This document shows positions 1-64,000 of a stretch of DNA of 64,000 nt, piece by piece (position 1 is the stretch's first letter; every line of letters begins with the position of its first letter). The notes under the pieces are model-generated. The model was not told the origin of the DNA. It saw only the letters and a list, made by a program, of their open reading frames with translations, and did not search any database. This stretch comes from Desulfovibrio desulfuricans (GTDB lineage: Bacteria > Desulfobacterota > Desulfovibrionia > Desulfovibrionales > Desulfovibrionaceae): positions 1-64,000 of the forward strand of contig NZ_CP036295.1 of the NCBI RefSeq assembly GCF_004801255.1, read 5' to 3'. A program made the position numbers and the translations under genes.

Positions 1-116
1 TGGTATGCGTGTTCTTTGCTCCTCCATGGCGTGAACCGCGCCAAAACCGGCATGCAAGGCCCGTTGGCCCTGCCAGTAAAAACCGGTTGCCCTGGCGCCA
101 TGCACGGAAGGAACTG

Positions 117-125
117 TTATCCACA
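117..125 (+). promoter_or_regulatory. DnaA box upstream of dnaA
   Basis: TTATCCACA is an exact match to the classical DnaA-box consensus TTATNCACA. It lies 26 bases before the chosen dnaA start and would fall inside the coding sequence if the longer frame from base 16 were used. This supports both the later start and autoregulation by DnaA. I saw no cluster of boxes, so the full origin is probably upstream of the window. Confidence 0.7.
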
Positions 126-150
126 GGCCTATGGACAGGCCGCGCACACT

Positions 151-1488
151 ATGCTGAAAAACGAGTTGCGGGACATACTGACGCGGCAAAAAGCCGATGA
201 CAGGGGAGACTGGCTGGAATCCCTTACCCTGCGTCAAGAAGGCGACACGCTGAATGTCGGGTTTCCCCACTTTTATTTTGCCGCGTGGTTCAGTCAGCAC
301 AAGCGCGATCTTTTTGAACAGGCGCTTTCCTGCCGTTTTGCCGACGAAAGGCTTCCTCAAATTGTATACGAGCAGCCCGCGCTGGGTCATGTACAAACAT
401 GGTCGCTGCAACATGCGGGACAGGAAGCCCCAGGCCAAAACGGCGCAAACACGGCGGATCGACCTGTCGACGCTTCAGCCCACGGCAATGAAAACGACGC
501 CTTTACGGCCTTTATTGCCAATGCAAAAAACTCCTTTCCTCTGGCTGCCGCCAAGGAGATAGCGGAGCAGCGCGCCGGCGTGACCTACAACCCGTTTTTG
601 CTTTGCGGGCGCAGCGGCACGGGCAAGAGCCACATTCTGCGATCCATGGCCGCAACGCTGCAGCAGAGCCAGACTGGCAACCGCGTCATCATTGCCCCGG
701 CAGCACGTTTTTGCGCCGACAATCCGGCCTGGGTACGCCATCCGGAACTTTTCTGGCAGCAGTGGGATGTGCTGCTGCTGGACGACATACAGGACCTTGC
801 CGGGCAGACGGCCTGGCAGCAAAAGCTTGTGGCATGCATGGACGCCTGCCCGCCATCTACCTCGCCGGGGCGCAGGTCGGGGCAGATGGTATTTGCCTGC
901 ACAGGACAGCCCCAGGCGCTCAAGGCCCTGGACGAGCGTCTGCGCTCGCGGCTTGAAAGCGGCCTCGTGGTGGAACTCATGGAACCTGACCTTGACGTGC
1001 GCATGCGCTACCTGCAGGCCACATGCAAAGAAAGAAACATGAACCTTTCACGCGACCAGTTGCTGTTCATAGCGCAACGCTGTTCGCAGTTTCGCCTGCT
1101 GCAGGGCCTGCTTATCAAGGTGGCGGCTTTTTGCTCTGTGACGGGCTGTGAACTGTCGCAGGCAGATCTTGAAAACATCGTCCGCACGGGCGTGGCCGAC
1201 AAAACGCCAGGCTGCCTTGAAATTCTTGGTGAAGTGGCGCGCACCATGAACTTGCGGGCCGAGGACGTACTTGGCGGCAAACGCCGCCCTGACCTTGTGC
1301 TGGCCCGTCAGATCGCCATGTATATCTGCCGGCGCAAGCTGGGGCTTTCGTACCCTGAGCTAGGGCGGGCTTTTGGCGGAAAGGACCATAGTACTGTCAT
1401 CCATGCAATTAAAAAGATTAAGAAATTTCTAGTTAGTGACAAAGCGCTCCAGCAGTTAGTGGCGGAACTGGAGCTTAAGACACAATAG
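151..1488 (+). CDS. dnaA: Chromosomal replication initiator DnaA (divergent)
   Basis: DnaA is the AAA+ initiator that binds DnaA boxes and opens the origin. The 445-residue product has Walker A GRSGTGKS (about 153-160), Walker B VLLLDD (207-212), an arginine-rich RLRSRLESG stretch (263-271) and the C-terminal box-binding signature GKDHSTVIHA (410-419). The start was placed at base 151 because MLKNELRDIL is a typical DnaA N-terminus and the DnaA box then falls in the leader. The reading frame itself is open back to base 16. The sensor-II region usually reads NVRELEG, but here it is SQFRLLQG, keeping only the arginine and the final glycine. Desulfovibrio genomes can carry two dnaA genes, and this looks like the divergent one beside dnaN. 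It is followed by dnaN on the same strand. Confidence 0.93.
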   Translation: MLKNELRDILTRQKADDRGDWLESLTLRQEGDTLNVGFPHFYFAAWFSQHKRDLFEQALSCRFADERLPQIVYEQPALGHVQTWSLQHAGQEAPGQNGANTADRPVDASAHGNENDAFTAFIANAKNSFPLAAAKEIAEQRAGVTYNPFLLCGRSGTGKSHILRSMAATLQQSQTGNRVIIAPAARFCADNPAWVRHPELFWQQWDVLLLDDIQDLAGQTAWQQKLVACMDACPPSTSPGRRSGQMVFACTGQPQALKALDERLRSRLESGLVVELMEPDLDVRMRYLQATCKERNMNLSRDQLLFIAQRCSQFRLLQGLLIKVAAFCSVTGCELSQADLENIVRTGVADKTPGCLEILGEVARTMNLRAEDVLGGKRRPDLVLARQIAMYICRRKLGLSYPELGRAFGGKDHSTVIHAIKKIKKFLVSDKALQQLVAELELKTQ

Positions 1489-1615
1489 CGCCCCGCAGCC
1501 GGGGTGAAACCACAGGGCAATGTCACCGGCGTTTCCTGCGAAGGCACTGAAATGTTCCAAAAAAAGTTAATAAAAAAAGCAAGTTAAACAGCTTAGAAAC
1601 ATAGCTACAGACGTC

Positions 1616-1629
1616 TATAATAGTAAGGA
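1616..1629 (+). promoter_or_regulatory. -10 hexamer and Shine-Dalgarno before dnaN
   Basis: A perfect TATAAT at 1616-1621 sits in an AT-rich gap, followed at once by AAGGA at 1625-1629, eight bases before the dnaN ATG. If the hexamer were used, transcription would begin near 1628 and cut into the Shine-Dalgarno. It may therefore be fortuitous or give an almost leaderless message. The Shine-Dalgarno itself decides the dnaN start. No good -35 box is visible. Confidence 0.4.
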
Positions 1630-1637
1630 AAAAACAT

Positions 1638-5197
<3,560 letters not shown>

Positions 5198-5215
5198 GCT
5201 CCGGGCGTGCATAAC

Positions 5216-5233
5216 CTGCCCGTCGGCGGGCAG
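5216..5233 (+). other. Hairpin just after gyrB
   Basis: CTGCCCG and CGGGCAG form a perfect seven-base-pair stem around a TCGG tetraloop, 19 bases past the gyrB stop. No T-run follows, so it is not a classical intrinsic terminator. It may stabilise the gyrB 3' end or slow polymerase before gyrA. Confidence 0.45.
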
Positions 5234-5286
5234 ATATGCGTGCGCCTGTGTATGTTTTTTACTTACCTGTGCGGGCAACTGACGGT

Positions 5287-5352
5287 TTGAACGTACTTTT
5301 GCCGCACAACATATAAAAAGGGGTTTCAGCGGGGCGTAGCCCCCTGAAAACC
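5287..5352 (+). promoter_or_regulatory. Candidate gyrA promoter and leader hairpin
   Basis: TTGAAC (5287-5292) and TATAAA (5312-5317), 19 bases apart, form a plausible but loosely spaced promoter. They are followed by a long stem-loop at 5322-5352: GGTTTCAG, GGGGC, a gta loop, GCCCC, then CTGAAAACC, with two single-base bulges. The hairpin lies in the gyrA leader about 46 bases before the GTG start and could affect gyrA expression. Confidence 0.35.
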
Positions 5353-5398
5353 GGGGGCCTGCCCTCCGATCCCCAAAATAACAGCAGCGAGGCCCGCA

Positions 5399-7951
5399 GT
5401 GGCAGACATGCAGTCGCAGATAAGCATAGAAAAAGAACTCCGCAAATCGTATCTGGAGTATTCCCTTTCGGTCATCATCGGGCGCGCCATCCCTGACGCG
5501 CGCGACGGCCTTAAGCCGGTGCACAGGCGTATTCTTTTTGCGCAGTACGAGCTTGCCAACAACTATAACCGTCCGCACAAAAAATCCGCGCGTATCGTCG
5601 GTGATGTCATCGGTAAATATCACCCGCACGGCGACTCTGCCGTGTACGACGCGCTGGTGCGTATGGCGCAGGAATTTTCCATGCGCGATCCGCTGGTGGA
5701 CGGGCAGGGCAACTTTGGTTCCATCGACGGCGACGCCGCAGCTGCCATGCGTTATACCGAAGTGCGCATGTCCAAGCTTGCCCAGGAGTTTTTGAACGAC
5801 CTGGACAAGAATACCGTGGACTTTCGTCCCAACTACGACAATACCCTGCAGGAACCCACGGTCATGCCGAGCAAGGTTCCCAATCTGCTGCTCAACGGCA
5901 GCTCGGGCATTGCCGTGGGTATGGCCACCAACATTCCGCCCCATAACCTTGGCGAACTGTGCGACGCGCTGCAACTGCTGCTTGATAACCCGCAGTGCAG
6001 CGTCGACGAGCTTATGGAATATGTGAAGGGGCCGGACTTTCCCACCCGTGGCTTTGTGTACGCGGGCAAGGGTCTGTACGACGCCTACCACACCGGGCGC
6101 GGCACCGTTAAGGTGCGTGGCCGTCTGGATTTGGAAGAACGCAAAAAGGGCGCGCAGAGTATTGTCATTCGCGAGATCCCCTTTGGGCTTAACAAAAGCT
6201 CGCTGGTGGAAAAAATCGCGGCTCTGGTCAATGACCGCAAGATCGACGGCATCACCGACCTGCGTGACGAATCTGACCGCAAGGGCATCCGCGTGGTTAT
6301 CGACCTCAAGCGCGGCACCATCCCCGACATTGTGATCAATGCCCTGTACAAGTTTACGCCGCTTGAAACGAGCTTTGGCATCAACATGCTGGCCGTGGTG
6401 GACAACCGCCCCCAGCTGCTTACCCTCAAGACGGCGCTTTCGTGCTTTGTGGATCACCGGCGCGAGGTGGTCATCCGCCGCACGCGTTTTGACCTTGAAA
6501 AGGCCGAGGCCCGGGCGCACATTCTCGAAGGTCTGCGCATCGCCATCGACAATATCGACGAGGTGGTGGCCCTTATTCGCGCTTCGGCCAACCCGGAAGA
6601 AGCCCGTAACGCCCTGATGGAGCGGTTTACGTTTTCAGAGCTGCAGGCCAAGGCCATCCTTGAAATGCGCCTGCAGCGCCTCACCGGCCTGCAGCGCGAA
6701 GAACTGATGAACGAATACAAGGACCTGCTGCAGAAGATCGAATTCTACCGCTCCATTCTTGAAAATTCAGAAGTGCTGCGCGGCGAGCTCAAGCGCGAGA
6801 TCGCCGAGATACGCGACAACTTCGCCACGCCCCGGCGCACCGAAGTGCTGCGCGAAGCCCTGAGCGACATTGATATTGAAGACCTCATCCCCGACGAGGA
6901 AGTGGTCATTACCCTGTCGCGGCGCGGCTACATGAAGCGCACCGGGCTTGAAAACTATCAGCAGCAAAAACGCGGCGGCAAGGGCATTGCCGCACTGCAT
7001 ACCTCGGACGACGACTATGTGCAGGAGTTTTTGACCACCACCAATCACCAGTACCTCTGCCTGTTTACCAACAAGGGCCGCATGCACCAGCTCAAGGTGC
7101 ACCAGGTGCCCGAGGGCAGCCGTACGGCCAAGGGCGTGCATATCAACAACCTGCTGCCGCTCGAGGAAAACGAGTGGGTGACGACGGTGCTGGCCCTGCG
7201 CGAATTTGCCGAGGACAAGTTCTTTTTGTTCATCACCAAGCGGGGCATGATCAAACGTTCGTCCGCGTCGCTGTACGCGCGTTGCCGCAAGACCGGCCTT
7301 ATGGCCGTGGGCCTGCGCGAGGACGACGAGCTTGTGGTTGTGCGACCCATCCGCGACAACAGCCATGTTGTGCTGGCCACGGCCGACGGCTTTTCCATCC
7401 GCTTTGCCTGCAACGACGTGCGCCCCATGGGCCGCGTGGCTACGGGCGTCAAGGGCATTGCCCTGCGCAGGCAGGACTTTGTGGTGGCCGCCGTCATCAC
7501 AAAGGACATTGACCTGACCACAGAGATAATGTCCATCTCGGCCAACGGTTACGGCAAGCGCACCAGCGTCGACCTGTACCGTCTGCAGTCGCGCGGCGGC
7601 AAGGGCATCATCAACTTCAAGGTGACGGGCAAGACCGGCCCCGTTATCGGTGCCATGCCCGTGCGCGACAACGACGGCCTCATTCTGTTGACCTCGTCCA
7701 ACAAGATCGTGCGCATTGGCGTTGACGATGTGCGCAGCAAGGGTAGGGCAACCATGGGCGTTATGCTTGTGCGCCTTGACGAAGGCGCGCATGTGGTGGG
7801 CTTTGACCGTGTTGACGAGGGCGGGCAGACCGGCAGGGACGCCAATGCTGAATTGGACGGCGACGACTTCGCCGGGGTTTCTTCCACGCCCGCCGTTGTT
7901 GAGCCCGAAGTGCCCGGCAGTGATGCCGCAGACGACGACGGCGAGGAATAA
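5399..7951 (+). CDS. gyrA: DNA gyrase subunit A
   Basis: GyrA breaks and rejoins DNA through a tyrosine and wraps DNA with its C-terminal beta-pinwheel. The catalytic Tyr is at about residue 119 ([11 protein letters not shown]). The quinolone-resistance region reads [10 protein letters not shown] with Ser80 and Asp84, the drug-sensitive state. A GyrA-box-like QKRGGKG near 522-528 marks it as gyrase rather than topoisomerase IV. A GTG start is chosen because GAGG sits six bases before it; an ATG nine bases further in is the alternative. The 850 residues end in an acidic tail (ADDDGEE), as in many GyrA proteins. Confidence 0.96.
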
Positions 7952-7960
7952 AAACGACTG

Positions 7961-8773
7961 ATGAAAATACTGCGGCGGGTTTGCGGCAAGGCTCTGCCCC
8001 TGTGTCTGTGTCTGTTTTTTGCGGGCTTTCTGTGTGCTTGCAAAGACCAGAACATCGTGGGCGACGATCTTTCCGCTGCCCGTACCGCGGTATCTTTACG
8101 CGACTGGTCACTTGCCGAAAGGCTTTTGGAGCGTTATCTGCGTGAGGCGCGGGACGCTGACCTGCGCTGGGAGGCGTGGCAGCAGCTCCTGGTGGTGCTC
8201 AACGCCGCCGGGCAGGAGCCGCGCACAACGCTTGAGTATCTGGAAACCATGCTGGCGGAATTTGCGGACAACGACGCCAGAAGCGCCGTTATCCTGCGCC
8301 GTATGGGCGAGGTTAACGAGGGCATGCGCCGTTATGGTCGTGCGGCCGACGCCTGGAACGCCTACATAGGCCTTGGCGGTCTGTCCGCCGAGCAGACGGT
8401 GGACGGCTACCGCAGGCTTGCGGCCATGCAGTTTAATCTGCGCCGTTTTGACGCGGGGGAGGATACCCTCCAGCAGTGTCTGGCCCTGCCCCTTGCCGAC
8501 CATGATAAAATAATGTGCATGTACGACCTTGCCGACCAGAACATGGCGAGGGAGCGCTGGCAGGAGGTTTCCGACCTTTGCCAGCAGATACTGGACAGCG
8601 ACCCTGACAAGACCCTGCGCGGTCTGGCGGGGTATTTGCTGGCTGATGCCCTTGAGCAGCTCGGCAAAGGCAAGGAAGCCCTTAAAAACTTTGAACTGGC
8701 CCGCGACGATTATCCCAATCCGTCGGTCATTGATAATCGCATTGCGCATCTGCGCAAAAAACTGAAGAAGTAA
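7961..8773 (+). CDS. TPR-repeat lipoprotein
   Basis: This is a 270-residue predicted lipoprotein. The N-terminus is a basic and hydrophobic signal sequence ending in the lipobox LCAC, which puts the lipid-bearing cysteine at residue 27. The rest is alpha-helical with degenerate tetratricopeptide repeats (for example ARTAVSLRDWSLAERLLERY and the segment around ALEQLGKGKEALKNFELARD). TPR lipoproteins usually scaffold envelope complexes, but nothing here names a partner. It starts nine bases after gyrA and ends five bases before purF, so it is probably co-transcribed with both. Confidence 0.8.
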   Translation: MKILRRVCGKALPLCLCLFFAGFLCACKDQNIVGDDLSAARTAVSLRDWSLAERLLERYLREARDADLRWEAWQQLLVVLNAAGQEPRTTLEYLETMLAEFADNDARSAVILRRMGEVNEGMRRYGRAADAWNAYIGLGGLSAEQTVDGYRRLAAMQFNLRRFDAGEDTLQQCLALPLADHDKIMCMYDLADQNMARERWQEVSDLCQQILDSDPDKTLRGLAGYLLADALEQLGKGKEALKNFELARDDYPNPSVIDNRIAHLRKKLKK

Positions 8774-8778
8774 GGCCT

Positions 8779-10182
8779 ATGATCAAGCACGAATGCGGCG
8801 TATTCGGCATTTACGACCATGAAGAAGCGGCTCGTCTGGCTTATTTCGGTTTGTACGCACAGCAGCACCGCGGGCAGGAAAGCGCCGGCATTGTCACCTT
8901 TGACAAGGACGGCGTGCACGAACACAAGGGTATGGGTCTTGTGCCGGATGTTTTTTCCGAGGCGGATCTCAAGGCGCTTACCGGCAGAACAGCCATCGGT
9001 CATGTGCGCTATTCCACCACCGGGCGCTCCTCGAGCAGCAACGCCCAGCCTTTCCTTGCCCATTTCAAGGGGCGGGACGTGGTGCTTGCCCACAACGGCA
9101 ACCTGGTCAACGCGGCCCAGCTGCGCGAAGATCTGGAGAACGAAGGGGCCATTTTTTCCACCAGCAACGATACAGAGGTGTTCATGCACCTGCTGGTGCG
9201 CGCCCTCAGGCACAACGACCTGCCCGGCGCGGTCAAGGAGACCTGTGCGCGCGTGCGTGGGGCTTACTGCCTGCTGGTGATGGTCGATGGCGTCATGGTT
9301 GCTGTGCGCGACCCGCACGGTTTTCATCCGCTGGCCTTCGGGCGCATAGACGGCAGCCCCGTGTTTGCCTCCGAAACCTGCGCCTTTGACCTGCTTGAGG
9401 CCCAGTTTGAACGCTCGGTGGAGCCGGGCGAGATGCTTATTGTCAACGGCAACAGCGTGCGCAGCGACTATCTTTTGGGTCCGCTGCCCGAAAAACCGCG
9501 CCAGTGCATCTTTGAACTGGTCTATTTTGCCCGGCCCGACTCGTACATTTTTGACGAGCAGGTGTACCTGTGCCGCAAAAAAATGGGCTGGAACCTGGCT
9601 GACGAATCGGCCCCTGACGTGGACTCCGTCATGCCTTTTCCCGATTCGGGCATATACCCCGCGCTTGGCTTTGCGCAACGCTCCGGGCTGCCCTACGAGC
9701 ACGCCATGATACGCAACCACTATGTGGGGCGCACGTTTATTCAGCCTTCGCAGAGCATGCGCAGCTTTGGCGTGCGGGTTAAGATCAACCCTGTGCGCGA
9801 GATGATCGAGGGCAAACGCATCTGTATTATCGACGACAGCATTGTACGCGGCACCACCATGATGACCCGCGTCAAAAAGCTGCGCGAGCTTGGCGCCAAA
9901 GAGGTGCACATCCGTATTTCCAGCCCGCCGGTCAGGTTTCCCTGCTTCTACGGCATAGACTTTTCTTCACGCGGCGAGCTTATTGCGGCCCAGCACAACC
10001 TGCAGGAAATAACCCGCAAGCTTGACGTGGATTCGCTGCATTACCTCAGCATCGGCGGGCTGCTCGGCTCGGTGAGCAAGCCGCAGAATTATTGCATGGC
10101 CTGCTTTACAGGCGACTACCCCGTGCCCTGCGACGAATGCACCGGCAAATTCAGCCTTGAATCTGCCTGCGCCAAAAGGTAG
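8779..10182 (+). CDS. purF: Amidophosphoribosyltransferase
   Basis: PurF catalyses the first committed step of purine synthesis, making phosphoribosylamine from PRPP and glutamine. Removal of the five-residue leader MIKHE would expose Cys6 as the N-terminal nucleophile of the glutaminase domain (CGVFGIYDHEEAA). The C-terminal phosphoribosyltransferase domain has the PRPP loop ICIIDDSIVRGTT. Cysteines near the C-terminus (CMAC, CDEC) could be ligands of the Fe-S cluster found in many PurF enzymes. The 467-residue length is standard. TAAGG stands four bases before the ATG. Confidence 0.96.
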   Translation: MIKHECGVFGIYDHEEAARLAYFGLYAQQHRGQESAGIVTFDKDGVHEHKGMGLVPDVFSEADLKALTGRTAIGHVRYSTTGRSSSSNAQPFLAHFKGRDVVLAHNGNLVNAAQLREDLENEGAIFSTSNDTEVFMHLLVRALRHNDLPGAVKETCARVRGAYCLLVMVDGVMVAVRDPHGFHPLAFGRIDGSPVFASETCAFDLLEAQFERSVEPGEMLIVNGNSVRSDYLLGPLPEKPRQCIFELVYFARPDSYIFDEQVYLCRKKMGWNLADESAPDVDSVMPFPDSGIYPALGFAQRSGLPYEHAMIRNHYVGRTFIQPSQSMRSFGVRVKINPVREMIEGKRICIIDDSIVRGTTMMTRVKKLRELGAKEVHIRISSPPVRFPCFYGIDFSSRGELIAAQHNLQEITRKLDVDSLHYLSIGGLLGSVSKPQNYCMACFTGDYPVPCDECTGKFSLESACAKR

Positions 10183-10236
10183 ACCATTTTCTTGCGCTGC
10201 CTTTCCTGAAGGCGGACAGTCTTATATGAGGAAGCC

Positions 10237-11493
10237 ATGAGTATCGCACGTATCAAGGGTTTTGCGGACATGTTTCCGCCTGACAGCGACCAGTTTACGC
10301 GCATCGAAAACACCGCGCGCGGCGTTTTTGGGCGCTACGGTTTTGTTGAGCTGCGCACGCCCCTGCTGGAGTTTACCGAGCTTTTTTGCCGCTCCATTGG
10401 CGAAGAAACCGATGTCGTGCAAAAGGAAATGTACACGTTTCCTGACCGCAAGGGGCGCTCGCTCACCCTGCGCCCCGAAGCCACCGCTGGCGTCATGCGG
10501 GCCTATATCGAGAGTGGGCTGAACAACCGCGAGGCTGTAAGCCGCCTGTTTACCACTGGCCCCATGTTTCGCTACGAGCGCCCGCAGAAGGGCCGCATGC
10601 GTCAGTTCCACCAGATTAACTGCGAGTGCCTTGGCAGTCACAGCCCCATGGCCGACGCTGAGCTTGTCAGCATGCTGCTGCGCTTTTTGTCTGATCTGGG
10701 TCTGACCGACCTCACGCTCAAGATCAACTCGCTCGGCTGCTCAGAGTGCCGACCCAAATACAAGGCGGCCCTGCTCGAATATCTTGCCGGTGTGGATAAA
10801 AGTCTTCTTTGCCCCGACTGCGCCCGCAGGGTTGAGACCAACCCGCTGCGCGTGCTCGACTGCAAGCAGCCTGGTTGCCGCGCCATTACAGACAACGCTC
10901 CCAAGCTGCTCGACTACAATTGCCCTGACTGCCGTGCTCACTTTGATACCGTGCTGCAGCTGCTTGACGGGCAGGGTCTGCCCTATGAGCTCGACCACAG
11001 GCTTGTACGCGGCCTTGATTATTACTGCCGCACCACGTTCGAGGTGGTGAGCGGCAGCATTGGCGCGCAGGCGGCGGTGGCTGGCGGTGGCAGGTATGAC
11101 GGGCTTGTGAAGAGCCTTGGCGGCCCCGACGTGCCCGGTGTTGGCTTTGCCTGCGGTATGGAGCGCCTTGCGCTCATGATGGGCGATGGCGGCGCGGCCG
11201 CAGCCGATTTTTATCTTGTCGCCATGGACCAGCAGAGCAGAACCCAGGGTTGGCAGCTTGCCCAGAAGCTGCGCAACGCCGGGCTGAGCGGTGAAATGAA
11301 TTTCAGTGAAGGCGGTTTTAAAAGCCTTATGCGTCAGGCGGGCAAGTCGGGCGCGAGGTATTGTCTGATCATCGGCCCCGATGAAGCCGCCCAGGGCGCA
11401 GTGGTCGTTAAAAACCTTGAAAGCGGCGAGCAAAGCTCCATGCCGCAGTCAGGTGTACTCCAATTCTTGCAAACGGGAACCAACAATGACTGA
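10237..11493 (+). CDS. hisS: Histidine-tRNA ligase
   Basis: HisRS charges tRNA-His. The 418-residue class II synthetase opens with [12 protein letters not shown] and has motif 2 [16 protein letters not shown]. The histidine-specific block [12 protein letters not shown] and the motif 3 region GFACGMERL are both present, followed by an anticodon-binding domain. Two cysteine pairs (CSEC, CPDC) occur in the insertion domain. GAGGAAGCC precedes the ATG. The 3' end overlaps the aspS start by eight bases, which suggests translational coupling of the two synthetases. Confidence 0.96.
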
Positions 11494-13360
11494 ACAGATG
11501 CAGACGCAGGACGCGCAGCAGGACGTGCAGCGCGAACACCAGAAATTCGTCACTGAGCTTGGAGACTGGCGGCGCAGCCATTCCTGCGGCCAGCTGACCA
11601 TCAAAAATGATGGTGAAGATGTTTGCCTGATGGGTTGGGTGCAGTATCGCCGCGACCACGGCGGTCTTATCTTTGTGGACCTGCGCGACCGCGATGGTCT
11701 TACCCAGGTTGTTTTCAGCCCCGACATCGCCCCGGCTGCCCACGAAAATGCCCATATTCTCCGCTCCGAGTATGTCCTCGCGGTCAAGGGCAAGGTGCGC
11801 CCGCGTCCTGACGGCATGGTCAACGCCACTATGGTTACCGGCCAGATTGAGATTGTGGCTTACGAATGGAAGCTGCTCAATACTTCCAAAACACCGCCTT
11901 TTCCCATTGAAGACCGTACCGACGCCGGTGAAAACCTGCGTCTTACGTGGCGTTATCTTGACCTGCGTCGTCCGCGCATGCAGGCCAACCTGCGCCTGCG
12001 CCACAAGGTTTCGCAGGCAGCCCGTCGTTTTCTCGACGACAACGGCTTTACGGAAGTGGAAACTCCGGTGCTCACCAAGTCCACGCCTGAAGGCGCGCGC
12101 GACTTTCTGGTGCCCAGCCGCCTGAACAATGGCGAATTTTACGCCCTGCCGCAGTCCCCTCAGCTGTTCAAGCAGCTGCTCATGGTGGCGGGCATGGACC
12201 GCTACTTCCAGATCGTGCGCTGCTTCCGCGACGAAGACCTGCGCGCCGACCGTCAGCCCGAGTTTACGCAGGTCGACCTTGAGATGAGCTTTGCTGATGA
12301 AGAGCAGGTCATGACCATTGCCGAAGGCCTCATGGCCCGCGTGTTCAAGGACGTCATGGGCAAGGATCTTTGCCTGCCGTTCCCGCGCATGCCCTGGGAC
12401 GAAGCCATGGCACGCTACGGCGTGGACAAGCCCGACACCCGTTTTGGTCTTGAGCTTGTTGACCTTACCGACATTGTACGCGGTTCGGGTTTCAAGCTTT
12501 TTGCTACGGCGCAGCTGGTCAAGGGTATGAAGGTTCCCGGCGGCGAATCCATGACTCGCAAGGAAATTGACGCCTTTACCGAGTTTGTGAAGATTTACGG
12601 CGCGCAGGGTCTGGCCTGGATCAAGATCAAGGCCGATGAATGGCAGTCGCCCATAGCCAAGTTTCTCTCTGACGCGGAGCGCAAGGGCATTGCCGATGCG
12701 CTGGATCTCAAGGTCGGCGATATCGTCTTTTTCCAGGCTGGCGAGCCAGCCATGGTCAACGCCGCTCTGGGCAACCTGCGCGTGCACCTGGCCAACCACC
12801 TCAAGCTGATACCCGAAAACAGCTTCAACTTCTTGTGGGTTACGGACTTTCCGCTTTACGAATACGACGAGGAAGACAAGCGCTACGTGGCCTGCCACCA
12901 TCCCTTTACCTCGCCCGCGCCCGGCCATATGGATCTGATGATATCTGACCCGGCCAAGGCCCGCGCCCGTGCCTACGACATGGTGCTCAACGGCTGCGAA
13001 GTGGGCGGCGGTTCCATCCGCATCCATTCGGGCGAAGTGCAGCGGCGCATGTTTAAGGCCCTTGGCTTTACGCCCGAGCAGGCCGACGAACAGTTTGGCT
13101 TTCTTATTCAGGCGCTTGACCTTGGCGCACCGCCGCATGGCGGTTTGGCCTTTGGTCTTGACCGTCTGGTCATGCTGCTTTCGGCTTCGCCCAGCATCCG
13201 TGACGTTATTGCCTTCCCCAAGACGCAAAAGGCTACCTGCCTCATGACCGACGCGCCCGCTGGCGTTTCGTCGCGTCAGTTGAGGGAGCTGGGTTTGCGC
13301 TTGCGCGAAGTTCCTGCAGCGGAGCAAAAAAAGGACGGCGCAGCAGCCGATAAACCATAG
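11486..13360 (+). CDS. aspS: Aspartate-tRNA ligase
   Basis: AspRS charges tRNA-Asp. The 624-residue product has an N-terminal OB-fold anticodon-binding domain ([18 protein letters not shown]) and a class II catalytic core with FLVPSR and [16 protein letters not shown]. It also carries the bacterial GAD insertion domain and a motif 3 region [13 protein letters not shown]. The open frame extends upstream into hisS, but [10 protein letters not shown] at 11486 follows a weak GGGA and avoids a long overlap. About 20 extra N-terminal residues and a charged C-terminal tail are not part of the core fold. I cannot tell from sequence alone whether it also misacylates tRNA-Asn. Confidence 0.95.
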
Positions 13361-13374
13361 GGGGCGAACCCTGC

Positions 13375-13893
13375 ATGATTCTTGATATTGTCGTCTACCC
13401 TGATCCGCGGCTCAAAGAGGTTTGCAAACCAGTTGGCGAGATAACGGACGAAATTCGCCAGCTGGCCGCAGACATGCTTGAGACCATGTATGCAGCGCCT
13501 GGCGTTGGGCTTGCCGCCCCTCAGGTGGGCCGCAACATCCGCATGCTTGTTATGGATCCTGCCATGCAGGATGAGGAAAAAAATCCACGGGTGCTTATCA
13601 ATCCTGTGCTGACCCTCTCTGGCGAGAAGGTTGTCAGCGAGCAGGAGGGCTGCCTCTCGGTGCCCATGAACTACCGCGCGGATGTACCCCGTATGAGCAA
13701 TGTGCACCTGCACGCCTTGGATCTGGACGGCAATGTTATCGAAGAGGATCTTGAAGAGTTCCCTGCCATTATTCTGCAGCATGAATTCGACCATCTGGAC
13801 GGCATACTGTTTATCGACAAGATAAGCCGCCTGCGCCGCACCCTGTACGACAGCAAGGTGAAAAAATGGCTCAAACGCAAAAATGCCGCATAG
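13375..13893 (+). CDS. def: Peptide deformylase
   Basis: Def removes the N-formyl group from new proteins. All three metal-site motifs are present in the 172 residues: GVGLAAPQ, EGCLS with the cysteine ligand, and HEFDH with two histidine ligands and the catalytic glutamate. GGGGGCG lies ahead of the ATG. The last 28 bases overlap the start of fmt, an unusually deep overlap that joins formylation and deformylation genes in one translational unit. Confidence 0.96.
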   Translation: MILDIVVYPDPRLKEVCKPVGEITDEIRQLAADMLETMYAAPGVGLAAPQVGRNIRMLVMDPAMQDEEKNPRVLINPVLTLSGEKVVSEQEGCLSVPMNYRADVPRMSNVHLHALDLDGNVIEEDLEEFPAIILQHEFDHLDGILFIDKISRLRRTLYDSKVKKWLKRKNAA

Positions 13894-14876
13894 TATTTAT
13901 GGGTACGCCCGAGTTTGCCGCCGCCAGCCTGCAAAGGCTGGCGGCCTGGCCTCGTGGCGAAATTGTGGCTGTGTACACACAGCCCGACAGGCCTGCGGGG
14001 CGCGGGCACAAACTTGCGGAATCACCCGTTAAAAAGCTTGCGTTGCAGCTGGGCCTGCCAGTTATGCAGCCCGCCAGCCTCAAGAACGCAGAGGCGCAGG
14101 CCGAGCTTGCCGCCTTTAAGCCTGATCTGCTCGCTGTTGCAGCGTACGGGCTTATCTTGCCTGACGCGGTGCTTGCCATGCCGGCTCTGGACGCCGTCAA
14201 TGTGCACGCTTCGCTGTTGCCGGGCCTGCGCGGCGCAGCGCCCATACAACGTGCTGTGATCGACGGCTGGCAGCCCGGCGCGCGCGCAGGTATTTCCATC
14301 ATGCGCATAGCGAGCAAGCTTGATGCTGGCCCTGTGTTTGCCACTGACGGTACTGTCATAGGCGAGCATACCGCTGGTTCGCTGCACGACGCCCTTGCGG
14401 GCATCGGTGCGGAGCTGCTGGTGAAAGTTGTTGACGATATCCTTGATGGCAAGGCCTGGGCGGTAGAGCAGGACGACGCGTTGGCCACCTATGCGCCCAA
14501 AATTTCCAAGGAAGATGGTTTTATCGACTGGACGCTGCCAGCTGCCGAGGTTCATGCCCGGGTGCGCGGCGTCACCCCCTGGCCGGGGGCGCGCACGGTT
14601 TTGGAAACCGCCTGTGATGGCAAGCAGCGCCCGCCGCTTTTGCTCATTCTGGCTCCAGGGCGTATTGGCGAACCAACGGGCAGCGCCGTGCCCGGTTCGC
14701 TGCGTGTGGATGCCGACGGTTTAAGCGTCGCCTGCGCGGACAAGTGGTATGAGTTTACCGCCGTACGACCTCAAGGTAAAAAGGACATGTCGGCCCGCGA
14801 CCTGCTCAACGGAATTTTGCGGGGTCTGCCCAGGGGCATCGCCGGTTTGGCCAGAGCGCCAGTACCGGGCGAGTAA
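13866..14876 (+). CDS. fmt: Methionyl-tRNA formyltransferase
   Basis: Fmt formylates initiator Met-tRNA using 10-formyl-tetrahydrofolate. The 336-residue product starts CRIVFMGTPEFA and has the folate-site NVHASLLPGLRGAAPIQ block, with the catalytic Asn and His. The catalytic Asp is in SKLDAGPV, and a C-terminal OB-like tRNA-binding domain follows. Its start lies inside def. The chosen ATG gives a short MAQTQK leader before the conserved CRIVF strand. A strong terminator follows. Confidence 0.95.
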   Translation: MAQTQKCRIVFMGTPEFAAASLQRLAAWPRGEIVAVYTQPDRPAGRGHKLAESPVKKLALQLGLPVMQPASLKNAEAQAELAAFKPDLLAVAAYGLILPDAVLAMPALDAVNVHASLLPGLRGAAPIQRAVIDGWQPGARAGISIMRIASKLDAGPVFATDGTVIGEHTAGSLHDALAGIGAELLVKVVDDILDGKAWAVEQDDALATYAPKISKEDGFIDWTLPAAEVHARVRGVTPWPGARTVLETACDGKQRPPLLLILAPGRIGEPTGSAVPGSLRVDADGLSVACADKWYEFTAVRPQGKKDMSARDLLNGILRGLPRGIAGLARAPVPGE

Positions 14877-14905
14877 CCCTTGCTGACACTTTTTATGTTT
14901 TTACT

Positions 14906-14930
14906 GAGGCTCTTTTGAGCCTCGTTTTTT
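14906..14930 (+). terminator. Rho-independent terminator after fmt
   Basis: GAGGCTC, a TTTT loop and GAGCCTC make a perfect seven-base-pair stem, followed by G and six T residues. It lies 30 bases past the fmt stop and closes the rightward run that ends with hisS, aspS, def and fmt. Confidence 0.92.
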
Positions 14931-15040
14931 CTTGTTTTGGCTCATAGTTCATGCCTGCCTGTTGCGCTTCACTGGGGGGCGTTTAAGGGCTTTTTTGACT
15001 ATGCTCGCAGTTTTTCCCTGGCTGATGCAGCCGAGGCATC

Positions 15041-15868
15041 ATGTTTAGCAAATCGCCCTTTTCATTACCCCCCGATCAGTACGGCGGCGCGCGCAAACGC
15101 GTTTTTATCGGGCTTATGCTTGCATCTTGTCTCTTGTCGTGCGCTGTTATTGCTTTTTTTCTTATTTTGCCGTGGGTGGGGTTTTTTTCAACGCAACACT
15201 GGCTGCCATTAATTAGTATTTCTGTTGGTTTTATTGTAATTTTTGCCATTTTGTGGCTGTGTATCATTCTTGTTTTTCATATTTATACTGGCAAAACCAT
15301 GCCGGGTGTGGACAGCGTTCGTCATGTTACTGTGCGCCTTTTTTTTCCACTTATGGAATTACTTGCAAAACTTGTCTGTATTGATAGAGGCAAGGTTCGT
15401 CGGAGTTTCATCAAGGTTAACAATGAACTTGTGCTGGCCAGCGCGGTCACGGTACAGCCGCATGAGCTGCTTTTGCTGTTGCCGCACTGCGTGCAACAGG
15501 CCCTTTGCCCGCAGCGTCTTGTTCACAACCCTGACAACTGCAGGCGTTGCGGTAAATGCCCCGTGGGCGGTCTGCTTGACCTGCGCGACAGGTACGGCGT
15601 ACGGCTCGCCATTGCCACAGGGGGCACCATTGCCCGGCGAATAGTGGTTCAGACGCGGCCCCGTTGCATTATTGCCGTCGCCTGCGAACGCGACCTTACC
15701 TCCGGCATACAGGACAGTTACCCCGTGCCTGTCTTTGGTGTGCTCAATCAGCGTCCGCACGGCCCTTGCGTTGATACGCTTGTGCCCATGCCCGCGCTTG
15801 AAGATGCGGTTAAAATTTTTCTTGGTCTGACGCAACGCTTGCAGCAAGGCAGGGTATGTAATGGGTAA
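15041..15868 (+). CDS. DUF116 family membrane protein
   Basis: This 275-residue protein has two strong membrane segments near residues 22-48 and 54-82, then a cytoplasmic domain. That domain carries the DUF116 pattern: LLLLPHCVQQALCP, a NCRRCGKCP cysteine cluster, and RPRCIIAVACERDL. The clustered cysteines suggest a metal or Fe-S site. The family's function is not known. GAGG stands four bases before the ATG. The last eight bases overlap the start of rsmB, so the two are probably co-expressed, and an RNA-related role is possible but only an inference. Confidence 0.82.
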   Translation: MFSKSPFSLPPDQYGGARKRVFIGLMLASCLLSCAVIAFFLILPWVGFFSTQHWLPLISISVGFIVIFAILWLCIILVFHIYTGKTMPGVDSVRHVTVRLFFPLMELLAKLVCIDRGKVRRSFIKVNNELVLASAVTVQPHELLLLLPHCVQQALCPQRLVHNPDNCRRCGKCPVGGLLDLRDRYGVRLAIATGGTIARRIVVQTRPRCIIAVACERDLTSGIQDSYPVPVFGVLNQRPHGPCVDTLVPMPALEDAVKIFLGLTQRLQQGRVCNG

Positions 15869-17255
15869 GGCGTCGACAGCAGATAGCAGATTGTTTGCCT
15901 TGCAACGCAAGGTGCGCGCCCTCCCGTTTACAGCCCGCAACGTCGCTTTGAGCGCCTTGCTTTCAGTGGATGCTGGGCAAAGCGCCCAGCAAGCGTTGTC
16001 GCTTGCTTTCGGGCAGTCTTTTGCCGAGCACGCGGAAAAGTCCGCTGCTAGTTTGCCCCCAGTGGAACGCAATTTGTGCTCGGAGCTTGTGTACGGTTAT
16101 CTCCGCTCCGAAATCCGTATCGCGTTTGTGCTCGCGCATGTTTTGCCTCGCCCGCAATCGCTGCCGCGTCCGTTGCTGCACGTGCTTGGTCTTGCCGTTT
16201 ACTCATTGATATTTCAGAACAGAATACCTGATCATGCGGCAGTTTTCAGCGCGGTGGAAACTGCCCGCGCTCTCTACGGCTCTGCGCTTGCCAAGGTTGC
16301 CAATGGTGCTTTGCGTTCGGTGCAGCGGCTTGCCGATGCGCCTTTGCAGCCCGATTTTTATCTGCCTGGGGGGGTAGCGGTTCAGAGCGTCGAGCACCTT
16401 GCCTTGTTTTATTCCCTGCCGCCATGGATTGTGGGGCACTGGTGCAAGCGTTACGGGCAGCAAGCGGCGGAGCAGCTGGCCCAGCGTTCTTTTGCCCGTC
16501 CCTGGAGTGCTCTTAGGGTTAATGCCTGCCATGTGCTTGGCCATGATTTGCTGTCAGACCTGCTTGCGCAGGGCGGCACGCCGGTGGGGCAGTGGGGGGC
16601 CGCTTTTGCGCCGGGCAACCTGCCAGCACAGGCCTGCGGCAAGGCTTTGAATGATCTGCTGGCATGCGGGGCGGTGTCGTTTCAGTCCGCCGGGTCGCAG
16701 CTCGTGCTTGAAAAGCTTGGTCTTTATGATTGGAAGCGCCCGGTCTGGGATGTTTGCGCCGGGTTTGGCGGCAAGACTGTTGCGCTGCTTGAGCGGGGTG
16801 TTGCGGTTGCTTTTTCTACCGACCGCAGCCTGCAACGCCTCACAGGCCTGCCAGGGCAGTGCGCACGTTTATTGTTGTCTTGCCCTGCCACGGCCCTGAT
16901 AGACGCGGTTGCGCCGCCCTGTTCCGCCTGGGCCGGTCATATGCTGATTGACGCGCCCTGTTCCGGCCTGGGCGTGCTTGCTCGCAGGCCAGACATACGC
17001 CGCCGACCGCAACAGCAGGCCCTGGAGCATGAGCAGCTGCAAGGCCGCATGTTGGAGCGTCTGGTTGCCATGCTGCAACCCGGCTGTGAGCTTGCCTATA
17101 TTACCTGCACGTTGCGCACGCAGGAAAATGAAAAACAGATACAGAAAGTTATGTGTGATGCGCCTGGTTTGCAGCTGGTGCGGCAATGGCAGACACCGCA
17201 CGAACATCCATGGCTTGAAGGAATGTTTGGCGCGGTGCTGCGCAAACAGACATAA
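15861..17255 (+). CDS. rsmB: 16S rRNA m5C967 methyltransferase-like (RsmB/Sun)
   Basis: RsmB methylates cytosine in 16S rRNA using SAM. The 464 residues comprise an N-terminal NusB-like helical domain (TARNVALSALLSVDAGQ, SELVYGYLRSE, PDHAAVFSAVETAR) and a C-terminal Rossmann methyltransferase. Both functional cysteines are present: DAPCSGLG (motif IV) and YITCTL (motif VI, the nucleophile). The SAM loop reads CAGFGGKT rather than the usual APGGKT. It overlaps the DUF116 gene at its start and is followed by a bidirectional terminator shared with parB. Confidence 0.88.
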   Translation: MGKASTADSRLFALQRKVRALPFTARNVALSALLSVDAGQSAQQALSLAFGQSFAEHAEKSAASLPPVERNLCSELVYGYLRSEIRIAFVLAHVLPRPQSLPRPLLHVLGLAVYSLIFQNRIPDHAAVFSAVETARALYGSALAKVANGALRSVQRLADAPLQPDFYLPGGVAVQSVEHLALFYSLPPWIVGHWCKRYGQQAAEQLAQRSFARPWSALRVNACHVLGHDLLSDLLAQGGTPVGQWGAAFAPGNLPAQACGKALNDLLACGAVSFQSAGSQLVLEKLGLYDWKRPVWDVCAGFGGKTVALLERGVAVAFSTDRSLQRLTGLPGQCARLLLSCPATALIDAVAPPCSAWAGHMLIDAPCSGLGVLARRPDIRRRPQQQALEHEQLQGRMLERLVAMLQPGCELAYITCTLRTQENEKQIQKVMCDAPGLQLVRQWQTPHEHPWLEGMFGAVLRKQT

Positions 17256-17257
17256 AT

Positions 17258-17296
17258 AAAAAAGCGCAATGCGGTTGCTGCCGCCTGCGCTTTTTT
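17258..17296. terminator. Bidirectional terminator between rsmB and parB
   Basis: AAAAAAGCGCA at 17258-17268 pairs with TGCGCTTTTTT at 17286-17296, with an inner GCGG/CCGC stem. The A-run and T-run flanks let it end transcription of rsmB rightward and parB leftward. Confidence 0.88.
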
Positions 17297-17356
17297 GTGG
17301 TTTTGCATTGCCTGCACGTGCCGTTTTTTTACGGCCAGCCAGTATTGTTCCGCTGG

Positions 17357-18295
17357 CTATTTTGCAGGGGTTTCCGTTGTATCCTGCACAGCTGGCAGCG
17401 AAACGCCCAGCTTGCCAAGCAGCATTTCAAGGTCTTCACGGCTCGCGTAGGCAAGCGCAATGCGCCCGTTGTTTTCGTCCCCGCTGACCTGCGTTTTGCA
17501 GCCCAGGCTTTCGCACAGGTTTTGCTGCAGGGTTTTGAACTGGGGGCTTTTTTTGCGAGGTGCTTTGGTCCGGGGCTGCGTGTTTGCGTCCTGGTCTTCC
17601 CATGGCAGGGTATTGTGACCGCGCCAGAAGGCGGCGGCGTCTTCCGCTTCGCGTACGGTCAGCTTGTGGCTGATTATACGCTGCCGCAGTGCATCTGAGG
17701 CCATGGCATTGTCGATGCCCAGCAGACAGCGGGCGTGTCCGGCGCTGAGCAGGCCTGCCTGAATATCCGCCCGCGCGCTTGCGCTCAGCTGCAGCAATCG
17801 CAATGCGTTGGCAATGGCCGGGCGGCTTTTGCCAAGTCGCGTAGCCAGCTCTTCCTGCGTGAGCTCCAGAGCTTCTCGCAGACCCTGCAGGGCTTCCGCT
17901 TCTTCAATGGGGTTGAGGTCTTCGCGCTGCAGGTTTTCAATAAGAGCGGCGGCCATAACCTCTTTGTCGCTCAGCTCGCGCACAAAAACGGGAACTTCCG
18001 TCAGTCCCGCCATTTGCGCGGCGCGCCAGCGACGTTCGCCCGCAACTATCTGATAGGCATCGGTCCCGTGGGGGCGTACCAGCAACGGCTGAATGATGCC
18101 TTGCGATTTGATTGAATCTGCCAGTTCGCGCAATGCGGTATCATCAAAATGTCTGCGGGGCTGGTTGGGGTTGGGCCGTAAGGATGTGACCGGCACAAGG
18201 TTAACTGCGCTTTCTCTCTCTTGCGGTTCCTGCCTTGGTGCCGAGCCGCCAAACAGAGCGTCAAGCCCTCTGCCCAATCCCTTGCTGCTGCTCAT
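17357..18295 (-). CDS. parB: Chromosome-partitioning protein ParB
   Basis: ParB binds parS, spreads along DNA and works with ParA to segregate origins. The 312-residue product begins SSSKGLGRGLDALFGG, a typical N-terminus, and has the CTP-binding GERRWRAAQMAGL and ENLQREDLNPIEEA motifs. A helix-turn-helix (TQEELATRLGKSRPAIANALRLL) and a C-terminal dimerisation tail follow. The start was moved 32 codons in from the longest frame because GGAAGGAG sits just ahead of this ATG. Unusually, parA is not adjacent: an oppositely oriented gene lies between them. A near-consensus parS lies about 1.8 kb away. Confidence 0.94.
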   Translation of the reverse strand: MSSSKGLGRGLDALFGGSAPRQEPQERESAVNLVPVTSLRPNPNQPRRHFDDTALRELADSIKSQGIIQPLLVRPHGTDAYQIVAGERRWRAAQMAGLTEVPVFVRELSDKEVMAAALIENLQREDLNPIEEAEALQGLREALELTQEELATRLGKSRPAIANALRLLQLSASARADIQAGLLSAGHARCLLGIDNAMASDALRQRIISHKLTVREAEDAAAFWRGHNTLPWEDQDANTQPRTKAPRKKSPQFKTLQQNLCESLGCKTQVSGDENNGRIALAYASREDLEMLLGKLGVSLPAVQDTTETPAK

Positions 18296-18705
18296 GTTTT
18301 CTCCTTCCGCATTTGGTCGTATGTTTGATATGCTTTTGCTGCCGCGCTGTGGTTTTGCGTTGTGTGCGGCCTGGCCTTCAAGCCGGCGCACTGGCGTGTT
18401 GCAGCGTTGTTTGTCTAGTGCGCCAATATGTGTATCTGCGGCATGTCATGCCGTCACCGGGCTGTATGCGCGGTTTAACCCCATGGCTTGTTATGGCTTC
18501 TTGACATTTTCCCTTGGGGCGCGGCACGCTATGCGCTAGTATGGGCAGGGCAGGGCCGCTGTTGCGGTTTATGCGTCTTGCTGCCTTGCAACGCTCACGT
18601 TCTGCCTGGCATCGGTCTTTTGGCGCTTTTGCCGCAGGCGCATTGCTTTTTTGCAATTTTCAACGTGTTTGTTTTGGCTCCCAGCAAATACATTAAGGAA
18701 CAAAT
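18296..18705. other. Intergenic gap upstream of parB and the zinc-ribbon gene
   Basis: These 410 bases separate two divergent genes and should hold both promoters. A TTGACA occurs at 18501-18506 on the plus strand without a good -10 at normal spacing. A sigma-54-like CGGCACGCTATGCGCT lies at 18522-18537. I found no convincing gene or RNA here. Confidence 0.4.
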
Positions 18706-19110
18706 ATGCTCAACAATCCGCTACTTCAGTACGTTACCGACGCCAAGGGCAATGTTGCTTCTGTTATTATTCCCTGGCCCTTGTGGGAAAAAATGGAACC
18801 AAAGGTCCGCAAGCTGCTAGAGGCCCAAACAACACCGCAAGAACTCACGCAGGCACCCGGGCCTCTGGCCAACTTTGATGAACTCATGCAGCACTGGGAT
18901 TTTAAATATCCCTATAGCCCTTCGGTTACGTGTCCGCACTGTGCGGCAAGTGCCCTTGACTGGCGCAACGATCCCAACCAGTCGTTTATTTTGACTAACG
19001 CAAATATCGGCGGCCTGCTCGTTTTTCACTGCCGCAAGTGCGGCACCACTATCAGGCAAAAGCATTTTCACAATCACGTGGCTGTGGAGCATACCACGCC
19101 CAAGGATTAG
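18706..19110 (+). CDS. Small zinc-ribbon protein of unknown function
   Basis: This is a 134-residue soluble protein. The central and C-terminal part contains CPHC and CRKC pairs about 78 residues in and 35 residues apart, typical of a zinc ribbon, followed by histidine-rich HFHNHVAVEH. The first 50 residues (VTDAKGNVASVIIPWPLWEKMEPKVRKL) resemble no family I can name. AAGGAAC precedes the ATG. It sits between parB and parA but on the opposite strand, so it interrupts what is often a parAB operon. No function is assigned. Confidence 0.7.
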   Translation: MLNNPLLQYVTDAKGNVASVIIPWPLWEKMEPKVRKLLEAQTTPQELTQAPGPLANFDELMQHWDFKYPYSPSVTCPHCAASALDWRNDPNQSFILTNANIGGLLVFHCRKCGTTIRQKHFHNHVAVEHTTPKD

Positions 19111-19142
19111 CCGAGGGCGTTTGCTGCCGTAGCCGTTAGCGG

Positions 19143-19976
<834 letters not shown>

Positions 19977-20071
19977 TCAACCATGCCTTGCAAGTCAGGG
20001 AGCAGGTTCGTCAACGAGCATGAAATTTTTGGAGCAACAGTTTAACGGCGCACTTGAACTTTAAAACTTCG

Positions 20072-20087
20072 TGTTTCACATGAAACA
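20072..20087. promoter_or_regulatory. parS centromere-like site
   Basis: TGTTTCACATGAAACA matches the 16-base parS consensus TGTTTCACGTGAAACA at 15 positions. It lies between parA and the receiver gene, about 20 kb from dnaA, which is the expected origin-proximal location. It is the only full match I found in the window. Confidence 0.85.
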
Positions 20088-20232
20088 TGCCCTGCGCGTG
20101 TTGCTGTACTGGGTTGGTTGTAAAAGAGCAGGCAGGGTGCGTCAAGATTAAAAGCATAAAAGTGCGAAGCTAACTTGCCCCGCATAGCTAAACAGCGTAG
20201 TAAAAAAGCACAATTTCCAGGCTGGAGCGAAT

Positions 20233-20622
20233 ATGGAAACGACAAAAGTGCTGCTGGTTGATGACGAAACTGACGTGACGCGTATCCTTTCCAAGCGTCT
20301 GGGACGAAGAGGGTACGAATGTCAGGCCGCCGCTAACGGACAGGAAGCTGTAAACGCCATGGAACAGTTTCCTTTTGGTGTGGTGATAATGGATGTAAAG
20401 ATGCCTGTCATGGACGGCATGTCCGCACTGCAGGTTATCCATTCGCGCTGGCCAAAAACGCAGGTTATCCTGCTTTCAGGACATGCAGACATGCAGCTGG
20501 CAGTGCAGGCCATGAGCGAGGGTGCCTTTGGGTACCTTATGAAGCCGGTTGACATTGACGAGCTGCTTTTTAAAATTGAAGACGCCACTACCCAGATTCG
20601 CCTTGAGGCGGAGCAGGGCTAG
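20233..20622 (+). CDS. Single-domain response regulator (CheY-like receiver)
   Basis: This 129-residue protein is just one receiver domain with no output domain. The acidic pair is Asp10-Asp11, the phospho-acceptor is Asp54 (VVIMDVKMPVMDG), the switch serine is in VILLSGHAD, and the conserved lysine is in LMKPVD. The KP-VDIDEL ending resembles NtrC-type receivers. GGAG precedes the ATG. No kinase is adjacent. The parS site and parA lie on one side and a periplasmic thiol oxidoreductase on the other, so its partner cannot be read from context. Confidence 0.88.
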   Translation: METTKVLLVDDETDVTRILSKRLGRRGYECQAAANGQEAVNAMEQFPFGVVIMDVKMPVMDGMSALQVIHSRWPKTQVILLSGHADMQLAVQAMSEGAFGYLMKPVDIDELLFKIEDATTQIRLEAEQG

Positions 20623-20649
20623 TAAACGTTACGTTAACAAGGACACCAT

Positions 20650-21462
20650 ATGTACAAAGGTAAAAAAATTGCCGCGGCTGTTGTTTTGGCATCTAGCATG
20701 GTTGTTGGTGCCGTGCCCGGTATAAACAACTCTGTGGCAAGCGCAGTAGAAATTACGGAAGAAAATCTGCCCCAGTTTCTCGAAAAACTGTTTCGTGAAC
20801 GCCCTGAGCTTATAATGGACGTTTTGCGCAAGCAGAGCGAGTCGGTGCTTGATATTGCCCAGCAGGGCTCAAACCTGCGTCGCCTGCACAGCCTTGAAGC
20901 CCAGTGGGCTGTAGACATGAAGGTTAACAAGTCTGTCAAAACCGAGGGTCGCCCTGTAATGGGGTCGCCCAAGGCAAAGGTGCGCATTGTGGCGTTCTCC
21001 GACTTTACCTGCCATTTTTGCCAGCAGGCCTCCAAGACCGTGGATGCCATTTTGAAAGAATACGGCAATGACGTGAGCCTTGTGTTCAAAAATATGCCGC
21101 TGGACGAAAAAGGGCCTGCCACCATTGCATCGGCGTATTTTGTGGCCGTGTCGCAGCAGAGTGAAGAAAAGGCCTGGCAGTTTTATAAAGCCCTGTTTGC
21201 CGACAGGGACAGGCTTATTGCTGAGGGCGAGGCCTTTTTGAAAAAAACGGCTGAAGACCTGCACGTGGACATGAAAAAGCTGGCCAAGGATGTGCACAGC
21301 AAAAAGGTCACGGACATTATTGCCGAAGACCAGCAGGACGCCCAAAAATTGGGCATAGAAGGCACGCCGTATTTTCTCGTAAACAATCTTGTGGTGCGCG
21401 GTGCGCTGCCGCTTGACCTGTTTAAAAGCGCTGTGGACATGGCGCTGAAAAACAGCAAATAG
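20650..21462 (+). CDS. DsbA-family periplasmic thiol-disulfide oxidoreductase
   Basis: The protein makes or shuffles disulfides outside the cytoplasm. A signal peptide (KKIAAAVVLASSMVVGAV, then a region rich in Ala and Ser) precedes about 75 helical residues. A thioredoxin-fold DsbA domain follows, with active site C121-H-F-C124 and the cis-proline loop GTPYF. Its 270 residues and N-terminal extension resemble the Com1/ScsC-like group. AAGGA stands ahead of the ATG. It follows the receiver gene by 27 bases, and the GNAT gene starts two bases later, so the three may form one transcript. Confidence 0.85.
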   Translation: MYKGKKIAAAVVLASSMVVGAVPGINNSVASAVEITEENLPQFLEKLFRERPELIMDVLRKQSESVLDIAQQGSNLRRLHSLEAQWAVDMKVNKSVKTEGRPVMGSPKAKVRIVAFSDFTCHFCQQASKTVDAILKEYGNDVSLVFKNMPLDEKGPATIASAYFVAVSQQSEEKAWQFYKALFADRDRLIAEGEAFLKKTAEDLHVDMKKLAKDVHSKKVTDIIAEDQQDAQKLGIEGTPYFLVNNLVVRGALPLDLFKSAVDMALKNSK

Positions 21463-21464
21463 CC

Positions 21465-21956
21465 ATGCGCGTACTGCCGGTCTGCGAAGCAGATCTGCCA
21501 GCAATTCTGGCCCTGCAAAAAACAGCGTTTGCAGATGAAGCCCGGCTGGTCGGCGATTGGAGCATTCCGCCGCTGACGCAAACGCTGAGCGAACTTGCCG
21601 AGGACTTACGCAAGGGCGTTATGCTCAAAGCGCTGAACGAGCGCAATGAGCTTGTGGGGACAGTGCGGGCGCTAACCGCAGGCCTCGGTATGCATATCGG
21701 CAGGCTCGCGGTTTTGCCCCAATGGCGGGGCAGGGGCTATGGTTCAGCCTTGTTGCAGGCAATTATGGCCGCAACTACAGCCAGCAGATACGAGCTGTTT
21801 ACAAGCTCGCAAAGCGAGCGCAATTTGCGGTTGTACCAGCGCTTAGGATTTCGACCTTTTAAAAGGACTCTGACCGCATCCGGCGTTGAGCTGATCTGGC
21901 TGGAAAAAACCGCAACCAGCAATGCCGGCGAGGACAGCAACTTCAAGACGGTGTAG
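21465..21956 (+). CDS. GNAT-family N-acetyltransferase
   Basis: This is a 163-residue acetyl-CoA-dependent acetyltransferase of unknown substrate. The acetyl-CoA loop is clear in IGRLAVLPQWRGRGYGSALL (R-G-R-G-Y-G), followed by the C-terminal RNLRLYQRLGFRPF block typical of the fold. It starts two bases after the upstream dsbA-like gene. A strong bidirectional terminator lies 139 bases downstream. Confidence 0.85.
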   Translation: MRVLPVCEADLPAILALQKTAFADEARLVGDWSIPPLTQTLSELAEDLRKGVMLKALNERNELVGTVRALTAGLGMHIGRLAVLPQWRGRGYGSALLQAIMAATTASRYELFTSSQSERNLRLYQRLGFRPFKRTLTASGVELIWLEKTATSNAGEDSNFKTV

Positions 21957-22374
21957 AGCTCTGCCGCATGACCTGGTCAGTTGAAGCGGGTACTTTTTGC
22001 ATGCCCCAACGGTGCGCAGGCCAGCCCAGGCAGAATTGTTTTTTATCAGGTTGCGGAATCAGGCATGGTTGCGCTGTCAAAACGCAAGAGTAAAAACGCA
22101 AAAAGCAGGTCGAGAGCGACCTGCTTTTTGCGTTGATGGCCGGGCACAAAAAACATGCAGTACGGTATTGCCGAGTTGTTACGGAAAGCCAACACCCCGA
22201 AAAGCATCCAGATAGGCCAATGCAAAGAACCCTTGCGCAACCCCGCAGATTGATGGCGTGCGGAGCGGTGCACAAAGAGCAATAACGCACAAAAGAAATA
22301 CGCTGTAAAAAGGAAGAATGGGAGCAAAAGCGCCATGCGCCAGTCGCAAAACAGGCCCAGGCGGGCAGGCAGGG
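21957..22374. other. Intergenic region between GNAT and MerR-like genes
   Basis: These 418 bases separate convergent genes and contain a strong terminator hairpin. A leftward reading frame (22046-22417) encodes a hydrophobic peptide with VLAF and FLLL stretches. It overlaps both the MerR-like gene end and the hairpin and has no clear ribosome-binding site, so I do not call it a gene. Confidence 0.5.
22095..22134. terminator. Bidirectional terminator, 18-bp stem
   Basis: An 18-base left arm ending in GCAGGTCG pairs perfectly with the right arm beginning CGACCTGC around an AGAG loop. The stem carries an A5/T5 stretch, so it works as an intrinsic terminator on both strands. It lies between the convergent GNAT and MerR-like genes. 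Confidence 0.82.
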
Positions 22375-22950
22375 CTAATCTGCGTTGCCGCGATTGCGGA
22401 TAACCTTGGTCATCCATGAGCGCAACTGGTCAAGATCAGCCTGTTGCGTTTTTTCGGAGGCATCAAGCAGCGTGCGCAGGGTGGCAACCTCCTGACGCAA
22501 CTGACCCACCTCTGGCGCAGGCGAGCCGACGGGGGCTGGCAAGCGCTGCACCACAAGCTGCAGCAGGTGCGCGATGCCCTCAATGGCGCTGGTTTGCCGC
22601 TCAAGAATCTGCAGGGCGGCAGAAGGAAAATACTCATTACTTACTGCAAGATCGGCAACTTCGCCAGCAGCGGCAGTGTCCGCAACCGCCACCGCGTTGC
22701 GGGGAAAACGTGCCGTCAGGGCGTCCTCGACCGCAGCCGCCGTACGTGATTTTTGCATTTGCTCAAGTATTGCGGATATGACCTCTAGAGTTTCGCGACG
22801 GTAACGGCGTCTGCGTCCATCGCCAACGCTGGGTATAAACTGCGCAAAACGTTTGCAATAATAGCGTGTTGTAGATTCCGGCAAAGAAAAATGGCGCGAA
22901 ATATCCGCAATACTTAACAGGCTTTCAGCTACAGCTGCCTTGCGTGCCAT
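22375..22950 (-). CDS. MerR-like transcriptional regulator
   Basis: This is a 191-residue probable DNA-binding protein. The N-terminal helix-turn-helix and wing (SIADISRHFSLPESTTRYYCKRF, then GDGRRRRYRRETLEVI) match the MerR superfamily. The rest is an Ala-rich linker and a C-terminal coiled coil (PEVGQLRQEVATLRTLLDAS) that would dimerise it. I see no cysteine cluster for metal sensing. GGGAGG lies close before the ATG. Two inverted repeats upstream (23041-23099) are candidate operators. The effector is unknown. Confidence 0.78.
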   Translation of the reverse strand: MARKAAVAESLLSIADISRHFSLPESTTRYYCKRFAQFIPSVGDGRRRRYRRETLEVISAILEQMQKSRTAAAVEDALTARFPRNAVAVADTAAAGEVADLAVSNEYFPSAALQILERQTSAIEGIAHLLQLVVQRLPAPVGSPAPEVGQLRQEVATLRTLLDASEKTQQADLDQLRSWMTKVIRNRGNAD

Positions 22951-23040
22951 GTTTCCTCCCGTGCCGGAAAAAAAGCTTTGTTATGCAATCTGAGCAACGT
23001 ACAGCCCGGCAAATTGAATAAAATGAGGGGAGTGGGCAGA

Positions 23041-23099
23041 ATCGGAACTCAGCAACAAGGTGATTCCGATATAATTCTTGTTTGAAATACTCCAAACAA
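23041..23099. promoter_or_regulatory. Two inverted repeats upstream of the MerR-like gene
   Basis: ATCGGAA (23041-23047) is repeated inverted as TTCCGAT (23064-23070). TTGTTTG (23078-23084) is repeated inverted as CAAACAA (23093-23099) across eight bases. They lie 90-150 bases upstream of the MerR-like start in an AT-rich stretch and may be regulator sites. Confidence 0.35.
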
Positions 23100-23198
23100 A
23101 ATTTAATAGCAAGTCAGCAAACAGAAAAGACGGTACAGACAAAGCCGATACCGCCGCATTGAGACAATTACGCTGTTGCGCTTTGGCGCTTATGCGAA

Positions 23199-23690
23199 TC
23201 AGTAAACCACCCTGCGTACCGCCACAAGGCTGTTGCGCCAATAGGGAACGTCCAAGCTTTCCACGCGCACGTTTTCGCCCCGTCGCGGGCTGTGGATAAA
23301 TGAATTGCCCCCGGCGTATATGCCGGTGTGCAGGCCGCGCGGGCCGGAACCCGTGCGGAAAACGAGAATGTCGCCCTGCCGCGCCGAGGAAAGGGACACC
23401 TTTTGCCCCGCGCTGGCCTGATCAGACGTGATACGTGGAACCTTCAGGCCGTTTTGCCGGTACGCCCACCAGATAAGGCCGGAGCAGTCAAAGCCTTTTT
23501 GGGGGGATGCTCCGCCAGCGCGGTACTTATTGCCCATCTGCGTGTACGCCGTCTTAACGACCTTCTGGGCCGATTCGGGCGCAGGGCCACCGTCGGGAGC
23601 AGACCGAAAAGCGCCGCAGGCCGTCAGAAGTACGGCGCAGACAAGCAGTAAGGCCATATTGCGCCAGAGGCGCCAATTGAGTGTGCGCAT
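23199..23690 (-). CDS. NlpC/P60 family lipoprotein (cell-wall peptidase)
   Basis: This is a predicted lipid-anchored cysteine peptidase that cuts peptidoglycan peptides. The 163 residues begin with a signal sequence ending in LLTAC. The NlpC/P60 domain then shows the catalytic cysteine in FDCSGLIWWAY and the histidine in LHTGIYAG, with FIHSPRRG following. The ATG at 23690 was chosen because GGAAG lies five bases ahead; earlier in-frame starts add 4 or 18 residues. It stands alone between intergenic gaps. Confidence 0.88.
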   Translation of the reverse strand: MRTLNWRLWRNMALLLVCAVLLTACGAFRSAPDGGPAPESAQKVVKTAYTQMGNKYRAGGASPQKGFDCSGLIWWAYRQNGLKVPRITSDQASAGQKVSLSSARQGDILVFRTGSGPRGLHTGIYAGGNSFIHSPRRGENVRVESLDVPYWRNSLVAVRRVVY

Positions 23691-23891
23691 TGCTGCTTCC
23701 ATGCTGCAACCTGCTGTGTTTGCAAATAAATTTGCAAAAGTCAAAAATATAACACCATGCTCGCTGCATCAAGAGTAGCAAATAGCGTGCCTTGTGTGTG
23801 TGCAGGGGAGCGGGAGCTGTAATTATTTTGCTGATTGGCGCAATAAAACGCGCACAGGCAATCAGGAACAAACGGTGCATGTTGCTCGACA

Positions 23892-23920
23892 GCAAAAAAA
23901 AGCCCCGCATAAACGGGGCT
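23892..23920 (-). terminator. Terminator downstream of nrfA
   Basis: AGCCCCG and CGGGGCT form a seven-base-pair stem with a six-base loop. On the minus strand the stem runs into eight consecutive T residues. It ends the leftward nrfHA transcript. A second GC-rich hairpin (GGGAGCGGC/GCCGCTCCC, 23940-23961) lies between it and the nrfA stop. Confidence 0.88.
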
Positions 23921-23978
23921 GTGGTATTGGCTGTGCAAGGGGAGCGGCCGGAGCCGCTCCCACCAGGCATGTGCTGTT

Positions 23979-25562
23979 TTATTGGGCGGGCTTTGCCTCG
24001 GGCGTGACGCGGGTCTGGCCGTTCCAGACCTGGTCAGCCTTGGGCAGAGCGGGCAGCAGCTTGGTCCAGGGGTTCTTTTTGAGGAATTCCGGATCCTGCT
24101 GCAGCTTGCGGCTCATCTCGAGGATCGGCGGCACGGTTTCCTTGATGTCCCTGGAAAGCGGTTCGGCAATGCCGAATTCCGTGGCCTTGTTGGCCAGATC
24201 CACGGCCTTCTGGCTGCATTCCATGGAGGTCATGAGGGTATCGAGGGTTTTTGCAGGGTTATGGAAGCCAACGCTGTTTTCAGCCGAGACGTAGTCCCAG
24301 AACAGCTGACCCTTGCGAACCATTTCACGGGCTTCGGTCATCAGGGCATCGTAATCGGGCGAGCGCTTGCCCTCATAGCCATTGGCGAGCCGTACGGCCT
24401 CGTGCGCCTTGACCGAGATTTCCTGAGCTTTGAGCAGCTGCTCGTAGGCCTTTTTCTGCGTGTATTCCACACGGCCGCGCAAGTAGTCGGCCGTCTTGTC
24501 CGCATGGCACTGCCTGCAGGCGCGCAGCTCGGGATCCTTGAGGGGCGAGGTCATCCAGTGGCTGGAAACCTTTTTGCCGCCTTCGCGCATGTAGGGCATG
24601 TGGCAGTCGGCGCAGGCGACGCCGGCAGCTCCGTGCGGGCCGTCCTGGAACATCTCGTAGTCAGGATGCTGCATCTTGATCATGCCGACCTTGGAGGCCG
24701 CGTGCGTCCAGTCGACAAAAGGACCAGGCTTGCCGTCGGGGCCCTTGGCGCCGTGACCCTTGTAGTACTGGTACATATCCTCGGGGTTGAAGCCGTTGTC
24801 CCAGGGGAACACGGGTTTGGCGGCGGGGCCGTTGTCCTTGTGGGTAAAGTAGTATTCCACATGACACTGGGCGCACACGAGGCTGCGTTTCTGGTTGCGT
24901 GAAAGCTTGGCCCAGTCTTGCCCGCTGCGCTTCAGCCAGTCTTTGAGCGGTTCGGAGTACGGGCGCAGCTCCATGGTTGCCGGGTCGTGGCAGTTGGCGC
25001 AACCGATGGTTTCGTCCATGCCGTCGATTTTGTCCTTGCTGCGAAATTCGTTGACGTCTTTGGACCAGAAGCTGTCGCCGTACTGTTTGACCCACTCCAT
25101 CATCTTGGGGGTTTTGCAGTTCCAGCAGGTGGCGGGCAGGCCGCCCTTGCCGTCTGCGGCAAAGCGGTTGATGCGGTCAATATTGACAAAGTCCTCTATG
25201 GCGTAGGTGTGACCTCGGGCTTCATTATACTCGTACATAAAGGGATAGCCCAGCCACAGGTTTTTCAGATAGGGCTGTGCGTGCTTGAAGCCGGTGGGCA
25301 GGGGGTTGACGTTGTCGTTCTTGTGGTAGGGTATGGACCCCTTGTACTCGGTCATGACCGAGGTTTCGTTGTTCTTCATGTACGAGGCGTACTGCTGGGG
25401 AAATTCCTTTTTGAAAGCAGAAATACGGGTTTCGTTTTCAGGAATACCGGTTTTGTACTTGGGGGCCTTGAGGTCAGTGGAAACATCCTGACAGCCCGTA
25501 AGCAAAACCACGCCAAGCAGGGCCACCGCTCCCAGGGCCTTGTGTATATTGCTCTTAGTCAT
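23979..25562 (-). CDS. nrfA: Cytochrome c nitrite reductase catalytic subunit NrfA
   Basis: NrfA reduces nitrite to ammonium by six electrons in the periplasm. The 527-residue pentaheme protein has the active-site heme motif CWNCK (146-150), whose lysine replaces the usual histidine ligand. Four CxxCH motifs follow at about 188, 230, 317 and 349. The signal sequence ends in LLTGC, so the protein is probably lipid-anchored at Cys24. It resembles the well-studied Desulfovibrio desulfuricans enzyme. It overlaps the end of nrfH by eight bases and is followed by two hairpins. The locus supports nitrite respiration or detoxification. Confidence 0.97.
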   Translation of the reverse strand: MTKSNIHKALGAVALLGVVLLTGCQDVSTDLKAPKYKTGIPENETRISAFKKEFPQQYASYMKNNETSVMTEYKGSIPYHKNDNVNPLPTGFKHAQPYLKNLWLGYPFMYEYNEARGHTYAIEDFVNIDRINRFAADGKGGLPATCWNCKTPKMMEWVKQYGDSFWSKDVNEFRSKDKIDGMDETIGCANCHDPATMELRPYSEPLKDWLKRSGQDWAKLSRNQKRSLVCAQCHVEYYFTHKDNGPAAKPVFPWDNGFNPEDMYQYYKGHGAKGPDGKPGPFVDWTHAASKVGMIKMQHPDYEMFQDGPHGAAGVACADCHMPYMREGGKKVSSHWMTSPLKDPELRACRQCHADKTADYLRGRVEYTQKKAYEQLLKAQEISVKAHEAVRLANGYEGKRSPDYDALMTEAREMVRKGQLFWDYVSAENSVGFHNPAKTLDTLMTSMECSQKAVDLANKATEFGIAEPLSRDIKETVPPILEMSRKLQQDPEFLKKNPWTKLLPALPKADQVWNGQTRVTPEAKPAQ

Positions 25563-26022
25563 TGGCTACCGTCCTTGTGCTTATAGGCATCATGCGCATA
25601 TGGGCCATACCCCGGTGGCAATCCACACAGTAGGGTTTGGCGTCCATGCTGGCCACATTGACATTGGTCTGGCTATGGCAGGCCATGCAGTTGGCATTAA
25701 CCACATCCTTGGTGCGCACGCTCAGAGGGCGCGGAATGTCGTGGCCTGAAACATTGCCGATAAAGTCACGTAAGCCTTCCTGGCCCTTGAACGGCAGCTT
25801 GACCAGCAGATTGTGCGGGGCATGGCACTCGTTGCACGAAAGCTTGGCATGCGAACCCATTTTTTGGGTTACGGCCGCTTCCTGCATTATGTGACAACTG
25901 GCGCAAAACGGTCTCTGGTCAGTTGTCGTCATGGCGTACGCAAGCACACCCAAAAGCACCATTCCCGCCGCAACGCCGCCCAACAGCACCTTAAGCCATG
26001 GTCCATTGCGGGGTGTTCCCAT
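25555..26022 (-). CDS. nrfH: Cytochrome c nitrite reductase membrane subunit NrfH
   Basis: NrfH is the NapC/NirT-type quinol-oxidising tetraheme cytochrome that feeds electrons to NrfA. The 155-residue protein has one N-terminal membrane helix (about 11-31) and four CxxCH motifs at about 40, 63, 112 and 132. The CASCHIM sequence places a methionine next to heme 1, as in the NrfH family. A strong AAGGAGG precedes the ATG. It is the first gene of the nrfHA operon. Confidence 0.96.
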   Translation of the reverse strand: MGTPRNGPWLKVLLGGVAAGMVLLGVLAYAMTTTDQRPFCASCHIMQEAAVTQKMGSHAKLSCNECHAPHNLLVKLPFKGQEGLRDFIGNVSGHDIPRPLSVRTKDVVNANCMACHSQTNVNVASMDAKPYCVDCHRGMAHMRMMPISTRTVAND

Positions 26023-26080
26023 AGAGCCTCCTTAACTCGCTCCTTGCGTGCCGCCCCAATGGCGGCAACACCCTTAAAAG

Positions 26081-26096
26081 AACAAGAACCGTACCA
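26081..26096 (-). promoter_or_regulatory. Candidate sigma-54 promoter for nrfHA
   Basis: Read on the minus strand, TGGTACGGTTCTTGTT matches the sigma-54 pattern TGGCACGN4TTGCW except for C-to-T at two places, one of them in the -12 GC. It would start transcription about 48 bases before the nrfH ATG. The neighbouring sigma-54-dependent activator gene makes this likely. Confidence 0.55.
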
Positions 26097-26166
26097 AAAA
26101 GTGTAAATAAATTAAAAAAATAATGAGTATATAAATTGGCATATTAAGTAAAACTAAGGCAAAAAC

Positions 26167-26182
26167 AGTGATTATGGTCACA
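26167..26182. promoter_or_regulatory. CRP/FNR-like palindrome in the nrfH-kinase intergenic region
   Basis: AGTGATTATGGTCACA is one base from TGTGA-N6-TCACA, the pattern used by CRP/FNR-family regulators, including HcpR of sulfate reducers. It lies about 105 bases before the proposed nrfHA start point and about 70 bases before the kinase gene, so it could regulate either. It may instead be an enhancer site for the adjacent NtrC-type regulator. Confidence 0.5.
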
Positions 26183-26245
26183 GAAAAAATCAGATAAATA
26201 AGACAAATTCATAAAAATATGACAACTCGCACCAGAAGGTAAGCA

Positions 26246-28567
26246 ATGCTGCGCGAATCATTAAAGAAGTCAAAAAAAATGCCGTGGCTGGCCATTGCGG
26301 CCAGTCTTGCCTGGCTTGTGCTGACCGGGGTGCTGTACAGACAGGCCGTGCAGGTCAATGCCGAACACAGTCTTGAACTTGAGCATACACGACTCTCAAC
26401 GATGGCGCAGCAATTAATGGACGCCAGAAACTGGAATGCCGCACACGGCGGCGTCTATGTGGCGCAAAGCGAGTACGGCCAGCCCAACCCGTGGCTGCCC
26501 GAGTCGGAGCGCACGGTCAAAACCCAGGATGGCCGCAGCCTTGTGCTGGTCAACCCCGCCTATATGAGCCGCCAGCTGGCGGAACGCAGCTCGCGCGAAG
26601 GCGTGAGCATCAGCATCATCAGCAACGCCCCGCTGCGGCCCGAAAATATGGCCGATGTCTGGGAGCGCTCAGCATTGGCCCGTTGCGCCGACGAAACACC
26701 CGAAGTCTTTACGCCGCCCCGGCAGGGCGACGGGCAAAGCCTGCGGCTCTTGAGCGTGCTCATGGCCCAGCAAAGCTGCCTGCGCTGCCATGCTGGCAGA
26801 AAGGTGGGGGATGTGCTGGGCGCCATCAGCGTGAGCCAGGACGCGACCCAGTTTCAGAAAAGCCTGGAAAAACAGCGTCACAACATGCGCCTGTTGTACG
26901 GGTTGCTTGCCGTTACTGGCGTCCTCGCCATTGGCGGCATCACCCTCAACCTCACGCGCAGGCGCTGGCTGGCCGAAGAAGCCAGCCGCATGAAGAGCGC
27001 ATTTATGGGGCACCTGAGCCACGACATGCGTACGCCCCTCACGGCCATAGTGGGCATGAGCGAGCTGGCCCAAAAAAAGAATCTGCCCGAGCAGGAGCGC
27101 AACCGCGCCCTCAATTATCTGGTACAGGCTGCTGAGGCCCTGCACGAAATGGTAGGCGACATCATGGACCACGCTGCGCTTGAGCAGGGCGCGCCGTCCC
27201 TGCAGGCGGCTCCGTTCAACCTGCGTCAGTGCCTGGCCGACTGCGTGGAGCTCTACCGGCCCATCTCGGAAAACAAATCAATAACTCTTACGCTGGGGCT
27301 GGACAAAAACCTGCCCACCTGCGCCGTGGGCGACAGTTTTCGCCTGCGACAGGCGCTCGGCAATATCATCAGCAATGCGGTGAAATTTACGCAGACAGGC
27401 TCTGTACGGGTGTTTGCGACAGGCATTGAAAATACCCCCGCGCAGCTGCGGCTGGCCATAGCAGTGACGGATACCGGCCCTGGCCTCGCACAGGAGGATC
27501 AGGCCCGCGTGTTCGAGAGCTTTCAGCGGGGGCGCGACAGCGCCCACACGCCAGGCACAGGCCTGGGCCTGAACATCGCGCGTACGCTGGCAAGGCTCAT
27601 GGGCGGGGATGTGCATCTGGTCTCACGCCCCGGGCAGGGAGCCTGTTTTACGCTGGAGGTTCTGCTGCAGCAGTGCACCCAAAGTCAGAACAGCGAGGCG
27701 GACAGGCAGGAAGACGCCGCAGGGCAGAATCAACGCGCGCCCCTGCAGGGCAAAAAAGTGCTGGTGGCCGAGGACACCACGTCCATTGCCTACGCCCTCA
27801 GGCAGATGCTGCTGGGCATGGGGGCCGAACCGCTGGCCGTCGCAAGCGGTGAAAGCGCGCTGCAAACACTTGCCGATCCAAGGCAGGGGCCGTGGGATAT
27901 GGTCATCCTCGACAGCCGGTTGCCCGGCTTGAGCGGCCTGGAAGTACTGAGCGCCATTCGCCAGGGCGAAACCCTGGCCCAACGTCAAATGCTTGCCGTC
28001 ATCTATACTGCTACCAGCAGCAGCGAATTTGTGCAGACCTGCAGAAAGCTGGGGGCGGATGGCGTATTTTTGAAGCCACTGAGTTTTGAGCAATTGCGCA
28101 GCCAGCTGGAAAGAATTGTCGCAGAAAGGGATTATGCCCGGCACGGGCCTGCCTCGCAGCCTGCGGACGACAAAAACGCAATAAACAATGGCGCTGTGAA
28201 TAGTTCTGCATTGCAGCGAGATGAAGCCATTCAAAGTGGTAACGTGGTATGGAACCGCAACGCGGCGCTTGCAGACCTCGACAATGACGAGGCTGTACTG
28301 CAAAACCTTGTGGATGTGCTGGCGCACGAGCTGACAGAGCGGCTCGCCGCACTGGACGCGGCCCTTGCCGACGGTAATGCCGAGCAGGTGCGCCGCACGG
28401 CGCATGCCTGTAAAAATTCGGCGGGCATCATGCGGCTTGATCAGCTGCGAGCGGCAGCCAGCGCGGCTGAGAGCGCGTCAGGCGACAGCATTGCGCCAGC
28501 CGCGCAAACGCTCAGGCAGGCCATACTTGAGGCCAGGCAGGCGCTCGCCGCCGACGCGGCGAAATAA
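26246..28567 (+). CDS. nrfS: Hybrid sensor histidine kinase with heme c sensor domain (NrfS-like)
   Basis: This 773-residue membrane kinase has an exported sensor domain between membrane helices at about 13-31 and 216-236. The sensor carries one c-type heme motif, CLRCH, at 178-182, in a Tll0287/DUF3365-like setting. The phospho-histidine is His259 (HLSHDMRTPL). An ATPase domain with DTGPGLA and GTGLGLNIA, a receiver with Asp556 (VILDSRLPG), and a C-terminal HPt domain with His720 (TAHACKNSAG) follow. It is thus a complete phosphorelay in one chain. It is divergent from nrfHA and upstream of the sigma-54 regulator, as in the Desulfovibrio NrfS/NrfR system. Heme attachment implies direct nitrite, NO or redox sensing, which is inference. 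Confidence 0.88.
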   Translation: MLRESLKKSKKMPWLAIAASLAWLVLTGVLYRQAVQVNAEHSLELEHTRLSTMAQQLMDARNWNAAHGGVYVAQSEYGQPNPWLPESERTVKTQDGRSLVLVNPAYMSRQLAERSSREGVSISIISNAPLRPENMADVWERSALARCADETPEVFTPPRQGDGQSLRLLSVLMAQQSCLRCHAGRKVGDVLGAISVSQDATQFQKSLEKQRHNMRLLYGLLAVTGVLAIGGITLNLTRRRWLAEEASRMKSAFMGHLSHDMRTPLTAIVGMSELAQKKNLPEQERNRALNYLVQAAEALHEMVGDIMDHAALEQGAPSLQAAPFNLRQCLADCVELYRPISENKSITLTLGLDKNLPTCAVGDSFRLRQALGNIISNAVKFTQTGSVRVFATGIENTPAQLRLAIAVTDTGPGLAQEDQARVFESFQRGRDSAHTPGTGLGLNIARTLARLMGGDVHLVSRPGQGACFTLEVLLQQCTQSQNSEADRQEDAAGQNQRAPLQGKKVLVAEDTTSIAYALRQMLLGMGAEPLAVASGESALQTLADPRQGPWDMVILDSRLPGLSGLEVLSAIRQGETLAQRQMLAVIYTATSSSEFVQTCRKLGADGVFLKPLSFEQLRSQLERIVAERDYARHGPASQPADDKNAINNGAVNSSALQRDEAIQSGNVVWNRNAALADLDNDEAVLQNLVDVLAHELTERLAALDAALADGNAEQVRRTAHACKNSAGIMRLDQLRAAASAAESASGDSIAPAAQTLRQAILEARQALAADAAK

Positions 28568-28692
28568 CAGGGCCACGCCCTGCGGCCGGTCGCGGTGTGC
28601 AAACAGCGCCCCGCGGCGCTGCAGGCGACAACAGAACAACTTGCGGCGGTAAACCCCGCGCAGCGCCTGCGCGGATATGGGGAGGGGAGCAG

Positions 28693-30132
28693 ATGGCCAG
28701 AGTCCTCGTGGTGGATGACGAAGGTCTCATGCGCACCATGGTGCAGGTGGTTTGCAACCGTATGGGGCACGAGACGCTGCTGGCAGGCTGCATTCAGGAC
28801 GCCCTGCGCATGGCGGTGGAGCCAGTGGACGTGGTGCTGCTTGACGTCTGGCTTCCTGACGGCAATGGTCTGGAATATCAGGCAGATTTTGCGCATCTGC
28901 CCGGCGGCCCCGATGTGGTGGTCATTACGGGCAACGGCGACGGCGACAATGCCGAGGCCGCGCTGCGCTCTGGCGCGTGGGAGTTTTTGACCAAACCCCT
29001 GCAGATGCGCGACATCGAGCAGTGTCTGCGGCAGGTGCTGCAGTTCAGGCAAAACCGCTCTCCAGCGGCGGAATCGCTGGTGGTGGACAGCGGCCATGTT
29101 CTGGGGGCCGGGCCTGGCATGAGCCGCGCGCTCAAGTTGCTGGCGCAGGCGGCAAAAAGCGAAGTAAACGTACTTTTGCTGGGTGAAACAGGCGTAGGCA
29201 AGGAGTTGTTTGCGCGGGCGCTGTTTCGCAACAGCGGGCGTGCCGCCAAGCCCTTTATAACGGTAGACTGCGCCTCGCTGCCCGAAACCTTGGTGGAGAG
29301 CCATTTGTTTGGCCACAGCCGGGGGGCCTTTACTGGCGCCGACAGGGCGCGGGACGGCTTGCTGCTGGCTGCCGACAAGGGCACGCTGTTTCTTGACGAG
29401 GTGGGCGACTTGCCGCAGCCCATGCAGGGGGTGTTTTTGCGTGCGCTGGAGCAGCGCCGCTTTCGGCCTGTGGGCGAGGTGCGCGAGGTGAGCAGCGACT
29501 TCAGGCTGGTGGCGGCCACCAATAAAAACCTGGAGCAAATGGCCAGGGAAAACAACTTTCGGGCAGACCTGCTGTACCGGTTGCAGGGCATAACCATTGT
29601 CATCCCTCCTCTGCGTGAAAGGCTGGACGAAATACCGGCTCTCGCCCGGCAGGGCATAGCCCGTTTTTGTCTTGCCAGCGACCAGCCTGAAAAAAGTCTC
29701 TCCAACGAAGCCCTGAATATGCTGCTGGAATACGCCTGGCCCGGCAATGTGCGCGAGCTGAACCACTGCCTTGAGCGCGCCTGTCTGGCGGCGGGCAAAA
29801 GTGATCTGCTGCTGCCCGCGCATCTGCCCACCCGCATGAGGGTCGCCAGCGTGCGTCGTCGTCTGCGGCAGGGGCTCGCTGAACCAGAGCGGGCAAACGA
29901 AATGCTGCTGGCTACGGATGCCACGCCCGTCGCAAACGGGGCCGCAGGGCATACGCTGTCAGCTGGGGCCGACAATACGCAGCCCAGCCTGCGAGAATGG
30001 AAATCGCAAGCGGAAAAAGCCTACGTGCGGCAGGTGTGGGATATGAGCGGCGAGGACGTGCGCAAGGCTGCGGAAGTTGCAGGTATTTCACGCGGACACT
30101 GGTATGAACTGATGAAAAAAATTGGGTTGTAG
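28693..30132 (+). CDS. nrfR: Sigma-54-dependent response regulator (NrfR-like)
   Basis: This is a 479-residue NtrC-type activator. The receiver has Asp8-Asp9 and phospho-acceptor Asp51 (VVLLDVWLPDG). The central AAA+ domain has Walker A GETGVGKE (about 163), the sigma-54-contacting GAFTGA loop (about 212) and Walker B TLFLDEVGD. A Fis-type helix-turn-helix (VRKAAEVAGISRGHWYELM) ends the chain. The start was moved 32 codons in, where GGAGGGGAGC precedes the ATG. It follows the heme-bearing kinase by 125 bases. By analogy with D. vulgaris NrfR it should activate nrfHA through the sigma-54-like promoter upstream of nrfH. Confidence 0.9.
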   Translation: MARVLVVDDEGLMRTMVQVVCNRMGHETLLAGCIQDALRMAVEPVDVVLLDVWLPDGNGLEYQADFAHLPGGPDVVVITGNGDGDNAEAALRSGAWEFLTKPLQMRDIEQCLRQVLQFRQNRSPAAESLVVDSGHVLGAGPGMSRALKLLAQAAKSEVNVLLLGETGVGKELFARALFRNSGRAAKPFITVDCASLPETLVESHLFGHSRGAFTGADRARDGLLLAADKGTLFLDEVGDLPQPMQGVFLRALEQRRFRPVGEVREVSSDFRLVAATNKNLEQMARENNFRADLLYRLQGITIVIPPLRERLDEIPALARQGIARFCLASDQPEKSLSNEALNMLLEYAWPGNVRELNHCLERACLAAGKSDLLLPAHLPTRMRVASVRRRLRQGLAEPERANEMLLATDATPVANGAAGHTLSAGADNTQPSLREWKSQAEKAYVRQVWDMSGEDVRKAAEVAGISRGHWYELMKKIGL

Positions 30133-30250
30133 CAGGGTGTTTTTGTCTCGGGTGGGCGCAGCAAGGCAGAAAAACACGACATTTGCCCAAGGATGCTTGC
30201 GTCAAAAAATAAAAGGAGCTATAGGCGAGAAAAACCGGCATTGAAAGGCA

Positions 30251-30520
30251 ATGTTAGAGATTATGAACAAGAGTCCCATTACTGTCAGAGGCTATGTTGC
30301 GGCAGTGCCGCGCTCTGTGGACCCGCGCCAGGCCCGTGTTGCGGTTGTGCAGGATGATGTGGAGTACCGCATTATGCCGCGCGGCGCCGGGGTTGATCTG
30401 GACGATGAAGTCAGCGTGCCCGTCGAGGTCTCGGGCCTGATGGAAGAGGCCGACGGCGTTATGTACCTCACCGTGCGGGGCTACAAGGTGCTTGAAGACG
30501 ACTCCTGGCTGGAAGAATAG
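30251..30520 (+). CDS. Small conserved hypothetical protein
   Basis: This is an 89-residue soluble, acidic protein. The sequence alternates beta-like segments (ITVRGYVAAVP, ARVAVVQDDVEYRIMP, VMYLTVRGYKVLED), suggesting a small beta-barrel such as an OB-like fold, but I do not recognise the family. A second in-frame ATG four codons in is an equally good start. It stands alone after nrfR, and the next gene is convergent. Confidence 0.6.
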   Translation: MLEIMNKSPITVRGYVAAVPRSVDPRQARVAVVQDDVEYRIMPRGAGVDLDDEVSVPVEVSGLMEEADGVMYLTVRGYKVLEDDSWLEE

Positions 30521-30818
30521 CCTCCCGCCGCATCGCCCAGGTGGTGCATCCCTTAGCGTTTGTTGCCGGATATGGCGCCTGCCAAACCGGAAAGTCCGGT
30601 GCGTGCACGCTGTTGCGCCCGCAGGCGCGACGCAGCTTTTGTCTGTCCATCAGTTGACTGCACTGGTCGGCAGCCTGCGTGTCCCGCGCGCCAATGCAAA
30701 TATCCATCTGTTAAAGACCGCGCCGCGTGGTGGCCTGCTCCCCGGCAAAGCCCGCGCTCTTTTTTGTCCCAGCATTCGCAAGCGCCCTTGGCGTTTTTTT
30801 GTTTTTGGCCCACGGCCG

Positions 30819-33800
30819 CTAAAAAAGGCTGATCTGCTTTTGCGCCTTGCGGGTGTGCTCGGCAAGGGCGCTGTGTCGGCAAAATTCGCGTATCTGGCCT
30901 ATAAAGGGCGAAGGCTGCAGCTGCAGCGTGCGGCCATAAAGGCTGCGCTGGGCGCAGTGGCTGAGAAACAGCGCACGGGCGGCACGCGTCAGGCCCACAT
31001 AGAGCAGCCGACGCTCCTCAGCTTCGTTTTGTTGGCTTTCCCCGCAGGATGTCCCCTCTGTGGGGAAGAGCCGCTCGCGCCGCAACGGTAGCAGGCCGTC
31101 TTCCAGCCCAGGAATAAATACCGCCTGAAATTCAAGCCCCTTGGAGGCGTGCAAGGTCAAAATTTGCACGTGCTCGGCTTTTCCGCGCACAAGTTCGGCC
31201 TCGCGTAGCCAGGCCAGCTGCTCAAAGAATGCAGGCCAGCTGCCGCTCTGCTTCCATACCCGGCACAATTGCCGCCAGCTGTGCCCGCTGGTAAAGAGTT
31301 CCCCCGCCCAGGGCTGGCTTGCAAGCCATGCAACCATACCCTCGGGCGCAGGCATGGTCTGGGCTGCCCAGTGTTCTGGCAGGCGGTAGGTCTGATCCTG
31401 CGATTCGGCAAAAAATTGCGCAAAACCGCAAGCTACCGCCAGCATGTCCAGCAGGCGGGCGCAAGCGGGATCCTGCCAAAAAGCATCCTGCGATGGCGCT
31501 GCGCATGGGATGCCCGCCTGTTCAAGGGCAGCGCGCAAGGGGGCGATCTGCGCCTTGAGGCGCACCAGAACCGCAACATCGCCGGGTGCAAGGGTTCCGG
31601 CCAGGCCGTGCAGGTCGTCCGGGTCTTGCCTGTCCATGAGCGTGTGGGCGGTGGCACCAAGCAGACGCCGCACGCGCTCGGCAACCCAGCGGGCTTCGGC
31701 ATGCTCGTCAGGGGCGGAAAAAAGCCTCAGGTCGGCCGTGAGCTGCTGCGCAGCCTGCAACGGGCCGCACTGCCCCTTTTGGAGCAAAAGGCTGCGGGCC
31801 ATGTCCAGCACGCTCTGGCTGGAGCGAAAGCTCTGCCCGAGCCTGTGCACGTCGAGGCCCGGCCAACAGGCGCGCAGACTGGCTTCGCTTTGCCCCGTAA
31901 CGCCGCGAAAGCCGTAAATTGCCTGATCAGGGTCGCCGATGCCAAAAAAACCCGTGCCGTCCGCGGGCAGCAGGGCGCGTACAATGGCGAGCTGCACAGC
32001 GGAGAGATCCTGCACCTCGTCCACAAGCACATGCAGGGGGCGGGCGTTTGCGTCCAGAGGGTTTGCGGCCTGAGCGCGGGCGTGCGCAAGCCACCAGTCC
32101 AGCAGGTCGGCATAGTCCACATAGCGTTGGCCAGCGTTTTTGCGGGCCGCATAGTTGGTTGCGGCACGGGCCAGCGGGCTGTTGGTCTGTGCGTCGGCAA
32201 GGCTTGCCCGCTCGCGGGCCAAGGCCAGTTGATCCCACAGGTCGCGGGCCTCGCGGGCTTCCAGCGCGGGGTTTGCCAGCCGAAACAGGTTGAGCGCGGC
32301 ATCCTCGCCCAGCAGCAGCGGGGGGATGCCTTCGCAGGTCTCGCGCATGGCGGCCCAGGCCATGCCGTGCAGGGTGTCGCACTGCGGCAGGGTGCTTTGA
32401 TCCGCTGCCCAAAAAGCTCCGCTCAATCTCTCGCGCAGCTCGTCAGCGGCACGCCGGGTAAAGGTGACGGCCAGCACCCTGCGCATGTCCACGCCTTGCC
32501 CGGCCAGCCACTGCAGGCGTCCCACCAGTACGCGGGTTTTGCCCGCGCCGGGGCCAGCCAGCACAAGCACTGGCGCGGGGCCGCTGGTAAGGGCCGCCTG
32601 CTGCTCGGCGGAATAGGCAAACACCCGCGCCGGGCAGTCCGGTTTGGCGGCGGCCCGCACAGCCAATAAATTGGCGGCATCCACCGTTCCGTCCGCAAGG
32701 GGCAGAGACGCGCGGCGTACCCGTACCGAACCTTGAGCGGATGCGTCGTCCGCTGCTGCACCGGCCTTTTTGCGTCCACGCCTGGCCGGAGCTTTTACAC
32801 CCGGCAGTGCTCCGCGCGCGTCTGCCAGCTCCTCTGGGGCAAAAACCCGCACAATGCCGTACTCGCCGTCATAGCCGCCCTGACGGTAGACCTGCCCGCG
32901 CCGCATGCGGGCCACGGCCTCGCCCAGCGGTTCCCAGTGGGCGCGGATGTCGGCCTCCGGCAGACGGCAGAGAATATCCAGCTCCGGCCCAAGCTCACGC
33001 AAAAGACGGCTGTAGCGTTCCTGCACCCGGCGCGAGGAGGGGCCGACACCCAGAATTTCGCCCACCACCTCGGCCAGCGGTATCAGCGGGCGCACCTCGG
33101 GCTCGTGCAGGAGCTGCGCCGGGGTGTCGCGGTCGGCCAGCTCAAGCACGCGGTGCAGCACGCCCACGGTCAGCGGTTTGCCGCAGACGGGGCAGATATT
33201 GCCAAGGGCCAGCGAATCTTTGGGTTCCAGCACCACGTTGCAGGCGCGGTGTCCATCGAGGTGGTACTTGCCTTCGTCGGGGTAGAATTCCATTGTGCCC
33301 AAAAAACGGCAGTCGAGGCCGCTCTGGTCCTCTCGCCGGGCAGAAGCGCGCAAGGCCGCAAACACGCCCGCATAGCTCGGCTGACCCGCAAAAAGATTGG
33401 CCTCGCGCCCCAGGTTGGGCCCGGAATGCGCGTCCGAGTTGGATACGAGGGCGTACCCGTCAAGCCTGCTGATAAGGCGGTTCATGGCCGGGTCGGACGA
33501 CAGGCCGGTCTCAAGAGCAAAGATGTGCTCCGAAAGGTCGCCGTAGCAGTCCTCCAGCCTGTCAAAGCCGGATTTGGAACCAAAAAGCGCAAACCAGGGC
33601 GTCCACACATGGGCAGGAATCATCACCGAACCGGGCGCGCATTCCAGCATGATTTCAAGCAGATCGCGAGAGTCCAGCCCCAGAATGGGCCGTCCGTCGG
33701 CGTTGAGGTTGCCTATCTGGGCCAGGCGCAGCGAAAGCCGCTCCGCATCCTCAAGCGTGGGAACAAACACGAGGTTGTGGACCTTGCGCACCTGACCGCC

Positions 33801-34115
33801 GCGCTTGTAGATGGAGCTGATCTCGGTCTGCAGCATGAACAGCGGAGCTTCGGACGCACGCAAGCCGGGGCTTGCCGTCGGGTCCATGAAGTCCAGCGTT
33901 TCCGGCTCCACCGCCAGACGGTAGAGGCCGGAATTCTCGTCGAGCACGAGCTGTTCCGCCAGTTCCGCCCGCCACTGGGGGTGGGTAAAGTCGCCCGTGC
34001 CCAGTACGTTGATGCCCTTGCAACGCGCCCAGGCGGCCAGATGACGGGGATTGAGCGCCTTGCTTGTGGCGCGCGAAAACCGGGAATGGATGTGCAGATC
34101 AGCTATAAAATTCAT
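30819..34115 (-). CDS. Endonuclease Q-like PHP/zinc module fused to UvrD-type helicase
   Basis: This 1098-residue protein has two parts. Residues 1-420 form a PHP domain with likely metal ligands His8, His10, Asp42, Glu98, His113, His169, Glu202, Asp228 and His230. A zinc element follows, with Cys292 and C308-PV-C311 in CPVCGKPLTVGVLHRV. This arrangement matches the TIGR00375/endonuclease Q family, which nicks DNA 5' of deaminated bases. Residues 495-1098 are a full SF1 helicase: GPGAGKT (521-527), VDEVQD (698-703), GDPDQAIYGFRG (727-738), LGQSFRSS (759-766), then TLHASKGLEFQAV and YVGLTRAAR. A basic linker (RRGRKK) joins them. It is the last gene of a leftward run. A role in repair of deaminated DNA is inference. 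Confidence 0.85.
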   Translation of the reverse strand: MNFIADLHIHSRFSRATSKALNPRHLAAWARCKGINVLGTGDFTHPQWRAELAEQLVLDENSGLYRLAVEPETLDFMDPTASPGLRASEAPLFMLQTEISSIYKRGGQVRKVHNLVFVPTLEDAERLSLRLAQIGNLNADGRPILGLDSRDLLEIMLECAPGSVMIPAHVWTPWFALFGSKSGFDRLEDCYGDLSEHIFALETGLSSDPAMNRLISRLDGYALVSNSDAHSGPNLGREANLFAGQPSYAGVFAALRASARREDQSGLDCRFLGTMEFYPDEGKYHLDGHRACNVVLEPKDSLALGNICPVCGKPLTVGVLHRVLELADRDTPAQLLHEPEVRPLIPLAEVVGEILGVGPSSRRVQERYSRLLRELGPELDILCRLPEADIRAHWEPLGEAVARMRRGQVYRQGGYDGEYGIVRVFAPEELADARGALPGVKAPARRGRKKAGAAADDASAQGSVRVRRASLPLADGTVDAANLLAVRAAAKPDCPARVFAYSAEQQAALTSGPAPVLVLAGPGAGKTRVLVGRLQWLAGQGVDMRRVLAVTFTRRAADELRERLSGAFWAADQSTLPQCDTLHGMAWAAMRETCEGIPPLLLGEDAALNLFRLANPALEAREARDLWDQLALARERASLADAQTNSPLARAATNYAARKNAGQRYVDYADLLDWWLAHARAQAANPLDANARPLHVLVDEVQDLSAVQLAIVRALLPADGTGFFGIGDPDQAIYGFRGVTGQSEASLRACWPGLDVHRLGQSFRSSQSVLDMARSLLLQKGQCGPLQAAQQLTADLRLFSAPDEHAEARWVAERVRRLLGATAHTLMDRQDPDDLHGLAGTLAPGDVAVLVRLKAQIAPLRAALEQAGIPCAAPSQDAFWQDPACARLLDMLAVACGFAQFFAESQDQTYRLPEHWAAQTMPAPEGMVAWLASQPWAGELFTSGHSWRQLCRVWKQSGSWPAFFEQLAWLREAELVRGKAEHVQILTLHASKGLEFQAVFIPGLEDGLLPLRRERLFPTEGTSCGESQQNEAEERRLLYVGLTRAARALFLSHCAQRSLYGRTLQLQPSPFIGQIREFCRHSALAEHTRKAQKQISLF

Positions 34116-34170
34116 GGTTCACCCTGCGGTGGTGGTGTATAAAATGTCGTGCCGCGGCAAAGGCGGCCCG

Positions 34171-35007
34171 TTAAGCCAGCCAGGGGCAAAATCGCAGCGC
34201 CCGCGCGGACCAGTGGGCACCGTCGGTTGCGGTCTGCGCGCTGTGCAGCGTCAGGGGCGCTTCAAGCACGCACTGGTGCGCCGCATTTTTGCGGGCCAGC
34301 GCAAGAACGCGCATGGCGGGCCTTGAGGCGTAGGCCCGCACGGGCACAATGCCGCGCAGGCCAAGCCCCGCGTCATCCAGGGCGGCGCACAGCCGGGGCA
34401 GTGCTGCAGCGTCGTAAATACAGCAAAAATATCCCAGATGCCGCAGCAGGTTTGCGGCGGCGCGGCAAAACACCGTCAGCGAGACCTCAGGCGCATCAGC
34501 CCCAGTGTTCTTGCGCGCACTCTCTCCCTGCGCTGCGCGCAGGGCCCGCTCGCGCATCCGGCTAGGCGAGGGACGGCCCGCCACGTCATAGGGCGGGTTT
34601 GCCAGTACCAGGTCAAAGCTGGCGGGCTTGCCGCCGGCGGGCTCGGGCAGCCGCCCAAGCTGGCGCAGGTCAGCCAGGTCGGCCTGGGCAAAGTGCAGCC
34701 TGTCCGCAAGGCCAAGAAGCTGCGCATTGGCAGTAGCGGCCTGCACAAGGGGCGCTTCCCTGTCCAGCCCAAGGCCTTTGAGCGTGTCGCAACGCAGGGC
34801 CAGCCCCAGCAGGGCCGCCCCGCAGCCGCAGCCAAGCTCCGCAGCGGCAAGGGCGTTGCGCCGGGCCGGGCTTAGGCCTTCCACCTGCCGTGCGGCAAAA
34901 GCCGCCAGCAGCAGAGCGTCCGCGCCAAAGCGCAAGCTGCCTTGCGGCTGCTGAAGCCCGCGCGGGAAAAGCGCACGGGCTTTGTGGATGGTGGCTTGGG
35001 TGTCCAT
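34171..35007 (-). CDS. TrmN6-like N6-adenine methyltransferase
   Basis: This 278-residue SAM-dependent methyltransferase has motif I AELGCGCG at 56-62 and the catalytic NPPY at 137-140, the signature of amino-group methylation. It opens with the FPRGLQQPQGSLRFGADALLLAAF block seen in YfiC/TrmN6, which modifies A37 of tRNA1-Val. The long open frame extends over 200 codons upstream, but that part overlaps the U32 gene. The ATG at 35007 has AGGAAA before it. It lies between the U32 gene and the helicase fusion on the same strand. The tRNA target is inferred from the family. Confidence 0.82.
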   Translation of the reverse strand: MDTQATIHKARALFPRGLQQPQGSLRFGADALLLAAFAARQVEGLSPARRNALAAAELGCGCGAALLGLALRCDTLKGLGLDREAPLVQAATANAQLLGLADRLHFAQADLADLRQLGRLPEPAGGKPASFDLVLANPPYDVAGRPSPSRMRERALRAAQGESARKNTGADAPEVSLTVFCRAAANLLRHLGYFCCIYDAAALPRLCAALDDAGLGLRGIVPVRAYASRPAMRVLALARKNAAHQCVLEAPLTLHSAQTATDGAHWSARALRFCPWLA

Positions 35008-35111
35008 GGCGTTTCCTGCGCAGGAGAAAGGGCCGCCGACAGAAATGGTATCCCTGCTGGCGGCCCGTGATATGTCGTGCTGTGCATGCCGCCGGGCGGC
35101 CTGCATGGGGG

Positions 35112-37367
35112 CTACAGCAGCGCCCCCTCCCAGTTGAACAGGCTTTTGCGCCGCATGTCGGGCACAGAGGCGGGCGGGTTTTCCTGCATATGCGCAAAAA
35201 AGCCGTATCCAGCCGCCGAGAGCTCCTGCCGTTTGCTGGTGATGTCCAGCGGCCAGCCAGGATAAATCCAGATATTGCCGCCGTACTGCCGCGCCCAGAA
35301 GGGTTCGCCCATGGGGCTGAGGAAGGGCTCGTTGGGCTTGACGCCCAGCAGGCCAAAACGGCTGATGCCCACGGGCCAGTAGCCGGAAAGCACCGCGCCC
35401 AGCGGCAGGGGGCTTTGCGCGGGCAGGGCGAGCATGTCTTCCTGCGCCAGCTCGGGGCTCACAAATGCACCTGCAAAGCCCATTTGCGCCAGCACGCCAA
35501 GGGCTGAGGCATTGGCCGCATTGCAGAACGGCCCTGCCAGCAGGTCGGCGTTTTCGTCCAGCTGCTCGGGGAAAAGGCCTCGCTGCCACGGCGCGTTGCA
35601 GACAAAATGCCGTGCGCCGTCGCGCCACAGCCTGCCTATGGAACGGCGCAGGGTTTCCTCTTCATCCGGCCAGATAACAGGCGGTAGCCACCAGCACATG
35701 CGCGGGGCCACCGTGCGCGAGAGCTCCGCGCTGCGCGCCGATAGCCAGAGGCCCTGCAACTGGCTGCGGCTTGTGCGGGTCTCCTTGCCGTGGGGCACGC
35801 TTGAGCGCACGTACACGTCTGGCCGGGGCTTGGCCTTGATGGGCTTGGGCAGACGCGGGTCGGTTTCTACCGGTTTGCTGGGGCGCGAGGGCATGGCCTC
35901 AAGGCGTGCCTGCCAGCTCTTGATGATGCGCATAAGCTCCGGTTCACGCCGGTCAATAAGAAAAACCGGCGTGCCTGCCTTGGGCGTCTTGTGCTTGGGC
36001 AGGCGCAGGGCAAGGCTGCCGCCCTTGGGGATGCGCCGGGTTACGGGCAGGGTGGCGTGCCAGCGCTCGTCCTCCACGCCCACGCGCAGGTAGTCCTGCG
36101 GCAACAGCTCAAAAAAGGGCTTGAGCGTCACGCCGCCTTCGGGCTCGATGCGTATCTTGCCCGCCAGCAGGCCGGAGCTGGTCTGGCCGTCCGGCGCGAT
36201 GGGGATGGTGTGATCCTTTTGCGGCAAAAAGCGCGCGCGGGTCACGGGCCGCCCCAGAGCCATCTGCAGTATTTCTTCCGCAGTCTTGCGGGCCTGGGCG
36301 TCGCCGGGGTTGTCGCGCAGCATGCGGTAGGCTGTCACCACATGGTACACGTAGTGCGGGCCTTTTTTGCGGCCTTCGATCTTCCACGACACCAGATGCG
36401 GGATGTTCATCAGGGTTTTGGCCAGCACATCCAGCGAAAGGTCAAGGCAGGAGAACCAGCGCCCGTTGTGCTCCTTGCCGCGCACCTGTCCGCGCGTGGT
36501 CTGGCGTCGGGGCGCGTCAAACGATTCGTTTCTGCGGTCGTCGGATTTGTCCCGGTCGTCGGGCCTGCCGCGTCCATCGCGTCCGTCGCGCCCGGTACGG
36601 TTTTTGCGGGCAATGTCCATGCGCGACTGTTCGCTGCGCAGGCGGTCCTGCTCCTCGCGTTCCGCATTGCGGATCAGGGCAATGGCCGCAGGGCCGCCCT
36701 GACGGTACACGCGGCGGCAGGGCTGCACGCAACGCCCGCGCAGACCGCTTTTGCCGCCCATGTAGCTCGACCAGTAGCAGCGGCCGGAAACGCAGTAGCA
36801 CAACGCGCCGTGCACAAAGCACTCGAGGTCAAGGCCTTCGGGGCAGGCCTCGCCCATGGTGCGTATCTCGTCAATGGAAAGCTCGCGCGGCAGGATAACG
36901 CGGTTTGCGCCAAGTTTTTTGGCCTGCAACAGGCTTTCGGGGTGGGTGAGGTTGGCCAGGGTCGAAAGAAAAAGGCCGCCCTCAAAACCTGCCTGACGGG
37001 CAAGATCAAGCATGGCCAGATCCTGCACGATAAGCCCGTCGGGGCGTACCTGACGGGCAAGGCGGGCCGCCAGCCGGTATGACTGCGAGGTCTCGCCCGG
37101 CTTTATGAGGGTATTCATGGCCACATAGACGCGAGCGTTTTCGGCATGGGCCAGATCGGTAAGGCGCGAAAGCTCGGTTAGGCCAAAATTTTCTGCCTGC
37201 ATGCGGGCCGAAAAATGCTTGAGGCCCAGATAGATGGCATCGGCCCCGGCGGCAAGCGCAGCCAGAAATGAAGGCGCGTCGCCCGCCGGAGCCAGAATTT
37301 CGGGCCGGGCGGGCGTGGGTGCGGTCAGGGTTGCGTTGTCCGCAGAGGGGGAAAATGTGTCGTTCAT
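35112..37367 (-). CDS. U32-family Fe-S protein (RlhA/TrhP-type)
   Basis: U32 proteins, once called collagenases, mostly act in tRNA or rRNA hydroxylation and use an Fe-S cluster. The 751 residues begin with a TIM-barrel-like region (RPEILAPAGDAPSFLAALAAGADAIYLG). The cysteine signature follows with C190, C192, C197, C213 and C217 (VSGRCYWSSYMGGKSGLRGR, then QPCRR). A highly charged Arg/Asp-rich insert of about 65 residues (233-297) interrupts the usual barrel and is low in complexity. It overlaps the epimerase stop by four bases (ATGA). The exact RNA substrate is unknown. Confidence 0.82.
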   Translation of the reverse strand: MNDTFSPSADNATLTAPTPARPEILAPAGDAPSFLAALAAGADAIYLGLKHFSARMQAENFGLTELSRLTDLAHAENARVYVAMNTLIKPGETSQSYRLAARLARQVRPDGLIVQDLAMLDLARQAGFEGGLFLSTLANLTHPESLLQAKKLGANRVILPRELSIDEIRTMGEACPEGLDLECFVHGALCYCVSGRCYWSSYMGGKSGLRGRCVQPCRRVYRQGGPAAIALIRNAEREEQDRLRSEQSRMDIARKNRTGRDGRDGRGRPDDRDKSDDRRNESFDAPRRQTTRGQVRGKEHNGRWFSCLDLSLDVLAKTLMNIPHLVSWKIEGRKKGPHYVYHVVTAYRMLRDNPGDAQARKTAEEILQMALGRPVTRARFLPQKDHTIPIAPDGQTSSGLLAGKIRIEPEGGVTLKPFFELLPQDYLRVGVEDERWHATLPVTRRIPKGGSLALRLPKHKTPKAGTPVFLIDRREPELMRIIKSWQARLEAMPSRPSKPVETDPRLPKPIKAKPRPDVYVRSSVPHGKETRTSRSQLQGLWLSARSAELSRTVAPRMCWWLPPVIWPDEEETLRRSIGRLWRDGARHFVCNAPWQRGLFPEQLDENADLLAGPFCNAANASALGVLAQMGFAGAFVSPELAQEDMLALPAQSPLPLGAVLSGYWPVGISRFGLLGVKPNEPFLSPMGEPFWARQYGGNIWIYPGWPLDITSKRQELSAAGYGFFAHMQENPPASVPDMRRKSLFNWEGALL

Positions 37368-38380
37368 ATTTTATAATACTCTTTGTACCAGGCCACAAAG
37401 CGGGCTATACCCTCGCTGAGCGGCGTGGACGGGGCAAAGCCGGTGGCGGCGGTGAGGTCGTCAATATTGGCCCAGGTGGACTCAACGTCGCCCGGTTGCA
37501 TGGGCAGCAGTTCCTTGCTGGCCTTCATGCCCAAGGCGTCTTCAAGAGCGCTGATAAAGTCGTTGAGTTCCACCGTATTGTTGTTGCCGATGTTGTAAAT
37601 GCGCCAGGGCGCGGAGCTGCTGGCGGGGTTGGGGTTTTCGGGGTCAAAGTCGGGGTCGGCCTGCGGGGCCAGCGGCAGCAGGCGCACCACGCCTTCGATG
37701 ATGTCGTCGATATAGGTAAAGTCGCGGCGCATGCGCCCCTCGTTAAAAACCTTGATGGGTTTGCCGTGCACAATGGCGGTGGTAAACAGGTGCAGGGCCA
37801 TGTCGGGCCTGCCCCAGGGGCCGTAAACCGTAAAAAAGCGCAGGCCCGTGCAGGGAATGCGGAACAGATGGCTGTAGGCGTGGGCCATGAGTTCGTTGCT
37901 TTTTTTGGTGGCGGCGTACAGGCTCACCGGGTGATCGACGTTGTGCTGCACGCTGTAGGGCCGGGCCGTGTTCATGCCGTAAACAGAGGACGATGAGGCA
38001 AAAAGCAGGTGGCCGACCTTGTTTTGGCGGCAGCCTTCAAGTATATGCCCAAAGCCCAGCAGGTTTGCGTTAAGGTACGATTCCGGGTTCTGCAGGCTGT
38101 AGCGCACGCCGGCCTGCGCCGCAAGGTTGACCACATGGGTAAAACCCTCGCGGGCAAACAGGGCGGCCATCGCCGGGCCGTCGGCCAGGTCCAGATGCTC
38201 AAACCGGAACCGGTGAGCTTCGGGCATGGCGGCAAGTTGGGCCAGACGGTCTTTTTTTAGTTGCACATCGTAATAGTCGTTGCAATTATCAACGCCCACA
38301 ACGCTGTGCCCGTCGGCCAAAAGCCGCCTGCAAAGATGGTAGCCTATAAAACCCGCCGCGCCGGTCACAAGAACATGCAT
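37364..38380 (-). CDS. NAD-dependent UDP-sugar epimerase (UDP-glucuronate 4-epimerase-like)
   Basis: This 338-residue short-chain extended dehydrogenase has GAAGFIG (residues 7-13) for NAD binding. The catalytic set includes SSSVYG and Tyr155-xxx-Lys159 (YAATKK). The NDYYDVQLKKDRL segment after the second strand is typical of UDP-glucuronate 4-epimerases, which supply UDP-galacturonate for surface polysaccharides. GGAGG stands five bases before the chosen ATG; the open frame runs 40 codons further upstream. It is the first gene of the leftward run ending with the helicase fusion, and no other polysaccharide genes are near. Confidence 0.85.
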   Translation of the reverse strand: MHVLVTGAAGFIGYHLCRRLLADGHSVVGVDNCNDYYDVQLKKDRLAQLAAMPEAHRFRFEHLDLADGPAMAALFAREGFTHVVNLAAQAGVRYSLQNPESYLNANLLGFGHILEGCRQNKVGHLLFASSSSVYGMNTARPYSVQHNVDHPVSLYAATKKSNELMAHAYSHLFRIPCTGLRFFTVYGPWGRPDMALHLFTTAIVHGKPIKVFNEGRMRRDFTYIDDIIEGVVRLLPLAPQADPDFDPENPNPASSSAPWRIYNIGNNNTVELNDFISALEDALGMKASKELLPMQPGDVESTWANIDDLTAATGFAPSTPLSEGIARFVAWYKEYYKI

Positions 38381-38527
38381 GAGAACCTCCCAGAGTGCAT
38401 GCAGGCAAGGTAAGCCAGATGCGCCTTCTGGGCAAGGGCGGCGCGAAGGCGTGAAATCCTTGTTTCGGGGTCGTGGGGCTTGCGGGAAAAAGCGGCGCAT
38501 CGTATGTTTTGGGAACCGAGGTAACGA

Positions 38528-39544
38528 ATGCAGAAAGCAGAGAAAAACAGCACCGAAGCGCAGGGGCAGCCCGCCGCAGCAGCGGGCAAAAGCCGCAGCG
38601 CCGGTAGCGCCGCCTGGTACGCCGGTCCGTACAAGGATGCGCTCATATATCTTATGGTCGCCATATTTTTTGTGGAACTGGTGGTAGGCGGCATCTCATT
38701 TTTTTACGGCGTCATGCACTCCGCGCCGGAAGTGCCCGGCGGGCCGCCGCTGGCGCGCTTTCCCTGGTTGGGCTGGGCCGTGGCCGCCGTGCTCGCGCCT
38801 GTGGGGCTGATGCTGATAGTGCACCTTTCGGGCACGTATGTTTCGCGCTACCTCGGCAGGGAGGACGCCCAGCAGGCAGACGCTCAGGGCGGCGCAGGGC
38901 ACGGAGCGGACGACGATCAGGTTCCCGAACGTCTGCGCCGGTTTTACGCCATTATCCGCAATGCGCCGACTGTGGCCCTGTTGCTGGGCATCATGCTGCT
39001 GGGCGCTGGGCTGTTTTTTGTGGACGGGGCTTTTTCGGCCATTGTGCGGCTGGGCGGCGCCCTGACCGACTATATCCCCTGGATCGCGGGCAGTCTGGCC
39101 GCGCTTATCGCCATGTGCTATCTGGTGCACCGCTGGTTTGTTTACCGGCACCACCGCATGCAGCAGGAATATGAGTATCGGCGCGAAGTGCTGGAGCGCA
39201 CGGGCATTGTGCTGGTAGACAAAGGCTGCATACCCCTGCCGCAAAACGAAATGCAGCGCCTGGCCCTTGGCGGGCAGGTGGTGGAGGCCAAGGCCCTGCC
39301 GCCGGTGCTGGATGCCCGCAACGCGTCGGGCAATGGCGCAGGTTGCAGCGCTCCTGCCGGGCACGACGACGATGTGACCGATGCGGAGATCATCAGCCCC
39401 GATGCCGCCACGCCAGCGGCTGGCGCGGCCCCTTCGGACGACCAGACGCATTTGGACGATGCGGCAAGCCCGGACGGGGCGGGCCGTAAAGCCGCAGCCG
39501 GGGACGCCGCCGATCAGGCGCAAAAGCCCGGCCAGCAGGGCTAA
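38528..39544 (+). CDS. Four-helix membrane protein of unknown function
   Basis: This is a 338-residue membrane protein with four predicted helices near residues 38-60, 80-102, 146-166 and 183-203. A charged loop lies between helices 2 and 3. The 130-residue C-terminal tail is rich in Ala, Asp and Gly. A short cytoplasmic segment after the last helix (HRWFVYRHHRMQQEYEYRRE) is strongly charged. GAGG lies before the ATG. It is divergent from the epimerase and followed 42 bases later by an HxlR regulator. I recognise no family. Confidence 0.72.
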   Translation: MQKAEKNSTEAQGQPAAAAGKSRSAGSAAWYAGPYKDALIYLMVAIFFVELVVGGISFFYGVMHSAPEVPGGPPLARFPWLGWAVAAVLAPVGLMLIVHLSGTYVSRYLGREDAQQADAQGGAGHGADDDQVPERLRRFYAIIRNAPTVALLLGIMLLGAGLFFVDGAFSAIVRLGGALTDYIPWIAGSLAALIAMCYLVHRWFVYRHHRMQQEYEYRREVLERTGIVLVDKGCIPLPQNEMQRLALGGQVVEAKALPPVLDARNASGNGAGCSAPAGHDDDVTDAEIISPDAATPAAGAAPSDDQTHLDDAASPDGAGRKAAAGDAADQAQKPGQQG

Positions 39545-39586
39545 ACTGACAGAATACCGATCGGGTCGGATAACCTGGGGCAAAAA

Positions 39587-39961
39587 ATGAGCATACCCAA
39601 ACCAGGCACACCTGTCCGCGGCTCGCGAAGCGGCGTGCCGCTTATGGCGCTTTTTGACCTTTTGGGCAAGCGCTGGGCCATGGGCGTTATCTGGCAGCTG
39701 CGCAGGGGGCCTGCCACTTTCAGGGGCTTGCAGGCGGTGTGCGAATCCATATCCCCGGCGGTGCTCAACAGCCGTCTTAAAGAACTGCGCGAGGCCCGGC
39801 TGGTGTGCGCCACCGACGAGGGCTATGCCCTGACGGATATGGGGGTTGAATTGGGCCGTTTGCTTGAACCGTTTGGAACCTGGGCCATTGCCTGGGCCAT
39901 GGAAGTGGCCCCGGAGGAAGCTGAACGCTGGAGCGAACTGCTCAGCAAGAGGCTTGCCTAG
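39587..39961 (+). CDS. HxlR-family transcriptional regulator
   Basis: This is a 124-residue winged-helix DNA-binding protein. The HxlR/MarR-like core is visible in LLGKRWAMGVIWQLRRGPATFRGL, the recognition helix SPAVLNSRLKELREARLV, and the wing around GYALTDMGVELGRLLEPF. HxlR proteins often sense reactive or electrophilic compounds. The convergent neighbour is a tautomerase-like gene, but a regulatory link is only a guess. Confidence 0.85.
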   Translation: MSIPKPGTPVRGSRSGVPLMALFDLLGKRWAMGVIWQLRRGPATFRGLQAVCESISPAVLNSRLKELREARLVCATDEGYALTDMGVELGRLLEPFGTWAIAWAMEVAPEEAERWSELLSKRLA

Positions 39962-40021
39962 CGCCTCCCCCGGGGTTTGCTGTTCTGCTTGCGGGCTTCA
40001 GGCCGACAGACCGTGCGCAGC

Positions 40022-40219
40022 CTATTGCTGCGCTGCCTTGATCGCCTTGAGCGTGCGGCCGCCAAGGCCGATGGCATCGGTGCCGTATTCCTCGACAAAT
40101 ACCACAAATTTTTCCTGCGGAACCTGCGTTGCCGCCACGGCGGCAGCGGTCAGGCCTTCAATCAGATTCCTTTTCACTTCTTCAGTGGTGCTGTGCAGAG
40201 CTATGGTAATGACAGGCAT
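40022..40219 (-). CDS. 4-oxalocrotonate tautomerase-family protein
   Basis: This 65-residue protein starts MPVITIALH. Removal of Met would expose Pro1, the general base of the 4-oxalocrotonate tautomerase family. The TTEEVKRNLIEGLTAAAVAATQVP helix and KFVVFVEEY strand fit the small beta-alpha-beta hexameric fold. AAGGAGAAACCCC precedes the ATG. No aromatic-degradation genes are nearby, so its substrate is unknown. Confidence 0.86.
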   Translation of the reverse strand: MPVITIALHSTTEEVKRNLIEGLTAAAVAATQVPQEKFVVFVEEYGTDAIGLGGRTLKAIKAAQQ

Positions 40220-40310
40220 GGGGTTTCTCCTTGTTGTCTGCGTCTGCGCCTCATGCCAAACGGCGAGGCTGCGGGCGCGTATGGGTGTTTGCCGCGATCG
40301 CTATGGATTA

Positions 40311-40324
40311 AATAGCGCGCTATT
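40311..40324. promoter_or_regulatory. Perfect palindrome upstream of the tautomerase gene
   Basis: AATAGCGCGCTATT is a perfect 14-base palindrome about 92 bases upstream of the tautomerase start. A related CGCTAT lies just before it at 40299-40304. It may be an operator or part of a promoter region. No regulator is assigned. Confidence 0.3.
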
Positions 40325-40494
40325 AAAAAAATAGCAAGGGCACCCGGAGCGCAACCCAGCCTGAACCTTTTTACCTGGCTGAACGGGGCGGAGGGACTGG
40401 CTGCTTTGGTCAGGCCGTCTTGCGTTGTCGGCGTCGCAGCCTTTTGTGCGGATAGCCTGTCAAATATTGGAGAGGGCGCTTGCAAGCGGTGTGT

Positions 40495-41181
40495 TCACAA
40501 CGCCGCGACCTGCGTAAGGCCGCGCCTGGCCAGCGCCATATCTGCCAGGGCGTTGATGCAGGCGGCGGCCACGGCTGAGCCGCCCTTGCGGCCCAGCAGG
40601 GTAAAGTGCGGCCACGGGCTTTGCCGCAGCAGCTCCTTTGACTGGGCGGCGTTCACAAAGCCCACGGGCATGCCCACAATCAGAGCCGGGGGCTGCGCGC
40701 CCTGCGCCAGCACTTCCAGCAGCCCCAGCAGGGCAGTGGGAGCGTTGCCGATAACAACGATGTTGCCGCCCATGTTTTGCGCAATGCTCTCAAGCCCGGC
40801 GCGGGAGCGCGTGGTGCCCCGGCGGCGCGCAAGCTCCGCAAGGCCGGGCAGGGCCATAAGCGGCGTTACCGTGACGCCCAGCGGTTCAAGGCGACGCATG
40901 GGCAGCCCCGCAGCGGCCATGCGGGTGTCGGTGTACACCGTACAGCCCGCCAGCAGGGCGTTCACGCCAGCCTCCATCCCAGTAGCGGAGAGGCGCAGAT
41001 CCGCCACAATATCCGTATCGCCGAGGGTATGGACGCAGCGGCGGGCCACCTGCCACAGAGGGCCCTCAAAGGTGCGCGGTTGGGGAATTTCGGCATCTAT
41101 GATGGCAAAAGAACGGTTTTCTATCTCTGCCGGTGTGCAGGCCGGGTCAAGCTCTGTCGTGATGGGGGTGCGGGATGTCAT
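40495..41181 (-). CDS. cobH: Precorrin-8X methylmutase (CobH/CbiC)
   Basis: CobH moves a methyl group from C-11 to C-12 of precorrin-8X to give hydrogenobyrinate or its cobalt form. The 228-residue product contains the catalytic-histidine region ARRCVHTLGDTDI, YTDTRMAAAGL, and the C-terminal GMPVGFVNAAQSKELL block typical of the family. AAGGA precedes the ATG at 41181; the longer open frame runs back into cobB. It follows cobB by seven bases. As a sulfate reducer's pathway is anaerobic, CbiC may be the better name. Confidence 0.92.
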   Translation of the reverse strand: MTSRTPITTELDPACTPAEIENRSFAIIDAEIPQPRTFEGPLWQVARRCVHTLGDTDIVADLRLSATGMEAGVNALLAGCTVYTDTRMAAAGLPMRRLEPLGVTVTPLMALPGLAELARRRGTTRSRAGLESIAQNMGGNIVVIGNAPTALLGLLEVLAQGAQPPALIVGMPVGFVNAAQSKELLRQSPWPHFTLLGRKGGSAVAAACINALADMALARRGLTQVAAL

Positions 41182-41188
41182 GGCGTCC

Positions 41189-42973
41189 TTACGAGCGTTG
41201 ATCTTTGTTGTATGCCGCGCAGAGGCCCAGCCATGCACGCCAGAAGCGGCGGGAGCCTTCCGGGTAGCAGTGCAGCCATGCCCCGGCCACAGAGCCAAGG
41301 CGGCAGCCGTCATCGCGTAAAAAAAGGCCCTGGCTGTCGTACAGCTTCCACAGGGGGCTGCATTGGGGCGGCAGGGGGTCGTTCTGCTCCTGCGCGTAAT
41401 GAAATTCGTGCCCGCGCACCCACAAGGGGCGGTTGCCGGAGGTGTTGCCTTGGGCGTTTGCCCGCGCGCTCGGTAAAAACCCCGGCGCGGCCGTCGCCGC
41501 CCGGTACCCAAGAGCGGCCCTGGTTGCCCCCAGGGCGCAGCTGCGCGGCAAGAGGCCGCTCATGGCGTACTGCCGTCCGTTCAGCTGCAGCGAGCGCATA
41601 AGGTACATGTAGCCCCCGCATTCGCCGTACATGGGCATGCCCTGGGCCGCAAGCCGGTGCAGGGCCTCGCGCATGGGCGTGTTGGCCGTAAGGCCCGCCG
41701 CGTGCAGCTCTGGATAGCCGCCGGGAAAGTACAGGCCGCTGCACTGCGTGGGAGGGGCGGCGTCGCGCAACGGCGAAAAGGCGACCACCTCTGCCCTGAG
41801 TTCGCGCAGCACTGCGGGCAGGTCCGCGTAGCAAAAACTGAAGGCTTCGTCCCAGGCCAGCCCCACCACCAGTTTGCTTCTGCCCCGGCAGGCGGTTGCA
41901 GCAGCGACGAAAAAACGGCTTGCTGGCAGCGGCATTGCTGCTGATTCAGACTCCATGGCTTGCGCAGGGCCTTGCCTGCTGTCGGAGTCAACAGTGCACT
42001 TGTGCCCGTGCGGGGTGTCGCGTCTGTTTTCTGGCTCGTCTGCCGGCTGCGCGGCGCAGTCTGGCCTGAGGCATGCCGGGGTTGCACCCGCAGGGGTTTG
42101 CCCCTGCGCGGGAGCTTCCATGCGGGCAGCCATGCTGGCCGGGTGCAAGGACGAGCGTACCCCTGCAAGGCGGAGCAGCAGGTCAAGGTCGCAGTGGTCT
42201 TCGGCCCATTGGGCCAGAGCTTGCCGGTCCACGGCGGGCAGTGCCTCGTGCGCCTCCACCAGCCCCAGGTGACGCGCGGCCAGCGCGGGCGCTCCCTGTC
42301 GGGGCAAAAGGCCCAGCAGCGGCACTCCCTCGCTTTTGCCCAGCGGGGCCAGCGATTGCCGCAGCAGGTCGGCGTGCCGGGCGCTGCCCACATGGGTGCA
42401 GACCATGCCCAAAAAGCGTAGTGCCCGTCCCTTGGCCCAGGCTGGCCGGTGGTGCAAAAAACCCTCAGCCATGGCGGTCACCGACTGGCCCATGCCTCCC
42501 GCGTTGAGCACCAGCAGGATGGGGAGGCCCAGCAGCGAACCCAGATGGGCCGTGCTGCCCGCCCCATTGTGCCCGCCGTCAAAAATACCCATGGCTCCTT
42601 CCACCACCAGCAGATCTGGCGGGCAAGGCGCGGCAGTGGTCAGGACGCCTGCCGTCTGCCGATCAGGCAGGCGCATGCGTTCAAAAACGCGCAGCAATCC
42701 TTTGGGCAGGCCGCCGCTGGCGCGTAGGGACTGCGAGCCGGGCGACGGCGCGGATTCACGGCACATCCATGTATCGAGGTTTGCGGCAGGCTGGCCGGTA
42801 AGGTCGGCGTGAAAGGCAGCGTCGATATAGTCCGGCCCGGTCTTGGCCGCCCGCGCCGCAAGACCCCGTTTGTGCAGAGCGCAGAGCAGGGCCAGCGTAA
42901 GAGTTGTCTTGCCGGAATTGCTGCCCGTGCCGCCTATGACAAGGCCGGGTATGCTCGGCTGCGGCTTGGGCAT
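41189..42973 (-). CDS. cobB: Cobyrinate a,c-diamide synthase with long linker insert
   Basis: This enzyme (CobB/CbiA) amidates two side chains of cobyrinate using glutamine and ATP. The N-terminal P-loop GTGSNSGKTT and TGPDYIDAAFH are clear. The glutamine amidotransferase domain has its nucleophile at about Cys452 (YGECGGYMYLM) and a histidine in HEFHYA. At 594 residues it exceeds the usual 450 or so: residues 272-363 form a Pro/Ala/Ser-rich stretch of low complexity between the two domains. A shorter insert follows CRESAPSPG near residue 71. It precedes cobH in an apparent two-gene cobalamin unit. Confidence 0.92.
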   Translation of the reverse strand: MPKPQPSIPGLVIGGTGSNSGKTTLTLALLCALHKRGLAARAAKTGPDYIDAAFHADLTGQPAANLDTWMCRESAPSPGSQSLRASGGLPKGLLRVFERMRLPDRQTAGVLTTAAPCPPDLLVVEGAMGIFDGGHNGAGSTAHLGSLLGLPILLVLNAGGMGQSVTAMAEGFLHHRPAWAKGRALRFLGMVCTHVGSARHADLLRQSLAPLGKSEGVPLLGLLPRQGAPALAARHLGLVEAHEALPAVDRQALAQWAEDHCDLDLLLRLAGVRSSLHPASMAARMEAPAQGQTPAGATPACLRPDCAAQPADEPENRRDTPHGHKCTVDSDSRQGPAQAMESESAAMPLPASRFFVAAATACRGRSKLVVGLAWDEAFSFCYADLPAVLRELRAEVVAFSPLRDAAPPTQCSGLYFPGGYPELHAAGLTANTPMREALHRLAAQGMPMYGECGGYMYLMRSLQLNGRQYAMSGLLPRSCALGATRAALGYRAATAAPGFLPSARANAQGNTSGNRPLWVRGHEFHYAQEQNDPLPPQCSPLWKLYDSQGLFLRDDGCRLGSVAGAWLHCYPEGSRRFWRAWLGLCAAYNKDQRS

Positions 42974-43024
42974 GTGAGCGCTCCGTGCGGCGGCAGGTGG
43001 GGTGTGGCCTTGCGGCTGGCGCGG

Positions 43025-43261
43025 TCAGCGCTGCCGCAGCGCCTCGGCAATGATGGCCGCGTCTTCCTGCGGTCGGGCCTTGAGCTGCAGCTCGGGGTTG
43101 CCGCCGGTGCAGGCAAAGCCATCGGGCCCCAGCTCCACAAAACCGGCTGAAACCACGCGGCTGTAAGGCAACTGCTCGCGCATGTCGCTGTGATCCACGC
43201 GACGGGGAAAGATAAAGGGCACGGCCTGGCCGGAAAAATCTTCAACGATGAGGTACTTCAC
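43025..43261 (-). CDS. Small protein of unknown function, GTG start
   Basis: This is a 78-residue protein starting MKYLIVEDFSGQAVPFIFP. The GTG start is supported by a strong GAGGAGG five bases ahead. The sequence alternates short strands (YLIVEDF, VPFIFP, VVSAGFVEL) and ends in a helix (DAAIIAEALRQR). It sits just after mltG and before cobB. I do not recognise the family, but the tight spacing and ribosome-binding site make it a real gene. Confidence 0.72.
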   Translation of the reverse strand: MKYLIVEDFSGQAVPFIFPRRVDHSDMREQLPYSRVVSAGFVELGPDGFACTGGNPELQLKARPQEDAAIIAEALRQR

Positions 43262-43271
43262 AGGAGCCTCC

Positions 43272-44342
43272 TCAGCGCGCGTCGGGCGCGGTGGGCTTGG
43301 CACTGCGGCGGTTTTGCAGATATTGCCGCACGGCCTTGTTGTGGTCGTTGAGGTTGGTGGAAAAGACGTGTTCCCCACCATCGTATTTAGCCACAAAATA
43401 CAGATAGTTGTGCGCCTCTGGATGCACGGCTGCGCTAAGGGCGGCTGCCCCGAACGAGCATATCGGGCCGGGCGGCAGACCGGGGCGCTGATAGGTGTTG
43501 TACAGGTTGTTGGCATCGTCCAGGTCGCGGCGGCGCAGGTTGCCGTCAAAGGCCGGGCCAAGGCCGTAAATGACAGTGGGGTCTGCCTGCAGCAGCATGC
43601 CCTTGTCCATGCGGTTTTGGTACACCCCGGCCACGCGGGCGCGCTCCGCATCTATGGCGGTTTCCTTTTCCACAATGGAGGCAAGGATAATCCAGGTCTT
43701 GAGCTGGTCGGCCTGGGCCGGTCCCGGTTTTTTGCCGTCGGGCCAGACCTGGGCCGTCTTGCGCCAGAAGTTGTCCACCATGCGTCCGGCAACGGCCCGT
43801 GCCTGGGCAAGATCGACGGTTTCGTTTTTCTTGAGCAGATAGGTGTCGGGCATCAAAAAGCCCTCAGCCGTGGCAAAGGGGATGCCGTAGTGACGCAAAA
43901 AGTCCGGATCTGTCAAAACCTTGCGAAAATCTTCAAAAACCACAAGCCCCGCTTCTTCCAGCAGGCGCCCCGTCTGCCACCAAGAAAGCCCTTCGGGAAT
44001 GGTGACGCGGTACAGCACCGGGTGCCCGTTGACCAGTTCATCCAGCACTTTTTCGGGCAGCCAGCCGGTATTGAGGGCAAAGCGGCCAGCCTGCAGGCGG
44101 TTTTCCCATTTTTTGTAGCGGGCCAAAAGGTCAAGCTTGCGCGCGTCGGTAACAACGCCCAGCTTGGCAAGCCCGGCGCTCACCTGCGCCAGGCGCGCCC
44201 CCGTGGGGACGTCAAAAAAAACATCGCGGCCCGGTGTTTCGGGCGCAGTGGTAAGGAAGGTGTGCGCCTCGTAGGCCACCCATCCTCCGCCTGCCAGGGC
44301 CAGCAACAACAGCAGCCCAAGCGCGCGCAACAGTATTTTCAT
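43272..44342 (-). CDS. mltG: Endolytic peptidoglycan transglycosylase MltG
   Basis: MltG (YceG) cuts nascent glycan strands at the inner membrane. The 356-residue protein has one N-terminal membrane anchor (about 5-25), a LysM-like domain, and the catalytic region with EGFLMPDTY, the conserved glutamate in ASIVEKET, and YNTYQRPGLPPGPI. Its start overlaps the ruvX stop by four bases, and the small GTG-start gene follows ten bases later. Confidence 0.94.
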   Translation of the reverse strand: MKILLRALGLLLLLALAGGGWVAYEAHTFLTTAPETPGRDVFFDVPTGARLAQVSAGLAKLGVVTDARKLDLLARYKKWENRLQAGRFALNTGWLPEKVLDELVNGHPVLYRVTIPEGLSWWQTGRLLEEAGLVVFEDFRKVLTDPDFLRHYGIPFATAEGFLMPDTYLLKKNETVDLAQARAVAGRMVDNFWRKTAQVWPDGKKPGPAQADQLKTWIILASIVEKETAIDAERARVAGVYQNRMDKGMLLQADPTVIYGLGPAFDGNLRRRDLDDANNLYNTYQRPGLPPGPICSFGAAALSAAVHPEAHNYLYFVAKYDGGEHVFSTNLNDHNKAVRQYLQNRRSAKPTAPDAR

Positions 44343-44788
44343 GCTTGTCTCCGCTCCTGGGGCGCCAGCGAAAGAAAGGAGGAAAGGATGCGCACGGCGG
44401 CCTGCTGGTCAAGCACAGCCTTGCGTTTGCTCAGTTTGAGCCCCGCCTCGCGCAGGTCCGACCATGCTTCCGCAGAGCTCAGCGCTTCCATCATAAAGAA
44501 AAAAGGCAGCGGCACCCTGCGCTTGAGGCGTTCGGTGACATTGCGTATCTGGCGCGTGGTCAGGCTTTCCTCGCCATCAAGCGTGAGCGGCAGGCCCATC
44601 ACCACCGCCTCTGCGCCAGCCTGCATGATGCGCTCCGCCAGCGCGGCCAGAAAGACCTTGCGGTCGGCAAAGTCCGCAAGCCGCAGGGTCTCGAGAGGAA
44701 AGGCCAACCGTCCCTCCGGGTCGGATACGGCAAGCCCGGTGCGGGCCAGGCCGTAGTCTACGCCAACGAATTTCACTGCAAGCCTCAT
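44339..44788 (-). CDS. ruvX: Holliday junction resolvase-like RuvX (YqgF)
   Basis: YqgF/RuvX is an RNase H-fold protein, essential in many bacteria, with roles in 16S rRNA processing and possibly junction cleavage. The 149 residues begin with the acidic strand VGVDYGLARTGLAVSD and contain VVMGLPLTLDGEES. A TTG three codons upstream is an alternative start; neither has a good ribosome-binding site. The usual final acidic residue region (here LDQQAAVRILSSFL) is present in shortened form. It overlaps mltG by four bases. Confidence 0.88.
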   Translation of the reverse strand: MRLAVKFVGVDYGLARTGLAVSDPEGRLAFPLETLRLADFADRKVFLAALAERIMQAGAEAVVMGLPLTLDGEESLTTRQIRNVTERLKRRVPLPFFFMMEALSSAEAWSDLREAGLKLSKRKAVLDQQAAVRILSSFLSLAPQERRQA

Positions 44789-44854
44789 GCTGCGCAAGTT
44801 GCGCGTGTTGAACGGTAACCGTCCGCAATATCTGTCTGAGCGGGTGTGAGCAGC

Positions 44855-45529
44855 CTAAATGATGCCCAACAGCGACAACAGGCCCACGGCGCTGCCGCTG
44901 ACCAGCGGCCCCAGCACCAGGCCCAGCGCCCCGGTAAACAGCAACAACAAAAGAATGACAAATCCGTAACGCTCGATACTCAGGTAACGATATGCGGTAG
45001 TTGCAGGCAAAAAATAGGCCACAACCTTGCTGCCGTCCAGCGGAGGAATGGGGATCAGATTCAGCCAGCCCAGACCAAAATTAATGATTACGCCGGACTG
45101 GATGGTCTTGAGCGCAAACACGTAGCTTGAACTCTGCAGCCATTGCTGCGGGGGAAAGAGGAGGATCACCACCCACAGCAAAAGGCCAAAAAGCGTTGCC
45201 AGAATAAAGTTTGTCAGCGGCCCGGCAAGAGCTACCAGCATCATATCCTTTGCGGGATTGCGGAAGTTGCGGGGATCTACCGGCACGGGCTTTGCCCAGC
45301 CAAAGACAAAGGAGCCGGAAAGGCTCGTGAGCACAAAGGCCAGCAGGCCCATGGGATCAATATGCGGCAGGGGGTTAAGGGTCAGGCGACCCATAAACTT
45401 GGCGGTCGGGTCGCCGCAGCGCGAGGCTGCCCAGCCGTGGGCCACCTCATGCAGGATGATGCCCAGAAATGCTGGAACAGCGGCCACAGCCAGGGTGCTC
45501 AGCACCTGAGATATATCTAGGTTCAGCAT
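44855..45529 (-). CDS. Site-2 protease family (M50) membrane metalloprotease
   Basis: This is a 224-residue intramembrane zinc protease or homologue. The zinc motif HEVAH lies in the first helix (IILHEVAHGWAASRCGDP), and the second metal motif is LIPIPPLDGSKV. Five to six hydrophobic helices match the short bacterial family without a PDZ domain. It is upstream of ruvX on the same strand and just downstream of the ThiS-like gene. Its substrate is not evident. Confidence 0.9.
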   Translation of the reverse strand: MLNLDISQVLSTLAVAAVPAFLGIILHEVAHGWAASRCGDPTAKFMGRLTLNPLPHIDPMGLLAFVLTSLSGSFVFGWAKPVPVDPRNFRNPAKDMMLVALAGPLTNFILATLFGLLLWVVILLFPPQQWLQSSSYVFALKTIQSGVIINFGLGWLNLIPIPPLDGSKVVAYFLPATTAYRYLSIERYGFVILLLLLFTGALGLVLGPLVSGSAVGLLSLLGII

Positions 45530-45571
45530 ATGTTGCGGTTACCATTTTCCTCTTGGCGCGGCAAGGTCGGC

Positions 45572-45874
45572 CTAGCCGGACGAGGCCACCTTGCGCACCA
45601 GCAGATTGTCTTCGGGCCAGATACGGCGGTCAGGGGTCAGCAGCTGCCCGTCGCGGGCCACGAGGGCGGTTTCTTCCGCAAGACCCAAGGCCTCAAGCAG
45701 CTGGCGCGAGGTTTTGGGGCGGGGCAGGGAGAGGTGCTTTTCTTCCGGCTGCAGCAGCACGGCTACGCGCGCGCCGGTGTGCTCGGGCTTGACCACATGG
45801 ACGCGCGGATCTTGCGCCGCAGGGGTGGATTCGTTGACAGCGGCCGGGCTGGCCGGAGTGGCGGTATCGGTCAT
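45572..45874 (-). CDS. ThiS/MoaD-like beta-grasp protein lacking terminal Gly-Gly
   Basis: This is a 100-residue protein. The N-terminal 25 residues are Ala/Pro/Thr-rich and probably disordered. Residues 34-100 fit a ubiquitin-like beta-grasp sulfur carrier: RVAVLLQP, SRQLLEALGLAEETALVARDGQLLTPD, then WPEDNLLVRKVASSG. Sulfur carriers normally end in Gly-Gly, which is adenylated; here the end is Ser-Ser-Gly, so it may not carry sulfur in the usual way. AGGAG precedes the ATG. It sits directly after the C_GCAxxG_C_C gene. Confidence 0.72.
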   Translation of the reverse strand: MTDTATPASPAAVNESTPAAQDPRVHVVKPEHTGARVAVLLQPEEKHLSLPRPKTSRQLLEALGLAEETALVARDGQLLTPDRRIWPEDNLLVRKVASSG

Positions 45875-45882
45875 GGATGCTC

Positions 45883-46323
45883 CTACAGGTATTCTTCCAG
45901 CAGCGCGCAGGTGGCGCAAACCAGGGGGGAACAGGTTTTTATGAACAGGTTGCCCTTACGCGCGGCGGCCATTCCTTCAGGCGTTGTAAGGTCGTGGCCC
46001 AGCACGCCCCGGCACAGCAGGCTGCCGTGCGCCTTGGCAAAGGCTTCGGTAAAGGCGTCGCGCCGGGCGTAAAAGGCTTCTTTTTGCGGGCGGGCGCAGG
46101 GGCCGTTTGGCCCGTGCAGCATGCCCAGCACCATGAGCGAGCCGGAGACGCAGCCGCACACTTCTGCCCGCCCCATGCCTGAACCAAAGGCGGAGGCCAC
46201 GCGCAGGGCGGTTTCTTCCGGCAGGCCAAGTCGGTCGGCAAAGTGGGTCAGCACCTGCTGGGCGCAGATAATGCCCATGTTGAAATTTTCCTGTACTTCG
46301 TCCAGTTCAGGCAGCCCGTTCAT
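45883..46323 (-). CDS. C_GCAxxG_C_C family cysteine-rich protein
   Basis: This 146-residue protein carries eight cysteines, including VCGCVSG at 55-61 and CSPLVCATC at 131-139. This pattern defines the C_GCAxxG_C_C family, thought to bind a metal or redox cofactor but of unknown function. The N-terminal ENFNMGIICAQQVL helix is typical. The ATG at 46323 follows the upstream gene's stop by one base with AAGGA ahead. It lies between the gate-domain membrane protein and the ThiS-like gene. Confidence 0.84.
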   Translation of the reverse strand: MNGLPELDEVQENFNMGIICAQQVLTHFADRLGLPEETALRVASAFGSGMGRAEVCGCVSGSLMVLGMLHGPNGPCARPQKEAFYARRDAFTEAFAKAHGSLLCRGVLGHDLTTPEGMAAARKGNLFIKTCSPLVCATCALLEEYL

Positions 46324-46324
46324 C

Positions 46325-47314
46325 CTACATGTCCTTTGTGCAAAAATAATAGGCAAGGGTAACCACGGTCATGCTGGCGGCTCGTAGACCCTGGTTGGCC
46401 AAAATAAGCCGCAGGGCCAGCGCCGGGCGAAAAAAACCGGCGTACGACGGAAACTGGTGCCGTATGGCGCGCATGGGGGTGGAAAGGATATTGCCCACCA
46501 TAAGGGCCAGCACCACGTCGCGCGGCGAAAGCCCGCCAGTCTGCAGCACGCTGCCCGCCGCGCCGAGGGCGGCCCCAAGCTCCGCGGCCAGATGCAGCAC
46601 AATGATGCCCATGGCCTGGGGTTTCAAAAACGACAGCCAGCCCATGTGGTCGGCCAGCCATGCCTCGGCCAGCGCAAAGTATCCGTAGCGCTGCAAAAGG
46701 AACATAAGCACATATATGGGCGCGGTGAAGTAGACGAGCTTGGGCAGACGGCGCAAAAAGCGCCGCCAGGCCTTGCGTAGGGCGTCGGCCCACGAGGTGT
46801 CCTGCTCCTTGAGGCTCTGGCAGGCGATGCAGCCGTGCGGCGGCGAGGGCAGCAGCCAGCGCGAAAGCACAACTGTAAAGCCCGTGCGCCCTACGGCGGC
46901 CACAAGGGTCAGGGCCACATACACAAGGGCCGGAGTACCCAGCACAGGCCATGTGAGCAGAAAGATGGTGGGCGTATGCACAAGATAGGCGGGCAGGCTG
47001 TTGAAAAGGTTTGCCAGCATCAGCTCGTTGCTGGAGAGCTCGCCCAGGTTGTGGCTGTCGGACAAAAGTCCGTTGGCGGCGGCAGGCGACACAAAGGCCA
47101 GTGAAAAGCTGGCCCCGGCCACGTCGCGCAGATGGGCGGCGCGGGCCAGAGGTGCGGCAAGGCGCGCCAGATGGCGCGTCCAGCGCAGCGCCTCGAGCAG
47201 GTTTGCCACCAGAAGGCCAACAGCCAGCCCCATGAGCAGGCGGACCAACGGCCAGCCAAGTGAATGCCAGAGTGCGGCGAGCGAAAGTGCGGTGTCGGGG
47301 GTGGTTGGTGTCAT
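46325..47314 (-). CDS. Nucleoside-recognition (gate) domain membrane protein
   Basis: This is a 329-residue polytopic membrane protein. It contains the gate-domain pattern in SFSLAFVSPAAANGLL and, in the second half, GIIVLHLAAELGAALGAAG and LALMVGNILSTPMRAIRHQFPSYAGF. The family covers transporters or transport-associated proteins of uncertain substrate. A central loop contains HGCIACQSL with two cysteines. The open frame runs 29 codons further upstream without a better ribosome-binding site. The Cys-rich gene follows one base later, so the two proteins are probably made together. Confidence 0.8.
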   Translation of the reverse strand: MTPTTPDTALSLAALWHSLGWPLVRLLMGLAVGLLVANLLEALRWTRHLARLAAPLARAAHLRDVAGASFSLAFVSPAAANGLLSDSHNLGELSSNELMLANLFNSLPAYLVHTPTIFLLTWPVLGTPALVYVALTLVAAVGRTGFTVVLSRWLLPSPPHGCIACQSLKEQDTSWADALRKAWRRFLRRLPKLVYFTAPIYVLMFLLQRYGYFALAEAWLADHMGWLSFLKPQAMGIIVLHLAAELGAALGAAGSVLQTGGLSPRDVVLALMVGNILSTPMRAIRHQFPSYAGFFRPALALRLILANQGLRAASMTVVTLAYYFCTKDM

Positions 47315-47421
47315 ACTGGTTATGTCGGCAACTGGCCTGAAAAACGGAAATTGGCAAAAGCTGGGGGGTGCGCGCCCCTGCGGGCAGCCCCGCAAGGGCA
47401 AAGTGGCGGGCCTTGTCAGGC

Positions 47422-47892
47422 CTAAGGCTTATAGCCTGTGTCGGGGGGCAGATCCCTGCGGCTGGCCTCGGCGCGGGCCAGTACGTCGCAACGCTCGTTT
47501 TCCGGATGCCCGGCATGCCCCTTGAGCCAGTGCATGCGTACTTTGTGTGTGGAAAGCATGGGCAGCAGCCGCTGCCACAGGTCGACATTGAGGGCGGGCT
47601 TTTTGTCGCTCTTGATCCAGCCTTTTTTTTGCCAGCCCCATACCCAGCGTTTTTCCACACTGTCGCACACGTACTTGGAGTCGGTGTACAGCTCAACCTC
47701 GCAGGGGTTTTGCAGCTGGCCCAGAGCCTCCACCACCGCCAGAATTTCCATGCGGTTGTTGGTGGTAAGCTTGTAGCCTCCGGCAAATTCCTTGCGGTAA
47801 TCCTGCCCGTCAAGTTTGAGCACTGCTGCCCAGCCTCCGGGGCCGGGGTTGCCCAGGCACGAGCCGTCGGTATGAATGGTCACTTTTTGCAT
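47422..47892 (-). CDS. rnhA: Ribonuclease HI
   Basis: RNase HI cleaves RNA in RNA-DNA hybrids such as R-loops and primers. The 156 residues show all four catalytic acids: the aspartate in IHTDGSCLGNPG, the glutamate in NNRMEILAV, the aspartate in YTDSKYV, and the aspartate in HPENERCD. The basic protrusion WGWQKKGWIKSDKKP is present. AGGACGCCA precedes the ATG at 47892. It lies alone between the gate-domain gene and the ahcY terminator. Confidence 0.96.
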   Translation of the reverse strand: MQKVTIHTDGSCLGNPGPGGWAAVLKLDGQDYRKEFAGGYKLTTNNRMEILAVVEALGQLQNPCEVELYTDSKYVCDSVEKRWVWGWQKKGWIKSDKKPALNVDLWQRLLPMLSTHKVRMHWLKGHAGHPENERCDVLARAEASRRDLPPDTGYKP

Positions 47893-48005
47893 TGGCGTCC
47901 TTTGCGCTTGTTCCCGCCGAAGCTGTTTCGGCGAGGAGACAGCATACACGGCAACGCACCGCTGGGCAATGCGCCCAGTGAGAAGGCAACCCGCTTCTCA
48001 ACTAA

Positions 48006-48038
48006 AAAAGGCCGGGGCATATCAAGCCCCGGCCTTTT
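48006..48038 (-). terminator. Terminator downstream of ahcY
   Basis: AAAAGGCCGGGGC and GCCCCGGCCTTTT form a 13-base-pair stem around a seven-base loop. Read on the minus strand it ends in a T-run, 19 bases after the ahcY stop. Confidence 0.92.
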
Positions 48039-48056
48039 GAGTTTGTACCTGTTGGT

Positions 48057-49478
48057 CTAGTAGCGGTAGAGGTTGGGCTTGTAGGGGCCCTCGACCTTTA
48101 CGCCGATGTAGTCGGCCTGTTCGGGGGTAAGCTTGGTCAGCTTGACGCCCAGGCGGGCAAGGTGCAGGCGGGCAACTTCTTCGTCCAGCTCCTTGGGCAG
48201 GGTGTACACTTTTTTTCCAAGCTTTTCAGAAGCCAGCTTGAGCTGAGCCAGGGTCTGGTTGGTAAAGCTGTTGGACATGACAAAGCTGGCGTGCCCCGTG
48301 GCGCAGCCAAGGTTGACCAGACGGCCCTCGGCCAGCACGATGATGCTGCGGCCGGACTTGAGTGTCCATTTGTCCACCTGCGGCTTGATGTTCAGGCGGG
48401 TGATGCCGGGGGTGTTTTCGAGATAGGACATCTCGATCTCGCTGTCGAAGTGGCCGATGTTGCAGACAATGGCCTCGTCCTTCATTCCTTCCATGTGCGC
48501 GGCGGTGATAACGTGGTAGTTGCCGGTGCAGGTCACGTAGATGTCGCCCTGAGGCAGGGCGTTTTCGACCGTAGTGACTTCAAAGCCCTCCATGGCGGCC
48601 TGCAGTGCGCAGATGGGGTCGATTTCCGTCACAAGCACGCGCGCGCCAAAGCCGCGCATGGACTGGGCGCAGCCCTTGCCCACGTCGCCGTAGCCCACAA
48701 CCACAACTACCTTGCCAGCCACCATGATGTCGGTGGCGCGCTTGATGCCGTCGGCCAGCGACTCGCGGCAGCCGTACAGGTTGTCGAACTTGGACTTGGT
48801 GACCGAGTCGTTGACGTTGATGGCGGGGAACAGCAGCGTTCCGGCCGCTTCAAGCTGATAGAGTCGGTGCACGCCGGTGGTGGTTTCTTCCGATACACCC
48901 TTTACCTTGGCTGCAACCTTGTGCCAGTGCTGCGGGTCTTCTTTGAGTCGCAGCTTGAGGCGGTCAAGGATGCACTGAAATTCCTTGTTGTCGGTCGGCT
49001 GGTCAAGGATGGCGGGGTTGGCTTCGGCCTCCACGCCTTTGTGGATGAGCAGGGTGGCGTCGCCGCCGTCGTCCACAATAAGGTCGGGTCCGCTGCCGTC
49101 GGGCCAGGTGAGGGCCATCTCGGTGCACCACCAGTAATCTTCAAGATTTTCGCCCTTCCAGGCAAAAACCTTGGCCAAGCCCATTTCGGCAATGGCGGCG
49201 GCGGCGTGGTCCTGGGTGGAAAAAATGTTGCACGATGCCCAGCGGATGTCCGCGCCAAGGGCGTGCAGGGTCTTGATGAGCATGGCCGTCTGGATGGTCA
49301 TGTGCAGCGAGCCCGTAACCTTGAGGCCCTTGAGCGGCTTGGTGGGGCCGTATTTTTTGATGCATTCCATGAGCCCGGGCATTTCGCGCTCGGAAAGCTG
49401 CATTTCTTTTTTGCCAAAGTCTGCCAGCGACATGTCGGCCACTTTGTGGTCAAGGGTCAGGTCAAGGGGTTTGATCAT
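48057..49478 (-). CDS. ahcY: Adenosylhomocysteinase
   Basis: SAH hydrolase splits S-adenosylhomocysteine into adenosine and homocysteine, relieving inhibition of methyltransferases. The 473-residue enzyme has [14 protein letters not shown] and [14 protein letters not shown] in the substrate half. The NAD site [21 protein letters not shown] and the C-terminal Lys-Tyr region ([10 protein letters not shown]) are complete. TAGGAG precedes the ATG. The SahR-like gene lies 76 bases upstream on the same strand. I looked for a SAH riboswitch in that gap and saw none, so control is probably by the regulator. Confidence 0.97.
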
Positions 49479-49554
49479 GGGGGTCTCCTATCCGTAATTC
49501 TGTTGTGGTCGTTTGCGATATATTACTAAAAAAAGTAACTACTTGTGGTGTCAG

Positions 49555-50478
49555 CTAACAGGCCTCGGCGCTCAGCAACAGCAGGGTCATGTCCCTGTCA
49601 ACGGGCATGTGCCTGCACTGCAAAACCCTGAACCCCGCCGAGGCAAGGTCCACGCCGAGCTGCTGTTCGTCAAAGCCGAGCCAGCGGTCGCCATAGCGGA
49701 TACGCATGGTTTCGTCAGCGTGGCGCTGAAAGTCGGCCACAAAAAGCCTGCCGCCCGAGGCCATGATGCGGCGTATCTCGCGCAGGCCTTCGGCCGGGTC
49801 GGAGAGGTGGTGCAGCACAAGGTTGATGCAGGCAAAGTCAGCCTCGTGGTCACGCAGGGGCAAGTGGCTGAGTTCGCCAATGCGCAGCGATACCCGGCCT
49901 TCGGCCAGAGCTTCTGGGGCAAAGCGGCGGCGGCAGATCTCGAGCATGCGGGCAGAGCCGTCCACGCCGATGAGGCCGTGCGCCTTGGGCAGCATGCGGG
50001 CCAGCACCGCGCCCGTACCGCAACCAAGATCCACTGCGGTGCCGCAGCCAGCGGGTACGGCCTCGCAAACTGCTTCAGAAAGATCAAACGAACCAAGTAC
50101 TTCGCGGTTAAGCTCGTCCCAGTCTTCCGCAATGGCGTTAAAGAACTGGCGGGTTTTGAGTGCGCGCTCCTCAAGCATCTGGGCGGCCATGTTGATGTCG
50201 GCGCGCATGGCCGCATCAGGATGCACAAAGGGGGTAAGGGCACGCAAAAATTCGCGTTCCTCGCCGGAGTGAGGAGTTGCGTAAAATACCCACAGGCCGT
50301 CCCGCCGCGAGGTAAGCAACCCCGCTTCGGTAAGTATCTTGAGGTGGCGCGAAACGCGCGACTGCCCCATATCAAGGATGCTGACCAGTTCGTTGACCGA
50401 GAGTTCGTAATGCAGCAAGATGTGCACAAGGCGCAGGCGCGTCTCGTCCGAAAGGGCCTTGAAATATAAAAGTGCCAT
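49555..50478 (-). CDS. sahR: ArsR-type regulator with methyltransferase domain (SahR-like)
   Basis: This 307-residue protein joins an ArsR helix-turn-helix (about 1-75; ALSDETRLRLVHILLHYELS and QSRVSRHLKILTEAGLL) to a Rossmann SAM-binding domain with motif I VDLGCGTG at 149-156 and IRIGELSHLPL-like strands. This architecture, beside ahcY, matches SahR, the SAH-responsive repressor of methionine-cycle genes in Desulfovibrio. The start at 50478 has AGGAAAGCC ahead; a longer frame would run over two palindromes that look like operators. The bound ligand is probably SAH. Whether the domain still methylates anything is unknown. Confidence 0.86.
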   Translation of the reverse strand: MALLYFKALSDETRLRLVHILLHYELSVNELVSILDMGQSRVSRHLKILTEAGLLTSRRDGLWVFYATPHSGEEREFLRALTPFVHPDAAMRADINMAAQMLEERALKTRQFFNAIAEDWDELNREVLGSFDLSEAVCEAVPAGCGTAVDLGCGTGAVLARMLPKAHGLIGVDGSARMLEICRRRFAPEALAEGRVSLRIGELSHLPLRDHEADFACINLVLHHLSDPAEGLREIRRIMASGGRLFVADFQRHADETMRIRYGDRWLGFDEQQLGVDLASAGFRVLQCRHMPVDRDMTLLLLSAEAC

Positions 50479-50490
50479 GGCTTTCCTATA

Positions 50491-50519
50491 AATCAAATTT
50501 GATTGATACAAGTATCAAT
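50491..50519. promoter_or_regulatory. Two overlapping palindromes, candidate SahR operator
   Basis: AATCAAATTTGATT (50491-50504) is a perfect palindrome. ATTGATACAAGTATCAAT (50502-50519) has perfect eight-base arms around two bases. They overlap by three bases and lie 13-41 bases before the sahR start, where they would block its promoter. Both share the ATCAA/TTGAT half-site. Confidence 0.62.
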
Positions 50520-50657
50520 ATATCTGGATATAGTCAATGCGCTCAAGCCGCGCCCGTGTTGAGCGCTCACGGCAGCAGGGCAAAACTGGCCGGAACAGAT
50601 AAATATTCCGCGCCTGGGGTAATCCGGGTTAGCCCGGACCGGAGTTATGGAGCAGTG

Positions 50658-51161
50658 ATGGCAGCCTTTCGCAAACGTCAAAAAGACACGCAACCCGTAC
50701 CCGCCATGGAGGTTATGGCCTCTGTGCTGGCCGGGCTTGGCGCAGCCCCCGGTCAGGGGGAAACCCGCGCGCGGCTGCAGCAGCTCTGGCTCAACTGGGC
50801 AATGGTGATGGGGCCGGAGCTCGCGCCGCTGGCGCGACCCATGGGCCACCACCGCGACCTTTTGCTCATTGGGGCTGAGGACGCCATGCTGGCGCAAGAG
50901 CTGCACCTGCTGGCGGGCGAGATGCTTGAGAGGGTCAACGCCTTTATGGAGCAGCCATTCTTTACTGCCATCAAGGTGACCCTGCTCATGGGCAAGGCCG
51001 GTCTGGACAAAACCGCAGCCAGTAAAGCCGCGCCTGCAGGTAGCGCCCCCCGACCAAAAAGGCCGGAACCGCCTAACGCCCACGGGCTGTATCTTGAAGC
51101 CATGGACCCCAGCTCGCCGGTGGCGCGGGCTTACGCGCGCTTTGTGCGCCAGCGGGGCTGA
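50658..51161 (+). CDS. dciA: DciA-like protein (DUF721)
   Basis: DciA assists loading of the replicative helicase DnaB in bacteria without DnaC. The 167 residues contain the DUF721 pattern: AMEVMASVLAGLG, LQQLWLNWAMVMGPELAPLARPMGHHRDLLLIGAEDAMLAQELHLLAGEMLERVN, and a proline-rich tail. GGAG lies eight bases before the ATG at 50658; the open frame extends upstream into the sahR leader. It is divergent from sahR. The helicase-loader role is inferred from the family, not tested here. Confidence 0.75.
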   Translation: MAAFRKRQKDTQPVPAMEVMASVLAGLGAAPGQGETRARLQQLWLNWAMVMGPELAPLARPMGHHRDLLLIGAEDAMLAQELHLLAGEMLERVNAFMEQPFFTAIKVTLLMGKAGLDKTAASKAAPAGSAPRPKRPEPPNAHGLYLEAMDPSSPVARAYARFVRQRG

Positions 51162-51494
51162 GACTGGCTGGCGCTATCGCCCGCGCGGCTCTGCCGCAAC
51201 CGCAATGCGTCCGCCCTGCCAGGCGGGGTTGGCGCAAGGGGCAGGGCCGGGCAGGGATGGGCGCAGCGGCAGCCTTTGCCGACAAAAAGGAGTAAACCGC
51301 AAAAGAAAAGTATCTTTTTTAAGTAAAAAATTTAGTATATTACAAAAAATACGTGCTGTTTAAGCATGCGATTTTGTTGTTCGCTTGCTGCGCTTTATTG
51401 ACAACTCTTCTGCTGCAGTGCTAGTTTTCCCCAACGTTGTTTGGGTATTTGTTGTGACCGTTGCTTGATGGTCTGACCCTGCGGAGGATAATGA
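51162..51494. promoter_or_regulatory. Gap with AT-rich stretch and a candidate promoter
   Basis: This 333-base gap turns AT-rich from 51300. TTGACA at 51398-51403 is followed 18 bases later by TAGTTT with an upstream TG (51420-51427), a plausible extended -10 promoter for the gene at 51495. I saw no gene or RNA in the first half. Confidence 0.4.
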
Positions 51495-51872
51495 ATGAAC
51501 GCGCAGAAAACCATGGAAGACATCTGTCTGAAACAGGACAATGGCTGCGACTTTGCCTTTAGCGGTCGTCTTTTTTCAGAATGCTCATGGTATGATGAAT
51601 CGCAGGGCACGCTGACCCGCCAAAAGCTCTATGTGACCGAAAGCAACGAGCAGGTGTATTACATTGTGCGTTCCAGCGGTCAGGAACGCAGCCGCCACGC
51701 CTACAAGCTTTTCATGCGCGGCGATGTGTGCATTATCCACAACGGCGTTACCGAAATGGCCCTGCAGTTTGAGATGCTTATGCTGGCCGTGCGTGGCCTG
51801 TGCGGACTCGAATCCGGCTCTACTCCCTCGCTCTCCATGGTTGAAGAAATGCTCAAGGCCGCCAACGCCTGA
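51495..51872 (+). CDS. Conserved small hypothetical protein
   Basis: This is a 125-residue soluble protein. It begins MNAQKTMEDICLKQDNGCDFAF and contains a beta-rich middle (KLYVTESNEQVYYIVRS, GDVCIIHNGVTEMALQFEML). The C-terminal helix includes SLSMVEEMLKAANA. GGAGG stands seven bases before the ATG, a promoter lies about 70 bases upstream, and a strong terminator follows, so it is a free-standing and probably well-expressed gene. I do not recognise a functional family. Confidence 0.75.
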   Translation: MNAQKTMEDICLKQDNGCDFAFSGRLFSECSWYDESQGTLTRQKLYVTESNEQVYYIVRSSGQERSRHAYKLFMRGDVCIIHNGVTEMALQFEMLMLAVRGLCGLESGSTPSLSMVEEMLKAANA

Positions 51873-51933
51873 TATTTCCATATAGCCGCTGCTGGCGCTC
51901 ACGCGCGGGCAAACGCAACCTCCACATGAAACG

Positions 51934-51957
51934 GCCCTCTCTCTGAGAGGGCTTTTT
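51934..51957 (+). terminator. Rho-independent terminator after the small hypothetical gene
   Basis: GCCCTCTC, a TCT loop and GAGAGGGC form a perfect eight-base-pair stem followed by TTTTT, 61 bases after the stop. Confidence 0.92.
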
Positions 51958-52009
51958 CATTTTGAGCTACAGACATTATGGAATATTGCAGGACGGCGCA
52001 TTGTTTTCA

Positions 52010-52044
52010 CGCAGCCCGACCGCAACAGTTGCGGCCGGGCTGCG
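52010..52044 (-). other. Long hairpin downstream of dctM
   Basis: CGCAGCCCG and CCGCAAC pair with GTTGCGG and CGGGCTGCG, giving a 15-16 base-pair stem with one A-C mismatch, just after the dctM stop. No T-run follows on the minus strand, so it may protect the 3' end rather than terminate on its own. Confidence 0.6.
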
Positions 52045-52052
52045 GTGATCAA

Positions 52053-53348
52053 TCAGTACAGGCCAAGAAATTTTGGAACAAAGGTTGTGATGGAGGGGAA
52101 GGCCGTTATGACGGCCAGCGCAAGCAGGGCTGCCCCAATAAGCGGCAATGCCTCCTTGCTGATCTGCTCCATGGTGAGGCCGCTGATCTTGGCGCCAACA
52201 TAGAGGTTTACGGCCACAGGCGGCGTAACCTGGCCCACGGCAAGGTTGATTGTCATCATGATGCCAAACCAGACAGGATCCCACTGAAAGTGGCTGACAA
52301 TGGGCAACATGAAGGGCAGAAATACATAGTAGATGGAAATGGCGTCCAGCAACATGCCTGCAATCAGCAGGATTATGTTGATCATCAGCAGCACTATCCA
52401 TGGGGTATTGGACATGCCAAGCAAGACGCCAGAACATTTTTCAACCAGCCCAACGGCTGAGCCAACCCACGAATACAGGCCTGCACAGGTGACCACAATC
52501 ATTACTATCGCAGTTGCCTTGGCAGTTTCTGTCAAAATTTCGATAATAATTTCAAGGCTGTTGATTGTGCGATAAATAAATACGCCCACAAAAAGCCCAT
52601 AGAATATGGCCACAGCGGCAGCTTCTGTGGGTGTGAAAACACCGCCATAAATGCCGCCAAGAATAACCACGGGGGTCATGATGCCCCAAAATGCTTCGCG
52701 CAGCGCCTTGCCGACGGGTTGCTGACGTGGCTTGCCCTTGTATCCGCGTTTGCGCGAGATAAGCAGCACCGCACCCATGATAAAAAAAGCCACAACAATG
52801 CCTGGTACAAAACCCGCTGCAAACAGGGCCGGTACCGATACATCCGCAACACCGCCATACACAATGAAGGCTATGCTGGGGGGTATGACAATGGCAAGGC
52901 CAGACGTGACAGAAACTGTCGCCGTGGCAAATGCCTTGTCATAGCCAGCCTTGGCCATGCCGGGAATAAGTATGAGGCCCAGGGCAGCCACTGTGGCAGG
53001 CCCGGAGCCGCTGACAGCACCCCAAAATGTGGCCACGGCCACAGTGGCCACGGCCAGCCCGCCGGTCATGGAACCCACCAGGGCCTCCATAAGCGCCACA
53101 ATGCGGGCGGCTATGCCTGCCCGCTCCATGATGTATCCCGCGAGAATAAAGAAGGGTATGGCAAGCAGTGGAAACTTGGCAATTCCTGCAAAGAAATTGT
53201 AGGAAAGCATGCTGACGCCCATATCCCACTTCCACACCACAAAAAGGGCGGAAAAGCCCAGCGCGAGGGCAATGGGCACGCGAAAAAGCAGGGGAACAAG
53301 AAAAAGCGTCAACAACCAGAAGGCGGGATCGTGAAGCAGTGCGTCCAT
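52053..53348 (-). CDS. dctM: TRAP transporter large permease DctM
   Basis: DctM is the ion-coupled membrane subunit of a TRAP transporter. The 431 residues form about a dozen membrane helices and carry family blocks such as FAGIAKFPLLAIPFFILAGY, FWGAVSGSGPATVAALG, and MTINLAVGQVTPPVAVNLYV. It is the last gene of the leftward dctP-dctQ-dctM set, 12 bases after dctQ. The substrate is set by DctP and is probably an organic acid. Confidence 0.94.
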   Translation of the reverse strand: MDALLHDPAFWLLTLFLVPLLFRVPIALALGFSALFVVWKWDMGVSMLSYNFFAGIAKFPLLAIPFFILAGYIMERAGIAARIVALMEALVGSMTGGLAVATVAVATFWGAVSGSGPATVAALGLILIPGMAKAGYDKAFATATVSVTSGLAIVIPPSIAFIVYGGVADVSVPALFAAGFVPGIVVAFFIMGAVLLISRKRGYKGKPRQQPVGKALREAFWGIMTPVVILGGIYGGVFTPTEAAAVAIFYGLFVGVFIYRTINSLEIIIEILTETAKATAIVMIVVTCAGLYSWVGSAVGLVEKCSGVLLGMSNTPWIVLLMINIILLIAGMLLDAISIYYVFLPFMLPIVSHFQWDPVWFGIMMTINLAVGQVTPPVAVNLYVGAKISGLTMEQISKEALPLIGAALLALAVITAFPSITTFVPKFLGLY

Positions 53349-53360
53349 AGTATCCCCCGC

Positions 53361-53843
53361 CTAAAAGTTGTTGGTGCGCTGGTCTTCAAAAGCCCTTTGC
53401 GCAATGCGGAAAATAATAAGCAGGGAAAACAGCGGGGTGGCAATTGTGTACCACCATACAGGAATCCCCAGGGCCTCAGAGGTCGCGTCAAGATCAATTT
53501 CGTCCACGACCTCTGTGAAGCCAGTCCAGCACAGTGCGCCAAAAAAACACACGCCAAGCAGTACAGAGCCCCAGTAGCAGATGCGCCGATAGCGCAGCGG
53601 CAGTGAATCGTACAACGCGGTCATGCCCAGATGCCCACCCTCGCGAAAGGCGCGGGCCGTGCCCAGCATAGTTATCCAGACAAAGAAATTGATGGTAATT
53701 TCTTCTGTCCATGCAAAAGAAAAAGAAGTGCAGTAACGTACTATCACGTTGATAAATGCGATGACAGCCATTGCAGCCAGTATGAATGCTCCCAGCAGAT
53801 CCTCAAACCGTTTGTCCAACAGACTCCACATCATTGTACCCAT
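53361..53843 (-). CDS. dctQ: TRAP transporter small permease DctQ
   Basis: DctQ is the four-helix partner of DctM. The 160 residues contain the family motifs FSFAWTEEITINFFVWITMLG and AFREGGHLGMTALYDSLP, and end in a charged tail. An ATG nine bases further in is an alternative start; GAGGGGGG lies ahead of the chosen one. The upstream open frame overlaps dctP and is not used. Confidence 0.9.
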   Translation of the reverse strand: MGTMMWSLLDKRFEDLLGAFILAAMAVIAFINVIVRYCTSFSFAWTEEITINFFVWITMLGTARAFREGGHLGMTALYDSLPLRYRRICYWGSVLLGVCFFGALCWTGFTEVVDEIDLDATSEALGIPVWWYTIATPLFSLLIIFRIAQRAFEDQRTNNF

Positions 53844-53892
53844 CCCTGAAAAACCCCCCTCGAACGCCCGTGGCGTCATGAGGGGGGTGATG

Positions 53893-54990
53893 CTATTTTG
53901 CTGCGGCCATATCCTGCTCAGCTGCCTTGACCAGATCGGGCCCGATTTTTGCTGCCCAGTCATCGCGCACGGCCTTGGTGGCCTTATGGAACTGCGCAAT
54001 CTGCTCGGGTGTAAGGCGCGAAACGGTCATGCCGTGCTGTTCAAGGCAGGCATAGGGGTCGTTGATTTCGGGGAGTTTGCCGATTTTTTCCAGATAGGCC
54101 TTCGAAGCGCCATCGTCCATGCCAAGGCGGGAGAGGGCCTTGCTGTAGGCTTCCATTTCTTTGGCGCAGGCAAGCAGAATCTGCTGGTCTTCGGGCGTAA
54201 ACTGTGACCATACAGCGGGATTGATGCCGAGCATCAGCGGGTCAATGACGTAGTGCCAATCGCAGAGAAATTTGTGGAAATCCCATATTTTCAGGGGAAT
54301 ATTGATGCCATTGGTGGGGTTTTCCTGCCCGTCCACAACGCCCTGCTGAAAGCCCGTTGTGGCTTCTGCCCAGTTCATGTTGACGGGGTTTGCCCCAAGC
54401 GCACGAAAAGTATCAATAAAAATTGGGCTGCCAACCACGCGGATCTTGAGGCCCTGCATGTCTTCGGGTTTGGTGATGGGGCCTTTGCTTGTGGTCATTT
54501 CGCGGTAGCCGTTTTCGCCCCAGCCCAGAAATTTAACGCCCTTATGCTCAACAGCGGCGATCAGCATTGCGCCCGACTTGCCAGCGGTGACCGCATCGAT
54601 TGCCTTGTAGCGGTCTGGCTGCACGGCCATGAAAAAGGGCAGCGCCGTGAGGTTCAGCTCCTTGATCTGGGGCGACCAGTTGATGGGCGAAGCCAGCGCA
54701 AAATCAATGGCGCCGTTGCGCAGCATAAGAAATTCAGAGGTCTGTTTGCCTGCCAGCAGCTGGCTGGAGGGATAGACCTTGATGTTTATGCGGCCATTGG
54801 TGCGCTCGTTGACCAGTTCGGCAAAACGGGCAGCTGTGAGGCCCCAGCCAGAGGTGGCGCCAGGAACAACGCTGAGTTTGTACTCTGCCTTGTAGGCCGC
54901 CTCAGCCTTCTGCGATAAAGCAAGCAATGCCCCGGCTGACAGCAGGCACACGAACACAACGCCCCATGTCCAACGCATAAAGCCTTTCAT
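53893..54990 (-). CDS. dctP: TRAP transporter substrate-binding protein DctP
   Basis: DctP is the periplasmic receptor that delivers substrate to DctQM. The 365-residue precursor has a Sec signal peptide ending near QKAEA-AY. Family blocks include FAELVNERTNGRINIKVYP and NWAEATTGFQQGVVDGQENP. The arginine region LKIRVVGSPIFIDTFRALGANPV usually holds the carboxylate group of the ligand. GAGGAG precedes the ATG. An inverted repeat at 55034-55058 lies just upstream. Confidence 0.93.
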   Translation of the reverse strand: MKGFMRWTWGVVFVCLLSAGALLALSQKAEAAYKAEYKLSVVPGATSGWGLTAARFAELVNERTNGRINIKVYPSSQLLAGKQTSEFLMLRNGAIDFALASPINWSPQIKELNLTALPFFMAVQPDRYKAIDAVTAGKSGAMLIAAVEHKGVKFLGWGENGYREMTTSKGPITKPEDMQGLKIRVVGSPIFIDTFRALGANPVNMNWAEATTGFQQGVVDGQENPTNGINIPLKIWDFHKFLCDWHYVIDPLMLGINPAVWSQFTPEDQQILLACAKEMEAYSKALSRLGMDDGASKAYLEKIGKLPEINDPYACLEQHGMTVSRLTPEQIAQFHKATKAVRDDWAAKIGPDLVKAAEQDMAAAK

Positions 54991-55408
54991 ATTCACAATC
55001 TCCTCATCAAAAGGGTAACAAACAAGACCTTGCCATACATGCGCGGGCAACATGTATGAGCGCCAATCCTTCGCAGCATTGGCGGCTCTGCCGTAATAAC
55101 GGGATCTTTGGCAGCCTTGTGGGCCGATGGACGCCAGCAGGTTTTGCAGCGGGGCTTGTGGCCGGGCGTTGCCGCTGAAAGGTACCCTCGGTATAAAGAT
55201 CGCGAATGAGTATTTCTTTATTTATGCCAGACTTACGCAGAATGGTACAGATTTTTTTGGGGTGTTGCGTGGCAGGCTGTGGAGAAAATTGGTTTGACGC
55301 CACGTTGAAAGGGGTGGGCATGTGCTTTATCATGCACCATAAATATGCTCCCATCAAAATGGCTGGCAACAAGTTATGCAATCAAACATTATACGGCAGT
55401 GAGGCAAG
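54991..55408. promoter_or_regulatory. dctP upstream region with an inverted repeat
   Basis: This 418-base gap separates divergent genes. CATACATG (55034-55041) and CATGTATG (55051-55058) are perfect inverted repeats nine bases apart, 44-68 bases before dctP, a good position for an operator or leader hairpin. The rest is partly AT-rich and holds the thioesterase promoter. I saw no gene in it. Confidence 0.4.
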
Positions 55409-55819
55409 ATGAGCACGACACTACAGCCAGGTATGACAGGCACTCTGGAAACCACGGTCACGGAATCCATGCTGGCAAGCAGCGTGGGCAGCGGCAAGGT
55501 CGACGTGTTTTCAACCGCCATGATGGTGGCCTGGATGGAAGCGACAGCCGTGGATGTGGCCCAAGCCTGCCTTGAGCAGGGGCAAACTACTGTAGGGACC
55601 GGCATAAGCGTGACCCATGTGGCTGCAACACCGCTGGGCATGAAGGTGCGCTTTACCGCAGAGCTGACGGCTGTCTCCGCCAACGGCAAGGGTCTGAGCT
55701 TTAAGGTTGCCGCCCACGACGAGGCCGGGCTTATTGGCGAGGGCACGCACGAGCGCGTGGTGGTGAACAGGGAAAAGTTTGAGGCGCGCACCAGGGCCAA
55801 GGGGCAGCCCAAGGATTAG
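55409..55819 (+). CDS. FlK-like hotdog thioesterase
   Basis: This 136-residue hotdog-fold protein resembles fluoroacetyl-CoA thioesterase FlK. The pieces expected around its active site are visible: FSTAMMVAWMEATA with a central glutamate, VGTGISVTHVAATPLGMKV with the histidine, and GEGTHERVVVN near the C-terminus. Most bacterial FlK homologues act on ordinary or toxic short acyl-CoAs, so defence against fluoroacetate is not implied. GAGG lies before the ATG. It is divergent from dctP. Confidence 0.82.
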   Translation: MSTTLQPGMTGTLETTVTESMLASSVGSGKVDVFSTAMMVAWMEATAVDVAQACLEQGQTTVGTGISVTHVAATPLGMKVRFTAELTAVSANGKGLSFKVAAHDEAGLIGEGTHERVVVNREKFEARTRAKGQPKD

Positions 55820-55955
55820 CCAACAGGATAAACAGTAGGGGCCAGAAGTCGAATCGTTACGGCGCGGGGGCCATCCTGCCGTTGGCTGTTGTTGTGGGCT
55901 TTTGCGTCAAAACGCAGTAATCTGCTAGGGTCTGTGCAATACAAGGAGTTTTTAT

Positions 55956-56498
55956 ATGCAGAATCTTACTTTTGTCGGCATATCGGGCAGCCTGCGCAAG
56001 GCCTCGCGCAATACCGGGCTTTTGCGCTGCTGCGCTGCGCATCTTCCACAGGGCGTAAGCCTGCGGATTGCAGATATTTCGTCCCTGCCGCTGTATAATG
56101 CGGATATGGAAAAACCCGAGGCAGCGCAGCAGCTGATTGATCTGGTCAGCGCTGCGGACGGTTTGGTGCTGGCCTGCCCGGAATACAACTATTCGTTGGC
56201 CCCGGCGCTCAAAAATGCGCTGGACTGGCTTTCGCGCGAGCCTGATCTTGCCCCGCTGGCGGGCAAGACGGCCTGCATTGTGGGCGCGGGCGGCGGTATG
56301 GGCACTTCGCGCGCGCAGTACCATCTGCGCCAGGTGTGCGTGTATCTGAACCTGCACCTGCTGAACAAGCCCGAGCTGTTCTCCAATGCCTTTACCCCTG
56401 CGTTTGCCGACAACGGCGACGTGCAGGACGAGGCCCTTGCCCAACAGGTGGCGGCGCTTATGCAGGCCATGGCCGACTGGACGCTGCGGCTTAAATAA
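55956..56498 (+). CDS. NADPH-dependent FMN reductase family protein
   Basis: This is a 180-residue flavodoxin-fold reductase. The FMN phosphate loop is SGSLRKASRNTGLL, and the isoalloxazine loop is CPEYNYSLAPALKNALDWLSR, both typical of the NADPH-dependent FMN/azo/quinone reductase family. The glycine-rich VGAGGGMGTSRAQ block also fits. AAGGAG precedes the ATG. It may act in quinone or electrophile detoxification, but no partner gene is adjacent. Confidence 0.9.
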   Translation: MQNLTFVGISGSLRKASRNTGLLRCCAAHLPQGVSLRIADISSLPLYNADMEKPEAAQQLIDLVSAADGLVLACPEYNYSLAPALKNALDWLSREPDLAPLAGKTACIVGAGGGMGTSRAQYHLRQVCVYLNLHLLNKPELFSNAFTPAFADNGDVQDEALAQQVAALMQAMADWTLRLK

Positions 56499-56571
56499 CC
56501 CGCTCTTGCGGCCCCGTGGCGTTGCCCATCCGCAATGCGCTGCGGGGCTGAAATGTGCAAAAGGAACTTCA

Positions 56572-57180
56572 ATGGCTGGCTGTGCCGCAAAAGACGCCGT
56601 AAGCTGCAGGTACCACAACCGGCGTATGGAGCGCATGCTGCCCGGCATGGATCTGTTGCTGGACGCTTATGCTCCGGTTGATTGCGGCATGGCGAGGGCC
56701 ATTGACCACAGGGGGCAAAAACCCGCTGCGGGGCTGGCGTCGACTATTGCGGCACGCAGTCTATCCCGATAACGCCGCTGGAAATTGAGGGTTTGCGTCT
56801 GTTTGTGCAGCAGGAGGCCTTGCCGCATGAATATGCGGCGCTGTCAGCGGCCTGCGCGATGTTTCGTGGCCAAAAGGCCGTGCTTGGAGCTACGTGCCCT
56901 ATTTTGCGCGGCAGGTGCTGCGCCGTGTAGCCCGTGCGCCCCATGGACTTCGGTATATTGTGTACGGCCAACCCTGCGCCCATGGCGAGAACCGCACCCA
57001 AACGCGCCCGCAGGACGTGCTGTGACCGGGGCGGGATTTTTTGCAGGCTGACTTGCGGCATACACTGCCCTGGCACCGCGAGCGGCATTCGTTGCCTGAG
57101 CAGGTGTCCACGGCTGAGGCTCAGGCGTTTTTTCGTTCCGCTACAACCATCTTCAGTCCGTGCCTTGGGCAAGGTAGCTT
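56572..57180 (+). pseudogene. Decayed YkgJ-type cysteine-rich protein gene
   Basis: AAAGGAAC and an ATG introduce MAGCAAKDAVSCRYHNRR and MLPGMDLLLDAYAPVDCGMA, then the frame is lost. A shifted frame resumes with TRCGAGVDYCGTQSIPITPL and EIEGLRLFVQQEALP, up to CPILRGRCCAV, where TAG (56928-56930) stops it in front of PVRPMD. A third frame carries RYIVYGQPCAHGENRTQTRP, ends at TGA near 57022, and reopens as PGRDFLQADLRHTLPWHRER. Together these match the order of YkgJ-family Cys-cluster proteins (C-G-x-x-C, CP, YPVRP, GxPC). At least two frameshifts and two stops indicate a pseudogene; the break near 56715 lies at G5 and A5 runs. Confidence 0.66.
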
Positions 57181-57205
57181 ACGCCGCAGGGCGTGGCCGC
57201 CAAAG

Positions 57206-59353
57206 TCAGCGATTTGCCAGGTCAAGCCTGACCAGCGCTCCGTTGTTTATCCCCACAAAAAGCCCCAGAGGCGTGCTGGCGGCCGGGCAGACCGGCACGG
57301 CCAGATACTGGCCGGTTTTCCAGGCGTCTGCGGCAAAGGGCAGGTATTCGCCAGCCAGGGCAACGGCAATCTGGGCAGGGTCTTCCGCCAGAGGCGCGGC
57401 GACGGACTTGACGGATGGCCGCGCAAGCAGCATCTCTGCTGCCTGCTGCTGTACAAACAGCGGCAACAGCCTGCGCCAGTCAGGCTTGCTGACGCGCAAA
57501 ACCGCAATGCGTTCAATCCGGGTCATGTCCTGCCCGTGCAGTACCAGCCACAGATTGCTGAAGGTGGCAGAGGCGGAGAGGGCTTCTACGCCAGCGGGCG
57601 CGCCGTTGGCGCGCACCAGCCATGCGCCGTCGATGCCATGCGTGCCCAGGTCCTGCGTCAGCGTCAGCGCCAGCGGTTTTTGCGCCGCAAGCTCGGCCCG
57701 CGCCGTCAGCGCGCCAACGGCGGCACTGGCGAGGGGTTGGGCGCTGTGCACGCTGCCAAGCCCGAACATCCAGGCCACCCAAAGGTTGGGCCACGTTTCC
57801 GGCTGCGCGGGCAGGGCCTCGCCCGTCTGCACAGGAAAAATTTCATCCGGGATACTGCGCTGCACCGCAGGCTGGGGCTGGCTGGGGTCAATGGCCCGCT
57901 TGCGTGCTCCGGGACGGTAAATTTCGCCCAGCAGTCCAAAGCGCGGAGAGGTATTTTGTCCTTGCGCGGCCTGTCCAATGGCTTGCAGGGCGTCGTAGCG
58001 TTGCTGCAGCTGCAGGCCAAGCTGCAGCATGCTGCCGTTGACCGTGTTGACAGCCGTAGTGCGCCAGTTGGCGCTGCCAGCCAGCAATCCCAGCAGCAGA
58101 ACAAGCAGGGCAGGCATCAGTGCCTGCCGGGGCAACCGCGCCAGCGCGCGCTCCAGAGCAGGCATGGCTTCAAGTATTCCCCACAGGGCAAAGCCAAAGG
58201 CGTAGGCAGAAAAAATGGCCAGCCCGGAGGGCAATTTGCTTGAAGAGCTGACGGTCACGTCGCTTAAGGCGTGCAGCACGGTGATAAGGCCCGAAAGGCC
58301 CATGTAGGCCGCTACGGCGAGCGCCGCCAGCAGCAGGCCCGAACGGGCCGCGCCGGCGGAAGGGCGCAACGGAGGCTGCCCCCGCAGGCCTCGCAGTACA
58401 AGCACAAGCAGCAGCACCGCCCACGGCCACAGCCCGTCAAAAAACCAGAAGGCCGCATGACGCCATTCGTCAAACGCCGCAGCCAGCTGCCGCAGTTGCG
58501 TGGCCGTATCAATATGGCGGGTGGCTCTGCGCATCTGGTTGCCCGGCGCAAGAAACGAAACAAGCAGCGCGCCAAAAATCCATAGCCATACAACGCACAT
58601 ATGGCGAAACCGCATGCGGGCCGTCTGCGCGGCGTCGGGCTCTGTTTCACGGGCGTCAAAGCGGTCGGCAAGGGCCAGCAAAACCGTAACAGTGCTGGCG
58701 GTCAGCGCCGCCAAGGCGGAATGCTCAAACACGCCCACGGTCAGCACGCCCACAATGACGGCGTGCCTGCGCGCCGAGCGCGCCTGTGCAGCGGGCGCGG
58801 TCCACAGGCGGCACAGCACCCACAGGTACACCAGCGTCATGGCCTGCAAAAGGCCCATGGTCAGGCTGTCTGTAAGAAGGTAGAGGTTGGGCAGACTCTG
58901 GTGGCAGGCCAGCACCGTCAGCACGGCCAGCAGGCCGCAAAAGGCGGCAGGCCCGCGCCGCAGCCGCACCACGCGCGCAAGGCCGTACAGCCCCAGGCCG
59001 TACAGCGCCGCCACGCCTGCGCACACAAGACCGTAAAGAGGGCGCAGCTCTGCCGCCTTGCCCAGAAATACCGCAAGAAAGTGATAGGTGTAGCGACCAC
59101 TCCAGGTAAGCCACTCGCGCACGATCTCATACAGCCCGCCGGGCAGGTCAAAGGGAAACATGGCCCTGGTGACCTCGTCAAAGTCGTCCCCGCGCGGAAA
59201 CAGGAAACAGCAGGCGTAGGCAAAAGGCAGCAGCAGAGCCAGCAGCAGAGCCCACCAACCCCAGCCGGGGGCTGGCAGAATCAGACGGGAGGGAGACGGT
59301 AAGGCCGGGGATGCGCCGTCTTGTGACGCGGCAAAATTGGCAGGCTGCGCCAT
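57206..59353 (-). CDS. Large polytopic membrane protein, possible glycosyltransferase-like
   Basis: This 715-residue protein has about ten predicted membrane helices between residues 28 and 440, followed by a periplasm-like C-terminal domain. An early loop reads FPRGDDFDEVTRAMFP, with acidic residues after the first helix, as in GT-C-fold glycosyltransferases and DUF6056-like proteins. The RYTYHFLAVFLG and LTDSLTMGLLQAM segments fit that architecture. No donor-binding motif is certain, so the enzymatic role is tentative. It is convergent with the pseudogene and follows the FAD/Fe-S gene on the same strand. Confidence 0.62.
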   Translation of the reverse strand: MAQPANFAASQDGASPALPSPSRLILPAPGWGWWALLLALLLPFAYACCFLFPRGDDFDEVTRAMFPFDLPGGLYEIVREWLTWSGRYTYHFLAVFLGKAAELRPLYGLVCAGVAALYGLGLYGLARVVRLRRGPAAFCGLLAVLTVLACHQSLPNLYLLTDSLTMGLLQAMTLVYLWVLCRLWTAPAAQARSARRHAVIVGVLTVGVFEHSALAALTASTVTVLLALADRFDARETEPDAAQTARMRFRHMCVVWLWIFGALLVSFLAPGNQMRRATRHIDTATQLRQLAAAFDEWRHAAFWFFDGLWPWAVLLLVLVLRGLRGQPPLRPSAGAARSGLLLAALAVAAYMGLSGLITVLHALSDVTVSSSSKLPSGLAIFSAYAFGFALWGILEAMPALERALARLPRQALMPALLVLLLGLLAGSANWRTTAVNTVNGSMLQLGLQLQQRYDALQAIGQAAQGQNTSPRFGLLGEIYRPGARKRAIDPSQPQPAVQRSIPDEIFPVQTGEALPAQPETWPNLWVAWMFGLGSVHSAQPLASAAVGALTARAELAAQKPLALTLTQDLGTHGIDGAWLVRANGAPAGVEALSASATFSNLWLVLHGQDMTRIERIAVLRVSKPDWRRLLPLFVQQQAAEMLLARPSVKSVAAPLAEDPAQIAVALAGEYLPFAADAWKTGQYLAVPVCPAASTPLGLFVGINNGALVRLDLANR

Positions 59354-59488
59354 GTGCTGACAGACCTTGTGTTTGCGCGGGAGGCCCCGTGATCCGGAAC
59401 CCCCCGCGCGTTATCTTTTGCAGAGATGCCGCCCGGTTGGCAGGCGGCGGGCGGTGCTGTCTGACAGGGCCGCCGTTTGAGCTGCACG

Positions 59489-62400
59489 TTATTTTACGTC
59501 GACGATGCGCACTTCGCCCCGCGCTTCGTTGGCCTTTTTGCGGAAGGTCTGGCGGCGGTCCTCGCCGTCGACCTGTCCGGCCAGCCACTCGACCACATGC
59601 ATGACCGGGCGCTTGTCGTGCATATTGATAAGGCAGCGGCCAATGCCGATCTTGCACGAGGGGCAGCCCACAATGACCGGCGCATCACTGGCTTCTTCAA
59701 AGGCGTCGCCAAGGCGTTGCTGCTTGCGCGAGCGCAGCAGGTTGTAAATTTCGGGCGAGGTCATGGCGCCCATGCCAGATTCGCCGCAGCAGCCGGGGTT
59801 GAGGGAGATTTTGGCTCCGCTGAAGTCGCCCAGCGCCTTGACGATCTGCTTTTGCCCCTTGATCTTGTGCACGTCGGCCCATTCGCAGTGGCAGGCGCCG
59901 TGGTAGACGACCTGCGATCCCTCGGGCAGGGGCCCCCTGAGATCCTTTTTGTCGAGCAGGGGCAGGGTAAGCTGGCCCACGTCGCGCAGGGTAAGCTGGG
60001 GAAACTGCGTTTCCATGTGCAGGCGCTCAAGGCCGTCGCGGCACGAGCCGCAGGCCGTGACCAGATGCTTGCAGTCAAAGCCCTGCTTGGCGAGGTTGCG
60101 CAGCATGGAGGCCAGATACTGGCGGTTTTGGGCCATGTTGTCTTCAAAGGCCGTATCCATGCCCGCCGCCAGCAGAGGAAAGCCGCAGCACAGATGCCTG
60201 GGCGGCACGGCAACGGCAAAGCCCGCCTTGAGCAGCAGCATGACGGATGAAATGCCGATGCGGTCATGAAACAACGCGCCGCCGCAACCGGGGAAGTACA
60301 GCACGCAGGGCATGCCCGGCGCGGGTTCGGCAGGTGCAAAGATGGAACCCTTGTGCAGCTTGAGGGCCTCGTACAGGTTGGTATAGCCCATCTTGGGGCC
60401 GCGCCCGGAAAACAGCGGGCTTTTCATGCGCCGCTTCCACATTTCGGGTACGAAACCAAGAAACTTGTTTTGCATCTTTTGGCCCAGCGAGGCCATTTTG
60501 GCCGCCTTGGGCACACGGTGCTGAATATCGCCCGAGAGCCACTCGAGGGCATGCCCCTTGATGGGGTGGCCGCCCGCGCCCTCGTGCTCCAGCAGGGCGC
60601 GCAGGGTAAGGGCCACCTCGCCCGAGGGAATCTTGACCGGGCAGTTGGCCATGCAACGCCCGCAGGCCGTGCAGTGCTCCACAATGTCGCGCAGCGCCTT
60701 GTGCAGGCTTTCGTCAATGCGCCCCTTGTTGACCTGGCTGTAGTAGACAGCCTCAAGCAGCATGCCCAGCACCATGTTTTTGTTGCGGGGGTGATACTGC
60801 ATGGAGCGCTCGGGGTAGCACATGGAGCAGACCTGCTTGCACTTGCCGCAGCGGGTGCAAACCTGAATGGAAGTGAGCAGGCTGATGAGCTTTTCCTTAT
60901 CGGGCAGGCCGCTCTCGCGGATATCGCGGATGAGCCTGTTGAACGAAAAGGTGAAGGGCCTGACCGGCAGCTCGCGAAACACCAGCTTGGCCGGGTTCAT
61001 GACGTCGCGGGGGTCAACGCGCTCTTTAAAGGCGCGTAGCGCGTCCATCTTGTCCTTGCCAAAAAAGGCGATCTTGGTGATGCCTATGCCGTGCTCGCCC
61101 GAGACCTCGCCGCCCATCTCCTGACATTCGGCCATGATGCGGGCTGCGGTTTCTTCCGCTTCTTCCAGCATATGGGCGTCGTTGGAGTTGACGGGGATGT
61201 TCACATGGCAGTTGCCGTCGCCCGCGTGCATGTGGCTGGCCACCACAATGCGGCTGGCGTCCATGTATTCCCTGATCTTGTCGATTTTTTTGGCAAGATG
61301 GGGATATTTTTCCTTGAGCTTGGCAAGGAAGTCTTCCGCCCTGGCGGCCAGCTCCATGTCCGAAACTTCGGCGGCTGCCACGTCGCCCGAGGCGGCCTTG
61401 GAGGCCTGCGAAAACTCGCGGTTAAAGTCTTTGTCTTCCATGGGAAAGCCCGGCAGGCGTCCCACTTCCTGCAGGGCGTGGCGGTAGGCCGCTGCCGTGC
61501 ATTCAAGGTTGATCTGCTCAAGGAACAGCGCAAAGTCGGGGATGCGGTCCATGGGGATAACCACGTCCTCGTTCATTTTAAAGCCCGAGGTGCGTTTGGC
61601 GATGGCCGAGAGCCTGTGCCGGTCTTCCCAGAAGCGCTCGCCTTCCTTGTCGTCGGCGGCAACGATAATATCCACGTTGTCCTGCTGTTCGACAACGCCC
61701 ACGATGTCGGCCACGCACTTGTCGAGCAGGTAGGGGTCGTCGCCGTCCACCTGCAGGATGATGACCGAAATGGGCGAGCCCTCGTATTTTTCGGACTTGC
61801 GCTTGTATTCGATGGCCTGCACGTACTTGGCGTTAAATTCTTCCATGGCCGAAAGGTGGGCGTAGTCGCCCTCCTGGCGGATGCGGTTGCGCAGGGCCAC
61901 CAGCTCGCGCACCACCACGGCTGCGGGGTGCATGGAGCGGCCAAAAAATTCAAGCACCATGACGCGGCTGTACTTGGGCTTGGGGTGGATGATAAAACAG
62001 GCCTCGGTGATGATGCCGTCCACGCCTTCCTTCTGCATGCCGGGCAGGCCGCCCAGAACCTTGTTGGTCACGTCCTTGCCAAGGCCGGGCAGGCGTATCT
62101 CGTCGCCGCGCAGGTGCACCACGTTGCGCACGCCGCCGCTCACGTCCTTGACCACAAAAACGGCGGTTTCGTCGGGCAGAATCTTGTGGCGGGGGTGGTT
62201 TTCGCGCTCGACGGTGATTATTTCGCCCGTAGGGGTAACCATGCGCCACCACAGCAGGTTGTCGAGGGTGGTGCCGTATTCGAAGGCGCTGGGGCCGCCT
62301 GCGTTTTCAGAGACGTTGCCGCCGATGGTCGAGGCCTGTTTGGAGGCCGGGTCGACGGAAAAAAGCGCGCCCTTGGCGTCCACCGCATTGATGACAGCCT

Positions 62401-63040
62401 GCGTGATGACCCCCGCCTGACAGGTGACGGTCATGGCTTCAAGGTCGACGGGGCCTATGCGCGTAAGGCGCGTAAGGCTGACAATGACCGTGCGCTTGCG
62501 CGCGGGCACAGCGCCGCCGGTCATGCCCGAGCCGCCGCCGCGCGGGATAAGCGCAAACTTCATGTCGTTGGCAAGCTTGACCAGCTCGGCCACCTGCTCG
62601 GTATTGTCTGGCTCGACGACCAGCAGCGGCAGTTCCATGCGCAGGTCTGTGGCGTCGGTGGCCGATTCGACCATGGCGGCAGGGTTGGTGAGGATGCACT
62701 CATCGGGCAGGATGCGGTGCAGCGCGTCCACCAGTTTGGTGCGAAAGGCCGTCTCGGCCTCGTGGGCCGACCAGAACATGGTAAGGCCTTCGCTGATGGC
62801 GGTGGCGTAGTAGTGCGCCAGCGAAACCGATTCCTTGTCAAAGCTCTCGCGCACGCTGGTGCGCACGGTTTCCGCATTGATAAAGGGGTTGTAGGCCACC
62901 AGAAAAAGCTCTTCGGCTATGGCGATGGCCAGGCTGCGGACAGATTCGGGCCATTCTGCGAAGTCGTCGATGTTGATACGCAGAATCCTGTTCACCACAT
63001 AGTCAGGAGAAATGGAGATATGCGGACCCTTGTGGGGCAT
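59489..63040 (-). CDS. FAD/Fe-S D-lactate dehydrogenase-like oxidoreductase
   Basis: This 1183-residue multidomain enzyme begins with an FAD_binding_4 domain (IPRGGGSGMTGGAVPARKR and DPASKQASTIGGNVSENAGG). An FAD-oxidase C-terminal domain follows (MHAGDGNCHVNIPV and SGEHGIGITK). Two ferredoxin-type clusters lie at about 728 (CTRCGKCKQVC) and 790 (CTACGRCMANCP). CCG domains complete the chain (FPGCGGALFHDR, HLCCGFP, NPGCCGESG, GCPSCKIGIGRC). This matches the very large D-lactate/2-hydroxyacid dehydrogenases of Desulfovibrio. It probably oxidises D-lactate or a related acid and passes electrons to the menaquinone pool or another carrier; the substrate is inferred. No lactate permease or lldEFG genes are adjacent. 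Confidence 0.9.
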   Translation of the reverse strand: MPHKGPHISISPDYVVNRILRINIDDFAEWPESVRSLAIAIAEELFLVAYNPFINAETVRTSVRESFDKESVSLAHYYATAISEGLTMFWSAHEAETAFRTKLVDALHRILPDECILTNPAAMVESATDATDLRMELPLLVVEPDNTEQVAELVKLANDMKFALIPRGGGSGMTGGAVPARKRTVIVSLTRLTRIGPVDLEAMTVTCQAGVITQAVINAVDAKGALFSVDPASKQASTIGGNVSENAGGPSAFEYGTTLDNLLWWRMVTPTGEIITVERENHPRHKILPDETAVFVVKDVSGGVRNVVHLRGDEIRLPGLGKDVTNKVLGGLPGMQKEGVDGIITEACFIIHPKPKYSRVMVLEFFGRSMHPAAVVVRELVALRNRIRQEGDYAHLSAMEEFNAKYVQAIEYKRKSEKYEGSPISVIILQVDGDDPYLLDKCVADIVGVVEQQDNVDIIVAADDKEGERFWEDRHRLSAIAKRTSGFKMNEDVVIPMDRIPDFALFLEQINLECTAAAYRHALQEVGRLPGFPMEDKDFNREFSQASKAASGDVAAAEVSDMELAARAEDFLAKLKEKYPHLAKKIDKIREYMDASRIVVASHMHAGDGNCHVNIPVNSNDAHMLEEAEETAARIMAECQEMGGEVSGEHGIGITKIAFFGKDKMDALRAFKERVDPRDVMNPAKLVFRELPVRPFTFSFNRLIRDIRESGLPDKEKLISLLTSIQVCTRCGKCKQVCSMCYPERSMQYHPRNKNMVLGMLLEAVYYSQVNKGRIDESLHKALRDIVEHCTACGRCMANCPVKIPSGEVALTLRALLEHEGAGGHPIKGHALEWLSGDIQHRVPKAAKMASLGQKMQNKFLGFVPEMWKRRMKSPLFSGRGPKMGYTNLYEALKLHKGSIFAPAEPAPGMPCVLYFPGCGGALFHDRIGISSVMLLLKAGFAVAVPPRHLCCGFPLLAAGMDTAFEDNMAQNRQYLASMLRNLAKQGFDCKHLVTACGSCRDGLERLHMETQFPQLTLRDVGQLTLPLLDKKDLRGPLPEGSQVVYHGACHCEWADVHKIKGQKQIVKALGDFSGAKISLNPGCCGESGMGAMTSPEIYNLLRSRKQQRLGDAFEEASDAPVIVGCPSCKIGIGRCLINMHDKRPVMHVVEWLAGQVDGEDRRQTFRKKANEARGEVRIVDVK

Positions 63041-63506
63041 GACGTTCTACCTCATGAAGCTCTTGCGGCGTTGCCGCCGGTCAAATCCAATGAAGACAGG
63101 GCGGGTATGCGCAACCCGTCGCCGTTTGTGCCCCGCATCTTGCCGTAACCCTCACCTGCCATGCGTTGCGCCGCCAATAGCCAACCATGCCGAACCGAAG
63201 CCCGTATTTGTGCGGGGTCGGGCGGCATGGTAAATGGGTAACAGCTCGCGCGCTTGTCAGGCCGCAGGCGGCTGGCAATTTTTAAAACCACCGGGTACGC
63301 CGATGGTCTCTTGCGCGGGGAAGCCTTTTATCTACGTTCTATATGGGCGGTTGGCAAGTGCGCAGGGCAGGCCCCGCGCCACGATCAGGCCAGTAATACG
63401 CGATAACAGGAATAGTAGTCTTTGACATTTGGCGGGCTGTGGATATTCTCTGCCTGACGGCAGGCCCCCTTGGGAGTTTCCGCTTTTATCTACGGAGTTA
63501 TCTTTG
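63041..63506. promoter_or_regulatory. Intergenic gap with a promoter for the last gene
   Basis: This 466-base gap lies between divergent genes. TTGACA at 63422-63427 and TATTCT at 63444-63449 are 16 bases apart, about 57 bases before the rightward membrane-protein gene, so they form a good promoter. The half nearer the oxidoreductase shows no clear gene or hairpin. Confidence 0.5.
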
Positions 63507-64000
63507 ATGTTTATTGTAAAATTACAGCCTATTACGGATGTTTTTGACTGGCTGCATTCTGCCTGGGAGCGGGCCACAACCCAGCGGAGGGTGGCCCTGT
63601 GCATCCTGTGGGTATACTTGCTCTCGCTGCTTGGGGTGGAGCTGAACAGGCTGAGCATTTTTCCGCCCTGGTTGGCGGCAATCACGCCGCGCAGCCATTT
63701 TTATGCGATCCATCTGGCATTTACGTTGATTCTCGGGCTTGAGGTCATGAGCCTCATCTTGGTGATACCCAGTTCACTTTCGCAATCCATGGGCAAGCAG
63801 TTTGAAATTCTCACCCTCATACTGTTGCGCAACGCTTTTAAGGAGCTGGCCCACCTGCCCGAACCCGTGAGCGTGGTCAACGACCTGTTGCCGGTTCTCA
63901 ACATTGCGGTTTCCGGGGCGGGAGCGCTGGCCGTGTATCTGTGCCTGGGGCTGTACAAGCGTATTGCCAGGCAGCATCTGCACTTTATCGCCTCCGCCGA
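63507..64000 (+). CDS. Membrane protein, 3' end beyond the window
   Basis: This is the first 164 codons of an open frame that runs off the end of the window, starting MFIVKLQPITDVFDWLHSAW. GGAG lies nine bases before the ATG, and a promoter is visible upstream. Three membrane helices are predicted near residues 28-45, 65-88 and 133-152, with a charged loop between the second and third. The family is not recognised. The partial frame and good signals make it a real gene. Confidence 0.72.
   Translation, partial: MFIVKLQPITDVFDWLHSAWERATTQRRVALCILWVYLLSLLGVELNRLSIFPPWLAAITPRSHFYAIHLAFTLILGLEVMSLILVIPSSLSQSMGKQFEILTLILLRNAFKELAHLPEPVSVVNDLLPVLNIAVSGAGALAVYLCLGLYKRIARQHLHFIASA

Follow-up and report, generated by a model that had tools for sequence, protein, structure and literature searches.

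An Endonuclease Q-like nuclease naturally fused to a UvrD-type helicase in Desulfovibrio-like bacteria: a candidate clamp-bound enzyme for deaminated DNA

Endonuclease Q (EndoQ) has been described to nick DNA 5' of dU, dI, dX and AP sites, leaving a 3'-OH, and removal of the lesion "by helicase activity" after cuts by EndoQ and EndoV was proposed in the legend to Figure 10 of the same paper (PMC4357722). Most archaeal EndoQ proteins carry a C-terminal sliding-clamp motif through which they are stimulated by PCNA (PMC4858679), an effect for which Pab0431 is also cited (PMC3820547). Besides, an archaeal Xth is reported to nick at dU (PMC4357722), and another paper states that recognition of uracil by Xth had until then been observed in archaea and higher eukaryotes alone, and poses as a question how archaea lacking UDG handle cytosine deamination (PMC6202378). 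A Desulfovibrio homologue of EndoQ was already noted in 2015. In the literature searched, for the most part by title, no description of a fusion of EndoQ with UvrD was found, and Figure 9A of PMC4357722, on the lengths of archaeal and bacterial EndoQ, may already depict a longer chain.

Such a fusion is encoded in the window, the 64,000-nucleotide stretch of DNA analysed here (Table 1). The preliminary description had read this gene as one 1098-residue chain, naturally joining an EndoQ-type PHP and zinc module to a complete SF1 helicase, and this layout was borne out by a single intact ORF; the gene lies on the minus strand, which that description did not give, and a plus-strand reading from the first base runs into stops. 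The whole chain was modelled with AF2 at a pLDDT of 85.5 and a pTM of 0.86. The linker between the nuclease and helicase modules is disordered in this model, and the inter-module stretch (residues 423-502 in the window protein) varies from 36 to 106 residues across 68 fusions, a set in which identical sequences were counted once and L021, L078 and L097, with truncated or out-of-frame tails, were left out.

Table 1. Position of the fusion gene and its parts in the window
Feature	Coordinates	Strand	Remarks
EndoQ-UvrD fusion gene	30819..34115	minus	single ORF, ATG at 34115, 1098 aa + stop
EndoQ-like module, residues 1-433	32817..34115	minus	PHP domain, zinc module, C-terminal helical part
Putative zinc-binding set H289, C292, C308, C311 (residues 289-311)	33183..33251	minus	alignment to PfuEndoQ C249, C252, C268, C271
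Low-confidence linker, residues 436-498	32622..32810	minus	pLDDT <50 in AF2 model
UvrD-type SF1A helicase module, residues about 498-1085	30861..32624	minus	Pfam PF00580/PF13361, fold match; 2B region shortened
C-terminal QISLF, residues 1094-1098	30822..30836	minus	candidate beta-sliding-clamp binding motif; tail statistics + canonical-UvrD control

The relationship of the first module to EndoQ, for which a structure-based search had been suggested, is clear from its fold. Modelled alone (pLDDT 90.9, pTM 0.91), the module matched PfuEndoQ best by far, with Z scores of 45.6 and 44.8; the VIA-align superposition on 5zb8_B (Z 45.6, rmsd 2.2) aligned 386 of 398 residues over model range 1-433, and Foldseek gave TM values by target of 0.89-0.90. 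Other PHP proteins scored far lower (PsfC Z 16.9, a phosphoesterase 15.2, PolC/Pol III about 10 and histidinol phosphatases at most 7.6), which rules out a PHP phosphatase or a polymerase PHP as the nearest fold. In the whole-chain comparison PfuEndoQ reached Z 44.0, while whole-chain Foldseek placed EndoQ at rank 24 by E-value, below UvrD chains matching the other half. The PfuEndoQ sequence was also matched by phmmer (E=1.5e-47), and in a residue alignment to Pfu 66 of 189 aligned positions were identical. The nine residues named beforehand (H8, H10, D42, E98, H113, H169, E202, D228 and H230) are all present and invariant in the 68 fusions and in 29 solo homologues, so that the PHP metal ligands of Endonuclease Q are in place, E98 and the motif I/II residues being unchanged in all 97 sequences. 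By residue alignment, Pfu H84, H139, E167, G169, S171, D193 and H195 correspond to H113, H169, E202, G204, S206, D228 and H230, and Pfu E76 is matched to E98 by position only. The pocket residues H169, G204 and S206 are likewise invariant in the 68 fusions and 29 solos, and the Pfu residues H139, G169 and S171 are credited, in one review, with keeping out T and A. Judged from these residues, the nuclease active site is intact, and the gene product probably cuts DNA beside deaminated bases.

The assignment to the TIGR00375/EndoQ type held for the fold and the PHP ligands but not for the TIGR00375 score and the first zinc ligand. The module scored 149.4 bits against a curated TIGR00375 cut-off of 326.6, a value reached by none of the 148 genomes sampled in the same phylum, and the first cysteine of the four-cysteine zinc set attributed to Endonuclease Q (PMC4357722) is replaced by His289, a residue that is still plausible as a zinc ligand. 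The stretch CPVCGKPLTVGVLHRV corresponds to residues 308-323 of the fusion protein. At the first zinc position, histidine was found in 160 of 166 fusions versus cysteine in 29 of 33 Bacillota solos, a comparison in which Pfu was the sole archaeal sequence. In the EndoQ tree, a quick search without bootstrap (as was the helicase tree) from which Pfu and B. pumilus EndoQ were left out, the fusions formed a clade on a long branch, apart from those Bacillota solos with high TIGR00375 scores. The fusion-type EndoQs thus appear as a new clade of their own, with a putative His-Cys-Cys-Cys zinc set.

The second module is a complete SF1 helicase, as first described, with motifs I to VI all found. It belongs to the UvrD superfamily by its Pfam scores (PF00580, 119.6 bits against a gathering cut-off of 23; PF13361, 102.6 against 25.6), by a sequence match to UvrD (E=2.4e-40) and by its fold, since the whole-chain comparison matched D. 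radiodurans UvrD with Z 39.0 over 506 residues (module 498-1085), followed by Rep (38.4), PcrA (37.3) and E. coli UvrD entries (29.4-37.1). Its scores fall well below the NCBIfam equivalog cut-offs for UvrD, PcrA and Rep (187.1 of 965 and 185.5 of 911.2 bits, with further scores of 179.5 of 1144.45 and 178.7 of 951.45). Among 22 motif positions checked, 17 were invariant in all 68 fusions, catalytic ones included (among them K526, T527, D699, E700, Q731, R764, H989, K992 and R1044), and the variable ones were R554, T987, R1035, R1036 and Y1039. The 2B region, a subdomain that restrains Rep-like helicases, is 122 residues long (868-989) versus 164-169 in 20 canonical UvrDs; across the fusions its median length is 111 with a range of 24-177, measured to residue 983 rather than to residue 989 as in the canonical comparison. 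The fused helicases grouped together with weak support (68) in a helicase tree where canonical types were represented solely by helicases from solo-EndoQ genomes and by none of the 20 fetched canonical UvrDs. A separate canonical UvrD is encoded in the same genome as the fusion (G000:C1:171681-172712).

The QISLF at the chain end, in the position of the sliding-clamp motif of Endonuclease Q, is a probable replication-clamp (beta-clamp) tag, and such an ending, which the preliminary description had overlooked, is a new candidate feature of the fusion. The pattern Q[LMIV]x[LM][FLI] occurred in the last 20 residues of 57 of 65 fusions outside the same order, against an average of 0.36 in shuffled tails, and in neither the 20 canonical UvrDs of the order nor the 33 Bacillota solo EndoQs. 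Titles and identity served to assign the 65 fusions (L135 together with L138-L202, minus L140), and the tail counts retained sequences cut at contig ends (L266 and L267 among the 18 Bacillota fusions, L137 in the L123-L202 set). The usual form outside the order is QLxLF, with column counts conditioned on a motif having been found and taken over related, hence non-independent, sequences. Within the order the motif is worn, being present in 10 of 49 tails by the strict pattern and in 22 when a looser pattern is applied. Moreover, a second QxxLF or QxxMF at the EndoQ/helicase junction was found in 47 of 166 fusions versus 1.5 in shuffles.

The fusion was matched in all 61 genomes of the same order (named Desulfovibrionales by inference, the nearest named scan loci being Desulfovibrio sp.), and 59 of them carried both parts in one open frame of at least 989 aa, which rules out an assembly or frameshift artefact; G011 and G023 are drafts with the nuclease and helicase parts on separate contigs, and in G004 the frame was matched only to residue 890. 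The best 80 loci of a genome scan were likewise all single-frame fusions, and their titles named phyla that include Actinomycetota, Bacillota, Gemmatimonadota, Planctomycetota and Chloroflexota, titles that may reflect mis-binning where they come from MAGs. Isolates among the matches listed include Geobacter argillaceus, Actinopolyspora mortivallis, Micromonospora, Frankia, Eisenbergiella porci and Desulfonema magnum. Since single frames prevail both in the order and among the best scan loci, the pairing of nuclease and helicase is no accident and is old and conserved, so that the proposed natural fusion stands.

Split versions also occur. At one locus (L113) the nuclease and helicase genes lie back to back, the helicase ending in NQMELFS. 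Standalone fusion-type helicases, called by scoring fetched matches against fused and canonical profiles, were found in five of 20 solo-EndoQ genomes (G184, G122, G114, G187 and G088), four of the five away from the EndoQ gene, with tails NQMELFS, KMRLFNI, QKGLFD, QIDLF and QSSLFSL that show QxxLF in four of five. The loci inspected in the other 15 included no fusion-type helicase, and therefore EndoQ can manage without one there. In the near relatives L004 and L005, a methyltransferase and a U32 gene precede the fusion and a small ORF follows it. In the more distant loci examined, a set that excludes the other near relatives L003 and L006-L032 as well as L053-L082, none of these three genes adjoins the fusion, so that a conserved operon is seen in L004 and L005 only. 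Weak histidine-kinase matches were observed near the fusion at L042, L045, L051, L091 and L093, and a regulator match at L091.

In the complete genome that carries the window, searches for the UDG superfamily, EndoV and Nfo found none, while Xth and HhH glycosylases persist, a combination that is new. In a search that took in the UDG superfamily, EndoV and EndoQ, though not AlkA and AAG as families of their own, the fusion is the only dedicated uracil or hypoxanthine initiator found in this genome, and because the uracil-removing enzymes looked for are absent, it may be this bacterium's deamination repair route. The survey suggested beforehand, of whether these genomes lack EndoV, Ung or Nfo, gave largely the hoped-for outcome in the order, where EndoV was found in 0 of 61 genomes and a UDG superfamily match in 14 of 61 (none in 47), and in the family, where Nfo was found in 0 of 37 genomes. 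Loss of UDG is not general, however: UDG is present in 130 of the 148 genomes of the phylum sample, and of 41 fusion-bearing genomes from other orders all but the one holding L198 keep it. These 41 correspond to 41 of the best 80 scan loci, in genomes of unstated completeness, with L159 and L192 belonging to the phylum. These numbers rule out that the fusion has replaced UDG in general. As Xth and HhH glycosylases also persist in the order (54 and 61 of 61 genomes, respectively), the idea of "an alternative to base-excision repair" proved too wide.

Taken together, we give a somewhat better than even chance to a clamp-tethered, single-chain enzyme that nicks and peels in the repair of deaminated (dU, dI) and abasic sites. 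The C-terminal QISLF would tether the protein to the beta clamp where DNA is being, or has just been, replicated. There the EndoQ-like module would flip the lesion into a pocket formed by PHP and zinc modules and cut the strand directly on the lesion's 5' side, with a 3'-OH left behind, a step suggested by the fold, the ligands, the pocket residues and the characterised relatives. The flexible linker would then bring the UvrD motor to the nick. SF1A helicases translocate 3'-5', and for this reason the motor is placed on the intact strand, from which it would displace the strand bearing the lesion at its 5' end; travel on the nicked strand would strip the wrong side. A polymerase would extend the 3'-OH, the 5' flap would be trimmed and a ligase would seal the strand. 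We infer both the lesion specificity of the fusion and the coupling of nicking to unwinding. A wider proposal is tentative, possible rather than probable: that Desulfovibrio-like bacteria have largely abandoned deamination repair initiated by glycosylases or EndoV, that most of them rely on the clamp-bound EndoQ-UvrD as the main or only initiator for uracil and hypoxanthine, and that a glycosylase-free incise-and-peel route is the default in most of the order and operates beside UDG in many other phyla.

The same evidence can be read in other ways. The UvrD motor might scan or open the DNA first, for example near stalled forks or transcription bubbles, and hand melted or single-stranded lesions to the EndoQ-like module, with the nick coming last. 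The short 2B region and a long disordered linker that permits independent action are consistent with this order of events, as is the reported efficiency of EndoQ on U and Hx in single-stranded DNA (PMC11354406), yet a 5' nick is a natural loading site for the motor and solo EndoQs work without a fused one, and we consider it unlikely, if credible, that the search precedes the cut. It is quite doubtful that the two modules share only a clamp anchor and their stoichiometry and work in separate repair events, uncoupled on any single lesion, with for example EndoQ acting on deaminated bases and the helicase on recombination or conflict intermediates. Such independence would agree with the complete active site in each module, with the second clamp-like motif at the junction and with the separability seen in L113 and in the standalone helicases, but the pairing is kept across many phyla in a constant domain order despite a canonical UvrD in the same genome.

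Considering that the clade lies on a long branch and that its first zinc ligand has changed, the substrate may have drifted, and the EndoQ-like module could have kept its chemistry alone while taking on a different lesion or structure, for example ribonucleotides, flaps or base damage of other kinds. A TIGR00375 score below half of the cut-off points in the same direction, whereas the invariant pocket residues, a fold match that spans the full length of EndoQ, and an order in which UDG is scarce and EndoV absent, as would fit a deaminated-base role, make such a shift improbable. A nuclease-helicase directed against phages or mobile elements, by a Gabija-like logic or as a defence against uracil-containing phage DNA, is highly improbable: the best PADLOC matches are GajB UvrD helicases (1.3e-51) and one review suggests that bacterial EndoQ may serve antiviral defence (PMC8307549), but the GajB matches span only the generic UvrD part and the gene, matched throughout the order, is not patchy. 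The nuclease module had no match among phage records and the whole protein none among plasmids at E<=1e-60, leaving a defence gene with little support.

If the clamp-tethered nick-and-peel reading holds, the fusion puts into one chain a helicase step that the Figure 10 legend of PMC4357722 draws as separate and hypothetical. How deamination is repaired without UDG can now be put to a direct test in a sulfate reducer, given that 47 of 61 genomes of the order show no UDG and all 61 match the fusion, and bacterial EndoQ, in the form of this fusion, reaches many phyla instead of a few genera.

Among known systems, archaeal and Bacillus EndoQ (PfuEndoQ PF1551, TkoEndoQ and B. pumilus EndoQ) share with the fusion the whole 400-residue fold, the PHP ligands, the pocket Gly and Ser and the CPxC zinc module, and the archaeal proteins also a C-terminal motif of the sliding-clamp type. 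The fusion differs from them in being joined to UvrD and in having His for the first zinc Cys, and its clade is separate from the high-scoring Bacillota solo EndoQs in a tree where Pfu and B. pumilus were not placed. The SF1A helicases UvrD, PcrA and Rep have all motifs and the full-length fold in common with the helicase module, which in contrast sits behind a nuclease, has a shorter 2B region and a terminal clamp motif, and scores below the equivalog cut-offs. Defence systems such as Gabija, with its GajB, likewise pair a UvrD-like helicase with a nuclease, but no PHP/EndoQ nuclease is known to us in these nuclease-helicase systems, and the fusion is matched in 61 of 61 genomes of its order and gave no match in the phage records and plasmids searched. 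In UvrC/UvrD or MutH-MutL/UvrD repair, a lesion- or strand-directed nick is followed by strand removal by UvrD. The logic proposed for the fusion is the same, with both acts in one chain and with nicking that would be base-specific instead of directed by distortion or methylation.

The preliminary description had proposed a natural fusion of an EndoQ-type nuclease to a complete UvrD-type helicase, and this was borne out by the uninterrupted frame of the gene and by the predicted fold of its product. UvrD-helicase and UvrD_C were detected with Pfam, and the closest solved structures by sequence were PfuEndoQ (E=1.5e-47) and, in second place, UvrD. A whole-chain AlphaFold2 model built from 42 fusions, of the window and of loci (mean pLDDT 85.5, pTM 0.86) showed a disordered linker at residues 436-498; in the VIA-align comparison PfuEndoQ ranked on top over residues 1-433 (Z 44.0, 2.3 A, 385 residues), followed over about 498-1085 by D. 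radiodurans UvrD (Z 39.0), Rep (38.4) and PcrA (37.3). The EndoQ relationship was strengthened by modeling the nuclease module separately from 35 sequences (pLDDT 90.9, pTM 0.91), which gave Z 45.6 for PfuEndoQ and 44.8 for the dU complex versus 16.9, 15.2 and lower for the other PHP proteins that came next, with PolC/Pol III at about 10 and histidinol phosphatases at 7.6 and lower.

The PHP ligands named earlier (H8, H10, D42, E98, H113, H169, E202, D228, H230), together with G204 and S206, are unvarying in 68 fusions and 29 solo EndoQs (without a fused helicase). By alignment, Pfu H84, H139, E167, G169, S171, D193 and H195 correspond to window H113, H169, E202, G204, S206, D228 and H230, and a review of EndoQ-DNA structures credits H139, G169 and S171 with the exclusion of T and A (PMC8307549). 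The SF1 core motifs also proved intact, 17 of the 22 positions checked, catalytic ones included, being unvarying in 68/68 fusions.

The fusion was matched in 61/61 genomes of the window's order, as a single open frame of at least 989 aa with both parts in 59 and, in two drafts, with the nuclease and helicase parts on separate contigs. In the phylum sample, TIGR00375 matched in 103/148 genomes, with frames of at least 875 aa in 41 and most other matches of about 400-500 aa; in all 20 long frames examined (L083-L102) the helicase is encoded in frame with the nuclease. Scanning species genomes yielded at least 591 stretches and at least 590 relatives, the best 80 of which were all single-frame fusions, with titles including Thermodesulfobacteriota, Actinomycetota, Bacillota, Gemmatimonadota, Planctomycetota, Chloroflexota, Bacteroidota and Myxococcota. 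Among 149 Bacillota genomes 75 gave matches, some being solos of about 400 aa and others frames of 982-1362 aa; the fusion was present in 18/20 regions examined for longer and odd matches. In one Bacillota genome (L263, G247:C112) a 1210-residue fusion is accompanied, about 7 kb away and on the opposite strand, by a fusion-type solo EndoQ of 420 residues. Phage records gave no match to the nuclease module, and plasmids none to the whole fusion protein at E<=1e-60.

In an unrooted tree of 110 EndoQ modules, 14/16 Bacillota solos are set apart by a long branch (100) in a clade of their own. The other two, together with 18 solos from the window's phylum, nest within the fusion-type clade and, because they lie inside it, look like later fissions. 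The fusion-type clade carries a putative zinc signature of its own (His-Cys-Cys-Cys, HCCC), the first ligand being His in 160/166 fusions, 29/29 phylum solos and both nested Bacillota solos, and Cys in 29/33 Bacillota solos overall. Standalone fusion-type helicases (503-567 residues) were found in 5/20 solo-EndoQ genomes, scoring 185-246 bits higher with the fused than with the canonical profile and ending in QxxLF in four cases and KMRLF in the fifth; the other 15 had none among the loci examined. The helicase of the split pair in L113 ends in a clamp-like motif.

Coordinates of the fusion gene, its neighbors and its split relatives
Feature	Location	Strand	Remarks
EndoQ-UvrD fusion gene	window 34115 down to 30819	-	one intact ORF, 1098 codons
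U32 peptidase-family gene (TrhP/UbiU-like, under those cut-offs) and PrmC/TrmN-like methyltransferase	window 34171-37367	-	directly upstream of fusion
Hybrid histidine kinase (Tll0287-like sensor, HisKA, HATPase, receiver, Hpt) and adjoining NtrC-type sigma-54 response regulator	window 26246-30132	+	
Split version, EndoQ gene and fusion-type UvrD gene, abutting	L113 6000-8970		helicase ATG directly after EndoQ stop
Standalone fusion-type helicase	L303 1063-2574		504 residues, ending QIDLF; genome's EndoQ solo, elsewhere
Standalone fusion-type helicase	L304 1127-2635		503 residues, ending QSSLFSL; genome's EndoQ solo, elsewhere

The window protein itself ends in QISLF, a candidate clamp motif. 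The pattern Q[LMIV]x[LM][FLI] was sought in the last 20 residues, and since the fusions are related the counts are not independent: it occurs in 57/65 fusions outside the order (mean of 0.36 and maximum of 3 in shuffled tails), 16/19 in the rest of the phylum sample, 10/49 in the order, 6/18 Bacillota fusions (14 with a looser pattern) and 19/29 phylum solos, and in none of 33 Bacillota solos or 20 canonical UvrDs. A beta-clamp motif at the C-terminus of bacterial EndoQ homologues, Desulfovibrio included, was stated in 2016 (PMC4858679). A second clamp-like QxxLF or QxxMF lies at the nuclease-helicase junction (residues 411-445) in 47/166 fusions (mean of 1.5 and maximum of 8 in shuffles), approximately where the phylum's solo EndoQs end. 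Examples at residues about 410-490 include loci L095, L151, L265, L268 and L270, and in a few fusions with longer linkers the motif is placed further on.

The U32/methyltransferase pair lies 55 bases ahead of the fusion ATG on the same strand, and the methyltransferase-U32-fusion order is retained in relatives L004 and L005 and absent from the distant loci examined. The kinase/regulator pair is convergent with the fusion gene.

The survey for loss of EndoV, Ung and Nfo suggested in the preliminary description largely upheld the idea within the order and, for UDG, not beyond it. No member of the UDG superfamily (PF03167) turned up in the window's genome (a single contig, 3.25 Mb, 100% complete); the superfamily occurs in 14/61 genomes of the order (7/37 in the family, 11/49 among good assemblies) versus 130/148 of the phylum sample. 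EndoV was found in 0/61 genomes of the order (controls positive 6/14), and Nfo in 15/61 and in none of the 37 of the family; Xth is present in 54/61, the window's genome among them, and HhH-GPD in 61/61. By these counts, the order has a depleted set of deamination-repair enzymes, and the fusion is the single dedicated candidate left among the repair families searched. A role as general replacement of UDG is ruled out, given that 40/41 fusion genomes outside the order keep UDG.

Motors of the UvrD type (SF1A) travel 3'-5'. Incision by known EndoQ falls on the 5' side of dU, dI, dX or AP and generates a 3'-OH (PMC4357722). The downstream strand would then carry the lesion at its 5' end; a motor that loads onto the intact strand at the nick and moves away from the 3'-OH would displace exactly the strand bearing the lesion, and a clamp could occupy the 3'-OH. 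Cut polarity, motor direction and a clamp at the 3'-OH suggest the order nick, peel and refill. This order, the coupling and the lesion range are inferred, while homology backs the predicted nuclease and motor activities.

An EndoQ homologue in Desulfovibrio was already in print in 2015 (PMC4357722); in the papers searched we came across no mention of the UvrD fusion, of how widely it occurs or of the HCCC signature, nor of missing UDG in Desulfovibrio. Compared with known systems, the window protein differs from strict EndoQ, since its zinc set aligns as H289, C292, C308 and C311 whereas Pfu has four cysteines, and it scores 149.4 bits on TIGR00375 (NCBIfam), below the cut-off of 326.6. The stretch holding the 2B subdomain spans 122 residues (G868 to H989) versus 164-169 in 20 canonical UvrDs of the order. 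Overall, the architecture of the fusion suggests that it functions like EndoQ and UvrD combined.
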